The notes under the pieces are model-generated. The model worked only from the letters and a program-made list of their open reading frames with translations. It ran no database searches and had not been told where the DNA came from. A stretch of 64,000 nucleotides of DNA, from assembly GCA_016463705.1 (NCBI GenBank), contig JAEMQU010000005.1:26530-90529 (forward strand), in the 5' to 3' direction. Source of the stretch: Opitutales bacterium. GTDB lineage: Bacteria; Verrucomicrobiota; Verrucomicrobiia; Opitutales; UBA953. Each line of letters begins with the position of its first letter. The first letter of the stretch is position 1. The position numbers and the translations under genes are program-made. Shown piece after piece: positions 1 to 64,000 of this stretch.

Positions 1-3000
1 CCCAAAAATTCTCGCCATCCAGCGAACCACGCCCTCGAAGCTATTTTAGCACGACTGGGTTATCTCGAAGCAGTTGGACTCAACTATCTGACCCTGGATC
101 GATTATCTCGGACTCTCTCTGGAGGTGAAATTCAACGTGTTAATCTGACCTCATGTCTCGGGGCCTGTTTAGCCGATACTATTTTCGTCCTCGATGAGCC
201 CAGCGTGGGCATGCACGCCCGCGACTTATCCAAGATGGTCACCATTTTAAGAAGTCTGGTCGACCAAGGTAATACGGTGGTCGTGGTAGAGCACGATGAA
301 TCAGTCATGCGGGCCGCCGATTGGTTAATTGAAATTGGACCTCAGCCCGGTGCACAAGGTGGCTATTGCCTCTATCAGGGTAAGCCCGATGGAATTTTAA
401 AAATTAAAGAATCCGCCACCGGTGCATGGCTCTCGGGGAAACGAAAAGTCGAACCACGCAAAATCAGACCCGTGACTAATGCCACTCCGCGTCTGCGTAT
501 TGAAAATATCAGCATTAATAATCTAAATAATTTTTCCGGTACCCTGCCCCTGGGTAAACTCGTTGGACTCTGTGGCGTATCGGGATCAGGGAAATCGACC
601 CTACTACACCAAGTGATTGGACGGGGAAATTTAGATGACGAAGACGCCAGCAATCCACTGAATGGGAAATTAATTTTTGACGTAGATCCAGCCGAAGTCG
701 CCGTCATCGATCAATCGCCAGCCGCGCGCACTTCACGCTCTAATCCTGCGCTTTATGTCGGAGCCTGGGATGCCATCAGAAATTTACTCGGTAACTCCGA
801 TGCAGCCAAAGTAGCGGGACTCACCCCTTCACATTTTTCTTTTAACGCTGGCGAAGGTCGATGTGAACGCTGCGGAGGTGCGGGCTGGGAGACGGTTGAG
901 ATGCAATTCGTCTCCGACGTCGCCCTCCCTTGCCCTTCTTGTAATGGTAAACGCTTCCGCGACGAAATCTTAGCTTTCAAATTCGACGGAAAATCCGTGG
1001 CCGATTTATTAGCGATGTCTGTTACTGAAGCTCGTGTTTTTCTCGGTGGACGAACTCCAGCGAGTAATCAATTGAGCGTGCTGGAAGAAGTCGGCCTGGG
1101 TTATCTTTCAATGGGACAACCTTTGACCACCTTATCGGGCGGGGAAGCTCAGCGCTTAAAACTGGTGCGTTATTTATCGCGACTGGATCCATCAAAAACC
1201 GGTTCACTCTTACTGCTTGATGAACCCACCACAGGATTACACCGCGAAGATGTTTCCAAATTAATTAAATTACTCCAACGACTCACCGATGCCGGCCACT
1301 CACTCATCGTCGTAGAACACCATCTTGATGTTTTAAAGTCGTGCGATTGGCTCGTTGAAATAGGTCCTGAAGCTGGACCGCAGGGCGGAAAACTGATTGC
1401 CGAGGGAACACCTGAAGTAGTCGCCCAAGGAAAAACAACCACCGGAAAATATCTCGCTCTCGAAGACAAAGCCTTTGATACGAAAACAAATTATGTCAGT
1501 GCCCCGCGACCTACAGCAATCACCCTGACGGGCGCGCGTGAACATAACCTTAAAAATATTTCTGTAAAAATTCCGCACGGGTCACTCTCCGTAATGACTG
1601 GTGTTTCGGGATCAGGAAAATCAACTCTGGCGTTTGATATTCTATTCGCTGAAGGACAAAGACGATTCTTGGAATGTGTTTCCGCTTATGCCCGGCAGTT
1701 CGTAGAACAATTACCTAAGCCAGATATCGATTCACTCTCCGGCTTACCGCCGACCGTCGCCATTGAACAACGCGTCACCCGCGGCTCAGCCAAATCCACC
1801 GTCGCGACCGTTACCGAAGTAGCGCAATACCTCCGCGTCCTCTTTGCCCGAGCGGGGATTTTACACAGCCCTACGACGGGCGAGCCCTTAACGGAAATGA
1901 CGGAAGATGCAGTCGTACGAATTATATCGAAAAATATTAAAAACTTAAAGCGGGGTAAAATTTTATTAGGCGCACCGCTTGTCCGTTCACGCAAAGGACA
2001 TCACCGCCCACTCGCGGAATGGGCCGAGGCACATAGTTACACGCATTTACGCTGCGATGAGCAAATCATCCCCGTCGATGGGTTTAGCGGACTCGACCGT
2101 TATCGCGAACACGACGTCGATGTAATTCTAGCAACCATCAATCATGACGGGATTATTACGCACCCTGATGAAACCGAAGAAGAAGGTGAGGCCTCATTAA
2201 GAAATTTAATACGCAAGGCTCTAACTACCGGTAAAGGGGCCTGTCTTTTAATGAGCGAACAAGGGAAGCAATTGGTCTATCTTTCAACATCAAGAAGCGA
2301 TCCTGCGACGGGTGAGTCATTCCCCGAAGTTGACCCGAAACATTTATCGTGGAATTCACCGCGCGGATGGTGCCCTACTTGTCGAGGTCACGGACTAGAA
2401 GTCACGAAATTCTCTGCCGACGAAGAAGAAACGCTCAATGAGAATGCTCTCGGTGACCGCGTGAGTGATAGTGTTTGTCCCGATTGCCAAGGTCAACGAC
2501 TCGGACCCATCGGTCGAGCGGTTAAACTTATCGGAACACAGGAACAAAAACTTTCGTTGCCTCAACTTCTCAAGCTTCAGCCAGACGAGGCCTTAAAGTT
2601 CCTAAAAAGTCTGCAGGGTGAACCCAGAGAAAAAGCCATCATACAAGCCTTGCTTCCCGAAATCTCGGCACGTTTAAAATTTTTAAGTTCTGTGGGCTTA
2701 GGCTACCTCTCACTCGACCGCGGCGCGGATACACTCTCGGGTGGAGAGTCACAACGCATTCGCCTCGCCGCTCAACTCGGGTCCACCCTCTCCGGTGCGC
2801 TCTATATATTAGACGAGCCGAGTATTGGACTTCACCCACGTGATAACGATCGACTCATTGAATCCCTCAAAGAGTTGAGAAATCGAGGCAACACTGTCCT
2901 CGTGGTTGAACACGACGAAGATACCATGCGAGCCGCGGATAATATTATCGATATGGGTCCTGGGGCAGGCGTGCATGGCGGACAAATCATCGCGGAAGGA

Positions 3001-4197
3001 ACTGCCACTGGTCTTGAAGCCAATAAGAAATCGGTTACCGGGCAGTCTCTCAAAACGGCTATCCCGCACCCATTACGCGGAAGCCGCCGACCCATCGCTG
3101 AAAAAAATAATGCGCTTGAATGGGTGAAATTAAAAAATGCCTGCCTGCGAAATCTAAAAGGGTTTGATGTAAAATTCCCCGCTGCACGACTTTCCGTAGT
3201 TTGCGGAGTCTCCGGTGCGGGCAAAAGTACTTTAATGACCGACCTCATTGCGCCAGCGGCGGGTTGGGCAATTTCCAAAAAGAAAGATGGCATAACCGGC
3301 AAAGAGGCACTCGCATTAATTTCTAATCAGGGAGAAATTTCTTTCCAGTCGATTTCGGGATTAAAATCATTTCGTCAATTAGTCATCGTTGACCAAGAAC
3401 CCATCGGCAAGACACCACGATCCACCCCCGCCACCTATATTGGAGCGTGGGATATTATTCGTGAACGACTCGCCGCACTTCCCGAAGCTTCCATTCGCGG
3501 ACATAATGCGAGTTTCTTTTCCTTCAATACATCGGGCGGACGCTGCGAAGCCTGCTCAGGTGCGGGTCGGATTAAATTAGAAATGAGTTTCCTGCCCGAC
3601 ACCTACGTACCCTGCGAAGAATGTGGTAGTCAGCGTTATGGTAATGCCGCTCGGGCGATTCGCTGGAATGGAAAATCGGCGGGCGATTTATTAAATATGA
3701 CTTTTGAAGAGGGAGCTGAGTTTTTCTCTTTTGATGTTAAATTAAAAGACCTCTGTGCCTTGATGACTAAAACCGGCTTAGGATATTTAACCTTAGGTCA
3801 AAGCAGTCCGACACTCTCAGGCGGCGAGGCCCAAAGATTAAAGTTGGTGAGCGAATTAGCCAAAGGCCTACCCACATTTAGAGAACGTGCGCGCGGACAA
3901 ATCCGCCCCAACCTATATTTATTAGAAGAACCCACGATTGGGCTCCATCAATCCGACTGCAAAAAACTCATCGAGTTACTGCATGCCTTAGTGGACCAAG
4001 GACACACCGTCATCGTGATTGAGCATCACCCCGATGTGATTGCGGAAGCTGATTGGGTCGTAGAGATCGGACCCGAGGGCGGTCAGAACGGCGGACAGCT
4101 TTTGCATGCCGGAGACCCGGAAGCACTCGCAAAACGTAAAGATTCACCGACCGCACCTGCGTTAGCTGCTACCTTAAAAAGAGGTAAGATAAAATAA
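1..4197 (+). CDS. uvrA: Excinuclease ABC subunit UvrA, tandem-duplicated form; 5' end outside the window (frame is open from base 1, upstream of the listed ATG at 205)
   Basis: Four ABC signatures in one frame (LSGGEIQR, LSGGEAQR, LSGGESQR, LSGGEAQR); Walker A GVSGSGKST; UvrA zinc motifs CERCGGAG..CPSCNG, CPTCRG..CPDCQG, CEACSGAG..CEECG. Confidence 0.96.
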   Translation, partial: PKNSRHPANHALEAILARLGYLEAVGLNYLTLDRLSRTLSGGEIQRVNLTSCLGACLADTIFVLDEPSVGMHARDLSKMVTILRSLVDQGNTVVVVEHDESVMRAADWLIEIGPQPGAQGGYCLYQGKPDGILKIKESATGAWLSGKRKVEPRKIRPVTNATPRLRIENISINNLNNFSGTLPLGKLVGLCGVSGSGKSTLLHQVIGRGNLDDEDASNPLNGKLIFDVDPAEVAVIDQSPAARTSRSNPALYVGAWDAIRNLLGNSDAAKVAGLTPSHFSFNAGEGRCERCGGAGWETVEMQFVSDVALPCPSCNGKRFRDEILAFKFDGKSVADLLAMSVTEARVFLGGRTPASNQLSVLEEVGLGYLSMGQPLTTLSGGEAQRLKLVRYLSRLDPSKTGSLLLLDEPTTGLHREDVSKLIKLLQRLTDAGHSLIVVEHHLDVLKSCDWLVEIGPEAGPQGGKLIAEGTPEVVAQGKTTTGKYLALEDKAFDTKTNYVSAPRPTAITLTGAREHNLKNISVKIPHGSLSVMTGVSGSGKSTLAFDILFAEGQRRFLECVSAYARQFVEQLPKPDIDSLSGLPPTVAIEQRVTRGSAKSTVATVTEVAQYLRVLFARAGILHSPTTGEPLTEMTEDAVVRIISKNIKNLKRGKILLGAPLVRSRKGHHRPLAEWAEAHSYTHLRCDEQIIPVDGFSGLDRYREHDVDVILATINHDGIITHPDETEEEGEASLRNLIRKALTTGKGACLLMSEQGKQLVYLSTSRSDPATGESFPEVDPKHLSWNSPRGWCPTCRGHGLEVTKFSADEEETLNENALGDRVSDSVCPDCQGQRLGPIGRAVKLIGTQEQKLSLPQLLKLQPDEALKFLKSLQGEPREKAIIQALLPEISARLKFLSSVGLGYLSLDRGADTLSGGESQRIRLAAQLGSTLSGALYILDEPSIGLHPRDNDRLIESLKELRNRGNTVLVVEHDEDTMRAADNIIDMGPGAGVHGGQIIAEGTATGLEANKKSVTGQSLKTAIPHPLRGSRRPIAEKNNALEWVKLKNACLRNLKGFDVKFPAARLSVVCGVSGAGKSTLMTDLIAPAAGWAISKKKDGITGKEALALISNQGEISFQSISGLKSFRQLVIVDQEPIGKTPRSTPATYIGAWDIIRERLAALPEASIRGHNASFFSFNTSGGRCEACSGAGRIKLEMSFLPDTYVPCEECGSQRYGNAARAIRWNGKSAGDLLNMTFEEGAEFFSFDVKLKDLCALMTKTGLGYLTLGQSSPTLSGGEAQRLKLVSELAKGLPTFRERARGQIRPNLYLLEEPTIGLHQSDCKKLIELLHALVDQGHTVIVIEHHPDVIAEADWVVEIGPEGGQNGGQLLHAGDPEALAKRKDSPTAPALAATLKRGKIK

Positions 4198-4239
4198 ATT
4201 GGCTTAAGTCATTTAATTGAATGAAATGCTTATAGGTTA

Positions 4240-4989
4240 ATGAATTCCAAACGTACCATTCTACTTGGGGTAAATATCGATCACGCCGCTACGCTGCGCC
4301 AAGCTCGCTATCGCGGCGTACATCAATCCATCCACGCTGAACCCAGTCCAGTATCCTTCGCCCGCGAATCACTTCTGGCGGGAGCGGACGGCATTACCGT
4401 GCACCTCCGTGAAGATCGTCGACACATTCAAGAAGAAGACGTCTACGCCATCGCACAACTTCCTGGTGTACGGTTAAATTTAGAAATGGCCTGCACTGCC
4501 GAAATGGTAGTCTTCGCCAAAAAACTTAAGCCTGCGGCCGTGTGCCTGGTTCCTGAATCCAGAGAAGAAGTTACCACTGAAGGTGGCTTAGATGTAGTTA
4601 AACAATTTGCACGAGTAAAAGAAACGGTGCAGGCACTTAAAGCGGCAGGATGCGAAGTATCCCTTTTTATTGAGGCGAACGCTCAACAGATTGAAGCAGC
4701 GCATTCGACCGGTGCACCTGTCGTCGAACTCCACACGGGCGCCTTTGCCAATGCTTGGAAAACTCCCGCCGCCGATAAAGAATTTGAACGCCTTCGCCTC
4801 GGGTGCGAAAAAGCCAAACAGCTCGGGTTAATTGTGAACGCGGGGCATGGAATTAATTATGATAATATTAAAAAGATTATCACCCTGCCCCATCTAAACG
4901 AACTTAACATCGGACACACCATTGTCTCGCGGGCCTTGATGATTGGAGTCCGTCCCGCAGTGGCCGAAATGAAAGCCCATATTTCATGA
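4240..4989 (+). CDS. pdxJ: Pyridoxine 5'-phosphate synthase PdxJ
   Basis: LGVNIDHAATLRQAR, GADGITVHLREDRRHIQ, NAGHGINYDN motifs. Confidence 0.96.
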   Translation: MNSKRTILLGVNIDHAATLRQARYRGVHQSIHAEPSPVSFARESLLAGADGITVHLREDRRHIQEEDVYAIAQLPGVRLNLEMACTAEMVVFAKKLKPAAVCLVPESREEVTTEGGLDVVKQFARVKETVQALKAAGCEVSLFIEANAQQIEAAHSTGAPVVELHTGAFANAWKTPAADKEFERLRLGCEKAKQLGLIVNAGHGINYDNIKKIITLPHLNELNIGHTIVSRALMIGVRPAVAEMKAHIS

Positions 4990-5381
4990 ACCTCAACGGA
5001 GGCAATGTAATCGGGGTTGGCGTAGACCTCACTGAGATTTCGCGTATTCGGGCGGCTCATCAAAAACACGGACAAAGTTTTCTGGATAAAATTTTTACTG
5101 CCGACGAACAGGCTTTTTGCCTAACCAAAGCCGATCCCTATCCATCACTCGCTGCAAGATTTGCCGCGAAGGAAGCGGTAAGCAAAGCGCTCGGAACAGG
5201 CTTTAGTGAAAAATTTTTATTAACCAGCTGCAGTATTAAAACCGGCACTGAGGGTGAACCGATTGTGGTGCTCGATGACAACGCGAAAACTCTTGTTCAC
5301 GAAAAAGGTGCGACCCAAGTATTAGTTTCCTTAACGCATACCGATCAACTAGCCGAAGCTTTCGCTGTTTTAGTAAAATAA
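4986..5381 (+). CDS. acpS: Holo-[acyl-carrier-protein] synthase AcpS
   Basis: GVGVDLTEISRI, FAAKEAVSKALGTG; ATGA overlap with pdxJ. Confidence 0.94.
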   Translation: MNLNGGNVIGVGVDLTEISRIRAAHQKHGQSFLDKIFTADEQAFCLTKADPYPSLAARFAAKEAVSKALGTGFSEKFLLTSCSIKTGTEGEPIVVLDDNAKTLVHEKGATQVLVSLTHTDQLAEAFAVLVK

Positions 5382-5382
5382 A

Positions 5383-5490
5383 ATGCTATCCGCGTATCGA
5401 CTTCCTGTCTTGTCCTGCGGTGAGTCCGCCGCAGTTGAGGCGGTGAGAACTACCCAGATTCTGTCTGAGTTATCCAAGGCCTTGAAGTGA
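5383..5490 (+). pseudogene. Short 35-aa ORF between acpS and dprA (MLSAYRLPVLSCGESAAVEAVRTTQILSELSKALK); possible remnant of a longer gene
   Basis: Starts 1 nt after the acpS stop, ends 13 nt before dprA; LPVLSCGESAAVEA loosely resembles the start of NAD(P)H-hydrate epimerase-type proteins (weak). Confidence 0.3.
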
Positions 5491-5503
5491 AATTCTTCTT
5501 GGC

Positions 5504-6598
5504 TTGGGTCGTGCGGTGCTTCCCTTGCCTCAAGACTTTCGAACGCAGTGTCTGCTTCTAAACGGCTTATCCCAAGTCGGTCCAGTCACGGTCCGACGCC
5601 TGCGAGAAAGTTTCGGCAATGACTTATCCGCAGCTTTATCAGCTTCGGCGAATGAATTACGAAAAGTTAAAGGGCTAACCGAGCCCACCATTCGCTCTCT
5701 GCAGGAGAAAAACTTCGATTGGGTGAAAGAGTTAAGCGAAGTCGAAAACTATGGTTTTAAAATTATCGATGAAACTTCAGTGGAGTGGCCGCAGTCCCTC
5801 CAACAATTATGGGATCCACCGCTAGTCCTCTACGTGGATGGTCATGCCTTACCTAATGAAAAATCTATTGCGATTATTGGGTCGAGACACTGTTCGCCCT
5901 ACGGAACTTATTTAGCCCATCACTTCGCTCAAGAATTAGCGAAGTTGGGTTGGTGGATTGTGAGTGGTATGGCACGAGGAGTCGATTTTGCAGCGCACGA
6001 AGGCGCGCTGAGCGTCGACGGAAAAACGGCCGCCATCTTAGGTCATGGAATTAATCTAACCTATCCGCCTGAAGCGCTTACCCTCCGTAAAAAAATCGCC
6101 GAGAGTGGATGCATTATTTCAGAGTTTCCGCTGGGGCGGCCGGCTGATCGACAAAGTTTTCCACAACGCAATCGCCTCGTGGCCGGACTCGTTAAAGCAG
6201 TCATTATTATCGAAACGGATGTGGACGGAGGGAGTATGATTACCGCTCGATTTGCTGGAGACTTAGGAAAAACACTTTTGGTTGTGCCTGGGCGAATCGA
6301 CAGTCCTACCAGTCGCGGATGCCATCAACTAATACGTGATGGAGCGACGTTGGTGAGTTCACTCGATGATATTTTATCGGAAATCGGAGAACAACGTGGA
6401 CAGCTACAAATCTCTTTCGAACAAATGGACCCCGCAGACAGTCATTGGTTAAAACATTTTAAAGGCGGAACCATTCATGATGCAGAATCACTTTCGGTGG
6501 TGGCAAATTGTTCACTCGCGGATGCCGCGAGTACACTCACGCTTTTAGAAATACAAGGTAAGCTGCAACGTCGCAGTGATGGACGTCACGAAAGATGA
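5504..6598 (+). CDS. dprA: DNA-processing protein DprA; TTG start in the ORF track, GTG at 5516 also possible
   Basis: IAIIGSRHCSPYGTYLAHHFAQELAKLGWWIVSGMARGVDFAAHEGAL, FPQRNRLVAGL; C-terminal winged-helix-like segment. Confidence 0.94.
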   Translation: MGRAVLPLPQDFRTQCLLLNGLSQVGPVTVRRLRESFGNDLSAALSASANELRKVKGLTEPTIRSLQEKNFDWVKELSEVENYGFKIIDETSVEWPQSLQQLWDPPLVLYVDGHALPNEKSIAIIGSRHCSPYGTYLAHHFAQELAKLGWWIVSGMARGVDFAAHEGALSVDGKTAAILGHGINLTYPPEALTLRKKIAESGCIISEFPLGRPADRQSFPQRNRLVAGLVKAVIIIETDVDGGSMITARFAGDLGKTLLVVPGRIDSPTSRGCHQLIRDGATLVSSLDDILSEIGEQRGQLQISFEQMDPADSHWLKHFKGGTIHDAESLSVVANCSLADAASTLTLLEIQGKLQRRSDGRHER

Positions 6599-6601
6599 TG
6601 A

Positions 6602-7246
6602 CTATAGATAAACTTTATAACCATCAGCCACATCAACCGTCGTGGTTATTTTTGAGCCTGTGAGCCAATCGATTACCGCTTTAGGTTTAGCTAAAAAATC
6701 TCTCAAGAAATTGAAATAGGCAGTCGGCTCATATCCAAAGTCGGCACTATACGACAAGGCTTGGTATTGATTGGTGGAAATTCGATCCGTAAACCAAAGT
6801 GCACGATCGCAATGCCAACCTTGAGAAACATAAATAATAGTTGCGTACGGAAAAACCGCAGCGGCCCGTTTTACGGAATCGAGCGTTCTCCATCCATACG
6901 GATCCAAAACAATCGGCGTGGTGACTCCCGCTTCGCGCAATCGATCGGCCATCGTGCGGGCCTGAGAATTTAAACCCGACGTCACCACTAATTTAATTTT
7001 TCCGGTGCGACAGAGTTGAGCAGCTGCCTCGATTCTTAATTTAAAACACTCACTTAATTTTCCCGTCTTTTCGTCGCGCTCATCCAGACCCAATAAAACC
7101 AGAACGGCATCTTGAGGAATTCGATCTGGGGTATTTCTCAAATCACGACCCCATCCAGCGGACCAAATCCACAAATTGGAGATGATAAAGAAAGCTGAGA
7201 GTAGACCGGAGACCCAAAGAATTATCCTTCTAAGTGTCGGGCCCAT
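6602..7246 (-). CDS. DUF218 / YdcF-SanA-ElyC-like membrane protein
   Basis: N-terminal TM helix; VLVLLGLDERD..LRIEAAAQLCRTGKIKLVVTSG..DPYGWRTLDSVKRAA resembles the DUF218 fold. Confidence 0.7.
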   Translation of the reverse strand: MGPTLRRIILWVSGLLSAFFIISNLWIWSAGWGRDLRNTPDRIPQDAVLVLLGLDERDEKTGKLSECFKLRIEAAAQLCRTGKIKLVVTSGLNSQARTMADRLREAGVTTPIVLDPYGWRTLDSVKRAAAVFPYATIIYVSQGWHCDRALWFTDRISTNQYQALSYSADFGYEPTAYFNFLRDFLAKPKAVIDWLTGSKITTTVDVADGYKVYL

Positions 7247-7283
7247 AGCGATACACTAACCCAAAAATTAGCCCCTAAAAGCG

Positions 7284-7315
7284 TAAATTTCACTTAAATT
7301 TGCTTAAATTTAAGC
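7284..7315. promoter_or_regulatory. Phased TAAATTT repeats with perfect 14-bp palindrome GCTTAAATTTAAGC (7302-7315); candidate upstream activator site
   Basis: TAAATTT at 7284, 7295 and 7305 (spacing 11 and 10 bp), about 80-110 bp upstream of the -24/-12-like promoter. Confidence 0.4.
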
Positions 7316-7368
7316 AGAATCGGTTGCTAATAGTAGGTTTAGTGACAATAAATACACGGGTATGTTTC

Positions 7369-7384
7369 TGGCACGCTTACTGCC
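7369..7384 (+). promoter_or_regulatory. Candidate sigma54 (-24/-12) promoter TGGCACGcttaCTGCC
   Basis: GG and GC dinucleotides separated by exactly 10 nt, as in TGGCACG-N4-TTGCW. Confidence 0.5.
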
Positions 7385-7396
7385 TACTTTTACTCA

Positions 7397-8896
7397 ATGA
7401 GTGCAACAATCAACAGTGCTAAAGTTCTAATCATCGATGATGACAAAGACCTACGCTATTCCCTTCGTCGTGCGTTAGCTGGGCAGGGTCACAATGTTTT
7501 AGAAGCGGACAGCGGCGAATCCGGTGTTGCTTTAGCGAAACGCGAGCAACCCGATGTCATTCTCTTAGATAATCGCATGAGCGGAATCTCGGGAATCGAA
7601 ACCCTCCAGATGCTTCGTGGTGCACAGCCTCAAGCGATGGTGATTTTAATGACAGCGTTTGGAACAACCCAGACTGCGATCGAAGCGATGAAGTTCGGTG
7701 CGTACGATTACGTGATGAAGCCTTTCGACCAAGCGAAGCTCATCGCACTCGTTGATCGAGCACTCGGGGCGCGACGTGATTTAAGTTCCGCAACAAAAGC
7801 CGGACGTTCCTTAGTGAATCCGGCCGACTACAAAGAAGGCCTCGTGGGAAGTTCCGAGCCCATGCAGGAAGTGCTTAAATCGATTGGCCAAGTAGCCGCG
7901 AGCGATGCCACGGTATTAATCACAGGTGAAAGTGGTACAGGAAAAGAATTGGTCGCACGCTGTATCGCCCAACACTCACTCCGCGCCAAAGGTCCTTTCA
8001 TCGCAGTCAATTGTGCCGCAATTCCCGAAAACTTAATTGAGTCAGAATTGTTCGGACACGAGAAAGGTTCGTTCACGGGAGCGACCAATCAGAAGCCTGG
8101 AAAGTTTGAGCTCTGTGATGGTGGAACTATTTTCCTCGATGAAATCGGAGATATGTCACTCCCCACGCAAACGAAAGTATTACGTGCGATTCAAGATGGG
8201 GAAATTCAGCGCGTCGGCGGAACTACTACTTTAAAAGTCAGTGTGCGCTTAGTCGCAGCGACAAATAAAGATCTCGAAGCGATGGTCGCCTCCCGACAAT
8301 TCCGCGAAGATCTTTTTTATCGCCTCAATGTTTTCCGTATCCGCCTCCCCGCCCTGCGTGACAGAAAAGATGATATCCCCTTACTCGTTGATTACATGCT
8401 TCAACGCCAAGCCGCTGCCCGCAAAGGCAAACCGAAGCGCCTATCCAATGAAGCATTAGAAAAACTCATCGCACATGATTGGCCAGGAAATGTGCGTGAA
8501 CTCGAGAACGTGATTCAACGCGCTAATGTCATTGCGAAAGGCGAAACCATCTTAGCCAAAGATTTACCGCAAGAGGTTACCAGTCCACGCCGCTCAGCAC
8601 CTAAGACAACCCTTACAGCAAGCCCTGCGGCGACCGTGCTGATTCAACCTGAAGTCAGCGTCGTCGTAGCAGCCGCTCCGTCATCGCAATCTTTATACGA
8701 CACCATCTATAAACAGAATCGTATCGATGACGGTAGAAATATCTTAAATACCATTGAGATTGAACTGATTAAGCGAGCGATGGATGAAACTCGGGGCAAC
8801 CAACTACGTTCTTCTATCATTCTAGGCATCAATCGATCCACCCTGAAAAAGCGTCTCCTGGAGATGCAGCAGGCGGGTATCAAGTTCTTCACCTAA
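7397..8896 (+). CDS. NtrC-family response regulator (REC - AAA+ sigma54 interaction - Fis-type HTH)
   Basis: [79 protein letters not shown]-terminal [12 protein letters not shown]. Confidence 0.95.
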
Positions 8897-8936
8897 AAGG
8901 TTTTACTCGCTAAGTTTTTTGGTGTTAAAGAATTCT

Positions 8937-9950
8937 ATGCGCCCCACCGTATGGATTCCCTTAATCCTTTGCGTCATTGTTGCTGGATGTTCCACGACAC
9001 CCGACAGCGGACTTAACGTTAAATCGTTTAATGATCGCGGCGTGATGATGTACGCTGACGTCACCCACGGGAAAGCTCCTTACGCCAAAGACCCAACGGT
9101 TATTAAATTTAAGGGTAAATATTGGATGTATTATTCGGTACCCGAACTGGAAGGCATGCTCGGCTGGAGAATTGGTATTGCGAATAGCGACGACCTCATT
9201 GTTTGGAAAAAAGTAGGGATGATCCAACCGGAGCAAAAAGTGGAGGCTAACGGCTTCTGTGCTCCTGCTGCCATTATTCTTAACGGTAAAATAAATATCT
9301 TTTATCAAAGTTACGGAAATAAAAAACTGGATGCCATTTGTCACGCCTGGTCAGAAGACGGAATTAATTTCACGCGCAACCCCGCTAACCCTATTTTTCG
9401 ACCGCATGGCGATTGGACCTGTGGACGAGCGATTGACGCCGAAGCCTTCGTCGATGGCGACCGCCTCCTGCTTTATTTCGCCTCCCGCGATGTCAGCTAT
9501 AAAATCCAGCTTATCGGTGTAGCCGCGGCACCTCTGAACTCTGACTTATCTCCGAGTCAGTGGACGCAACTCGTCGATGCTCCGATTTTAAAACCCACTT
9601 TAGATTGGGAAAAAAACTGTATCGAAGCAGCGAGTATCATCAAACGTGATAATATCTTTTATATGTTTTACGCGGGAGCTTATAATAATGAGCCGCAGCA
9701 AATCGGAGTCGCAAAAAGCACGGATGGCGTTCAATGGGAACGCTTGAGCGATCAGCCTCTTTTAACGAATGGTAAACCGGGCAGTTGGAATTCTAGTGAG
9801 TCGGGTCACCCAGGAATTTTCCATGACACCGACGGACAGGATTATTTATTTTATCAAGGCAACAACGACAAAGGCAAAACTTGGTATCTGTCCTTTGTTA
9901 AAATCGGCTGGAAAGACGGCCGACCGTTTGTCATCGAGAGTTCGAAGTAA
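8937..9950 (+). CDS. Lipoprotein with GH43-like five-bladed beta-propeller glycosidase fold
   Basis: Lipobox ILCVIVAGC after ATG at 8937; KDPTVIKFKGKYWMYYS, repeated DGxxF/W blades, DAEAFVDGDRLLLYFASRD. Confidence 0.7.
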   Translation: MRPTVWIPLILCVIVAGCSTTPDSGLNVKSFNDRGVMMYADVTHGKAPYAKDPTVIKFKGKYWMYYSVPELEGMLGWRIGIANSDDLIVWKKVGMIQPEQKVEANGFCAPAAIILNGKINIFYQSYGNKKLDAICHAWSEDGINFTRNPANPIFRPHGDWTCGRAIDAEAFVDGDRLLLYFASRDVSYKIQLIGVAAAPLNSDLSPSQWTQLVDAPILKPTLDWEKNCIEAASIIKRDNIFYMFYAGAYNNEPQQIGVAKSTDGVQWERLSDQPLLTNGKPGSWNSSESGHPGIFHDTDGQDYLFYQGNNDKGKTWYLSFVKIGWKDGRPFVIESSK

Positions 9951-10821
9951 GCGCTTGATTTAAAACATCGACCAAACGCTTCCGAACTGGCTCAGCCAAT
10001 TTCGCCAGGTGACGCTGGGCCGATTCATATTCTGCTCGGCCCGCTTCGGTTTCGATGCAGATGGGCTTGAGGCCCACCGCCGAAAAATCGTACGGCGAAG
10101 CGCGCATATCAATCGAGCGAGCCTCATGAGCCAGACGATAAGATTCGGTAGCTAAATCAGACGAAACCCAGGGCAACGATTTCATTGTCCATTTATATAA
10201 ATCCATCGTCACGTGCACACACCCGGGTTGTTCGTTTTTAATGCGACCCGCTAAATCAGGTTCTGAATGATTAAGAGGTTTGGCGGTAGGTGTAAAAAAA
10301 CGGAAGGCATCATAGTGTGTGCAACATACTGGCATCGAGCGCACGACTTCATCGGTACCCTTCGCACCCAAGCGTAACGGCCATTGAGCATGTCGACGTT
10401 GATCTGCTTGCTCGTAGACCATCGCCCATTCGTGTAAACCATAACACCTAAAAAAAGGTGGGCGGGTGGTGATGGCTAAAGACAAGTCACGAATGAATGT
10501 TAAACGTCGGGCGTCTCCCTCGTTCATCGGAATAACGCGGACTAATCCATCGGCGCCTTTTTGAAAGTGGGCGTCGGTTAAAAGTTCATCACCCTCAACA
10601 CAGGCAACGCCCACGCCGGGTGTCCAGCGACGCAATGCGCTTAATCTAAAGGGATAGTAGGTATAAAGAAAGTCTTCGACGGGATCCTGCTCACCGCGCG
10701 CGGCCCTTTGTTGACGGGCTTTAACTAAGGCATCAGCGCGTGCTTCATGGCTGGCCCGTTGTTCTTTCCATTCTTCAGGCGTTAAAATAATTTCTGCGGT
10801 AATCGTATTATTCACACTCAC
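9931..10821 (-). CDS. Conserved protein of a family often annotated '3-methyladenine DNA glycosylase' (function unproven)
   Basis: RRAARGEQDPVEDFLYTYYPFRLSALRRWTPGVGV matches my memory of that family's signature; 4-nt overlap with upstream gene. Confidence 0.55.
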   Translation of the reverse strand: MSVNNTITAEIILTPEEWKEQRASHEARADALVKARQQRAARGEQDPVEDFLYTYYPFRLSALRRWTPGVGVACVEGDELLTDAHFQKGADGLVRVIPMNEGDARRLTFIRDLSLAITTRPPFFRCYGLHEWAMVYEQADQRRHAQWPLRLGAKGTDEVVRSMPVCCTHYDAFRFFTPTAKPLNHSEPDLAGRIKNEQPGCVHVTMDLYKWTMKSLPWVSSDLATESYRLAHEARSIDMRASPYDFSAVGLKPICIETEAGRAEYESAQRHLAKLAEPVRKRLVDVLNQALTSNSR

Positions 10822-11375
10822 TCGAATCGTTTGTGATGGGCTGAGACTTTAATATATTTTTCGGCCCAACCGGGCAGAGAATTTATTTCTTCGGCCGTTA
10901 ATGGGCGCTTAACTTTGGCGGGCGAGCCGAGAACCAATGAACCGGGAAGAATAAAAGTGTCTTTAGTAACCAACGCACCGGCACCGATAATACAATCGGC
11001 ACCAATCACCGCGCCGTCTAAAATCGTGGCGTGCATTCCAATTAAACAACGATCACCAATGGTGCAGGCGTGAATCATGGCCAAGTGTCCGACGGTGACA
11101 TAACTCCCGATGATAGCGGGAAGATCATCGGCAACGTGTACCACGGCACCGTCTTGAATGTTGGTGCCTTCGCCAATCGAGATTGGAGCGATGTCGCCAC
11201 GCAACACCGCGCAGGGCCACACGCTGGCCTTGGCCGCGATGGTCACGTTACCAATCACCACAGAGCGGTCGTGAACATAAGCCGTGGGGTGAATCATGGG
11301 ACCTTTGGCCAAGTTGCGGGTGAGTTCCTCGGAAAGAAGTTTGTCGGCTGAATCTGGACTTGAGGAATTTGACAC
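10818..11375 (-). CDS. Gamma-class carbonic anhydrase-like left-handed beta-helix protein; start uncertain (GTG at 11375)
   Basis: Hexapeptide repeats; VLRGDIAPISIGEGTNIQDGAVVHV; TVGHLAMIHACTIGDRCLIGM (three metal-ligand His). Confidence 0.87.
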   Translation of the reverse strand: MSNSSSPDSADKLLSEELTRNLAKGPMIHPTAYVHDRSVVIGNVTIAAKASVWPCAVLRGDIAPISIGEGTNIQDGAVVHVADDLPAIIGSYVTVGHLAMIHACTIGDRCLIGMHATILDGAVIGADCIIGAGALVTKDTFILPGSLVLGSPAKVKRPLTAEEINSLPGWAEKYIKVSAHHKRFE

Positions 11376-11565
11376 CCCATCAAGGTGTCGAGTGGGAGAC
11401 TTTCAGGGAAGCCCGAAGTGCCTAATTTCAAAAAAATGCTAATTTTCGTCAATTTCGAGGGTTATTTGCCCGGGGCGGCTGGGAAAAAACCCTTAACCCC
11501 AAGTTAAAAAATAATTCCCCTTGCCAACCCCAAGTCAGTTCATTTGCTCCGACCTTCCGACAGCC

Positions 11566-11880
11566 ATGAAGGCCACATTTATCACATCCGGTCGCCAGTT
11601 CACAGTGAAGCAAGGCGACATCCTCATCGTTAACCAGTACCCTGGTAAAAACGAAGGGGACGTACTCACCTTTGACCAAGTTCTCCTCGTTGGAGAAGGC
11701 GCAGCTGCCAAGATCGGCACCCCTACTGTTGCCGGCGCCAAAGTCACCGCGACTATTCTCGAGAATAAGCGCGGCGACAAGATCGACATCTTTAAACACC
11801 GTCGCCGTAAAGGTTACTACCGTCGTCGCGGTCACCGCCAAGAGCTGTCGGTCATCAAAGTCGAAACCATTTCTGCTTAA
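11566..11880 (+). CDS. rplU: 50S ribosomal protein L21
   Basis: [32 protein letters not shown]; followed by rpmA. Confidence 0.93.
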
Positions 11881-11899
11881 CCCTTAATCAAGTACTACC

Positions 11900-12166
11900 A
11901 TGGCAACCAAGAAAGGTGGCGGCACTTCCAGCAACGGCCGCGATTCACAATCCAAACGTCTCGGCGTTAAACTTTACAGCGGCGAGTTTGCTACCGCTGG
12001 CTCCATCCTCATCCGTCAACGTGGCACTCAAATGCGCGCGGGTCGTAATGTCGGCATGGGTCGCGATCACACTCTCTTTGCTAAAGCCGATGGCTTAGTG
12101 AAGTGGGATGCTGAACACCGTCGGGTTGAAGTGGTTCCTACCACTGCCAACAGCTGCACGATCTAA
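11900..12166 (+). CDS. rpmA: 50S ribosomal protein L27
   Basis: [44 protein letters not shown]. Confidence 0.98.
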
Positions 12167-12186
12167 TTTCGTTTTTAAAACGAATT

Positions 12187-12217
12187 AAAAAAGCCGACTG
12201 AACTGTCGGCTTTTTTG
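12187..12217 (+). terminator. Rho-independent terminator after rplU-rpmA
   Basis: AAAAAAGCCGAC TGAACT GTCGGCTTTTTT. Confidence 0.93.
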
Positions 12218-12285
12218 TTATGCAGAGAATCCTTCCCGGTCTCGCCGGTTGGCGAAACTCGCAGGGCTCTTCTTTCTGTCATCTT

Positions 12286-12561
12286 CTAGTTCTGACGACT
12301 GGTTAACTTTTCCAACTGCGAACGGAAAACCGCCCGCGTCGAATCTGCATAGATCGGATCATGGACGACATAATCGCAGACTTTTTCGAGAGCACGCGAT
12401 TCATCCACGTTCACGAGATGCATCGAATCTAATTCGGTGATTAATAACTTGAGGTGCTCAAACGACAACAACGCTAAATCGAGTTCGGTCGTATCACTGA
12501 AACCGTACTCGGGATCGTCAGCTTCCTGAGACAGGAGCATAGTATTTTGAGGATAGTGCAT
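12286..12561 (-). CDS. Hypothetical protein, 91 aa, acidic
   Basis: ORF in otherwise non-coding gap, no overlap with supported genes. Confidence 0.5.
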   Translation of the reverse strand: MHYPQNTMLLSQEADDPEYGFSDTTELDLALLSFEHLKLLITELDSMHLVNVDESRALEKVCDYVVHDPIYADSTRAVFRSQLEKLTSRQN

Positions 12562-12674
12562 TTGGGGTGCGTCTAAAATACTAAGCTTAAAACACGTCCT
12601 GGAAAGATAATCTGTGTTAAGAAACTATGGATACAGTGTGTCTTTTGCGTGACGAAACTCGTGGGATATAACAC

Positions 12675-14003
12675 CTAAATTCCCGAGTAACGCGTCGAAC
12701 GCCAAAACTTCCACGTCATCACCAAGGACACTAAACCAAGCCCAAACGCTAGCGCGATCCATATTCCCGCCGCGCCTAAATGACAGGGGAACGCCAATAG
12801 CAGGGCTAAAGGTAGCGTGACTAACCAATAGACAATAAAGACCGACCAAGAGGCCCAGGCGGCGCAATTAATTGAGCGGAGTAAATGGGCAGCGACAATT
12901 TGTACTCCGTCAAACGGGGCCCACACGGCGGCGAAGATAAGTAAAACTGAGGCAATCATCGCCGATTCCGTTCCAGCCACGCCATAAAGTTGGAGCAAGT
13001 TAGGACGCAGTAAAACCATGGCCAATCCGTAGAGTGCCATAAAACAACCGCCCATCATAATAGCACCCCAACCCACAGCGTGAACGCGCTTGATATCTTT
13101 GGCACCATACGCCTCGCCCGCTCGAATGCCCGCCGCGATGCCTAATCCGAGGGGCAACATAAAGGCAGCGGAGGCGGTACTGATCGCCACTTGGTGGGCC
13201 GCTTGGGCCGTGGGCGAAATCCATCCAGCAAAAATTGGGACGACTGCAAAAATTCCGACTTCACTCAAGCTGTGCAAACCAGCAGGTAGTCCAGTCTTCA
13301 TCAAACGTGCGAAAACTTTTTTTTGAAAACCTTCCGCCCAGTTTACCTCTCCGCGGCCGGGAGTGTACCAAAGCCCAATCAGCATCACGATGCGGGAAAC
13401 CAAGGTCGCCCAACCCGCTCCAGCCAATCCTAAATTGGGAAAACCCCAGTTGCCATACATCCAAAGCCAATTGAATAAAATATTTAGAAGTAATCCGACC
13501 GTTAACCAAGCTAAAGAAATCCAGGGTTGGTGTTGGGTATCGCGATGGCAACGCAGGGCATGAAATAATAAACCAGGTACCATCGCCCAAGCCATAATGA
13601 TAAAGAAGTCGTGCGCTTCCTTGGCGACTTCGGGTGCCGATCCTAAATGATTTAAAAAATAGGCTGATCCATGAGTTAGAACCGCGGCGATCGTGCTGAA
13701 AATAAGGGCCAGGGCCATACCATGGCGGAGAATAGCGGGTGCCGACTCTTCAACCCCTGCCCCATTATCCTGCGATTGATAAACAGAAATCGCTCCGATG
13801 AGTCCGATACCAAAAACGTAAGGAATGTAATTGAGATTTGCAGCGAGGGCCGACGCGGCCAAAGCGGTTTCGCCGAGGTGGCCAGCCATCGTGACATCAA
13901 TCACAAACATCAAACCATAGCCGAACATTCCCAGCATAATCGGGATGGCTAGCTTGAGCGTAGGAATCACTTCGTCTCTAATGCGCGCGGCCTTCATTTG
14001 CAC
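12675..14003 (-). CDS. MATE family efflux transporter
   Basis: About 12 TM segments; FVIDVTMAGHLGETALAASALAANL, AAHQVAISTASAAFMLPLGLGIAAGIRAGEAYGA. Confidence 0.93.
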   Translation of the reverse strand: MQMKAARIRDEVIPTLKLAIPIMLGMFGYGLMFVIDVTMAGHLGETALAASALAANLNYIPYVFGIGLIGAISVYQSQDNGAGVEESAPAILRHGMALALIFSTIAAVLTHGSAYFLNHLGSAPEVAKEAHDFFIIMAWAMVPGLLFHALRCHRDTQHQPWISLAWLTVGLLLNILFNWLWMYGNWGFPNLGLAGAGWATLVSRIVMLIGLWYTPGRGEVNWAEGFQKKVFARLMKTGLPAGLHSLSEVGIFAVVPIFAGWISPTAQAAHQVAISTASAAFMLPLGLGIAAGIRAGEAYGAKDIKRVHAVGWGAIMMGGCFMALYGLAMVLLRPNLLQLYGVAGTESAMIASVLLIFAAVWAPFDGVQIVAAHLLRSINCAAWASWSVFIVYWLVTLPLALLLAFPCHLGAAGIWIALAFGLGLVSLVMTWKFWRSTRYSGI

Positions 14004-14043
14004 CCAGCAGTGGCGGTTTAATCTGAATTAGCGAGTTTAAGTT

Positions 14044-15114
14044 TTAATCGATCAAGCCCACCACATCTTCGGGCTCAACCCACGCATAAACGGTCGACTT
14101 CGAACCGACGCGCTGACGTGGATTAATTTCTGATATTTTTAAGACCAATCCTTGAACAGTCGAAAAATCGTGCAGGGAAAAATCACCCTGAAATAAAGTG
14201 TCAGTCACACTGCCCTCAAAAGAATTTTCTTCAGGGGCCATAATATCTAAGTGTAAACATTCGGGGCGAATACACAGCGTGAGCGCCTGGCCGACCGCGG
14301 GTGGATGTTCGACATCCGATAAGGCCCCGTGGAGTTCACCGAAATCCGTTTGGGCAATAAACTCACCCGCCGCTTGGTGAATGAGTTTTCCTTTAATTAA
14401 ATTAGCGGAGCCTAAAAAAGTCGCAATCCAGCTATTGAGCGGGCGACGATAAACATCGAGCGGATTACCTGATTGTATAATTTTTCCGTCGGACATCACG
14501 CCCAGTTGATCGGCCATCGCAAAGGCATCTTTTTGATCATGCAATACGCAGATAATAGTCATCGAACGCTCGCGGACCAGTTTACGCAGGCGATCACGCA
14601 GTTCGATGCGACCCGCGGTATCCAAATTACTGAAGGGCTCATCGAGTAATAATAACTTGGGGTTAGACATGAGCGCGCGAGCCAGAGCGATGCGTTGTTG
14701 CTGGCCTCCCGAAAGTTCGGAAGGACGACGGAGCGCCCACGATTTGGCGTCCACCGAATGTAATGCTTGGTAAGCGCGTTCTTTTACTTCAATCGGCGAC
14801 AGGCCTGAATCACTTAAATCCAGAGCTACATTTTCCCAAACGGTTAAGTGCGGAAACAAGGCGTAGTTTTGAAAAACCATAGCGGTGGACCGCGACGTTG
14901 GTGTTTTTTCTTTTAGATTTTTACCCTCTAATTTTATGGATCCCGTATAGCCCTCGATCAGTCCGGCTAGAATCTTTAACAACGTCGTTTTGCCGCTACC
15001 CGAGGGACCGACGAGGCAATACAAAGAGCCCGACTCAACCTGGAGATTAACCCCGTTTAAAATTGGGTGTGAATCAATTTGGTAATGCAAATCTTGTATA
15101 TTAATTGCGAACAC
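14044..15114 (-). CDS. ABC transporter ATP-binding protein, FbpC/PotA-like with TOBE-type C-terminus
   Basis: Walker A GPSGSGKTTLLK, signature LSGGQQQRIALARAL, Walker B LLLLDEPFSNLD. Confidence 0.92.
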   Translation of the reverse strand: MFAINIQDLHYQIDSHPILNGVNLQVESGSLYCLVGPSGSGKTTLLKILAGLIEGYTGSIKLEGKNLKEKTPTSRSTAMVFQNYALFPHLTVWENVALDLSDSGLSPIEVKERAYQALHSVDAKSWALRRPSELSGGQQQRIALARALMSNPKLLLLDEPFSNLDTAGRIELRDRLRKLVRERSMTIICVLHDQKDAFAMADQLGVMSDGKIIQSGNPLDVYRRPLNSWIATFLGSANLIKGKLIHQAAGEFIAQTDFGELHGALSDVEHPPAVGQALTLCIRPECLHLDIMAPEENSFEGSVTDTLFQGDFSLHDFSTVQGLVLKISEINPRQRVGSKSTVYAWVEPEDVVGLID

Positions 15115-15229
15115 GAATGAAATTTAACCTTTCTTATAAAGAGGTGCAAGGATGGGTCGTTCACAATTTAAGTAAATTAGCCGAGCGATGCTTGCCACCG
15201 CCCATCTTTTGCTCAAGGTTATGGGTCCT

Positions 15230-15835
15230 ATGGCTAACGACGACGAAGAAGAAGAGAAAACCCCCGAAGCACCTAAAGAGGCTACACCGAGCGCTCTGCT
15301 CATCCAGAAAAAATTCCTCGAACAACGTAAGCTCTTCCTCTGGGGCGCCGTCGATGATGCTTCAGCGAAAGACATCGTAGAAAAACTCCTGTACCTCGAA
15401 ACTTCCGATCCAGGAAAAGAGATTACTTTTTATATCAATACTCCCGGAGGTTCGATTACGGCAGGTATGGCGGTCTACGATACCATCCGCTTAATTACCT
15501 CACCCGTTAAAGTAGTCGTCACTGGTATGGCTGCGTCCATGGGATCCATCTTACTGCAAGCGCCTAAACAAAAAGGGGGCCGCCTCGTTTTCCCTCATGC
15601 TCGGGTGATGATTCACCAACCACTCATTATGGGTCGCATTCAAGCCCCTGCCGTCGATATTCATATTCAAGCTCTCGAGATGGAACGCCTGCGCGCCGAG
15701 CTAAATGAAATTCTCGCGAAGGCCTCAGGACAAAAACTCGAGAAAGTGGTTAAAGATACTGATCGAGATTTTTACATGACCGCCGAAGAAGCCATTGAAT
15801 ATGGTCTGGCGGATGCGATCGTTAAAAAACTTTAA
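15230..15835 (+). CDS. clpP: ATP-dependent Clp protease proteolytic subunit ClpP (alternative starts 15188 and 15221)
   Basis: NTPGGSITAGMAVYD, GMAASMGS, MIHQPL, DTDRDFYMTAEEAIEYGL. Confidence 0.93.
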   Translation: MANDDEEEEKTPEAPKEATPSALLIQKKFLEQRKLFLWGAVDDASAKDIVEKLLYLETSDPGKEITFYINTPGGSITAGMAVYDTIRLITSPVKVVVTGMAASMGSILLQAPKQKGGRLVFPHARVMIHQPLIMGRIQAPAVDIHIQALEMERLRAELNEILAKASGQKLEKVVKDTDRDFYMTAEEAIEYGLADAIVKKL

Positions 15836-15846
15836 TCCACAGATTA

Positions 15847-16740
15847 ATGGGCATCGGCAATCGAGCCTATATGCGAAATACGATTCCCTTTCGCTCAGGG
15901 ATATCGGCTACCACTATCATCCTGTGTTTGATTGTCGGATTCTATCTGGTTAATCTCGTCCAAGACTCGACGCGTACCGACTTAACCTCTTGGGCCACCC
16001 TGCCCGAAATTAATTCCGCCCCCTGGCAGTGGTTTACCTACGCCTTTATTCATTATAGTTTTTGGCATCTCTTGGGTAATGGGCTGGGGCTTTGGTGGTT
16101 GGGAAAAGTTGTCGAAGATCACTACGGCGAAAAAGTATTCTACCTAACACTCAGCGGCGGAATTATTCTAGGGGCATTTTGCTGGTGGCTAACGGGCGTG
16201 AGTGGAGTGCGCTCCGAAAATCATAGCTTAATTGGAATCTCTGGCGGCGTCTATGCACTCATGGTTGTAGCTCTACTGAATCGACTAGACCAAGTCATCA
16301 CCCTGTTACTTTTCTTTTTTATTCCCGTTAATATAAAAGCCCGCTGGCTTCTCATCACACTCCTGGTCATCACGGTTTTGGGTTGGGGCTTTTCCGAATT
16401 ACCTGGTCGACATACCTGGACAAGTTGGAAGCCGGCACTTGACTGGGCGATGGGCACGAGCCTCGCTCATTCCGCGCACCTTGGAGGGTTTTTGTTTGGG
16501 TGGCTGATGTGGAAATATCAAAATCAAACAAATCGGTCAGGTAGTGGCGCTCTATCTATAATGGGCACCCCTTTCGACGATGATAATACAATGTCTATGC
16601 AGCCGAAAAACGGCCAAAAAATCAGCCAAGTCCGTGCAGAATTAGACGCGCTGCTCGATAAAATTTCCGTCAAGGGTTTCGGCTCGCTCACCGAGTCCGA
16701 AAAACGCAGACTCGCCGAACTCAGCGATCAACTGAAATAA
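15847..16740 (+). CDS. Rhomboid family intramembrane serine protease
   Basis: Multiple TM; HYSFWHLLGNGLGLW, GISGGVYAL (catalytic Ser), SAHLGGFLFGWL (catalytic His). Confidence 0.9.
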   Translation: MGIGNRAYMRNTIPFRSGISATTIILCLIVGFYLVNLVQDSTRTDLTSWATLPEINSAPWQWFTYAFIHYSFWHLLGNGLGLWWLGKVVEDHYGEKVFYLTLSGGIILGAFCWWLTGVSGVRSENHSLIGISGGVYALMVVALLNRLDQVITLLLFFFIPVNIKARWLLITLLVITVLGWGFSELPGRHTWTSWKPALDWAMGTSLAHSAHLGGFLFGWLMWKYQNQTNRSGSGALSIMGTPFDDDNTMSMQPKNGQKISQVRAELDALLDKISVKGFGSLTESEKRRLAELSDQLK

Positions 16741-16747
16741 AATTTCC

Positions 16748-18952
16748 ATGACCCTTCGCAGCTTCTTACTTTTTGTTTTCGCCTTCCAGTTAAGTTACGG
16801 CGAGCCAGTAAAATTTACGACCACGGAGTTAATGCAGAATGAAACACGGGCGACCGTAGCATTACTGGAGCGCCTCCATATCAGCAAAAAACAGATGGCG
16901 GATGTGGATACTAAAGAGGTAATCACTACCTACTGTGAAAATTTAGACCCCGGTAAAATGTACTTCACCCAGGCGGAAGTAGATGAATATGTCAGTCGTT
17001 ACGGTCGCAGCTTAGATTTATATTTAACTCGAGGAAATCTCACCCCAGCGTTCGAGATTTATCAAGCGTTTCGCAAACACGTGGAAGAGCGCACGGCTAG
17101 CTCCATCCAGTCCTTAAACCAAAAAATCGATTTAACTCAAGCGGGCTTCTTCCCTACCGACCGAAAAAAAGGCAACTGGCCGAGCGACAGCAAAGAAGCC
17201 GATGATTTATGGAGCCGTCGTTTAAGATTAGATATTCTGAGTGAATTATTAGGCGATGACCGGATGAACAGTAACAACCGTAATGAGCCTAAACAAAAGC
17301 CGACGCACGAAACCAAAGCGCCCGAAGTTACTCCTGAAAAAATTGCCGAAGCGGTGGTGCGCCTGAAAAAGCGTTACGAAAAAATTAAAATCTATTTAAG
17401 TTTTGATCCCCAAGAAGTTGAGGAGCTATTCCTCAATTCTTATTCTACCCAGTATGATCCACACTCCATTTTCTTCTCCCAGCAATCCTTCGAAGAATTT
17501 GAAATCGGTATGCGTAATTCGCTCTGCGGAATCGGTGCCACGCTCACCGACGAAGACGGCTATTGTACCATCAAGGAAATCTTGCCCGGTGGCCCTCTCT
17601 TTCTTTCTGGCAAAGCCAAATCGGGAGATAAAATTATTGCCGTCGGACAAGGTAAAGACGGCGAGATGGATGATATCGTCGGCCTACGCCTCCAGAAAAC
17701 GATTAATCGTATTCGCGGAAAACAAAACACGATTGTTAAACTTTTAGTCGAATCGGGCGATGGCAGTGGCCGAAAAACCATCATCCTCGCCCGTGATCAA
17801 ATTAAGTTATTCAATCAAATGGCCTCTGCGCGTTGCTTTGAAGGTCAGAACGGAAATCTTGGCGTAATCGAACTTCCCGCTTTTTACGGAAAAAATCCTG
17901 ATGGAACTGGCTCGAGTCCCACCAAGGATGTTGAGCAACTGATTGTTAAACTCAAAGCCATGGGAATCCGGGCACTGATTGTCGATTTACGTAAAAATGG
18001 CGGGGGTCTCCTCAATGAAGCCGTCGATTTATCCGGACTGTTTATTCCAACGGGCTCCATTCTGCAAGTGCGCGACAGCCAAGGACGTATTGATAATTAC
18101 CGCGATGAGAATGCTAAAGTCGCTTGGGACGGTCCGCTCATCGTTCTCACTTCAAAACTTTCCGCTTCAGCCTCGGAGATTTTTGCGGGGGCGCTGAAAG
18201 ACCACCGTCGCGCTCTCGTGGTGGGCGATACAACCACCCACGGAAAAGGATCGGTGCAGAATATCATCGAACTGAATCGCGTGTTTAAGGAGCTAGATAT
18301 CAAGTCCGCCGTTAAAGTGACTATTCAAAAATGGTACGCACCAAGCGGATCATCGATTCAACTCAAAGGGGTCCCTGCGGATATCATTGTGCCTTCCGTA
18401 TTCTCTGTTCTACCCGTAGCAGAATCTGATTTAGACCATCCCCTCCCTTGGGATTCCATTCCTGCTTCGCTCACTAAACCCGATGAAGGTCCGTGGTTAA
18501 AGGCGCCGCTCTCCGATAATTTAATTAATATTCTCAAAGAAGCATCCGCTAAACGTCAGGCTGAGCTTCCTGAATTCTCTACGCTTAATCACTCTATCGA
18601 ATGGACGCGCAGTCGCACCAATCGCAAAGAGGTCTCACTCTCACTCGAGCAACGTCGCCAAGAGCGCACCGATGATCTCACCTTCCGCGGGCAAGTTCGT
18701 AATGAGCTCAATCAATTCTCCAAAAATTCATTCAAGGCCACGGATGTAAAATTAGATACTGCCCTAGAACAGGAAAAGAAGGAAGGCCCTGAATATACGA
18801 ATAAATCTAAGCGCCAGTCGCGCATCCGCGAGCCACTCGAAGATGAAGACTGGCCCGACTACGATATTCAACTTCAAGAAGCTGTCCGCATCGCCGACGA
18901 CTGGAGTAAGTTAGTGGCTGATAAAACTTCTACGACTGCACCTATACGTTAA
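16748..18952 (+). CDS. prc: Carboxy-terminal processing protease (Prc/Tsp, S41) with PDZ domain
   Basis: Signal peptide; [27 protein letters not shown]; catalytic SKLSASASEIFAGALKDHRRALVVGDTTTHGKGSVQ. Confidence 0.93.
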   Translation: MTLRSFLLFVFAFQLSYGEPVKFTTTELMQNETRATVALLERLHISKKQMADVDTKEVITTYCENLDPGKMYFTQAEVDEYVSRYGRSLDLYLTRGNLTPAFEIYQAFRKHVEERTASSIQSLNQKIDLTQAGFFPTDRKKGNWPSDSKEADDLWSRRLRLDILSELLGDDRMNSNNRNEPKQKPTHETKAPEVTPEKIAEAVVRLKKRYEKIKIYLSFDPQEVEELFLNSYSTQYDPHSIFFSQQSFEEFEIGMRNSLCGIGATLTDEDGYCTIKEILPGGPLFLSGKAKSGDKIIAVGQGKDGEMDDIVGLRLQKTINRIRGKQNTIVKLLVESGDGSGRKTIILARDQIKLFNQMASARCFEGQNGNLGVIELPAFYGKNPDGTGSSPTKDVEQLIVKLKAMGIRALIVDLRKNGGGLLNEAVDLSGLFIPTGSILQVRDSQGRIDNYRDENAKVAWDGPLIVLTSKLSASASEIFAGALKDHRRALVVGDTTTHGKGSVQNIIELNRVFKELDIKSAVKVTIQKWYAPSGSSIQLKGVPADIIVPSVFSVLPVAESDLDHPLPWDSIPASLTKPDEGPWLKAPLSDNLINILKEASAKRQAELPEFSTLNHSIEWTRSRTNRKEVSLSLEQRRQERTDDLTFRGQVRNELNQFSKNSFKATDVKLDTALEQEKKEGPEYTNKSKRQSRIREPLEDEDWPDYDIQLQEAVRIADDWSKLVADKTSTTAPIR

Positions 18953-20293
18953 TTAGCGAGCACGGTACAAACCGTGGGGATCGTAGATCCACCAAGCGTC
19001 GAACGGATTAGATAATGAGGGTAGCTCATAATAGGGCTTACCACTTGCGTCGGCTTTAATCGAAACACCAGAGTATTCCGATTGGGCAGATTTAGGTAAT
19101 GCAGCCGTGGGCGTAGGCACCGGCGCAAGCATATCGAGCACCGCAGTCTCTTCGATGCGATCCACGACGACATCGATCCATTTAAGTTCTTTCGCTTTCT
19201 CACCAAAGGCCTGCCAGTCACCGGTGGAGTCGTTCTCATACATCTTCTTAACAAAGTCATCCAGCGAGATGCCCATCTTCTTTGCCACGGGCGTCGCCAT
19301 GCGTTCAAACCATAACTTGGTGAACTCAATCTGCTCCTTCAACACGGTCATATTACCTCTGACACTATTCGAGACCTGATGATGGAGAATGATGGTATTA
19401 GGATAGCAGAAAGATTTTTCGGCACACGCGGCAATCACCGCAGTCATCGACGCGGCAAAGCCCTTGACCACCACATAAACAGGAGCCTTCGACGCCGTCA
19501 TCGCCTTCTGAATGAGGTATCCCGCTGAAACAGATCCACCTGGGCTGTTATCGACCACGATAAAAATCGGGAACTCGCTGGATTGATTATTATAAAAATT
19601 AATGCGCTGGCTAATGTAGTCGGCTAATTGATCGGTGACTGCACCATTAAAAGTTATCCGACGATCGGTGATATATAAAACACCATCAACGTAGGGGTCT
19701 TTTAAATATTTCGGTTTAACATTAGTGGCAATTTTTCGCGCTTCGTCTTCTTTTTGAAAACGATTAATTTCGTTAGTTAAGCGAGTCACCGTATTGCTCG
19801 CTTCTAATTGTAATTGTTTAGCATCCGCTTCGAGCTCACGAATTTTATTATTCTTTTCGATTAAGCGTGCAGTGGAGCGGGCAAGTTCGAGGGCGGACTG
19901 ACGTTCGAGTTTCGTGCGTTCTTCTTCTAAAGCAGAGGCTTCGGCTGACGCTTTGGCCAAACGGAGTGAGCGCTCAGCGGACAGTTTCATCGCTTCGGAG
20001 TTTAAGGGCGCAATCTCTTCCATGCGCTTGGCTTCCTGGAGAGCAAGTTGCGCATCAATTAAAGCCTTCTCCACACGCATGCGGTCCACTTCCTTCATCT
20101 TCTCTTTCTGCTCAGGGGTTAAATCTTCGCGAGTAATCGCCGGACCCGGCGCCACCGTGGTAGGCAGCGAAGCGTTGGAGGAAGAAGGTGCATTCACGCT
20201 GTCGCCATTCGTTGTCTTAACGGGCGTTGCTTGGGCAAAAAGAATAGGCCCAACCAACAAGCTGAAGATTTTTAAGGAAGTATGTTTAGACAT
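18953..20293 (-). CDS. Secreted ClpP-like serine protease with N-terminal coiled coil (paralog A); start revised to MSKHTSLKIF
   Basis: Signal-like N-terminus (..SLLVGPILFAQA); heptad-rich middle; ClpP core NSPGGSVSAGY, GFAASMTA, FCYPNTIILHHQ, NDSTGDW. Confidence 0.82.
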   Translation of the reverse strand: MSKHTSLKIFSLLVGPILFAQATPVKTTNGDSVNAPSSSNASLPTTVAPGPAITREDLTPEQKEKMKEVDRMRVEKALIDAQLALQEAKRMEEIAPLNSEAMKLSAERSLRLAKASAEASALEEERTKLERQSALELARSTARLIEKNNKIRELEADAKQLQLEASNTVTRLTNEINRFQKEDEARKIATNVKPKYLKDPYVDGVLYITDRRITFNGAVTDQLADYISQRINFYNNQSSEFPIFIVVDNSPGGSVSAGYLIQKAMTASKAPVYVVVKGFAASMTAVIAACAEKSFCYPNTIILHHQVSNSVRGNMTVLKEQIEFTKLWFERMATPVAKKMGISLDDFVKKMYENDSTGDWQAFGEKAKELKWIDVVVDRIEETAVLDMLAPVPTPTAALPKSAQSEYSGVSIKADASGKPYYELPSLSNPFDAWWIYDPHGLYRAR

Positions 20294-20309
20294 GTTTTTG
20301 TTTTTAAAA

Positions 20310-21473
20310 TTAGCGGTAAATGAATTCGGTGGAAGGATCGTAAACCCACCAAATATCAAAAGGGGTTAAGGGATTTAAAGCAGTGGTGCCGTTGAGACTA
20401 TCGGGATTTAACTTAGCCAAAGCGGGAACCGCCGCCGTATTATTTACCCCTTCTTCAGTCATACGATCAACCACGTGCGTGACCCATTTTAATTTAACTG
20501 CTTCGGTTCCTAAAACTTTCCAATCACCTGTAGAAACAGCGGCGTACATTTTGGCGACAAACTCATCGACTGTGATGCCCATTTTATTCGCGACCTTTAC
20601 GAAAATTCTTTCGCACCAAATTTTAGACCACTTTAATTGCTGTTCTAACTGGGTCTGATTTCCGGAAAGCGATGTGCTCGCTTGATGATGAAGTACAACC
20701 GTCTGTGGATAAACGTAGGACTGCTTAGCCATCGTGGTAATAATCGCAGCCATCGAGCCCGCATAGCCCTTAACCACAACATAAACAGGAGCCTGCGATG
20801 ACTCCATCGCTTGTAGGATTTGGTAGCCCGACATCACCGAACCGCCAGGCGAACGTTCAATCACAATAAAGATGGGGGCTGTTTTATCTAAGGCATTATA
20901 AAAAGCGATGCGGTCACACACAAACTTCGCCAACGTCTCATCGACGATTCCGTTAAAAGAAATTCTGCGGTCGGAAATACGCAAAACGCCTTCGGCCAGT
21001 GGTTCCAGAGGATACTCAATTTTTCCGCTCGTGGTTTCGACTACTTTTTTCTGAAGGCGGGCAATCTCTCCCATTTTTTCTAAACGCGCGTACTCAACGG
21101 TAGCCTGCGCATTGGCGAGTTTGACATCCGCTTCAAATTCTGCGCGACGGGCATCTTTTTCGCCCGAAGCTAGAGCGGCTTTAACATTGGCAATTGAAGT
21201 CTTTAAATTGAGCAGGGATTTTTCGGCGTCGTCCATCGCTCCAGCGGCCTCGGTCTTGAGTTGGCGGATTCGACTTTCTACCTCGAGTTTTTTAATCTCT
21301 TGATCGGACGCTTGTTTAGCCTGGCGGCGTTGCGATTCTACTAAATCTAAACGCGTGCGGACAATCTCGGCCTCGACCTCGATCTGGATTGTTTGCGGGG
21401 TTTTTTCAATGCGACGAGGCTGAGCCTGCAATGCAGTTACCAAAAGTGACAAAATAAGGGCCAAACGGGTCAT
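20310..21473 (-). CDS. Secreted ClpP-like serine protease with N-terminal coiled coil (paralog B)
   Basis: Signal peptide MTRLALILSLLVTALQAQ; coiled coil; RSPGGSVMSGYQ, GYAGSMAA, YPQTVVLHHQ, STGDW. Confidence 0.82.
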   Translation of the reverse strand: MTRLALILSLLVTALQAQPRRIEKTPQTIQIEVEAEIVRTRLDLVESQRRQAKQASDQEIKKLEVESRIRQLKTEAAGAMDDAEKSLLNLKTSIANVKAALASGEKDARRAEFEADVKLANAQATVEYARLEKMGEIARLQKKVVETTSGKIEYPLEPLAEGVLRISDRRISFNGIVDETLAKFVCDRIAFYNALDKTAPIFIVIERSPGGSVMSGYQILQAMESSQAPVYVVVKGYAGSMAAIITTMAKQSYVYPQTVVLHHQASTSLSGNQTQLEQQLKWSKIWCERIFVKVANKMGITVDEFVAKMYAAVSTGDWKVLGTEAVKLKWVTHVVDRMTEEGVNNTAAVPALAKLNPDSLNGTTALNPLTPFDIWWVYDPSTEFIYR

Positions 21474-21541
21474 CGGAGGGTGACTCGTAAATTGTCAGAT
21501 AAATGGTTCCCTTACACTCAAAAATTCGCAAATCTTACGGC

Positions 21542-22447
21542 ATGCAGCCGAATGACCCCATAACCTTCAAGAATCGCCACACGGGACGGATTGAAACCGA
21601 ACAGGTCTACGGCGAAGCTTGGCTACAAAGAATCTACGGCAACCCCCTGGGGAAGGTCGCCCTGCACGCCTTGGTGAAGCGGTCGATATTCTCGCAAATT
21701 TACGGCTGGGGCATGGACCGTCCGAACAGCGCTCAACGCATCGCGCCGTTTATTAAAACCTACCAATTAGATTCATCGGAATTCGCTGATGAAAATATTA
21801 GTTCATATAAAAGTTTTAATGATTTCTTTTATCGGAAATTAAAACCCTCGGCGCGGCCGATCGACCCACAAACGGATTGGGCGATTCTTCCTGCGGACGG
21901 ACGGCATTTAGGCTTTCAAGATATTTCGAAAATTAATGGTGTGTTTGCGAAGGGACAGACCTTCGATATAAATAATTTTCTCGGCGATCAGGCGTTAGCG
22001 GAACGCTATAAGAATGGCGTCTTAGTATGTTCGCGCCTTTGTCCGGTCGATTATCACCGTTTTCATTTTCCCGTATCGGGCATTCCGACTGAGCCCACTT
22101 TAATCAACGGCTCGCTCTTTTCCGTAAATCCTTACGCGTTGCGACGTGAGGTGAGTTATCTTTGGCAAAATAAACGTCAGCGAGTTTCGGTTGACGCGGG
22201 GCCGTTTGGACTCGTCACGATTGTGGCAATCGGTGCCACCAACGTGGGTACCATTGTTGAAACCTATTCTCCGAATTCTCCCGTGATTAAAGGACAAGAA
22301 AAAGGGTATTTCCGATTTGGTGGATCGTACATCGCTACCCTCTTTGAGCCCAATCGAATTCGTCTTGAAGACGACTTAATTGCGGCGGGCGAAACCCAAC
22401 AAGAGCTTTACGCAAAAATGGGGTCACGCTTAGGGCGATTAATTTAA
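21542..22447 (+). CDS. psd: Phosphatidylserine decarboxylase
   Basis: SFNDFFYRKLKPSARPID, LCPVDYHRFHFPVSG, FRFGGSYIATLF (GGS autoprocessing site). Confidence 0.9.
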   Translation: MQPNDPITFKNRHTGRIETEQVYGEAWLQRIYGNPLGKVALHALVKRSIFSQIYGWGMDRPNSAQRIAPFIKTYQLDSSEFADENISSYKSFNDFFYRKLKPSARPIDPQTDWAILPADGRHLGFQDISKINGVFAKGQTFDINNFLGDQALAERYKNGVLVCSRLCPVDYHRFHFPVSGIPTEPTLINGSLFSVNPYALRREVSYLWQNKRQRVSVDAGPFGLVTIVAIGATNVGTIVETYSPNSPVIKGQEKGYFRFGGSYIATLFEPNRIRLEDDLIAAGETQQELYAKMGSRLGRLI

Positions 22448-22510
22448 AAGACAAAATCGCAAAGCGCTTGCCAGAAGGCCGTGAGCAGTAAAATCTTTAA
22501 CACACAGGTC

Positions 22511-22591
22511 GCTCGGGTGGTGGAATGGCAGACACACCAGATTTAGGTTCTGGCGCCGAAAGGTATGCGGGTTCGACTCCCGCCCCGAGCA
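22511..22591 (+). tRNA. tRNA-Leu (anticodon TAG); CCA not encoded
   Basis: Acceptor GCTCGGG/CCCGAGC; anticodon arm CCAGA-TTTAGGT-TCTGG; T-arm GCGGGTTCGACTCCCGC; type II variable arm. Confidence 0.96.
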
Positions 22592-22726
22592 CTTGGTTTT
22601 AATTGAGGGGACAGGGGAAATTTGTGGAGGTAATTACATCACCCCTTGTCACTATGTCGCCTTGCCCACTGGTCCCCTAAACCAGTTCCCCTTGCCCTTT
22701 GGCCACAATTCTGACTAACATGACCT

Positions 22727-23296
22727 ATGTTTGAATGGTTGCGCAAAATCCTAGGCCTCCAGCCCAAGCCGTCCGAAGAAATCGACTTATCTAAGGCGCC
22801 CGATGAACCGGTGCCCGAAGAACGTGTCCCGGAAACCAGACCCGACCCCAATAGCCCATGGGTAGGCGTAGATTTAGACGGAACACTCGCCGAGGCGGGT
22901 CGCTGGTTGAGCATGTCGCACATCGGACCCCCCGTGCCTCTCATGATGCGAAGAGTGCAGGCCTGGCTCGCCAAGGGAGTTCGCATTAAAATTTTAACCG
23001 CCCGTGCGGGTAATGAAGAAGGCCTGGCCGCTACCAAAAAATGGTTGGCTGAAAACGGACTGCCCGACTTAGAAGTAACTGACAAAAAAGATTTTGATAT
23101 GATCGAACTCTGGGATGATCGCGCCATCCAAGTCATTCACAACACGGGTATGTGTTTCTTAGGCACATCGTATTTTGCTCGACCCAAAGCACCGATTCTC
23201 TCGAACGAAATTCCTGATCGGACGTTCATCTTAGTCGGACAAAATCCTCCAACCGAGCCCGCTAAGCCCGAAAGCACCACCGAAAAATCTTCATGA
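22727..23296 (+). CDS. HAD-like phosphatase domain protein
   Basis: WVGVDLDGTLAEAG (DxDGT), KILTARAG, ELWDDRAIQV. Confidence 0.68.
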   Translation: MFEWLRKILGLQPKPSEEIDLSKAPDEPVPEERVPETRPDPNSPWVGVDLDGTLAEAGRWLSMSHIGPPVPLMMRRVQAWLAKGVRIKILTARAGNEEGLAATKKWLAENGLPDLEVTDKKDFDMIELWDDRAIQVIHNTGMCFLGTSYFARPKAPILSNEIPDRTFILVGQNPPTEPAKPESTTEKSS

Positions 23297-23706
23297 AAGC
23301 CTCACTCAAACTTGAATACTCGTTGCGCGTGCTGGCTCAATTAGCTCGTCGCAATAAAGGTAACACGGTCACTCGCATTGAAGAACTCGCGAAGCTCGAA
23401 GCCATCCCGCAGAATTATCTAGTTCAATTATTAAATGAATTACGCGAAGGTGGCTTGGTGGATTCACGTCGCGGCAAAACCGGGGGCTATCGGCTGGCCC
23501 GAAATGCTGAAGATATTTCGATTAAACAGGTACTCGAAGTGGTGGAGCCCGATTTAATTTCGACGAAAATCACCCTAAAAGGGAATTCCGGACCCCAAGT
23601 AGCCAGTCTTTGGCGCGAGCTTTCGAAACGGTTTGAAAAATCGATGAATGGTTTCACAGTAGCGCAACTCGCCCAATCCGAAGCCAGTGGAGATTGGGAA
23701 ATCTAA
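23293..23706 (+). CDS. Rrf2 family transcriptional regulator
   Basis: MKASLKLEYSLRVLAQLA..IPQNYLVQLLNELREGGLVDSRRGKTGGYRLAR; no cysteines. Confidence 0.88.
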   Translation: MKASLKLEYSLRVLAQLARRNKGNTVTRIEELAKLEAIPQNYLVQLLNELREGGLVDSRRGKTGGYRLARNAEDISIKQVLEVVEPDLISTKITLKGNSGPQVASLWRELSKRFEKSMNGFTVAQLAQSEASGDWEI

Positions 23707-23718
23707 CTTTTTACACCT

Positions 23719-24306
23719 ATGATCGACGAACCACAAAACACCCCCACCCCACCGCACGCAGCTAACTCTCAAGGGGTTATCATTTCCACCGTCGTGGTGC
23801 TCTTCATCGCACTCGCGGTGGTAATTTTATGGAAAGGGTTACAGTGGAAGGAAACTATTGAAACACAAAAAACGCGCATCGAAGTTTTAGACGGTCAGGT
23901 CGCTACCCTCAAAACACTCAATCAAGATCAAGAAAATAAGTTGGCGGAAAATCGTGTAGCGATGGATGCGAAAGATGCCGACCTCAAGCGACTTAATGAA
24001 AAGCTGGTCCAAACTTTAAAAATCAACGAGGCCAATGTTAATGAGAAAAACGAGTTAGCCGATACGCTTACTAAAACAGAAAAAACGCTCAAGGAAACCA
24101 CTGAAAAAGTGACTCAACTCGAAACACAAAATGCGGAAACAACCAAAGCCTTACAAGCGTCCGAAGAGTTTGGTAAAAAATCTATCGCACAGGTCAATGA
24201 AGTGAATGGCCGCATCGAAAAACAGAACGCGGTGATTAAGGATCTGAATAAACAGATTGAGGTTCTCGTGATTAAAGTGAATACGCCAGCTCCTGAAAAA
24301 AAGTAA
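23719..24306 (+). CDS. Single-pass membrane coiled-coil protein, unknown function
   Basis: TM VVLFIALAVVILWKGL followed by long E/K/L/Q heptad-rich region. Confidence 0.7.
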   Translation: MIDEPQNTPTPPHAANSQGVIISTVVVLFIALAVVILWKGLQWKETIETQKTRIEVLDGQVATLKTLNQDQENKLAENRVAMDAKDADLKRLNEKLVQTLKINEANVNEKNELADTLTKTEKTLKETTEKVTQLETQNAETTKALQASEEFGKKSIAQVNEVNGRIEKQNAVIKDLNKQIEVLVIKVNTPAPEKK

Positions 24307-24318
24307 TCACTGGATACG

Positions 24319-24738
24319 ATGTCACTTAAAGAAGAGTTCAAAAAATTCGCATTACGCGGTAATGTGGCCGACCTCGCGGTCGGGGTGATTATCGGCGCTT
24401 CATTCGGCGCCATCGTGAAATCCCTGGTCGAAGACATCATCATGCCTCCCTTGGGATACGTGCTCGGGAACGTAGATTTCTCTCATCTTTATTTCATCCT
24501 CAAGCCGGGCACTAAAGCGGCTGGACCTTACATCACCATGGCCGATGCCGAAGCGGCCGGCGCCGTGATTATCAAATATGGCTCCTTCACTAATACGATC
24601 ATTAGCTTCTTAATCGTCTCTTTCACGATATTTTTACTCATCCGACAAATTAACAAATTAAAGGACCCAGTGGTTGCCCCTGGACCTAGCGACGAAGTGA
24701 AACTGCTGACTGAGATTCGCGACTCGCTCAAAAAGTAA
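24319..24738 (+). CDS. mscL: Large-conductance mechanosensitive channel MscL
   Basis: [46 protein letters not shown]. Confidence 0.97.
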
Positions 24739-24740
24739 AT

Positions 24741-25820
24741 CTACAGAATCAGCATTGCGTCACCGTAACTAAAAAAGCGGTACTCGCGACGAATCGCTTC
24801 GGCGTAAATTTCCTTAAGCCAAGGGAGTCCGGCCTCATCTCCAGGCGTTAAGAATGCCGCCACCAGGCAGAGCAATGTCGACTTGGGTAAATGAAAATTA
24901 GTCAGCAGGTGCTCGCAGCAATGGATCGTATCACCAGGCTTAATAAATAAACTGGAGCTGCCTTTATAATCACCCGTTGGGAGATTTTTGAGGTCGGGAG
25001 TTTTTCTGATAAAGTCCTCAGCCGATCGCACCGTAGTCGTGCCCACGGCTAAGCGCGGTCGACGACTACGCAGAGCCTCAATTGTGCTGGCGGGGATTAC
25101 ATAGTCTTCGCTATGCATGACGTGGTTATTTAAATCGGGCGCTTGAATGGGTTGAAAAGTTCCCGCACCCACATCCAAAATGAGATTAAAAGTCTCGTGC
25201 CCTTGTTTGGATAATTTCTCGAGTAGCTCGGTCGTAAAATGTAATCCAGCGGTAGGTGCAGCGACGGCACGGGTCGCCGATGGTTCAGCATAAACCGTTT
25301 GGTAACGTTCGTCGTCAGCGAAATCTTTTACCCCTAACTTTTCCCGAGCATCCACAATATAAGGTGGAAGTGGAAGCTCTCCCTGTTGTTGGGCGAGCTG
25401 TTCGACACTCATACCAGTGGGTAAATTAAAACGCACAATATAATCTCCACCCTGACCTACCGACACTACCACAGCGTGATGTCCGTCTATAGTGAAACCG
25501 GCTTCATCCGAGGCGCGCTTTCCGGGGCGCAACATACAATGCCACTCGAGAGGTTGGGCGGTGGGACGAAGTAAAAGACATTCCACTTTTCCGCCTGTGG
25601 GACGGACGCCAAAAAGTCGGGCCTTTAAAACTCTTACACTATTTCGAAAGAAAGTCGTCGAAGGCGGAATTAAGTCAGGAAGCTCTTTGAAATAATGATG
25701 CGAGATTTTTTTGGTTGCGCGATTTACTACGAGCAATCGCGAGTCATCCCGCCGCAACGAAGGCACGGCCGCAATCCGCTCAGGAGGTAGATCGAAGTCC
25801 AACTCCTGCAACGTAATCAT
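24741..25820 (-). CDS. queA: S-adenosylmethionine:tRNA ribosyltransferase-isomerase QueA
   Basis: [55 protein letters not shown]. Confidence 0.96.
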
Positions 25821-26809
25821 TATTTAGTTTTCGGAGGAGTAATGAGCAACTGACCATCAATCGCCTTTAAGGGCATAAACTCAACACCCGGAGGGGCTTT
25901 ACGCAACTCCTCTTCAATCGCTGAAAGTTTTGCATCTAAGTCATCAATCCGAGCCACGAAAACCGCTTCAGGGGTCGACGGGGTCTGACACGCACCATAC
26001 TCGCGCATCGTGTGGTGACTGAGCAACACGTGTTCGACGCGTTCACGTAATGAGACTTCGAGTTGTACCTTAGCCGAATGCTCTCTCACGATAAAAGCTC
26101 CTAAGACCAAGTGGCCGTGTAAATTTCCAGCACGCGTGAAACCGGCGCGGGGCATACCAGGCTCGAGTTTAGTGTATTCTTGAATTTTACCTACGTCGTG
26201 CAGAATAATACTCGAGACCGCGAGAGAGTGATCCACTTTGGGATAAAGAGGCAGCAAGGCTTCGGCACAACGCGCCATGCGCAAGGTGTGTTCGAGTAAG
26301 CCGTGGCGGTAGGCGTGGTGCATGCCGGTAGCGGCGACTGAGTCGTAGAAGCGCTCGCCGTGTTCTTCTAAAATTGATTCCACCAGGGCGCGCAAAGTCG
26401 CGTGAGGAATGCGTTTAATAATAGCGCCGAGTTCTTCGCGCATTTTTAGGGGATCTTGTTGAGACACGGGAGTAAGGCGACCCATGATAGCAGGGTCAGA
26501 TTTTTCGGCATCAGCCAGAGCTGCGAGAGCATCGACACGGAATTCCGGGCGACCGGCAAATTCCCCCATCGTCCCGCCCACCTTCACAGGTGTACCAGGC
26601 TTTAATGTAGTGAGCACGGTTTTTAGAGGTGAATCAGAAAAGACACGTACTTTTACTTCGTCGGAAGCGTCACCTAAAACAAATTCAAAATAAGTGGATC
26701 CGTTTTTTGCGGACTTGGTATTAATATCGCCCAATCCACAAATAGCCAAAAAACGATTACCTGTCGGCAATGCTTTGCATTCTCTTAATGATTGGGGTGA
26801 TTCGGCCAT
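25820..26809 (-). CDS. OB-fold/HD-domain protein, YhaM-like 3'-5' exoribonuclease
   Basis: OB-like N-terminus; [33 protein letters not shown] (HD motif), [11 protein letters not shown]. Confidence 0.8.
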
Positions 26810-26954
26810 GCACGCAAGGTGGGTAAAACAAGCGAGGGAGCAAATAATAATAATCTAAAACAGTCTAAATTAACCTAATCGGTTAAATTATCCAACTAGA
26901 CCCTTAATTGAACGAGGTTGTCTTCATCTAAGCTACGTGTAATATCATAAACCA

Positions 26955-28034
26955 ATGAAGCGGTATCTATTAATGGGAGTAGTCTTATCCGTTGGAGCGC
27001 TCGCTTTATTATGGATCAACTATGACCGCGGATTAAATGAACCAAAAAACGAAGTAGCGGTTCCCCCAAATAGCCCACGACCCATAACCGGGCTCATCCA
27101 AGAGCCGAAGAAGATTATCACCAGTGAATCACAGGTCAAAGAGACCATCACGCAACTCAGTCAGAAGGGTCTACCCCCTTTAACCAATCAACAGATTCAA
27201 GGCTATCTCACCTCTAACGATCGGGATGCCACCTGCCTGATTGTGGGAAGTCGTTTAAGTAAAAATCCTGAGTTATTACGTGAGGCCGTGGCACGTTTCA
27301 CCGACAACCCCGTTGTGCAATTAGAGATGGCATTACACGGACCCACCCAAGAAGAAAGACAAGCCGCCCTCAATGCATTCAAAACACATGACCCGCAAAA
27401 TTCGCTCTGTGATTATCTCGATTCGCTTTCGGCATTTGAACGCGGAGATTTTTCCCAAGCAGCGGGCGGATTAATCCAATCACTGGATAGTGGTACATTG
27501 CAGGACTACTCCCTGACCTTAGCGTCCGGAACGGAAGCTGCCTATCTGTCCGCAGGGTATAACAACACCGAAGCTCAACTCTTCGCACTCTTTGATTCTA
27601 CACAACGCAACCAAGACACGACTGGCAAGATGGGCGCGGTGGCCGATAAATTAGGCGAACTGCGCGATCAGTATATTAAAAATAATGATATGGATGCGGC
27701 TGAACCCACCGTGACAATCGGTTTAGACATTGGACAAAAAATACAGTCGCAGGAAAACCCGAGTTTCCTCAGCAGCTTAGTCGGTCTTGATATTGAAGCG
27801 AAAATCCTGAATCAGCTCGATCCCTCAACGCCGATTAATTCCGCGGGGCAAACCGCCGACGCGCGTTTAAAAGAATTAAATCAGCAAAAAAATCAGTTAC
27901 AGAGTTTAGTACAAAAGGCTCAAGATCTGCCCATCAGTAAGATGTCCGACGAGCAAATGAAGGACTACACACAAAAGTTGCGCAGCCAGGGGGAAGTGAG
28001 TGCCACGCAGTGGTGGTTAGACCAAAACAAATAG
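26955..28034 (+). CDS. Membrane-anchored helical-repeat hypothetical protein
   Basis: N-terminal TM YLLMGVVLSVGALALLWI; TPR-like helices; coding-quality ORF. Confidence 0.6.
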   Translation: MKRYLLMGVVLSVGALALLWINYDRGLNEPKNEVAVPPNSPRPITGLIQEPKKIITSESQVKETITQLSQKGLPPLTNQQIQGYLTSNDRDATCLIVGSRLSKNPELLREAVARFTDNPVVQLEMALHGPTQEERQAALNAFKTHDPQNSLCDYLDSLSAFERGDFSQAAGGLIQSLDSGTLQDYSLTLASGTEAAYLSAGYNNTEAQLFALFDSTQRNQDTTGKMGAVADKLGELRDQYIKNNDMDAAEPTVTIGLDIGQKIQSQENPSFLSSLVGLDIEAKILNQLDPSTPINSAGQTADARLKELNQQKNQLQSLVQKAQDLPISKMSDEQMKDYTQKLRSQGEVSATQWWLDQNK

Positions 28035-28098
28035 TTTTCTAGTATAACTTGATTAAAACGATGTTTGTCTAAGACGCCAAACTCTCTAGTATTTATCT

Positions 28099-28887
28099 AT
28101 GAGAGTGGACGAAAAGCTTCAGGAGAAATTAAGACCTTGGGATTGGGCGGTTCTCGTCGTCTCGGTTATTTCTCTTATTTTAGTTATTCTTGAAAGCGTT
28201 GTGACCCTACAACCTGACACCTTAAGTCGATTTGCTTTCATCGATCGCTGTGCGTGTATGATTTTCATGGTCGACGTCTTGGTGCGTTGGCGGCGCACGG
28301 AATGGAGTAGAAAATATTGGAAATGGGGCTGGTTAGATGTTCTCGCTAGTATTCCGTTCGATAATGCCTTCCGCGCCCTGCAAGCCATTCGTATCTACCG
28401 ATTCGTCCGACTGGCACGAAGTATTTATAAATTCAAAGGAGTGACCGCAGGTACGACGCTAAACGATAAAATTCTCGCCCTGCCTGGAATCGCCCTCGTG
28501 ATGATTCTTTTCAGCGCGACCCTCATTATTGAGGTGGAACGCGATTCGCCGAAAGCCCTCATTAAAACGGGTGGCGACGCCTTATGGTGGGCGCTTTCTA
28601 CGGTTACCACGGTGGGCTACGGCGACATTTATCCAGTAACGACCGAAGGTAAATTTGTGGCGGCGGGCTTAATGATTGTGGGTGTTATATTTTTCAGCTC
28701 TATCTCGGCATTCATTACGACGAAATTAATTCTTCCCGAAGAGGAGCAAGACCACGAAGGTGAAATGAGGGAAATTCGCGCTCTGCACAAAGAAGTTAAA
28801 GAATTACGACAGGCCTTAATGGAGCATAATAATCATGCTTCCAAAAAGGCCGACGTGCCACCCAGCACCGATATTAAAGGACTATAA
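28099..28887 (+). CDS. Voltage-gated (Kv-like) potassium channel
   Basis: Six TM; S4-like RALQAIRIYRFVRLARSIYKF; selectivity filter TVTTVGYGDIYPVT. Confidence 0.92.
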   Translation: MRVDEKLQEKLRPWDWAVLVVSVISLILVILESVVTLQPDTLSRFAFIDRCACMIFMVDVLVRWRRTEWSRKYWKWGWLDVLASIPFDNAFRALQAIRIYRFVRLARSIYKFKGVTAGTTLNDKILALPGIALVMILFSATLIIEVERDSPKALIKTGGDALWWALSTVTTVGYGDIYPVTTEGKFVAAGLMIVGVIFFSSISAFITTKLILPEEEQDHEGEMREIRALHKEVKELRQALMEHNNHASKKADVPPSTDIKGL

Positions 28888-30294
28888 TTAGTACCTGTAG
28901 CTATCGGTCTTGAAGGGTCCGTTAGGCTTCACCCCAATGTAGTCTGCCTGGGCCTTCGTTAACTGGGTGAGTCTAGCTCCAATTTTTTCTAAGTGTAAGC
29001 GAGCCACTTCTTCGTCGAGGTGTTTAGGTAAGACACAAACACCAGGCTTAGCGGTTGCACGAGTTTCCCATAAGTGAATTTGGGCAAGGACCTGATTGGA
29101 GAACGAAGTCGACATCACATAACTAGGGTGGCCAGTGGCGCAGCCGAGATTTACTAAGCGGCCTTCGGCTAACATATAAATCTGCTTTCCTTTGGGGAAG
29201 GTATAACGATCGACCTGTGGTTTAATCATTTCTTTCTTCACGCCTTTGGCGTCATTCAAACGAGTCACTTGGATTTCGTTATCGAAGTGTCCGATGTTAC
29301 AAACAATCGCTTGGTCTCTCATCTTCTGCATGTGTTCGAGCGTGATGATGTCACGATTGCCCGTAGCTGTTACATAAATATCGGTGTTACCTAAAGTGTC
29401 TTCAATGCGAACAACGCGATAGCCTTCCATCGCCGCCTGCAGCGCGCAAATCGGATCCACTTCAGCAATCTGGACGGTCGCACCTAAACCACGCAGAGAT
29501 TGGGCTGAGCCTTTACCTACGTCACCATAACCAATGACGAGGGCAAGTTTACCAGCGACCATCACATCGGTGGCGCGCTTAATGCCATCAACCAAGGATT
29601 CACGGCAGCCGTATAAGTTATCGAACTTCGACTTGGTAGCCGTGTCGTTCACATTAACGGTTGGCACTAAAAGTTCTCCTGCTTCGAGCATGCTATAAAG
29701 ACGTTTTACGCCTGTGGTGGTTTCTTCCGAAACACCCTTCCAAGCGGCGACTACTTTGTGCCAGTGTCCGGGACGTTCTTTTGCTACCTTTTTAAGGAGA
29801 TTTTTGATAACCTGTTCTTCGTGAGATTCAGATTTAGTGTTAACCCACTTAGAACCATTTTCTAATTCATAACCTTTGTGAATTAAAAGTGTCGCATCGC
29901 CACCATCATCCACGATGAGCTCTGGGCCACTACCATTAGGCCAGGTCAGTGCTTCCATAGTGCACTCCCAATATTCTTCTAAGGTTTCACCCTTCCAGGC
30001 GAACACTGGATAGCCCGCTTTAGCGATGGCCGCAGCGGCGTGATCCTGGGTTGAAAAGATATTACAAGAAGCCCAGCGCACATCGGCACCGAGGGCTGCT
30101 AAGGTTTCGATCAGCACCGCGGTCTGAATCGTCATGTGCAACGAACCGGTAATGCGAACGCCCTTAAGAGGCTTAGTTTTCGCATACTTGGCGCGCAGTG
30201 ACATCAGGCCGGGCATTTCGTGCTCAGCGACTTGAAGTTCTTTACGGCCCCAGTCAGCAAGACTGAGATCGGCTACTTTAAAATCTGCTTTCAT
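28888..30294 (-). CDS. ahcY: Adenosylhomocysteinase (possible upstream start at 30327)
   Basis: [64 protein letters not shown]. Confidence 0.97.
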
Positions 30295-30332
30295 TGATTT
30301 TGTGCGGGAGGGTTTGGGTGAGTACATGGTGA

Positions 30333-31520
30333 TTAAGATTGTTGGTGAAGGGCTTTAACAAATTTTGCGAGGTGCTTGGTTTCTTCCCACGGTAAACCTT
30401 TTTTACCGAAGTGACCATAATGCGTACTAGCACGATAAATCGGGCGACGCAAATCGAGCTGCTTAATAATCTCGGCGGGATTAAACAGAAAAACTTCTTT
30501 CACCGCAGCCAAGATGGAGGCATCGGACATATTGCCCGTACCAAAAGTATCTAAGTGTAAACTGGTCGGTTCAGGGTGACCAATCGCGTAGGCGACCTGT
30601 AGTTCACAGCGGTCTGCAACCCCTGAATCAACAATGTGCTTCGCGACCCAGCGAGCCATGTAAGCAGCCGAACGATCCACTTTAGTTGGGTCTTTTCCGG
30701 AAAATGCACCACCGCCGTGACGACCCATACCGCCGTATGAATCGACGATGATTTTACGTCCAGTTAATCCGCAATCCCCTTGGGGGCCACCAATCACAAA
30801 ACGCCCAGTGGGATTGATTAAAAATTCCGTTTTCTTACCGATTAAATTCTTGGGTAAAACCTTGTGAATAATCTGATTGATACAGAATTTTTCGATTTGG
30901 CTGTGGCTAACGTCAGCGGTGTGCTGGGTGGAAATAACGACGTTGGTGATTTCTTTTAATTTTCCGTTTTCATATCGCACCGCGACTTGTGATTTACAGT
31001 CAGGACGAATCCATTCTGTACCACGCGCACCCGATTTACGTAGTCGGGCCAATTCACGATTTAAGCGGTGCGCAAACATTACGGGAGCGGGCATCAGCTC
31101 TTCGGTCTCATTGGAGGCGTATCCAAACATAATTCCTTGGTCGCCGGCACCCATCTTGGCGTGCTTTTTTCCAGAGGCTTTACGCTCATCCACACCCTGA
31201 GCAATGTCAGGGGATTGTTTCGTTAAAAGGTTAGTGAAGAAAACTTTGTCGGCATGAAAGATGTCATCGTCATTCACATAGCCAATTTCACGAATGGCGG
31301 CACGCACGACTTCTTCGAAATTAACTTTGGCCTTCGTCGTTAATTCACCCGCGATGACGACGTGGTTACTTTTCACCAAGGTTTCGCACGCAACGCGCGA
31401 GAACTTATCTTGAGCGAAAACCGCGTCCAAGACAGAATCGGAAATAGAGTCAGCCACCTTATCGGGGTGACCCTCGCCTACTGATTCGGAGGAAAAGATA
31501 TAGGAGTCTTGGTGATCCAT
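30333..31520 (-). CDS. metK: S-adenosylmethionine synthetase
   Basis: [49 protein letters not shown]. Confidence 0.97.
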
Positions 31521-31568
31521 AGGAAGTTATCGAAATGGGAAATGGTAAGGTGGCAAGTTCACATCTAT

Positions 31569-31588
31569 GTATCTTGATAGAAAGATAC
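31569..31588 (-). promoter_or_regulatory. Perfect 7-bp hairpin in the metK 5' region
   Basis: GTATCTT-GATAGA-AAGATAC, 49 nt upstream of the metK start codon. Confidence 0.35.
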
Positions 31589-31669
31589 GTCATATTCTAC
31601 ATTTTAGCCCACTATTTGCGCTTGAGGTGATGGCTTGCCCGAAAGGACTAAGTTTGTAAGGGTTATTTC

Positions 31670-33409
31670 ATGCGTGCTCAACTACCACAGCTCTTTCCCC
31701 GCCCACGGGAACTGAGTCTCCGTGGTGGTTTTTTACCCGTTCCGAAAGCACCCCACCCGACTGCACTCTTTTTAAATAATCTGCCGCAGACGATTGCTGA
31801 GGCTGAAGCCACACTGGATGCTAAGCAAACCACCCCGTGTCGCATTGAATACAGCGAAGCTCTGGGATCTGAGTCTTACTATTTAGATATCACTACGAGC
31901 GGCATTCACTTAAAGGCCCGCGACGCAGCAGGCGTGTTTTATGGAGCACAAACCCTCCGACAAATCTTTGAGCAAAATCCCACAGCCCTACCCTGCTGCG
32001 AGGTTTTAGATAGTCCGGATTTGCCGATACGTGGATTCATGTTGGATATTTCGCGTTGTAAAATTCCCACCCAAAATGAGTTTCGCCAACTCATCCGTGC
32101 CTTGGCCCGACTTCGCGTTAACCAGTTTCAACTTTATATTGAACATAGTTTTGCGTTTCCGGGACATGACGAAGTCTGGCGCGATGCTTCACCTTTAACG
32201 CCTGCGGAAATTGAACAGCTCGATAGAGAGTGTCTGAGTCTCGGCATCGAACTCGTTCCTAACTTAAATACATTCGGACATATGGAGCGCTGGCTTCGCC
32301 ATCCTAAGTATCGCTCCATGGCGGAATGCCCTGAAGGATGGATTCACCCACTCACCCAGCAGTTTAAGCCCATCCCTGGCACTTTAAAGCCCGACGACGA
32401 GTCACTCAAATTTATTGGTGATCTTCTTGATAAATACCTTCCGCACTTTCGCAGTCGCCAGGTAAATATCGGAGGCGATGAACCTTGGGAACTGGGTCAG
32501 GGTTTCAGCAAAGGAGCCGTGGAGAAAAACGGTAAGCACGCGGTTTATCTCAATCATCTTAAAAAAATTTGTAAGTTGGTCGAAGCACGCGGACGCACGC
32601 CACAATTCTGGGGCGATATTTTACTCGAAGATTTAAATCTCGCGAGCGAAGCACCGATCTTAGCGATGCCCGTGATTTGGGGCTATGACGCCGGTCATCC
32701 CTTCAATCAACAAGCAGAAAGACTCAACTCACTCGGTCGATCCTACCTCATCGCTCCAGGCACCAGCACATGGCAAAGTTTTACCGGGCGACTCGAAAAC
32801 GCACTGACCAATCAAGTAGAAGCTGTCGCCGCGGCGATTAAATATCAGGCCCAAGGTATTCTCATTACATCCTGGGGCGATAATGGTAATCACCAACCCT
32901 GGCCAACCCAGTGGCTCCCTCTCGCCAGTGGCCTCGCCCAAGCCTGGTGCTTTGCCGCGAATCAAAAAGGTGATTTTGATAAGGCCTGTGCCATTCTCGG
33001 TAATCTTAATAACGAAGATGCGACATTAACCGCAAGCGTGCTGCAACACCTTGGCCGACTCGACTCCGCTATTCAAAAATCCATTCGTAATAAAAGTTTA
33101 ACCTGGGAGTTGCTCACCACTTCGCCGGAAAATCTCTCCGAAGTATTAAAAGATATCAGCCCAAGTGAATTAAATGATTCGTTAGATCTTTTAGAAAAAG
33201 GTCGGCAGTTAGCCGAAGGCATCAGTGATGAATGTGTGCGATCTGAAATTATTCTAGGCATAGATTGTGCTGTCGCGGGAATTCGTCGGGCACAAAATAA
33301 ACCTCTTAACAGCCAAGAAAAAGAACAGCTCGTTGCTGAATATAAACGCGTATGGCTTAAACGAGCTCGCGTGGGCGGACTCGAGGAAAGCCTAGCTAAC
33401 TTAATCTAA
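31670..33409 (+). CDS. Glycoside hydrolase family 20 beta-N-acetylhexosaminidase-like protein
   Basis: RGFMLDISRCKIPT, HSFAFPGHDEVW, PNLNTFGHMERWL, NIGGDEPWELG catalytic D-E pair. Confidence 0.87.
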   Translation: MRAQLPQLFPRPRELSLRGGFLPVPKAPHPTALFLNNLPQTIAEAEATLDAKQTTPCRIEYSEALGSESYYLDITTSGIHLKARDAAGVFYGAQTLRQIFEQNPTALPCCEVLDSPDLPIRGFMLDISRCKIPTQNEFRQLIRALARLRVNQFQLYIEHSFAFPGHDEVWRDASPLTPAEIEQLDRECLSLGIELVPNLNTFGHMERWLRHPKYRSMAECPEGWIHPLTQQFKPIPGTLKPDDESLKFIGDLLDKYLPHFRSRQVNIGGDEPWELGQGFSKGAVEKNGKHAVYLNHLKKICKLVEARGRTPQFWGDILLEDLNLASEAPILAMPVIWGYDAGHPFNQQAERLNSLGRSYLIAPGTSTWQSFTGRLENALTNQVEAVAAAIKYQAQGILITSWGDNGNHQPWPTQWLPLASGLAQAWCFAANQKGDFDKACAILGNLNNEDATLTASVLQHLGRLDSAIQKSIRNKSLTWELLTTSPENLSEVLKDISPSELNDSLDLLEKGRQLAEGISDECVRSEIILGIDCAVAGIRRAQNKPLNSQEKEQLVAEYKRVWLKRARVGGLEESLANLI

Positions 33410-34234
33410 TTACTCTCCGCCCTTACGCGCTTTGCCGGTGGAAGAGAAAAAATCTTTCACGCGAGCTCGCAGATAATCGCGATTAAGTTTCGCAATGACA
33501 TCGAGCGTAATACCCTTCGGACAGTGGGCTTGGCACTCACCATAATTTGTACAGTTACCGAAGCCGGCATCATCCATCGTCTTGACCATCGCTAAGGTGC
33601 GACGTTCACGCTCGGGCTGACCCTGAGGTAAAATATTGAGGTGATTAATTTTGGCGCCGACGAAAAGCATCGCGGATCCGTTCTTACACGATGCAACGCA
33701 AGCACCACAGCCAATACATTCCGCGGCGTCCATCGCCTCATCCGCAATCGGCTTAGGAATTAAAGTGTTATTCGCTTCCGGAGCCGAACCCGTGCGCACG
33801 GTAATGAATCCACCGGCTTGAATCACTTTATCAAACGCGGAACGATTAACGGCCAAGTCTTTGAGCACCGGGAAAGCACGCGCACGCCAAGGTTCGACGG
33901 TAATCGTTTCGCCATCACGGAAATTACGCATGTGTAACTGACAAGTAGTAACCCCGGGAATCGGTCCGTGGGGCATACCATTAATCGTCATCGAACACAT
34001 ACCGCAGATGCCTTCGCGACAGTCATGATCGAAAGCGATGGTGTCTTTGCCTTCGCGGATGAGCTGCTCGTTGAGCATGTCCATCATTTCTAAAAAGGAT
34101 GCTGATACGGGAACCGCAGCGAGAGAATATTCTTCGAAGTGTCCTTCACCGCCGCGGAGTTGACGCCAGACGCGTAAACGCAGAGCTAAAGTGCGTTCGC
34201 TGTCATGTGAAGATTGCTCGGATGGCTTAACCAT
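33410..34234 (-). CDS. sdhB: Succinate dehydrogenase/fumarate reductase iron-sulfur subunit
   Basis: [56 protein letters not shown]. Confidence 0.96.
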
Positions 34235-34238
34235 AAAA

Positions 34239-36167
34239 TTATTTATAGGAACGGGTGGTTAATTGAACCTCTTCGTAGGTGAGAGGCTCGGTATGTCGCT
34301 TGGGCAAGTTGCCCTCGCCCTTGAATTCCCAAACCGCGGCGTGAGCAAAAGTATCATCATTACGTTTTGCTTCACCGGCCTCTTGGTACTCGGTTCTAAA
34401 GTGTCCGCCGCAAGACTCCTCACGCGTTAAGGCATCGAGGCACATCATAATTCCGAAATCAAGGAAGTCGGCCACGCGGCCAGCACGCTCGAGTTCAGGG
34501 GCTAATTGATTACCGGCCCCCACGACTTTAATGTTTTTCCAGAAGTCATCACGGAGTGCTTGGAGGTCACGAATCGCGCCTTCGAGTCCGGCTTTATCAC
34601 GAGTCATCCCACATTTTTCCCAGACGATTTTTCCTAATTCTTTGTGATAAGAACGGGCCGAGCGGTTTCCATTATTATTTAAAAACCAATGGGTGCGTTC
34701 TTCGACTTCTTTGACGACGGCTTTGAATTCGGGGCGATCTACAGAAGGACGGCCGCTTAAGCCAACGCCAGCGAGATAATCTGTGACCGTGTAGGGAAGA
34801 ACAAAGTAACCATCGGCCAAGCCTTGCATGAGGGCGGAGGCACCTAAGCGATTGGAACCATGATCAGAAAAATTAGCTTCACCGCCGACAAACAATCCAG
34901 GGATGTTGGACTGCAAATTATAGTCTACCCAAAGTCCGCCCATGGTGTAGTGCACCGCAGGGAAAATACGCATCGGCTGACGGTAGGCATTTTCACCGGT
35001 GATATTTTCATACATATCAAACAAGTTACCATAACGCTCACGAATCGCGGATTCACCAAGACGTTTAATCGCGGCAGAGAAATCGAGATATACACCAAGA
35101 CGTTTGCCGTCGACTACTTGACCGACGCCACGACCTTCATCGCAAACTTCTTTAGCCGCACGTGAAGAAATATCGCGCGGTGCCAAATTTCCATAACTCG
35201 GATATTTACGTTCGAGGAAATAGTCGCGGGCCTCTTCCGGGATTTCGGACGCCGGCTTAGCGCAATCAGCTGAATTTTTAGGTACCCAGACACGTCCATC
35301 ATTACGTAACGATTCAGACATCAATGTAAGTTTCGCCTGATCTTCACCGTGAACGGGAATACAGGTTGGGTGAATTTGCGAATAACAAGGATTCGCAAAA
35401 CCCGCACCGCGACGGTGCGCACGGAAGGTCGCCGTTACATTACAACCTTGAGCATTAGTGGAGAGATAAAAAACATTTCCGTATCCACCAGTACAAAGCA
35501 CGACAACGTCGGAGGCCCAGGCTTTGATTTCGCCAGTAACTAAGTCGCGCGTCACAATACCCTTCGCTTGACCTTCGACTAAAACTAAGTCGAGCATCTC
35601 GTGGCGGGTATACATTTTCACCGTACCCGCTCCAATTTGTCGGGAGAGCGCTGAATAAGCACCGAGCAATAATTGTTGGCCGGTTTGACCACGGGCATAG
35701 AACGTACGAGAAACTTGAGCACCACCGAAAGAGCGATTAGCTAATAAACCACCGTATTCACGGGCAAAAGGTACACCTTGAGCGACGCATTGATCGATGA
35801 TTGAAGTGGATACTTGGGCGAGGCGATAAACGTTCGCCTCACGAGCACGATAATCTCCACCTTTAATCGTATCTAAAAATAATCTGCGAACACTATCTCC
35901 ATCATTTTGATAGTTCTTAGCAGCATTGATTCCTCCTTGGGCCGCAATCGAGTGAGCGCGGCGAGGACTGTCTTGATAGCAGAAACAGGAAACCTCGTAA
36001 CCCATTTCGGCCAACGACGCCGCAGCGGCAGAACCTGCTAAACCCGAACCGACGACAATGATATGATACCTCCGACGATTAGTGGGAGTCACTAAGCGCA
36101 TTTTCGCTTTATGATTATTCCACTTATCGGCTAAGGGGCCGGCGGGAATTTTTGCATCAAGTTTCAT
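34239..36167 (-). CDS. sdhA: Succinate dehydrogenase/fumarate reductase flavoprotein subunit
   Basis: [66 protein letters not shown]. Confidence 0.97.
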
Positions 36168-36172
36168 GAACT

Positions 36173-36844
36173 TTATTTGAGTTGGCCGAGCAGAACGGCG
36201 AGAGGAATGGAGATGAAGCCCAGGGCGATAACCCATCCATAAGCGGTAGCGACAACATCTAAACGTCCACGCCAGCGCTGATTACGTAAGCCTAGAGTTT
36301 GAAAAACGCTGCTGATACCATGGCTTAAGTGCAGGCAGAGTAAAATCATACTCGCGATATAAAAGAGAGCGACGGCTGGCTGGGAAAAGCCTGCGATAAT
36401 CATTTTGTAAACATCCGCTCCAAATTCCTGTCCGCCCAACGCAATCTTTCGGAAAGTAAAATGTAGGAGGTGAAAAACGATGAAGGCTAAAATGATTACC
36501 CCCGAGTAGGGCATCGTGCGCGATGAGAGCGATGCCTGACGCGTCACTTCAACAGCAGGGCCACCCGCTCGAGCGATACGATTTTCAATCGTCAGCAAGA
36601 CGCCCGACCAGATATGTGCGATGACGCTGACAATTAAAACCGAGCGAGCGACCCAGAGTAATCCAGGATGAGCATGAAGCCATTCGGCGTACTCATTGAT
36701 GGCAGCAGCTCCTTTGAAAACCGTGAGATTGCCGATCATGTGTCCAAACACAAAGCCTGCGAGGACCAGACCCGAAAGGGCCATGATGATTTTTTTGCCA
36801 ATGGAGGCGGGCTGACAATTTTTATAACAGGAACTGGCAGACAT
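36173..36844 (-). CDS. sdhC: Succinate dehydrogenase cytochrome b subunit (single-anchor b558 type)
   Basis: Five [53 protein letters not shown]. Confidence 0.93.
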
Positions 36845-37045
36845 AATAGTAAGGTTGAGGGCAAATGAACGATGCCAAGTGCAAATACCATCGTATCGAC
36901 CTGTAGCATTAAGCCATCTATTTGGCTTATTTGCGGTGGGGTATTAGATTTTTCCTAGTTAACTGTAAAATTCGCTCATAAGGGGGAGGCCAATCCCGCC
37001 CATTTTCTGCTAAAAACCGCTTGCCTCCCTAAAAGTTGGCTATGA

Positions 37046-38734
<1,689 letters not shown>

Positions 38735-38794
38735 TTTAATTAATCTTAATCCTTTGGACTTGGAGTTAGGGGTCCTCTCGGGTTTGATAGTCCT

Positions 38795-39940
38795 GTGCGT
38801 ATTCTCGATCGCCACGTACTTGTTGAAACTGCGATTACCTCTATCGTAGCTACGGGCGCATTTGTTTTCGTCTTAGTGGGCGGAAATATTTTAAAAAAAG
38901 TGGTGGGTGCAGTGGCCTCAGGGCAGGTGAGCACTTGGCAAGGCGTCGAGTTGGTGGGCCTGTTATTTCCGGGGGTCATTCCTTATGCCTTACCGATGGG
39001 CGTGCTCACTGGATTCCTCATCGCGTTCGGACGCATGAGTTCGCAAAACGAAATCACCGCCATGAAAGCGGGGGGCATAAAATTGTTACGTATTGCTCGA
39101 CCCGCCCTCATTTTAGCCGCCAGTTTTGCCCTGCTCGCTGCTTGGCTTAATTTGGAAATAGCACCCCGGGCTAATACTGAATATAAACGTTTGCTCGTCG
39201 GATCAGCCCAAGAAAACCCTGCATCGATTATCACACCCGGCGAACTCAATCGTCAATTTAAGGGGCTGGTTATTCGTGCAGGCTCACGCGATGACGATGT
39301 TTTAAAAGATTTCTGGCTCTGGCGCGTAGATAATAACGGTAAATTAGTGCAATCCATTCAGGCCAAAGAGGCTCGCCTCGAACGTATCGACAAACCCGAT
39401 GGCTCTATTTTTCTCCGCGTGAGACTTAAAGAAGCGCGCATGGAAAGTCGGGTCGATGAAAAACTCAGCTTCGCGAAACCCTCTTCATTTGCCGCGGCCA
39501 CCGACTCAGTGATGGAATTTCCAGCAGATGCTATTTTTAAAGACAGAGAAATAGTTGAAAGAAAACTTCGTTGGTTAACTACAAGCGAATTACTCGACGC
39601 CATGGATAAAGGCTGGCAAGTGACGCCACAGTCTACTCCCGATGAAATTGCCCAAGGTAGGATGGAGGCGAGAAAACAACTTATGGCTCACCTCGCCTCT
39701 GCCTTCTCGATCTTCACCCTCGCTCTCTTAGCTATTCCCCTGGCAATGCGCGTGGGCCGCTCCGAAACCTTCATCAACGCCGCCATCGCCCTAGGGATTT
39801 GCCTAAGTTATTATGTTCTCAGTTCGGTCGCCATGTGGGTAAAATCACCCGCCCTTCGTCCCGACCTCTTAGTCTGGGTACCTAATCTAATCGTTTTATT
39901 CTTCGCCATTCGCCTCATCAAACGAAGCGAACAGTTCTGA
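38795..39940 (+). CDS. LptF/LptG family (YjgP/YjgQ) LPS export permease
   Basis: MRILDRHVLVETAITSIVATGAFVFVL; PYALPMGVLTGFLIAFGRMSSQNEITAMKAGGI. Confidence 0.88.
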   Translation: MRILDRHVLVETAITSIVATGAFVFVLVGGNILKKVVGAVASGQVSTWQGVELVGLLFPGVIPYALPMGVLTGFLIAFGRMSSQNEITAMKAGGIKLLRIARPALILAASFALLAAWLNLEIAPRANTEYKRLLVGSAQENPASIITPGELNRQFKGLVIRAGSRDDDVLKDFWLWRVDNNGKLVQSIQAKEARLERIDKPDGSIFLRVRLKEARMESRVDEKLSFAKPSSFAAATDSVMEFPADAIFKDREIVERKLRWLTTSELLDAMDKGWQVTPQSTPDEIAQGRMEARKQLMAHLASAFSIFTLALLAIPLAMRVGRSETFINAAIALGICLSYYVLSSVAMWVKSPALRPDLLVWVPNLIVLFFAIRLIKRSEQF

Positions 39941-40720
39941 TTAACGATCGCGCTGGTACCAGGCGTAAAAGGCTACACCCATGTTGGTGAGGGCGAAGAT
40001 TTCATTAAAGGCCTTCATGATGACGGCGCCCATAATCATATCCTGACTCGCACTCAGCCAACAAATGCGTGGAGCTAATAAATAGGTTTCGTAAATGGGG
40101 TGCTCGGCAAAAATGAGCGCGGCCCAAATAGGCAAGTCGGCAATCATCAGTGCAAACGAATAGAACATCGCCCCGCCGCCGCCGAGGTGCGGTAAAACTT
40201 TGGAGCGAGATACCAGAGGCCAAACCATGATTAAGGCCGGCAGGAACATCATCCAATGTTCCACGATATGAAGAGTCCGATTACTTAAGGCGGCCTCATA
40301 CAACTCGGGAAAATGCCAAAAAGAAAAACTAATGTTGAAAAGAATTCCCGCCACCAGTGGATGTACTAAAAATCTTAGGACTTTCTGCAGTTTAGGATTT
40401 TTTAGTAAAAAGGGATCGGTGATTTCGGGAGGTAGACCTAAAACTATCAGCGGAGCTGATATATAAATAAGCAGCATGTGCTGCAACATGTGGGCGGAAA
40501 ATAAAAAGCTCTCACCGATTTGATCAAGCGGAGAACCCACGGCAATGTAGGCAAAGAAGACGCCCAAGTAAAAACAGGTACTACTTTTAGCCGGATATCG
40601 GGTGAGCTGCGGTGCAAAACTCTCCCGATACGGTCCTGTGATTAAGGCATAACCCCAAACAACACCGACAATTAAGAGCAGTAAGAGCGGCTCAGTATGC
40701 CAGTGGAGAGGAATATTCAT
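39941..40720 (-). CDS. ctaG: Cytochrome c oxidase assembly factor CtaG (caa3-type)
   Basis: Multi-TM; SPLDQIGESFLFSAHMLQHMLLIYISAPLIVLGLPP; at end of cox operon. Confidence 0.88.
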   Translation of the reverse strand: MNIPLHWHTEPLLLLLIVGVVWGYALITGPYRESFAPQLTRYPAKSSTCFYLGVFFAYIAVGSPLDQIGESFLFSAHMLQHMLLIYISAPLIVLGLPPEITDPFLLKNPKLQKVLRFLVHPLVAGILFNISFSFWHFPELYEAALSNRTLHIVEHWMMFLPALIMVWPLVSRSKVLPHLGGGGAMFYSFALMIADLPIWAALIFAEHPIYETYLLAPRICWLSASQDMIMGAVIMKAFNEIFALTNMGVAFYAWYQRDR

Positions 40721-40768
40721 TAGAGGATTTTAACAACGTCCCGCCCTACTTATCGCTCAGTGGAGCGA

Positions 40769-41101
40769 TTAACTAAACCACTTGGTGTCAATCCGATCGA
40801 CGGCGAACAGAGATAACAAAGCAGTAAAAGTAGCAAAGGCGAGACCCATACCAGCGATGAAAATCCAAAAGAGTAAGCGGTGGTCGTAAATCAAATGCAT
40901 GAACCAAAGAATGACGGCGAAGAATTTGATCGCAGAGAGTACACAAAGCACCGTCAGAATAATCGACAAGGAAACCGGTAAGAAAATGAGGACAATTTCC
41001 ACACCCGTAATCGCCGCTAACCAAAGTGCGAGCGTGATGAAGTGGTGGTAACGACGAATCTCTTCGGTGACTAAATTATGATCGGTAGCAGCGTGTGACA
41101 T
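40769..41101 (-). CDS. Cytochrome c oxidase subunit IV-like small membrane protein
   Basis: Three TM; cox operon position; AIKFFAVILWFMHLIYD. Confidence 0.85.
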   Translation of the reverse strand: MSHAATDHNLVTEEIRRYHHFITLALWLAAITGVEIVLIFLPVSLSIILTVLCVLSAIKFFAVILWFMHLIYDHRLLFWIFIAGMGLAFATFTALLSLFAVDRIDTKWFS

Positions 41102-41111
41102 AGAGACAAAA

Positions 41112-41777
41112 TTATTTAGTTAAAGGAAGTCCCGTACCCCAGAAGCCGGTTGGCCCGAGATATTCAACGAGGTAAACAGCGGTAAAGATGATAATCCAAA
41201 CGATGTCCACGAAGTGCCAGTAAAGTCCGGCGACTTCCACATCAAGCGCACCCATATGGCCAACCAGTTTTCCGGTAAAGCTGTAGAAGTAGAGAAGGAT
41301 TAACCACAAAATCCCAATCGCCACGTGCGTGCCGTGCGTGCCGGTGAGAACGTAGAAGGTCGAACCAAAGACACTGTTCTGAATCGTGAGACCTTGGTGG
41401 AGGAAGTGAGTGAATTCGTAGACCTGACAGCCCAAGAAAATTAACCCGAAGAAAATCACGCCGAGAACATTACGGCGGAAGGATTTAATCTGCCCCTTGT
41501 GCATCGCCGAAACTGCTAAGGCCATCAAGAATGAGGACATTAACAGGATGAACGTCGAGAAGGAGGTTAACTCGATATTGAACAGATTTTGGATGAAACG
41601 TTGATGACCCTCGGCGTCCGTAAAACCCGTTGGATAGAGTTTACGATAAAGCAGGTGCGTCGAAATGAGTGTTCCGAAGAACATGCAATCCGAAGCCAAG
41701 AAGAGCCACATAATGAGCTTCTTGTGGTCGATCCCCGTGGAAGTGGGGGCGTGCGAAGATTCAGCTACTTGAGACAT
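41112..41777 (-). CDS. ctaE: Cytochrome c oxidase subunit III
   Basis: MWLFLASDCMFFGTLISTHLLYR, FYVLTGTHGTHVAIGILWL, VAGLYWHFVDIVWIIIFTAVYLVEYL. Confidence 0.95.
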   Translation of the reverse strand: MSQVAESSHAPTSTGIDHKKLIMWLFLASDCMFFGTLISTHLLYRKLYPTGFTDAEGHQRFIQNLFNIELTSFSTFILLMSSFLMALAVSAMHKGQIKSFRRNVLGVIFFGLIFLGCQVYEFTHFLHQGLTIQNSVFGSTFYVLTGTHGTHVAIGILWLILLYFYSFTGKLVGHMGALDVEVAGLYWHFVDIVWIIIFTAVYLVEYLGPTGFWGTGLPLTK

Positions 41778-41788
41778 GTTAATTTAAA

Positions 41789-43828
41789 TTAGTAAGATGA
41801 AGTGTTGGCCGTAACAGGAGCTGGCGATGACGACGTAGGAGTCTTGAGCATATAGCCACCTGGACCTTCGAGAGCCCAGAGCAAGATACCTAAGAACATC
41901 ACACTGAGACCAGAAATCACCACCCAGCCCGCATGAGGAACGCCCATCGCGATGAGTGGCATGCCGATACCAATCATCAAGAAACCAAAACCTGCCACGA
42001 GGGGCATCCAAGATTGGGAAGGCATGTGGATACCCGCTTCACCGCCATCGTTTTCATATCCAATTTTCTTTTCGCCGTACTTGTCTTCGTTGTAAGCATC
42101 GCGAGTGGCGATAATCGGACTACGGGCGAAATTATATTCAGGGACAGGTGAAGGGAGTGACCATTCGAGGGTGCGTCCGTCCCAAGGATCGGGAGAACAT
42201 TTTTTACCCTTAAAGGCCGTCCATACTAAGTTAGCGAAAGCTAAGAAAATTCCGATGCCCAAAATAAAGGCGCCAATCGTCGCTACATAATTCCAGGTCT
42301 CCCAACCGTTACCCTCATGGTAGGTGTGAGTACGACGCGGTTGACCCGCTAGACCCAAGTAGTGCATCGGACCGAACGCTAAATTGAATCCGAGAATAAC
42401 CAGACCTGATGCAATGTAAGCAATAGGCGCGTTGGGCATGCGTCCGAAGATTTTTGGGAACCAGAAATAAAGTCCGGACATTAATCCGAGAAGAACGCCA
42501 CCGAGTAAAACGTAGTGGAAGTGGGCAATCACGAAATAGCTGTCTTGTTGTTGCGCATCGGCTGGAGCCGCTGAGTGCATCACGCCGGAAAATCCGCCGC
42601 ACATGAACATCCAGATAAATCCTAACGAGAGTACCATCGGAGGAGTGAAGCGAATGCGACCACCCCACAGTGTGCCCAACCAGTTAAAGATTTTAACGCC
42701 GGTGGGAACGGCAATCGCCATGGTTAATAAAGCGAAGGCAGCCGTAGGTACCGCACCCAGACCGGTCGTAAACATGTGGTGACTCCAAACGGCGAAGCCG
42801 AGGAAACCAATGACCGCACCGGAGAAAACAATGATTGGATAACCGAAGAGCGATTTACCCGAGAAGGTGGGGAGCACTTCGGAAACAATTCCCATCGCAG
42901 GTAGTACTAAAATATAAACTTCGGGGTGGCCGAAAATCCAGAACAAGTGTTGCCAGAGAATAGGCTGACCACCGGCGGAAGGATTAAAGAAGTTCGCCCC
43001 GAACTGACGATCGAACATCAATTCAATCAGCGCGACGGTGATTGCTGGGAAAGCTAAGATAATTAAAATCGAGGTGACTAAAGTCATCCAAGTGAACACC
43101 GGGAGACGCATCATCGTCATACCCTTCGCACGCATGTTGATGATCGTACAAATAAAGTTAAACGAAGCAGCCAAGGAGGCGACGCCGAGAATTTGGAGGC
43201 CAATAATCCAGAAGTCCGTACCCACGCCGGTGAAACGTGGAGCTTGTAATGCGGCATTAGCCTGACCAAATGTGCCCGAGAGAGGAGCGTAGCTAAACCA
43301 ACCATTCGCGGGAGCGAAGTCGGTATAAACTAAACTCTTATACCAATCGAAATTATTGAACCAACCAGAGAGGTGGCCAAACTCAAATAACCAGCTGCTG
43401 TTTAAAACGAGAGCACCCGCCACGAATGTCCAAAGCGAGAATGCATTGAGTCGAGGGAAGGCGACGTCACGTGCGCCAATCTGCAGAGGCACCAAGAAAT
43501 TAAAGAAGGCTGCCGACAAGGGCATGACGCCTAAGAAAATCATGGTGGTACCGTGCATCGTGAAGAGCTGATTATACATCCGAGCGGTGACGAAATCATT
43601 ATCGGGACGAGCTAACTGTGTACGAATAGCCAACGCTTCAACGCCACCGACCAAGAAGAACAACATGGCGAAGGCGCCATACATAATACCAATTTTTTTG
43701 TGGTCGACCGTGGTGAGCCAATCGGCCCAGCCCGTTGAACGATCAGGGCGGATTAAGCCGAGATCGCTGCGTTCAGGAGCGAGTTCCAATTTCGAGGCTA
43801 CGGGAGCGTGATGGGTGTCGTGTGACAT
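41789..43828 (-). CDS. ctaD: Cytochrome c oxidase subunit I
   Basis: TTVDHKKIGIMYG, FTMHGTTMIFLGVMP, WIFGHPEVYILVLPAMGIVSEVL, WSHHMFTTG, VIAHFHYVLLGG. Confidence 0.98.
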   Translation of the reverse strand: MSHDTHHAPVASKLELAPERSDLGLIRPDRSTGWADWLTTVDHKKIGIMYGAFAMLFFLVGGVEALAIRTQLARPDNDFVTARMYNQLFTMHGTTMIFLGVMPLSAAFFNFLVPLQIGARDVAFPRLNAFSLWTFVAGALVLNSSWLFEFGHLSGWFNNFDWYKSLVYTDFAPANGWFSYAPLSGTFGQANAALQAPRFTGVGTDFWIIGLQILGVASLAASFNFICTIINMRAKGMTMMRLPVFTWMTLVTSILIILAFPAITVALIELMFDRQFGANFFNPSAGGQPILWQHLFWIFGHPEVYILVLPAMGIVSEVLPTFSGKSLFGYPIIVFSGAVIGFLGFAVWSHHMFTTGLGAVPTAAFALLTMAIAVPTGVKIFNWLGTLWGGRIRFTPPMVLSLGFIWMFMCGGFSGVMHSAAPADAQQQDSYFVIAHFHYVLLGGVLLGLMSGLYFWFPKIFGRMPNAPIAYIASGLVILGFNLAFGPMHYLGLAGQPRRTHTYHEGNGWETWNYVATIGAFILGIGIFLAFANLVWTAFKGKKCSPDPWDGRTLEWSLPSPVPEYNFARSPIIATRDAYNEDKYGEKKIGYENDGGEAGIHMPSQSWMPLVAGFGFLMIGIGMPLIAMGVPHAGWVVISGLSVMFLGILLWALEGPGGYMLKTPTSSSPAPVTANTSSY

Positions 43829-43838
43829 TGGATTTAAA

Positions 43839-45122
43839 TTATTTTAGAGTTAAAAGGTATTCCGCCAAACAATCTAATTCTTCAGCAGTAAATTTTTGTT
43901 GGCTTTCATTGAGGCCCACCACGTTGAACATTTTATAGTAGTGCATGCGGTTGCCAGGTTTGACGTCTTTCGAGGGTTTGCCGTCGATGCCGTGCGAAGT
44001 ACCCGAGGAACCAATCCATTTAATTAAATTGGCCTTCAGCACTGCGGGATCAACGGGCATCGTTGATTCGGTATTCTTCGTTTGGGTTTCTAAAATTAGC
44101 TGAGCTTTGCGCTCGCGATTATCCATCCAAGCACCTGCAAGTGAGCGACGAGAGGCGATGTGGGTTAAGTCGGGACCAAAATTACCCGCCCCGAAATGTC
44201 CGGAAATATTGTGGCACATCGCACAAGTCTTGGCGGCGAATAAAGCTTTTCCTTTTTCAGCTTTAGAATTCGGCTCAACCGGAGCCGCTTCTTTCTTTTG
44301 TTCCTTCACCCATTTGGCAAATTCTTCGGGCTCGACCACGTTACAACGGAAAAGCATGTAAGCATGAGAATCGCCACAGAACTCAGCGCACTGTCCGTAG
44401 TAGTGACCCGCTTGATCACCTTGAATCCACATCTTGTTTTTACGTCCCGGCATTAAGTCCACTTTGCCAGCAATCTTGGGTAACCAGAAGGAGTGAATCA
44501 CATCTTCGGAACGTAAATTTAAACGCACGGCTTTACCGCGCGGAATAACAATTTCATTAGGTACAGTATGTTTAGCGTCCGAAGTTAATCCCAGTTGGGG
44601 ATATTCAAAACGGAACCACCACTGCTTACCAATGACGTCAATTTCTAAAACATCGCCCGCGAGTTCTTTCGAATAATTTTCTTTTCCGTTTTCGTCGAGC
44701 TGCGGATACCAAGCAGAAAGTTTTGAAGTAGGAATCGCTTCCGCAGGAACATCATCCGTGTACCAAATTGCATTAAGGGTGGGAATCGCGATGAAAACCA
44801 GAGCCCCAATCGATGCGGTAATTAAACCGATTTCGATTAAAGGATTGCCGTGACCTTTTTCTGCCTTGGGACGTGCGTCTTGACCAGGACGAGCCCGAAA
44901 TTTAATTACGGCGTAGACTAACAATCCACCGACGAGCGCAAAGAGAATGACCACCAACCAAACGGTGTCCATAAACACATCGAACTGCATCTGGGCGACT
45001 GGACCCTTGGGATCCAAGGTCGACCGACGAACATTTAAGTCGTCGCGCGAACAGGCGCTGACCAAAATTCCAAAAATGGAAATGGTGAAAAGGTGGACCT
45101 TGTTAAAAATGCGTGAAAACAT
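43839..45122 (-). CDS. ctaC: Cytochrome c oxidase subunit II with fused C-terminal cytochrome c domain (caa3 type)
   Basis: N-terminal lipobox-like VSAC; CuA site GQCAEFCGDSHAYML; heme c motif CAMCH followed by GPDLTHIASR. Confidence 0.95.
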   Translation of the reverse strand: MFSRIFNKVHLFTISIFGILVSACSRDDLNVRRSTLDPKGPVAQMQFDVFMDTVWLVVILFALVGGLLVYAVIKFRARPGQDARPKAEKGHGNPLIEIGLITASIGALVFIAIPTLNAIWYTDDVPAEAIPTSKLSAWYPQLDENGKENYSKELAGDVLEIDVIGKQWWFRFEYPQLGLTSDAKHTVPNEIVIPRGKAVRLNLRSEDVIHSFWLPKIAGKVDLMPGRKNKMWIQGDQAGHYYGQCAEFCGDSHAYMLFRCNVVEPEEFAKWVKEQKKEAAPVEPNSKAEKGKALFAAKTCAMCHNISGHFGAGNFGPDLTHIASRRSLAGAWMDNRERKAQLILETQTKNTESTMPVDPAVLKANLIKWIGSSGTSHGIDGKPSKDVKPGNRMHYYKMFNVVGLNESQQKFTAEELDCLAEYLLTLK

Positions 45123-45376
45123 TGGAATACTTATTTCGGACTATCCAAAAGTTCATAATAAATGGCTAATTTGCAAGCACCGCCCCACTGTCTGATTTTC
45201 TAAACCACAGGCCGGGCTCAAATAGTCACTTCTAATACCTACTAAGTTATTGATTATAAAATACTTAGGAATATTTCTATCAAATCATCTACACTAATAG
45301 AGCAAGGCCCATCGGCTACTACCCGGTAATTTATTGTGGGTTGCGACTTAGGTTTAGGAGTTTACCCCCTTAAGCC

Positions 45377-46234
45377 ATGTCTTGGAAGAGTCCACATGGC
45401 ACCCCCCTGCCCGACTGGCGGCAACGCACCTTAATGATGGGTATTATAAATATCACCCCTGATTCTTTTTCGGACGGGGGCGAGGTGACCGACATTCCAA
45501 CGGCTATCAACAAAGCTCAAAGTCTGATCGATCAAGGGGCCGACATTCTCGATCTCGGGGCCGAGTCAACCCGACCGGGCTCTAGTACTATTTCAGAAGA
45601 AATTGAACTCGCTCGCTTACTACCCATCATCGTAGCACTCCGGAAAAAATTTCCGCAGATGCCCCTTTCAGTCGATACGTATAAATCTGCTGTCGCCAAA
45701 GTGGCGATCGAGAGCGGTGCAGATATTATCAATGATGTCGAAGGTGCACGCTGGGAAGTGGCCAGAAATTCTTCCGCGATGGCCCAAGTTGCCGCGCAGT
45801 TAAACTGTCCTCTCATTTTAATGCATCGCAGAAAAGATGCTAATTATAAGGACTTTTGGCCTGAAATACTCGGTGACTTAAAATTATCTATTCACTTTTG
45901 TTTAGAGGCGGGAGTCGCCCCCGAACAACTTTGGTTAGATCCGGGATTTGGCTTTGGCAAAACTCCTCAGCAAAATCTCATGCTCGTGCGAAACTTAGAA
46001 AAAGTGGCGGCACTCGGATTTCCCGTCATGCTCGGGGCGAGTCGTAAATCGACTCTGGGTTTAGTGCTGAACGAAAAAAATTCGTTGCATCGCGAAGAAG
46101 GAAATGAAGTGACGGCGACTTGGGGCATCGCTCAAGGCTGCCACATGATCCGCGCCCACGACTTTTCCCGGTTAAGAAAAGTCATCCAGATGGCCGACGC
46201 TTTGCGCCGGGGCCAAACTTGGTCTGAATTCTGA
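45377..46234 (+). CDS. folP: Dihydropteroate synthase
   Basis: MGIINITPDSFSDGG, DILDLGAESTRPGS, DPGFGFGKTPQQN, GASRKSTLG. Confidence 0.97.
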   Translation: MSWKSPHGTPLPDWRQRTLMMGIINITPDSFSDGGEVTDIPTAINKAQSLIDQGADILDLGAESTRPGSSTISEEIELARLLPIIVALRKKFPQMPLSVDTYKSAVAKVAIESGADIINDVEGARWEVARNSSAMAQVAAQLNCPLILMHRRKDANYKDFWPEILGDLKLSIHFCLEAGVAPEQLWLDPGFGFGKTPQQNLMLVRNLEKVAALGFPVMLGASRKSTLGLVLNEKNSLHREEGNEVTATWGIAQGCHMIRAHDFSRLRKVIQMADALRRGQTWSEF

Positions 46235-46245
46235 TTTTTAAAAAG

Positions 46246-46321
46246 TGGAGCCAGCAGACGGACTCGAACCGACGACCTGCCGCTTACAAGGCGGCTGCTC
46301 TACCAACTGAGCTATGCTGGC
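46246..46321 (-). tRNA. tRNA-Thr (anticodon TGT), CCA encoded
   Basis: GCCAGCA/TGCTGGC acceptor; D-arm GCTCAGTTGGTAGAGC; anticodon arm GCCGC-CTTGTAA-GCGGC; GTCGGTTCGAGTCCG T-arm. Confidence 0.96.
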
Positions 46322-46446
46322 AATCCAATGAGGTTTTACTCTTTTATTTCAGCCCCCTCTGTCAATCACGCTACAAATGTATTTTAGGGATTGAACCCCC
46401 CCACTAATTTTAGGACAAAAACCCACCCAATTAAATTCAGCTAATT

Positions 46447-47742
46447 ATGCGTATCCCCGTCTCTCTTCTTGTACTTTGTGCGGCTATCACTGGTTGCACA
46501 ACCGACACCGACTCCTCCATCACTCAGGAGGTCTCAATCACCTCAGTTCCGCCCAATGCTGCGGTTCGTCTTAACGGCAATGCTGTGGGTCGCACGCCGA
46601 CCACGATTACCTTAGAGCGTAATGCTAATTACGAATTAGCGGTTGGCAAAGGTGGCTACGCCCCCGAGTCAGCCTACCTCAAGCCCACCCTTCGTACCAG
46701 CACCACAGGCGCCATGGATTACGGTTTCCCAGAAAAAATTAACGTGACCCTTTCGAAATTACCAGGAGCTGATGACGTTTTAGTGCCCGAAGGTGATGAA
46801 GCAGAATTTAAATCATTAGTGCAAAAAGCGAACAACGCTGGACTCGCGCAACGCAGCGGGGACTCCGTTGCTGACATGAAAAAAGATATCGAAGACGTTA
46901 AAACTTCGATCGAAAAAATTAAGACGGCAATCGCCGCTCGTGATGCCTTATATAACTCAAAAGTCGCCGCGATTTCTAAAGTTCTCGCGGACGCAAAATC
47001 ACCTGAATTAAAATCGGCCGATATCGCTGCCGAAAACAGAGTTCTTGAAGCAGAAGCTGCTCTACGCACCGCACTCGATAATCGCAATAACTCAGCCGGT
47101 AACGAAGCCAAAGATACCCTCGCCGCCCTTCAAGCAAAGCAAGCCTCACTCGAAGCACGGATTGATGCTAAAACCGCTGAAGATTTAGCCGCCAAGATTG
47201 AGCAAAATAAAGATCAAGTAATGAAAGCTCTTTCCGAATCTGACGCCGCCGTAGCCAAAGCCGTTGCAAATTTAGAAAAAGCTAAGGCCGATCGTGAAGC
47301 CGCCACCGGTGGTAAACCCATCAACGAACGTGTTGCCACTATCGAAGCCGAATTAGCCATACAGAATGATGCGAATGCGAAAGCTAGCCAGCAAACCGCT
47401 GAGACCCTTCGAATCTTATCTGAACGCAATGAACGCCTCATCGCCCTCAACGGTGGTATCGACGTCTTAACCAAGGCCGAAGCCGCTAAACAGCTCGAAG
47501 AAATTCAAAAAGCCCTGGAAGAACAAAAATCTACTGCCGCTAGCGCCGTCGCTGAAATGAATAAGCAACTTGCCGACGCCAAAGAGAAGATCGCAGCCGC
47601 TAATGCGGAAGCCCAAAAGAGAATCTACGCTGAATTCAACACCCGCTACGCGCTCGTCGAAAATCGCTACCGTAATAAAGAGCTCACCCAAGATGAGTTC
47701 AAAGCGAAAATCGCCGAACTACGTAAAGAGTTAGGCCAATAA
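46447..47742 (+). CDS. PEGA-domain lipoprotein with long coiled coil
   Basis: Lipobox VLCAAITGC; PEGA VSITSVPPNAAVRLNGNAVGRTPTTITLERNANYELAVGKGGY; Ala/Lys/Glu-rich coiled coil. Confidence 0.78.
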   Translation: MRIPVSLLVLCAAITGCTTDTDSSITQEVSITSVPPNAAVRLNGNAVGRTPTTITLERNANYELAVGKGGYAPESAYLKPTLRTSTTGAMDYGFPEKINVTLSKLPGADDVLVPEGDEAEFKSLVQKANNAGLAQRSGDSVADMKKDIEDVKTSIEKIKTAIAARDALYNSKVAAISKVLADAKSPELKSADIAAENRVLEAEAALRTALDNRNNSAGNEAKDTLAALQAKQASLEARIDAKTAEDLAAKIEQNKDQVMKALSESDAAVAKAVANLEKAKADREAATGGKPINERVATIEAELAIQNDANAKASQQTAETLRILSERNERLIALNGGIDVLTKAEAAKQLEEIQKALEEQKSTAASAVAEMNKQLADAKEKIAAANAEAQKRIYAEFNTRYALVENRYRNKELTQDEFKAKIAELRKELGQ

Positions 47743-47762
47743 TAAACAAAATTATTGAAGAC

Positions 47763-47792
47763 AAAAAGCCCAGCTAATCACTGGGCTTTTTT
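47763..47792 (+). terminator. Rho-independent terminator
   Basis: AAAAAGCCCAG CTAATCA CTGGGCTTTTTT. Confidence 0.93.
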
Positions 47793-47827
47793 ATTGGAAC
47801 TGCGACAAAGGTAGACAACCTGTTCCC

Positions 47828-48916
47828 ATGTCCGACGAATTAAGCCGCACTCCGCTCTATGATTTACACGTAGAACTAGGAGCGCGTATGGTTCCCTTTG
47901 CAGGATGGGAAATGCCCGTCCAATACTCGGGCATCATCGAAGAACATTTAGCCGTCCGAAATAAAGCAGGCTTATTCGACGTATCACACATGGGGGAAGC
48001 ACGAGTGCGCGGTAAAGACGCTGCTGCTTTTTTAGACGCCATCATGACGAATGAGTTTTCGTCTCTTCAACCCAATCACGCGCGCTACACCATCATGTGC
48101 TATCCCGATGGTGGATGCGTCGATGATTTAATTATTTATCGAATATTTAAAGACGAATTCTTGATTTGTCTTAACGCTTCCAACGCCGCTAAGGATATCG
48201 CCTGGATGAATTCCCAAGTCGGAAATTGGGACGTCCAAATTATCGACGAGTGCTCGCAATGGGCTCAGCTCGCCCTCCAAGGCCCCTTCGCAGAAAAAAT
48301 TCTTTCATCCTTAACCGACTTAAAGTTAGATACCTTAAAGCGGTTTGCTTTTGTAATTGGAGAAGTGGCTGGGGCGCCCAACTGTATCGTCGCACGCACT
48401 GGCTATACCGGTTCACCAGGCTTTGAAATCTATGTCCCCGCCGCACAAGGCTCAGCAGTCGCTCGAGCTATTTTAGAAAAAGGTAAGCCGGATGGACTTC
48501 TACCCATCGGCCTCGGCGCGCGAGATTCCTTAAGACTCGAAGCTGGCTACCCCTTATACGGACATGAATTATCCGAAAAAATTTCCCCGATTCAGGCCGG
48601 GCTTTCCTGGACGGTTAAATTTTCCAAACCCCAATTCATCGGACGCGATTCCTTATTACGCCAAACCGAAAAGGGCGTAGTTTCAAAAGTAATGATTTAT
48701 TCGTTGAATGATCGACGCATCGCACGCCCCGGAGCTACGGTGTTTTCTGGCGACCAAGCGGTCGGAGAAATTCTTTCGGGAACCCTCTCTCCAGTACTTA
48801 ATAAACCGATTGGTACCGCTTTAGTGGCCAGTGGAATTAACCCCGATACTTTGACGGTGGATATTCGCGGCACACGTTTACCTTTGCAAATTACGCAAAT
48901 CCCATTTTTTAAATAA
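47828..48916 (+). CDS. gcvT: Glycine cleavage system T protein (aminomethyltransferase)
   Basis: [74 protein letters not shown]. Confidence 0.97.
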
Positions 48917-48932
48917 CCAACTCCCATCACTC

Positions 48933-49313
48933 ATGAGCAACGTCCCATCTAATTTACACTACACCAAAGACCACGAGTGGGTTAAGGTAGAGGGCGATGG
49001 CACAGTCACCGTCGGTATTACGGATTACGCTCAAGCGGCCCTGGGTGACGTTACATTCATCGACCTGCCTAAAGTGGGTAAACAACTTGAATCTGCCGAT
49101 GTCTTCGGAACGGTCGAATCCGTGAAAGCCGCCTCTGATCTTTACAGCCCCGTCAGCGGAGAAGTCATCGCCATTAATAGCAGTCTCAACGATACGCCCG
49201 ATTTAGTAAATCGCGAGCCCTACGAAAAAGCCTGGATGATTAAGATAAAACTTAAGAGCGCGGCCGAGTTGGATAAACTTCTCGATAGTTCAAGCTACCA
49301 ATCGCTCCTTTAA
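48933..49313 (+). CDS. gcvH: Glycine cleavage system H protein
   Basis: YTKDHEWVKVEGDGTVTVGITDYAQAALGDVTFIDLP, VESVKAASDLYSPVSGEV lipoyl-lysine site. Confidence 0.98.
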   Translation: MSNVPSNLHYTKDHEWVKVEGDGTVTVGITDYAQAALGDVTFIDLPKVGKQLESADVFGTVESVKAASDLYSPVSGEVIAINSSLNDTPDLVNREPYEKAWMIKIKLKSAAELDKLLDSSSYQSLL

Positions 49314-49374
49314 TTCTAGATGAGCCCGACCCACTCTTGCTCTTTGGGTTAATCTTTGTTCACTCAACGGACTA

Positions 49375-50514
49375 ATGTCTTTTGCGGAAGTCCATGCCAC
49401 CTTTTCCTGGGATGAAGTTTTGTCTTCTATCCAAAAACGGACCTCGGCTGATGTTTTAAAGTCTCTGGCCCGAGCAGAAAATGGAATTTGTGATCTAGAA
49501 GATTTTAAAAACTTCGTTTCTCCCGCCGCCGAACCGTACTTGGAAAATTTAGCGCGACTCAGCCATGAGCGCACCGTGCAACGTTTTGGTCGGACGATAC
49601 AAATGTTCGCTCCCGTTTACCTATCCAACGAATGCCAAAATATTTGTACCTATTGCGGATTCTCAGCAGGAAATAAAGTTGCCCGACGCACCCTCACCCC
49701 GGGTGAAATACTAAAAGAAGGCGGCGCGCTTAAAAAACTGGGTTTTAATCATATCCTCATTTTAACGGGCGAATCCACCCATGTGGGCGTACCCTACTTT
49801 ATTTCAGCTCTCGATTGCCTACGCCCCCATTTTTCTTCCCTCTCGATGGAAGTACAGCCTCTCGATGTGGAAGATTACCAAAAACTTCGCACACACGGAT
49901 TAAATTCGGTTTTTGTTTATCAAGAAACCTACCACCGCGAAACTTATAATATCCATCACCCTAAGGGCAGAAAGTCGGACTTCCTTTATCGACTCGATGC
50001 ACCCGATCGAATTGGCGAGGCCGGTATCAATAAAATCGGACTCGGTGCATTATTTGGCTTAGAAGATTGGCGCGCTGAATGTTTTTTCACGGCACTCCAT
50101 TTACAGTGGCTCGAACGTAAACATTGGAAGAGTCGCTTTAGCATCTCCTTCCCTCGCCTCCGTCCACACGAAGGAGACTTGCAACCGAAGGTCGAAATGA
50201 CCGATCGCCAACTCGTGCAAGCCATCTGCGCGTTTCGACTTTTTAACGGCGAATTGGAATTAACCTTAAGCACGCGTGAAAGCATGGTCTTCCGTGATCA
50301 CGCTTTCAAATTGGGTATCACTTCGATGAGTGCAGGATCCCGTACTAACCCAGGAGGCTACGCCGAAGGTAAAGAAGCTTCACTGGAGCAATTTGCGATT
50401 GAGGACGATCGTACGCCCCACGAATTAGCGGAAATGCTTAAATCCAGTGGATATGAAACTGTTTGGAAAGATTGGGATATCACTTATGACCAATCCACCG
50501 CCGCCCACCCATGA
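49375..50514 (+). CDS. thiH: Radical SAM 2-iminoacetate synthase ThiH-like
   Basis: CQNICTYCGF (CxxxCxxC); EVQPLDVEDYQKLRTHGLNSVFVYQETYH; SFPRLRPHEGD. Confidence 0.9.
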   Translation: MSFAEVHATFSWDEVLSSIQKRTSADVLKSLARAENGICDLEDFKNFVSPAAEPYLENLARLSHERTVQRFGRTIQMFAPVYLSNECQNICTYCGFSAGNKVARRTLTPGEILKEGGALKKLGFNHILILTGESTHVGVPYFISALDCLRPHFSSLSMEVQPLDVEDYQKLRTHGLNSVFVYQETYHRETYNIHHPKGRKSDFLYRLDAPDRIGEAGINKIGLGALFGLEDWRAECFFTALHLQWLERKHWKSRFSISFPRLRPHEGDLQPKVEMTDRQLVQAICAFRLFNGELELTLSTRESMVFRDHAFKLGITSMSAGSRTNPGGYAEGKEASLEQFAIEDDRTPHELAEMLKSSGYETVWKDWDITYDQSTAAHP

Positions 50515-51278
50515 GTCCGCAACGCGCCTGGATTGATTCCACCCAAACAAAAGAGTGTGCCAATGGCATGCGTCTAAAACTTTCCGAACAAGAAAGTACG
50601 CACGTTGTCCGTAGTCTCCGCTACCGTCGGGGCGATGCCCTCATTCTCATCAACGGTGAAGGCCTGGTGATTGATGGAAAAATTGAGTCCGCAGACAGCG
50701 CCTGTAGTATCGTGGAAGTTCTTCGATTTCGCCAAACACCCAAGCCGATACCAGAAATTATAGTAGCCCAAAGTATGCCCAAGGGCGGTACGATGGATGA
50801 CCTAGTTCGAAATATTTGTGAAGCTGGTGCCTCGGGAATTATCCCACTCGAGTCCGCGCGTTGTGAAGTCAAACTCGATGCCGACCGTACGAGAACACGC
50901 ATGCTTCGCTGGCATCAACAAGCGGCGGAAGCCTGCAAACAGTCGAGTAATCCGTGGTGCACCGATATTCATGCACCCCAGGCGATTAAAAACTGGTTAG
51001 AAAGATTACCCGCCAAAGAAAACGGCGAGTTAAGATTATTAGGATCATTACAAATCGGGGCGGAGCCGGTAGGAAATTTAAACCTTCAAAAAGCCAAAAA
51101 AATTACTTGGCTCATTGGACCCGAAGGCGATTTCACTTCCGAAGAAATCGATCAAGCCATCGGCTGTGGATTTATTGCCGTCACGCTTGGACCTAATGTT
51201 TTACGTGCCGAAAATGCTGCCCTGGCCTGCGTCGTGATCACCCAAGCCTTAGTTGCCATAAATCAGTCGGGCAGTTAA
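50511..51278 (+). CDS. rsmE: 16S rRNA (uracil1498-N3)-methyltransferase RsmE
   Basis: HVVRSLRYRRGD, QSMPKGGTMDDLVRNICEAGASGIIPLESARC, WLIGPEGDFTSEEI, LGPNVLRAENAAL. Confidence 0.94.
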   Translation: MSPQRAWIDSTQTKECANGMRLKLSEQESTHVVRSLRYRRGDALILINGEGLVIDGKIESADSACSIVEVLRFRQTPKPIPEIIVAQSMPKGGTMDDLVRNICEAGASGIIPLESARCEVKLDADRTRTRMLRWHQQAAEACKQSSNPWCTDIHAPQAIKNWLERLPAKENGELRLLGSLQIGAEPVGNLNLQKAKKITWLIGPEGDFTSEEIDQAIGCGFIAVTLGPNVLRAENAALACVVITQALVAINQSGS

Positions 51279-51848
51279 AAGGGCAACGACGGTAATAAAA
51301 TAAACTCTCAACGTGGTGACGATGGGGTCAGATGTTTTGTATTTACTGATAAACCAATGCGAAGCACCGCCCAACAGGCAGGCAGAAACAGGTATCGGAT
51401 TAATATTTTCGGGTCTTAAATAAGACAAAACAAAACCCAGAACCGTCGCCGCCATCGGCACTAAACGCCAGTAAATTTGCGGATCACCCGGTCTATAAAT
51501 GGCGGCGTAGGCTGAGGTAAATAAAAACGCTAGGGGTAAAAACTCACCCAGGGCGAGAGTTCCATGATGCCAAATAATATTGGGTAATAAAAAGACTAGT
51601 GATACAAGTACCGCGGGCCAACCCGACTCAAAAAAACCAGCGAAAGCTTTCTTTTGAAAAGTCAGTAAGACCACTCGAGCTAACCATAATAAACTTAAAT
51701 CAACGGCCCCGATTAAAAAATGAGCGGGGCGAGAGACTGTATGAATAATGAGGCCCGGACTTAAGGCCTCCATCGCCAAAAGAGTGAACAATGGAAAATC
51801 GACGGCCCATAAATTCCTGAAATTTAAGACCGAAAAAAAACGGTTCAT
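51249..51848 (-). CDS. Hypothetical multi-pass membrane protein
   Basis: Several predicted TM segments; adjacent to the upstream aminotransferase gene on the same strand. Confidence 0.6.
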   Translation of the reverse strand: MNRFFSVLNFRNLWAVDFPLFTLLAMEALSPGLIIHTVSRPAHFLIGAVDLSLLWLARVVLLTFQKKAFAGFFESGWPAVLVSLVFLLPNIIWHHGTLALGEFLPLAFLFTSAYAAIYRPGDPQIYWRLVPMAATVLGFVLSYLRPENINPIPVSACLLGGASHWFISKYKTSDPIVTTLRVYFITVVALLTARLIYGN

Positions 51849-53011
51849 TATTTCTTGTTCGACGGAGCGCGAGCGACCACGGCCTTCATACGATTAAGCA
51901 TTTCCTGGAGACGAGCACGCGGACAGCCAAAATTAATTCGCACGTGGCTTGATCCGCCAAAATCTAATCCGTTGCTTAAGCCGACTCCTCCTTTTTCAAA
52001 TTCCGCGTGAGCGTTTTCGAAGCCTAACGCAGAAATATCCAGCCAAGCTAAGAAACTTGATTGCGGGCGTTGATGTAAAATCACCCCCGGCATCTGTTTT
52101 AATTCTTTTTCAATTAAATCCAGATTGCCTCGTAAATATTCAATGCACGCCACGCGCCATTCATCGCCGTGATCAAACGCAGCCTGCGTCGCAGCCAAGC
52201 CGAATACATTCTGATCGAGCGAGAGGCCCTGTAAAATGCGGCGGAACTTCGTCCGCAGACCGGCATCGGCGATAATCGCAAAACCACAAGTAAGCCCGGC
52301 AATATTATAGGTTTTACTCGCCGCCATTAAGGTCACCGTGCGGGCTTTGGTATCTTCATCTATAGCAGCAAAGACGATGTGTTTTGCTGCAGGGTCCAAA
52401 ATGAGATCGCAGTGAATTTCATCCGAACAAACCACGAGATTATATTTTTTAACTATCGCGGCGATACGTTCTAACTCAGCGCGACTAAACACGCGCGCTA
52501 AGGGATTATACGGATTACAGAGCAGTAAAATCTTTGAGGCCGACTGAGAACAGGCTGCTTCCAACTTTTCCCAATCAAAAGTCCAATATCCGTCGACCAA
52601 AACCATCTCCAACTTTATCGAGGTGCGTTCCGAAATAATGGGGGCGGATAAGAATGGTGGATAGGCCGGAGTGGATGTCACTACTGTCTCACCTGGATTG
52701 GTCGTGCAACGGATAGCTCCATGAATACCTGGAACCAAGGAGGTCATGAACGTAATCCACTCAGGCTGAATTTCCCAGCCATGCCGACGGCGCATGTACT
52801 TTACTATGGAATTAAAAACTTCGTCGCGTTGTGCGGGGTAGCCATAGACGCCGTGAGCGGCTCGCGCTTGCAAGGCTTCAACGACTGCGGGCGGCGAAGT
52901 AAAATCCATATCCGCAATCCAACTAGGAATAATATCACGTTGCGCATATTTATGCCACTTGGTGCTGTCGGTTCCAGCGCGGTCTGGACAACTATCAAAA
53001 TTGAAAGCCAT
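51848..53011 (-). CDS. MalY/PatB-type pyridoxal-phosphate aminotransferase / C-S lyase (start revised to MAFNFD)
   Basis: WHKYAQRDIIPSWIADMDFTSPPAVVEAL, NPYNPLARVFSRAELERI, VCSDEIHCDLIL, ASKTYNIAGL. Confidence 0.92.
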   Translation of the reverse strand: MAFNFDSCPDRAGTDSTKWHKYAQRDIIPSWIADMDFTSPPAVVEALQARAAHGVYGYPAQRDEVFNSIVKYMRRRHGWEIQPEWITFMTSLVPGIHGAIRCTTNPGETVVTSTPAYPPFLSAPIISERTSIKLEMVLVDGYWTFDWEKLEAACSQSASKILLLCNPYNPLARVFSRAELERIAAIVKKYNLVVCSDEIHCDLILDPAAKHIVFAAIDEDTKARTVTLMAASKTYNIAGLTCGFAIIADAGLRTKFRRILQGLSLDQNVFGLAATQAAFDHGDEWRVACIEYLRGNLDLIEKELKQMPGVILHQRPQSSFLAWLDISALGFENAHAEFEKGGVGLSNGLDFGGSSHVRINFGCPRARLQEMLNRMKAVVARAPSNKK

Positions 53012-53064
53012 ACTAGGTATAACCTTGGATTGAACAGCGTAAGGGGCAAACGCAATTTCTAAGA

Positions 53065-53793
53065 ATGTCATTGCTCGAAAATATAGACCGCGGGCTGGTC
53101 GATGTCCTATTTCCCCGAGACTGCCTCGTAACGCAAAAGCCCATGGAAAATGAACGGCTCCGCTATCTATCACAGGCGGGTCTGGATCGTTTAGAATGGA
53201 TTCATGACCCGCGTTGTCTGGTTTGCGGGCATCCCTATGACGGCTGGATTGAGGGTGAACGAATCTGTCCGCACTGTCTACAAATCAAGCCGGCGTACAA
53301 CCGCGCACTGTGCGCATTTCGGGCTCGAGGATTCGCCCGTAATATTATTCACAAAATAAAATATCAGCAAAGCCCGTGGCTGATTGAAGATCTAGTGGTC
53401 GCCGCCTTAGACGACCCACAATTTCGCCGGCACTGCACTGGATCCATTCTGGTACCTGTGCCGATGCATCATCAAAAGAAAAGAGTGCGACACTACAATC
53501 AGGCGGAACGTATTGCTCAAACACTCATGACTCGGGCACCAGGATGCACGTACCTAAACGCACTCATTAAAATACTACCGACGATTTCGCAGACACACCT
53601 CGGACGGGCCGAACGTCGGACGAATGTCGCCAAAGCCTTCGCCTTAAACCCCAATATAAAATTAAATCTCCAAGCTCGGTATGTGGTGGTGGATGACGTC
53701 CTCACCACAGGCGCCACCCTCCATGCCTGCGCTCATGTTTTACGAAAAGCAGGAATTAAAAACGTCGACGCTCTCGCCCTAGCTCACGGTTAA
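53065..53793 (+). CDS. comF: ComF family protein (zinc ribbon plus phosphoribosyltransferase)
   Basis: CLVCGHPYDGW..CPHC; ILVPVPMHHQKKRVRHYNQAERIA; VVVDDVLTTGATLHACAHVL. Confidence 0.9.
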   Translation: MSLLENIDRGLVDVLFPRDCLVTQKPMENERLRYLSQAGLDRLEWIHDPRCLVCGHPYDGWIEGERICPHCLQIKPAYNRALCAFRARGFARNIIHKIKYQQSPWLIEDLVVAALDDPQFRRHCTGSILVPVPMHHQKKRVRHYNQAERIAQTLMTRAPGCTYLNALIKILPTISQTHLGRAERRTNVAKAFALNPNIKLNLQARYVVVDDVLTTGATLHACAHVLRKAGIKNVDALALAHG

Positions 53794-54585
53794 AACAGAA
53801 TCCAAAACCGCACGAGACACTTTCATTTCATTTAAAATAAATTCCTCCATGTCTTTAGCCAGTGGCGCAGAAAAGGTTCGCGTAAACTGAGGTGCTTTAA
53901 ATTCGAGGCGGGAAGCATGGAGAGCCTGACGATTAAATCCGCAATTCTTAGCCAATCGTTCCGTCCAACCCTGCTCAATAAATTCAAGGTAAAGAGAATC
54001 ATCTCCCCCATAAATTTTATCACCCAGAACGGGATAACCCAACCAAAGCGCATGGGCGCGGATTTGGTGCTTACGTCCGGTATGCGGCTGAACGCGCGCA
54101 AAAGTATAACCTTCTGACTTTATTAAGGGTTCAAAAAAAGTAGCAGCAGGCAATGTTCCTGGTCCTTCTCTCACGGCTGTTTTAACCACCACCCTGCTGG
54201 TTTCATCAGGACCGAGTGGCTGATCGACTTGTACAGGGTTGGGCAATTCGCCACGAAGTAGCGTGTAATAGGTTTTCGTAACCCATCGTCTTTCCATCGC
54301 GGTTTGCGAGAGCGATGCCGCGGTGGCGTTTTTGGCGATTAAAATAATTCCACTGGTCTCACGATCCAGTCGACTCACCAAATGCATCGTTTCTAGTCCG
54401 CGCCATTCACGCACGGCACCCACGAGTGAAGACCACGGACCGTCTTTGGATGGATGGCAGACCAGCCAGCCGGGTTTATCGAAAACTAAAAAATCTTCAT
54501 CTTCGGCAATCAGCCATTTAGGTAAATCATCAGGATTCACCTTGGGCGCATTTAATCCTGGGCCGATGGGGTCGGGTCCACTCAT
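53779..54585 (-). CDS. RluA family pseudouridine synthase
   Basis: DEDFLVFDKPGWLVCHPS, HLVSRLDRETSGIILIAKN, QPHTGRKHQIRAHALWLGYPVLGDKIYGG. Confidence 0.95.
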   Translation of the reverse strand: MSGPDPIGPGLNAPKVNPDDLPKWLIAEDEDFLVFDKPGWLVCHPSKDGPWSSLVGAVREWRGLETMHLVSRLDRETSGIILIAKNATAASLSQTAMERRWVTKTYYTLLRGELPNPVQVDQPLGPDETSRVVVKTAVREGPGTLPAATFFEPLIKSEGYTFARVQPHTGRKHQIRAHALWLGYPVLGDKIYGGDDSLYLEFIEQGWTERLAKNCGFNRQALHASRLEFKAPQFTRTFSAPLAKDMEEFILNEMKVSRAVLDSVLTVS

Positions 54586-55847
54586 GGGCGTTTCATTAAT
54601 TTATCCTGCAGATGGGGATTTAATTTCTTCCCATGATAATAAGCTAAAACCTCACCCGCTAAATAAAGAGACCCAATGACCGCTACCGCACTTGCAGTTA
54701 CTAAACATTGATGGGGTTCAGGGAATAATTCCTTAACGGTAGATAGTCTTATTTTTCCTGAAAAAGTTTTAGGTACTAACTTTTTTAATTCTTCAGGAGT
54801 AATCGCTCGCTCGTGATTGATAGATACTAAAATAATTTCTCCCGCATAATTTGCGACTGTTTTAATTAAAGCCTCTGCGCGGACTAAACTGATTGAGCCT
54901 AAAATAACCGTAGGCGATTTTAATTCGCTTAATAAAACCGAGGTTGAATTAATTCCCTCTTCATTATGCGAGCCATCGATAATGAGTGTCCGACCCTCTT
55001 GTAATTTTATTTCCTGCCAACGCGCGGGCCATTCGACATTCTGTAAGGCGGCCTGTGCCGTATCATTATTAATGGGAAAGGCAGCGGCTAGCTCACAGGC
55101 CAATAAGGCTGCCCCGGCGTTTTGTCGTTGGTGCTGACCTTTTAAATTGGTCAACGGGAGTTCATCCTTAAAGCGATCTCTCACAAAATAAAGTGGAGTG
55201 TCTACTTCCTTGGCTCGTTTTCTAATAACTTCTTCAGCTTCGGGTGGGACAAAACCAACCACACAGGGAACGCCCGATTTTAAAATTCCTGCTTTCTCGA
55301 CCGCGATTTCCGCGAGTGAATTTCCTAAATACTCTTGGTGATCCATGCCAATGGAGGTGATTACACAAACGGTAGGTCGTCCGACATTCGTCGCATCTAA
55401 TCGGCCACCCAAGCCCGTCTCGATGATAGCGAGATCTACTTTTGATTCACGAAATTCAGTCCATGCCACCGCCGTCATCAGTTCAAAAAAAGTGGCATCT
55501 AGTTCGGGGTGAGTCTGATGAAGAAAATCATAGTGCGCCCGTAATTGCTCAACTAAATCAATTAAGTGGCTTTCCGAAATAGGCTCACGATTAATCTGAA
55601 TGCGTTCACCGAGTTCGATCAGGTGTGGACTGGTATAAAGACCAGTACGACGACCATGAGCACGCTGAATGGATTCGATCATCACACTGGTCGACCCCTT
55701 CCCATTCGTTCCAGCGATGTGAAAATACGGACAGAAGTTTTGTGGATTACCCAAGCGCTCTAACAAAAGTTGAGTACGCTCCAAACCGAGTGCCGAACCT
55801 AAGTTTCTTAAGTTCGTCAACCAGTGAAGCGTCGTGGCCGCGTTCAT
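54582..55847 (-). CDS. folC: Bifunctional folylpolyglutamate synthase/dihydrofolate synthase
   Basis: HIAGTNGKGSTSVMIESIQ, GLYTSPHLIELGERIQIN, ETGLGGRLDATN, SIGMDHQEYLG. Confidence 0.95.
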   Translation of the reverse strand: MNAATTLHWLTNLRNLGSALGLERTQLLLERLGNPQNFCPYFHIAGTNGKGSTSVMIESIQRAHGRRTGLYTSPHLIELGERIQINREPISESHLIDLVEQLRAHYDFLHQTHPELDATFFELMTAVAWTEFRESKVDLAIIETGLGGRLDATNVGRPTVCVITSIGMDHQEYLGNSLAEIAVEKAGILKSGVPCVVGFVPPEAEEVIRKRAKEVDTPLYFVRDRFKDELPLTNLKGQHQRQNAGAALLACELAAAFPINNDTAQAALQNVEWPARWQEIKLQEGRTLIIDGSHNEEGINSTSVLLSELKSPTVILGSISLVRAEALIKTVANYAGEIILVSINHERAITPEELKKLVPKTFSGKIRLSTVKELFPEPHQCLVTASAVAVIGSLYLAGEVLAYYHGKKLNPHLQDKLMKRP

Positions 55848-55862
55848 ATCGGCCTAATTTAA

Positions 55863-56732
55863 TTAAGCGGAGCGGCGTTTAGCCGGCTTAGTTTTACGAT
55901 GAGCCAAAGCGCGCAACAAGCTAGCTAACTTTGACTTCATCTCCTTGCGATGAATAATCATGTCGATTAAACCACGCTTCAAAAGAAATTCTGAAGTTTG
56001 AAATCCTTCGGGTAAATCTTGGTTGGTGGTTTCTTTAATCACCCGAGCACCCGCAAAGCCAATCAAGGCACCAGGCTCAGCAACAATGACATCACCCAGC
56101 GTTGCGTAACTTGCCATCACACCCGCCATGGTAGGATTAGTTAAAACAGCAATATAAGGTAAGCCTGCGGTGCGCAATTTTGCTAAGGCTGCACTGGTCT
56201 TTGCCATTTGCATTAAAGATAAAATTCCTTCCTGCATGCGCGCACCACCCGAGGCACAGACCACGACGCACGGACATTTCATTTTAATCGCCCGCTCAAC
56301 CGCACGGGTGACTTTCTCGCCGGCGACAGAACCCATCGAGGCGCCCATGAAAGAAAAATCCATGATAGCGAGGGAAACAGGCAGACCGTCCATTAAGCCG
56401 TGACCACAAATCACTGAATCCTTCAGACCTGATTTTTTCTGGTGTTGAGCAAGGCGCTCAGGATAGGAACCACCCGCTGTAAATTTTAAAGGATCTTTAG
56501 AAGTTAATTTATGATCGGTTTCTTTCCAAGTGCCCTCATCAATTAAAAGTTCAATGCGTCGACGGGTAGATAATCTCTCGTGATAGCCGCTTACTGGAAA
56601 AACATTCCAGTTGGCCTCAAGATCCTTGGAGTAAACCATTTCGCCCGACTGTGGGCATTTAGTCCACAAGCCTGCTGGAATATCTCTCTTTTTAGGAGTA
56701 GGTGTGTGAGTACGTTTACGAAAGACAGCCAT
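55863..56732 (-). CDS. accD: Acetyl-CoA carboxylase carboxyltransferase subunit beta (start revised to MAVFRKR)
   Basis: [107 protein letters not shown]. Confidence 0.95.
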
Positions 56733-56838
56733 GATTTGAATGCTCAAGGTTGGCGGGGATTCCACCAAAGCGAAAGGGTAAATAATGCCCAAAAATCCCT
56801 AAAAATGCTAGAAATAGCCCTTTTTGTGCTGATTTTAC

Positions 56839-58218
56839 TTAAGTCCGAGGACTACCCGCCAAGCGCTCCAAAATTAGCTCGTAGGCCTTCACCGCACGTT
56901 CAGCCATTTTGATTTCAAAATTTTCGTCAGGTGCATGCAAGTTGGAATCAGGTGTAAACAATCCAATCATCACGGAATCGAGTCCAGTCTCTCGACGAAT
57001 GTCTCCAATGATGGGCACACTTCCTCCCTCTCTTAAATAGAGCGGTGCTTTTCCGAAAGCTTCAGTGATCGCTTTATCCGCTTCGCGAAAGACTCGAGCT
57101 AAAACAGGATTCTGATCCTTCGGCGTATTAGAACGATCGGGCGGACAAACATAATAAGCCGCGTTGCCCTGCATCTCTTTTATTTCTACCCGCACACCCT
57201 TGGGCGAACGCGCCCGAATCGCCTCAGCCACCTTGCGATGAATATCAACAGGGTCCTGACCAGGAACTAATCGACAAGTAATTTTCGCAAAGACTTTGGA
57301 AGGAATAACCGTCTTGGATCCTTTGCCTTGGTAGCCGCCACCAATACCATTAAATTCTAATGTCGGCGCAAAACGTACCGCTTCGAGTGCATCTAAACCG
57401 GGAGCAGGATGTAATTCATCAACCGCTAAGAATCGACGATACTCATCTTCGGTCATCGGAAGTTTTCTTAATTCTTCTCTCTCCCAGCGCAAAGGTTGCT
57501 CTACACCATCATAGAAACCATCAATAACGACGGCATTATCTGCATCATGCAATGATGCACAAAGTTCGCTCAAAGCTTGGATGGGATTATAAACGGCGCC
57601 GCCGTGTAGGCCCGAGTGTAAATCGGAACGTGGACCAGTGAGGCCAACTTCGAGTCCAATAATTCCGCGCAGACCCGTCGTAATTACAATTTGATCGGAC
57701 GACGGACTGGCGGTGTCCGACAGCAGCACGCAATCCGCTTCCGATAATTCTTTTTTATATTTGTCTAAAAATTCTGGAAAACTCGGTGAACCAATTTCTT
57801 CTTCACCTTCAATTAAGAAAGTGATGCGCAGTGGAAGGTCGGGCTGACGTTTCAAGAGTTGGGCGACAGCGACGACAGCGGTGAGGTGTGGACCTTTATT
57901 ATCGGCAGTACCACGACCCCAAATTTTTCCGTCACGTACGACGGGCTCAAAAGCCGGACTCGTCCAAAGATTTAGTGGATCGGCCGGCTGAACATCATAG
58001 TGTCCGTAAATAACAATATGTGGCCATTCGCTGGGGCCACGACGACGACCTAATACGATGGGGTGCAGAGGGGTTGGAACGACTTCTACCTCGAGCCCGG
58101 CTTTCTTAAGTAAGCCGCAAATATGCTCACGCGCCCCAGTCATTCCCTCATTAAAGGCAGAATCCGTCGAAACACTGGGGTGTTTGACGTACTCAATCAA
58201 TTCACGGATGAAATCCAT
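56839..58218 (-). CDS. M20 family metallopeptidase (dipeptidase)
   Basis: VIYGHYDVQPADPLNLWTSPAFEPVVRDGKIWGRGTADNKGP; LIEGEEEIGSPSF. Confidence 0.93.
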   Translation of the reverse strand: MDFIRELIEYVKHPSVSTDSAFNEGMTGAREHICGLLKKAGLEVEVVPTPLHPIVLGRRRGPSEWPHIVIYGHYDVQPADPLNLWTSPAFEPVVRDGKIWGRGTADNKGPHLTAVVAVAQLLKRQPDLPLRITFLIEGEEEIGSPSFPEFLDKYKKELSEADCVLLSDTASPSSDQIVITTGLRGIIGLEVGLTGPRSDLHSGLHGGAVYNPIQALSELCASLHDADNAVVIDGFYDGVEQPLRWEREELRKLPMTEDEYRRFLAVDELHPAPGLDALEAVRFAPTLEFNGIGGGYQGKGSKTVIPSKVFAKITCRLVPGQDPVDIHRKVAEAIRARSPKGVRVEIKEMQGNAAYYVCPPDRSNTPKDQNPVLARVFREADKAITEAFGKAPLYLREGGSVPIIGDIRRETGLDSVMIGLFTPDSNLHAPDENFEIKMAERAVKAYELILERLAGSPRT

Positions 58219-58317
58219 GTGCCCATTAGGGCAGATTGTTGAATAAGTGCAAGACACAGCCCTCAATCAGTGGTCGCTTTTTGACTTTTCCCCAAGATAT
58301 CTACAGAAACATTAAAC

Positions 58318-59505
58318 ATGTCCGCCGCGGAACAAATCCAGTCAATGAAGGCCCGCACCGAAAAATTCATCGGTGAGCAGGAAATTATTAAGCGCCTATC
58401 CGCTGGTAAAACTTTGCGCGTCAAACTGGGCGTAGACCCGACACGTCCCGACCTCACATTTGGCCACATGGTGGTACTTAATAAACTCCGTCAATTTCAA
58501 GATCTCGGTCATCAAGCCGTTCTGATTATCGGAGATTATACTACACGCATCGGTGACCCCACGGGCCGGTCCGATACCCGTCCGGTTTTAAGTGAAGCTG
58601 AAATTGAATCCAACGCGCAAACTTACCTCGAACAAGCTTACCGAATTTTAGATTCTAAAAAAACCGAAGTGCGTCGAAACAGTGAGTGGTTTGGAAAAAT
58701 GTCTTTCTTAGATGCACTTAATTTAAGTCGTCAAATGACGGTAGCCCAAATGTTGGTGCGTGATGACTTTGCTAAACGCTACAGCGAGCAAACTCCTATA
58801 TCCATTGTCGAATTCCTCTACCCTCTTTTACAGGGTCATGATTCAGTCATGCTCAAAGCTGATATTGAAATCGGCGGCAGTGATCAATTATTTAACATGA
58901 TGGTCGGTCGCGACCTCCAAGAAAAAGCCGGCCAAGAACCACAAGCCGTTTTGGGAATGCCGCTCCTAGTGGGTCTCGATGGTGAAAAGAAAATGTCGAA
59001 GAGTTTGGGTAACTATATCGCCTTTAACGAAAACCCTAAAGACATGTTCGGTAAAATCATGTCCGTGCCCGATGTCACGATGTGGGTTTACTACCGACTG
59101 CTTCTCGAATGCAGCGACGAAGAAATTAAATCCCTCCAGGCTCAGCACCCGATGGAGATGAAAAAGCAGCTCGCCGTTAAACTCACCGATAAATTCCATG
59201 GCATCGGTGCAGGCTCGAAAGAGCGCCAAGAGTTCGAGACCGTGTTTTCTAAAGGAGGCGTTCGTACCGATATGCCTGAGTTTTCGTGGGATACTTTATC
59301 TGCGGGGGCTCATGATGCTGGAATTGTCGATCTGCTCGCCGCCACTGGACTCTTCCCTTCTAAAAAAGAAATACGCCGACTTATCGAAGGCGGTGCGGTG
59401 AAAATAGGTGATGAAAAAGTTTCAGACCCGGCCCTAAAAGTCTCCCGTCCTACCTCGGAAATTATCATCCAAGCGGGCAAGCGGACTTTTGTGAAGATAA
59501 AGTAA
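58318..59505 (+). CDS. tyrS: Tyrosyl-tRNA synthetase
   Basis: LGVDPTRPDLTFGHMVVL (HIGH-like), EIGGSDQLFNMMVGRDLQ, KKMSKSLGNYI, C-terminal S4 domain. Confidence 0.97.
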   Translation: MSAAEQIQSMKARTEKFIGEQEIIKRLSAGKTLRVKLGVDPTRPDLTFGHMVVLNKLRQFQDLGHQAVLIIGDYTTRIGDPTGRSDTRPVLSEAEIESNAQTYLEQAYRILDSKKTEVRRNSEWFGKMSFLDALNLSRQMTVAQMLVRDDFAKRYSEQTPISIVEFLYPLLQGHDSVMLKADIEIGGSDQLFNMMVGRDLQEKAGQEPQAVLGMPLLVGLDGEKKMSKSLGNYIAFNENPKDMFGKIMSVPDVTMWVYYRLLLECSDEEIKSLQAQHPMEMKKQLAVKLTDKFHGIGAGSKERQEFETVFSKGGVRTDMPEFSWDTLSAGAHDAGIVDLLAATGLFPSKKEIRRLIEGGAVKIGDEKVSDPALKVSRPTSEIIIQAGKRTFVKIK

Positions 59506-59599
59506 TAGTCCAAAACGGGGGATTTGTTAAAGTGTCGGTAAGAATAGGTCTTTTCCCTTCCCCTTTGCATGGAGGAGTTACTATTATCTAAATAAGCCC

Positions 59600-62500
59600 A
59601 TGGCCGACGAACATTCCAGTCCTGACTTCGTACACTTACACGTACATACGGACTACAGCATGCTGGATGGTTGCAGCCGTATCGATCGATTAATGGACCG
59701 GGCCTGCGACATGAATATGCGCGCCGTTTCTATTACCGACCACGGAAATCTTTTTGGTCTTTTCGATTTTTGGAACGAAGCCCAAAAGAAATCTAAAAAC
59801 GGCGGAAAGCTTAAACCGCTTTTAGGCTGTGAACTTTATTTAGTCTGGGACCACGCACTGACCGATAAGCCCGATCGCCGAGAACATAAATATTATCACA
59901 TGGGCGTCATCGCTCAAAATTTTAAGGGCTACCAAAATTTAACTAAACTAGTTTCCGATGCCCACGTTCGCGGACTGCATTACAAGCCACGCACAGATAT
60001 CGAACAGTTAACCAAACACTCTGAAGGCCTGATTGGATTCAGTGGATGCCTCCAAGGCGTCATCCCTCAGCACTTGCTTAAAGGCGATTATGAGGCCGCT
60101 CGTAAAGCGTGTGGACGTTTTGTAGAAATTTTTGGGCGCGAAAACTTTGTCATCGAGCTGATGGACCACGGACTCGAAGAACAAAAACGTATTATCGCCG
60201 ATCTACTTAAATTAGCCGACGAATTTAAATTACGGGCCGTCGCTACCAATGACGTTCACTACGTCGATGCCGGTCACGCCGTCGCCCATGATGCGATGCT
60301 CTGTATTCAAACGGGTGCACGCTTAGCCGATGAAAGACGCATGCGCTACAGTGCCCAAGAATTTTACTTAAAAAGCGAAGCGGAGATGTTGCGGATATTT
60401 TCTGAGGCACCTGAAACGATTAAAAATACCGTAGCCATTGCCGAAATGTGCGACGTGCAATTGCCCGTAGGTAAAAATCATTACCCGGTTTACATCTTTA
60501 ATGACGGAGTAAAACCCAAAGCAGACAAAAAAACCGATGAGATTTTAGATGGTTATGAAAAACTTAAAAATAAGATTATCGCCTCTGAGGGCAAGGTGGC
60601 CGAATTTTCTATTTCCGAATCCGTTCGCGATGGCATGCGTAAAAATGCCTCCTACCTTTTAGACTTAGTAAAGAAAGGACTGAAGCAGCGCTACAATATC
60701 GACTACGATGACGTCAAAAACTGGAGTAACGAGAAAAAGCCTGGTCTCCATCAAGCCAGCCCTGCGGAATTGTGTCGCCGGGTAGACTATGAAATGGGCG
60801 TCATCGCCGGTACTGGCTTCGTCGATTATTTTCTGATTGTTTGGGACTTCATCGACTGGGCCCATCAACAAAGCATCCCCGTCGGGCCTGGACGTGGATC
60901 AGGCGCCGGCTCCATCGTCGCCTATTGCTTAAAGATTACCGATATCGACCCGATTCGTTTCGGACTGCTCTTTGAACGTTTTTTAAATCCTGAGCGTGTA
61001 TCCGCTCCGGACTTTGATATCGATTTTTGTATTCGCGGACGTGACGCCGTGGTTAATTACGTTCGTAAAAAATACGGCGCTGATCGCGTCGCCAATATTA
61101 TTACCTTCGGAACTTTCGGAGCGAAGATGGTGGTACGCGACTTAGCGAGAATTCGTGATTTGCCGTTTATTGAATCCAACCGACTCGCAAAATTAATTCC
61201 CGACGACATTAACATTTCCCTCGATGATGCAATTAAGAAATCAAACGAGTTGCGCGAAGAAGTTAATGTAAATCCGCAGGCTGCGAGTATCATGGAAACC
61301 GGCCGCGTGATTGAAGGCATGGTGCGTAATAGCGGAAAGCATGCGTGTGGTATGATTATCGCCGACCGCCCGCTCACTGACATTATTCCTGTCACCGTTC
61401 AAGAAGGCGACCTCACTACCCAGTACTCCAAAGATCCAGTCGAAAAACTAGGTCTACTCAAAATGGACTTCTTGGGACTGAAAACTTTAACGATTATTGA
61501 TGATGCTCAGAAATTAGTACGTAAACACCAGAAGAAGCCCGACTTCGATATCGATAAGGTCGGGTTCGAAGATCCCATTACCTTTAATCTGCTGAATGAG
61601 GCGAAAACCGTTGGCGTTTTCCAGCTTGAATCGACGGGGATGCAATCGCTGTGCCGTCAGTTCAGTATTTCCTCTATCGATGAAATCGTAGCTTTAATTG
61701 CGCTCTATCGTCCGGGCCCTATGCAGTTTATCCCGGAGTTTATTAAGAGTAAAAAAGATGCCGCCAATATTCGTTACGCCCATCCCTTGCTCGAACCAGT
61801 CGCTAAAGAAACCTACGGTATTTTAGTCTACCAAGAACAGGTAATGGAAGCCGCACGAGTGATTGCTGGCTACTCACTCGGGGGCGCGGATCTTCTTCGT
61901 CGGGCCATGGGTAAAAAGATTAAGGAGGAAATGGACAAGCAAAGATCCATCTTCGTCGAAGGCGCCGCCAAAACACATAAAATTGAGAAGAAGAAGGCTG
62001 AGGAAATTTTCGCGACTCTGGAAAAATTTGCAGAATACGGATTTAATAAATCACACTCCGCCGCCTATGCGATTCTCTCGTATCGTACTGCTTACTTAAA
62101 AGCAAATTACCCAGTTGAGTTCATGTCAGCGGTTTTAACTTCCGAACAAGGCAATGCCGATAAACTAGCTGAATTCATGTCAGAGGTGGAGAGCCTCGGA
62201 CTCAAAGCACTCGGTCCCGATGTAAATCAATCCGACACTGACTTTACACCTGTCGTAAAAGATAAAGCTATTCGTTTCGGATTAGGAGCCATTAAGGGTG
62301 TAGGTGAACAAGCCGCACGAGCCATCGTTGCCGAGCGCGAGAAGAATGGACCCTTCAAAGACTTTGCTGAGTTTGTTGAACGGATGGGTGATGAAAATAT
62401 CAATGGTCGCACGCTCGATTGCCTATCGCGCTCGGGCGCCTTCGATTTCAGTGGAGAAGACCGACAGCACTTAGTGGACTCCATTGAGTCGGTGAGAAAA

Positions 62501-63343
62501 TATTTTAGTGCTGAGAAAAAAGAGCGAGCGAGCGGACAAGGAAGTCTCTTCGATATGTTAGGTGCGGAAGATGCAGGCGCGGCACGTCCGTCGGATCTAA
62601 TTTTAAGAAAATCGGCCAAGATGCCTAAACTTGAAATGCTGAATAGCGAAAAACAACTCTTGGGCTTTTATTTAAGCGGTCACCCCCTAGCGGATTATCA
62701 CGGACTCGATGAAATTATTTCTACCTTAACCACCACGCCCGATCGTCTTGAGTTAAACAAGGAGGAGAGACATCTCGTTAGAATTTGTGGAATTGTCGGT
62801 GGGCTAGAAAAGAAATTCACGAAGAAAGATAATCGGGCCTGGGCTTTATTTACGATTTCTTCCCGAAAAATTACCTTTGGCGTGAATATGTTTTCTGAAG
62901 CGTATGACGCTTTTGCGAATATCAAAGACGGAGAACTCCCCTTACTTATGGATGGCTCACACATCATTGCTGATGCCCGTCTTGTTTATCGAGAAGAGCG
63001 CAGTGAGTGGTCGGTGAATGTTCACTCCGTTCAGCCTCTGCGGAATGCTCCGAGCTTAATTAAGAAAATTCTCTTTGCCTTGAAACCAGGGCCTGAGGCT
63101 GCTGAGTTCATGGAAAAGATTGTCGTCCATACACGCCGCGTGGATGGACGCAGTGTGGTGCAAATTGGCTTCCTGCAACCCGATGGCAGAATCTTAGTTG
63201 CCGAAGCCGCCAATGCCATGAGCACGCGCTTTGATCCTACCACCTATGCGTTTTTTGCAAAGCACCCTGCTTGTGTCGGTGTGCAAATTGAAGCGACCCC
63301 ACCCTCACAACCCCCCCAGCGTAAATTTGGTCCACGCGGGTAA
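59600..63343 (+). CDS. dnaE: DNA polymerase III subunit alpha
   Basis: PHP domain [85 protein letters not shown]. Confidence 0.98.
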
Positions 63344-63388
63344 GTATTTACAAAAATTCGTCGTAGGTTATTTTAAGAAAATTAGTAC

Positions 63389-64000
63389 ATGAAGTTGCCA
63401 AATACCTATATAATTAACCTCGAACGCGATGTTCAGCGACTAGATGCAGTGACTAAAAATCTGAATATGCTAGGTCTGCCCTTTAGGCGCATAGCAGGAG
63501 TAGTCGGTAAAGAACTTCCAGACTGGGAAAAGTATGTCGACCTGAAGGCTTACGCTAAAAGAAATCGTCGCACGACACCGAAACTAGGAGAGGTTGGTTG
63601 TTACCTAAGTCACCTAAAGGCCATGGAAACCTTTCTTCAAACAAATGAACCCTGGTGCATTATCTTGGAAGATGACGCCGAGGTTTTACCAGAGTGCCTT
63701 GCAGTGATTAACGATTTAGCAGCTACGGATGACTGGGACTTAGTTAAGTTGTTTAACTTCCATCATGGGCTCCCATTCAAAAAACGTTTGTTGGGATTAA
63801 ACCACCATTTAGTCATACATTTAACGCGAACCACATCCAACGCCGCCTATGCCATTAACCGAAGAGCTGCACAAAAATTACTTAGGTCAGCGCTTCCAAT
63901 CACCGAGCAAATTGATCACGCCATTGATCGCCCCTGGGAAACTAGACTTCGCATACGAGGCGTGCGACCCATGCCAGTAACACTAGCCACGGGCTCCCAG
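63389..64000 (+). CDS. Glycosyltransferase family 25 protein, truncated by the window edge
   Basis: MKLPNTYIINLERDVQRLDAVTKNL, GEVGCYLSHLKAMETFLQTNEPWCIILEDDAEVLP; frame open to base 64000. Confidence 0.85.
   Translation, partial: MKLPNTYIINLERDVQRLDAVTKNLNMLGLPFRRIAGVVGKELPDWEKYVDLKAYAKRNRRTTPKLGEVGCYLSHLKAMETFLQTNEPWCIILEDDAEVLPECLAVINDLAATDDWDLVKLFNFHHGLPFKKRLLGLNHHLVIHLTRTTSNAAYAINRRAAQKLLRSALPITEQIDHAIDRPWETRLRIRGVRPMPVTLATGSQ

Follow-up and report, generated by a model that had tools for sequence, protein, structure and literature searches.

An adjacent pair of genes in an Opitutales bacterium probably encodes exported, ATP-independent serine proteases with a ClpP fold, which would act outside the cytoplasm and be held or gated by long helices. 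The genes lie on the minus strand of the window (the whole stretch of DNA analysed, 64,000 nucleotides), with paralog B first, paralog A next and a gap of 16 bases between them. The two proteins are 39-41% identical across almost their whole length.

20293..18953, minus strand: paralog A, 446 aa; signal sequence, Pro/Ala/Ser linker, 132-aa helix, ClpP fold and C-terminal aromatic tail
20228..20293, minus strand: A signal sequence, residues 1-22, MSKHTSLKIFSLLVGPILFAQA (signal rule and ORF translation)
19721..20116, minus strand: A long helix, residues 60-191 (AlphaFold; dN/dS 0.04)
19136..19681, minus strand: A ClpP-fold domain, residues 205-386, with S282, H305 and D359 (Pfam, alignment, Foldseek)
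18956..19066, minus strand: A C-terminal tail, residues 410-446, ending in FDAWWIYDPHGLYRAR (motif in 54/54 relatives; alignment)
21473..20310, minus strand: paralog B, 387 aa; signal sequence, 122-aa helix, ClpP fold and C-terminal aromatic tail
21420..21473, minus strand: B signal sequence, residues 1-18, MTRLALILSLLVTALQAQ (signal rule and ORF translation)
21033..21398, minus strand: B long helix, residues 26-147 (AlphaFold)
20445..20987, minus strand: B ClpP-fold domain, residues 163-343, with S240, H263 and D317 (Pfam, alignment, Foldseek)

Both genes were found where the first-pass annotation had placed them, but the start of A was moved from TTG 20359 to ATG 20293, because the starts of its orthologs fall at the latter position. 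The dN/dS ratios obtained with two near relatives were 0.03-0.08 for both genes and 0.009 across the ClpP core of A, values low enough to identify A and B as real genes. Both are under strong purifying selection, which is strongest on the ClpP core. Identity within the genus, excluding a near-identical sister, was 53-62% for B versus 68-73% for A, and B is evolving faster.

ClpP fold, catalytic triad and signal sequences

The Pfam CLP_protease profile matched A with an E-value of 6.5e-22 (78.7 bits) and B with 5.9e-19 (69.1 bits), against a cut-off of 20.2, and the top Foldseek matches in the PDB were all ClpP, the TM-score by target reaching 0.86 in A and 0.89 in B. In the AlphaFold models the core of A has pLDDT values mostly above 90; the same core is seen in B at lower confidence. 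The catalytic residues that had been picked out by eye hold in an alignment to E. coli ClpP (a reference identical to PDB 3mt6), where S97, H122 and D171 align with S282, H305 and D359 of A and with S240, H263 and D317 of B, the His being the second of the LHHQ motif. Among 54 relatives the Ser and the His are invariant (54/54 each) and the Asp is present in 53; the sole sampled member with an Asp to Asn change lies at L122:540-1940. By fold and triad, A and B belong to the ClpP / S14 superfamily.

Set against models of ClpP, SppA and NfeD (Pfam, NCBIfam), both proteins matched ClpP best by far. Bit scores for A and B were 22.8 and 23.7 with NfeD1b (gathering threshold 40), 17.9 and 19.1 with SDH (31.3), and a weak 23.4 and 19.7 with the SppA model TIGR00706 (155.45). 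By profile, A and B are not SppA, NfeD or SDH. SppA is a ClpP-class enzyme that works outside the cytoplasm without ATP, is held by a transmembrane anchor and uses a Ser-Lys dyad, as does NfeD. A and B would share with SppA the predicted extracytoplasmic location and the predicted freedom from ATP; they differ from it in having a triad and no such dyad and anchor. To NfeD1b and SDH the likeness is a remote one, seen by profile in the ClpP-like domain, and A and B lack the NfeD C-terminal domain and again carry a triad in place of a dyad.

With ClpP itself (MEROPS S14, Pfam PF00574) the family shares the fold, the Ser-His-Asp triad, the oxyanion Gly motif SPGGS and the position of the Asp. It differs in its predicted export, the missing axial loop, the replacement of the docking pocket, the gating Tyr and the ring-ring Arg, an N-terminal helix of 122-132 residues in A and B, and a C-terminal extension of about 45-60 residues. 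The extension ends in an aromatic tail, present in 54/54 relatives (D-x-[WYF], then an aromatic or similar residue, then [DNS]); the alignment shows none in E. coli ClpP. The canonical model TIGR00493 gave 56.5 and 41.2 bits against a cut-off of 308.6, a value that the canonical-looking ClpP2 of the window (194.7) also fails to reach.

Export was called with a home-made strict signal rule (n-, h- and c-region with an A-X-A site or lipobox) together with ortholog comparison. The rule was passed by 113 of 126 family ORFs versus 49 of 186 neighbouring ORFs, some of which are truly secreted, and most of the 13 family ORFs that failed it still looked signal-like by eye. Orthologs retain the character of the n-region and h-region despite changes of letters, and most family N-termini carry an A-X-A-type site. 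These results bear out the signal-peptide-like N-termini proposed for both paralogs in the first-pass annotation and support export of A and B by a predicted Sec-type signal sequence. A lipobox (FAGC, LGGC or LSGC) stands at the same place in six A-type orthologs of gut Opitutales, which are predicted lipoproteins (loci L096, L098, L099, L102, L105 and L106); their B partners have ordinary signals, which would make a natural difference in anchoring.

ATPase-facing residues and the long helix

ClpP is the textbook protease that depends on an ATPase gatekeeper. The IGF loops of Clp ATPases dock in a hydrophobic pocket of ClpP and also contact its axial loops (PMC8182300, PMC9823225). In S. aureus ClpP the pore is opened by the Y63A change, in which Ala takes the place of the Tyr (PMC8182300). 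ClpP can be activated by disturbing pore salt bridges, a reorganised pore electrostatics being sufficient (PMC6853987), and a salt bridge that includes R170 correlates with activity (PMC9823225).

Around mature residues 12-22 of E. coli ClpP, at the axial loop, the family alignment is gapped. None of the 54 relatives keeps the gating Tyr (Y62 in E. coli, Y76 in the precursor numbering; Y63 in S. aureus), all having V, I or M in its place. The ring-ring Arg170 is G in 53/54. Besides the Tyr, the pocket of ClpP is lined by M92, which is K or R in 54/54, and by V28, which is R in 53/54. The canonical docking interface is thus absent from the pair, with the axial loop gapped and changes of Y62 to V, M92 to K and V28 to R. 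The genome's own ClpP1 served as an internal control: its axial loop, Tyr and Arg are intact and it adjoins a ClpX-like ORF. Since this ordinary ClpP1 is retained, A and B are extra to the normal ClpP.

By these alignments the family has lost the docking and gating features, a point separate from export. The earlier view that ClpX or ClpA could not serve these proteins had been argued from export; it now draws on the lost residues and axial loop as well. With axial loop, gating Tyr and hydrophobic pocket missing, A and B would operate without a Clp ATPase and be ATP independent. The gating-Tyr change resembles the known ClpP-opening mutation, and since the Tyr is replaced, the pore may be open without an ATPase. 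In this the family is like ADEP-activated or Y63A-mutant ClpP, except that the putative open pore would be a natural, family-wide state and not the product of a drug or laboratory mutation. With R170 and other handle residues gone, A and B could be unable to form a double ring, whereas canonical ClpP stacks two heptameric rings.

The AlphaFold monomer models show a single unbroken helix of 122-132 residues in each paralog. In A the helix has pLDDT values mostly of 76-93 and is conserved (dN/dS 0.04 over residues 60-191); at 1.5 A per residue, 132 residues would span ~20 nm. The first-pass annotation had described this segment as a heptad-rich N-terminal coiled coil. The very long helix stands, but a coiled coil is not established: by several measures A showed no excess of heptad periodicity over shuffles (z 0.4-1.8) and B a moderate one (z 1.8-3.9), with the positive controls GCN4 and Lpp at z of about 4 and about 7. 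A heptad coiled coil was dropped as a claim. The comparison included a 195-aa protein also encoded in the window (23719-24306, plus strand), which has a helix with heptads and, at its N-terminus, a TM-like stretch; it had no Pfam match.

Distribution and genomic neighbourhood of the family

A genome scan returned 315 stretches encoding relatives. The best 79 loci are almost all from Opitutae or Verrucomicrobiaceae; the source genus includes Opitutia bacterium UBA953. One of the 79 is on a contig labelled Phycisphaeraceae (Planctomycetota; L117), which nests within the Verrucomicrobiota part of the tree and represents a transfer or misbinning. At a strict threshold, 41 of the 370 good genomes from Verrucomicrobiota carry the family. 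It occurs in 35 of the 36 genomes of the source's GTDB family, 32 of which have at least two matches, and the tandem pair is the rule there. Other families mostly have a single copy; second copies of their own were seen in two genomes of Verrucomicrobiales.

In the tree the family lies far from canonical ClpP, and B has long branches. Some inner branches are weak in the tree that places counterparts of both A and B, in the same B-A order, in gut Opitutales; because of these counterparts, the pair probably predates the split between the source genus and the gut Opitutales genera. The pair is part of a conserved exported family, singletons included, and not a local oddity. The family is distinct within Verrucomicrobiota and uncharacterised; no publication describing it was found in the open-licence literature.

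A viral origin was considered and dismissed, since no relatives were present in the viral contigs searched and the phage ClpP fold matches no better than cellular ClpP. Phage ClpP-related head maturation proteases are likewise ClpP-like and are not known to work with a Clp ATPase. Their model NF045542 gives a match at 4e-15, but the score is below its cut-off (56 vs 120 bits).

Neighbouring genes vary among families (hem, his, nudix, a thymidine phosphorylase recognised by eye, and a two-TM protein in some Verrucomicrobiales). A conserved operon partner was therefore dismissed, there being none beyond A and B themselves, and function has to be read from the anatomy of the proteins. The single ClpP-like gene of several Verrucomicrobiales has directly upstream of it a gene (L167:7658-8506, L169:4944-5906) for a protein in which two TM-like stretches flank a domain. 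Beside the pair in the window (15188-18952, plus strand) are genes for a second ClpP paralog of canonical type, for a rhomboid protease that carries DUF6576 and for a tail-specific S41 protease; with A and B they make a run of five protease genes, a putative functional cluster.

Alternative explanations and proposed mechanism

The N-terminus invites two other explanations. As an SppA/NfeD-type envelope protease, each protein would retain its signal as an anchor and, possibly aided by an SPFH partner, degrade signal peptides or fragments of membrane proteins at the inner membrane. The weak NfeD1b, SDH and SppA matches fit this, as do the ClpP-class enzymes known outside the cytoplasm in that group and the linker and helix of A, which could lead off a membrane anchor. 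We hold it to be improbable, since the best profile and every top structure match are ClpP, the triad is invariant here against the dyad of SppA and NfeD, an A-X-A-type site is present at most N-termini, six members are predicted lipoproteins, and the scanned neighbours of the pair and its relatives included no recognisable SPFH or NfeD gene. A cytoplasmic ClpP paralog, with the hydrophobic stretch as a pro-sequence and ClpX or another ATPase in attendance, would fit the N-terminal pro-peptide of ClpP itself and the ClpX-like and other Clp ATPase ORFs of this genome. It is very unlikely indeed, given signal features that persist through sequence divergence, the lipobox forms, and the loss of docking pocket and axial loop.

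A third possibility, compatible with the exported pair, is that one type of ring does most of the cutting and that B (or A) serves chiefly for regulation or as a scaffold. The faster evolution and long branches of B point this way, and tandem retention recalls two-ClpP systems, whose less active or ATPase-blind subunits offer a model for such a partner. Against it stands the full triad in B wherever sampled, and we regard this division of labour as possible, though not the likelier case.

For the preferred reading, an exported ClpP-fold pair free of ATP, we infer ring assembly, A-B partnership, the role of the helix and the substrates as follows. The Sec machinery would export A and B and the signal would then be cleaved, while in some gut relatives A would become a lipoprotein instead. 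The core, with its complete triad, would act in the periplasm as a constitutively accessible peptidase without a Clp ATPase, its putative substrates being peptides or unfolded proteins. From the core, the long helix would emerge where ClpP has its axial loop and ATPase face. It is probably an arm that gates access to the enzyme or holds it away from the membrane; it might thereby control oligomerisation or substrate access, as first suggested for the coiled coil. A and B probably cooperate, possibly in one mixed assembly.

A bolder version, which we put forward tentatively and would not expect to hold in full, is a periplasmic, self-compartmentalising ClpP-type chamber of A and B, locked open by the loss of the gating Tyr and axial loop and bearing a crown of ~20 nm helical arms that are lipid-tied to a membrane in some lineages. 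The arms rather than an ATPase would select what enters. If true, ClpXP would have an extracytoplasmic counterpart that works free of ATP.

The family resembles a natural experiment, in which a ClpP fold was placed in a compartment free of ATP and its gate and docking site were replaced by a long helix. Experiments on it could reveal if regulation of a ClpP barrel is possible in the absence of an ATPase, and could assign a function to Verrucomicrobiota genes that profile searches file as Clp protease subunits.
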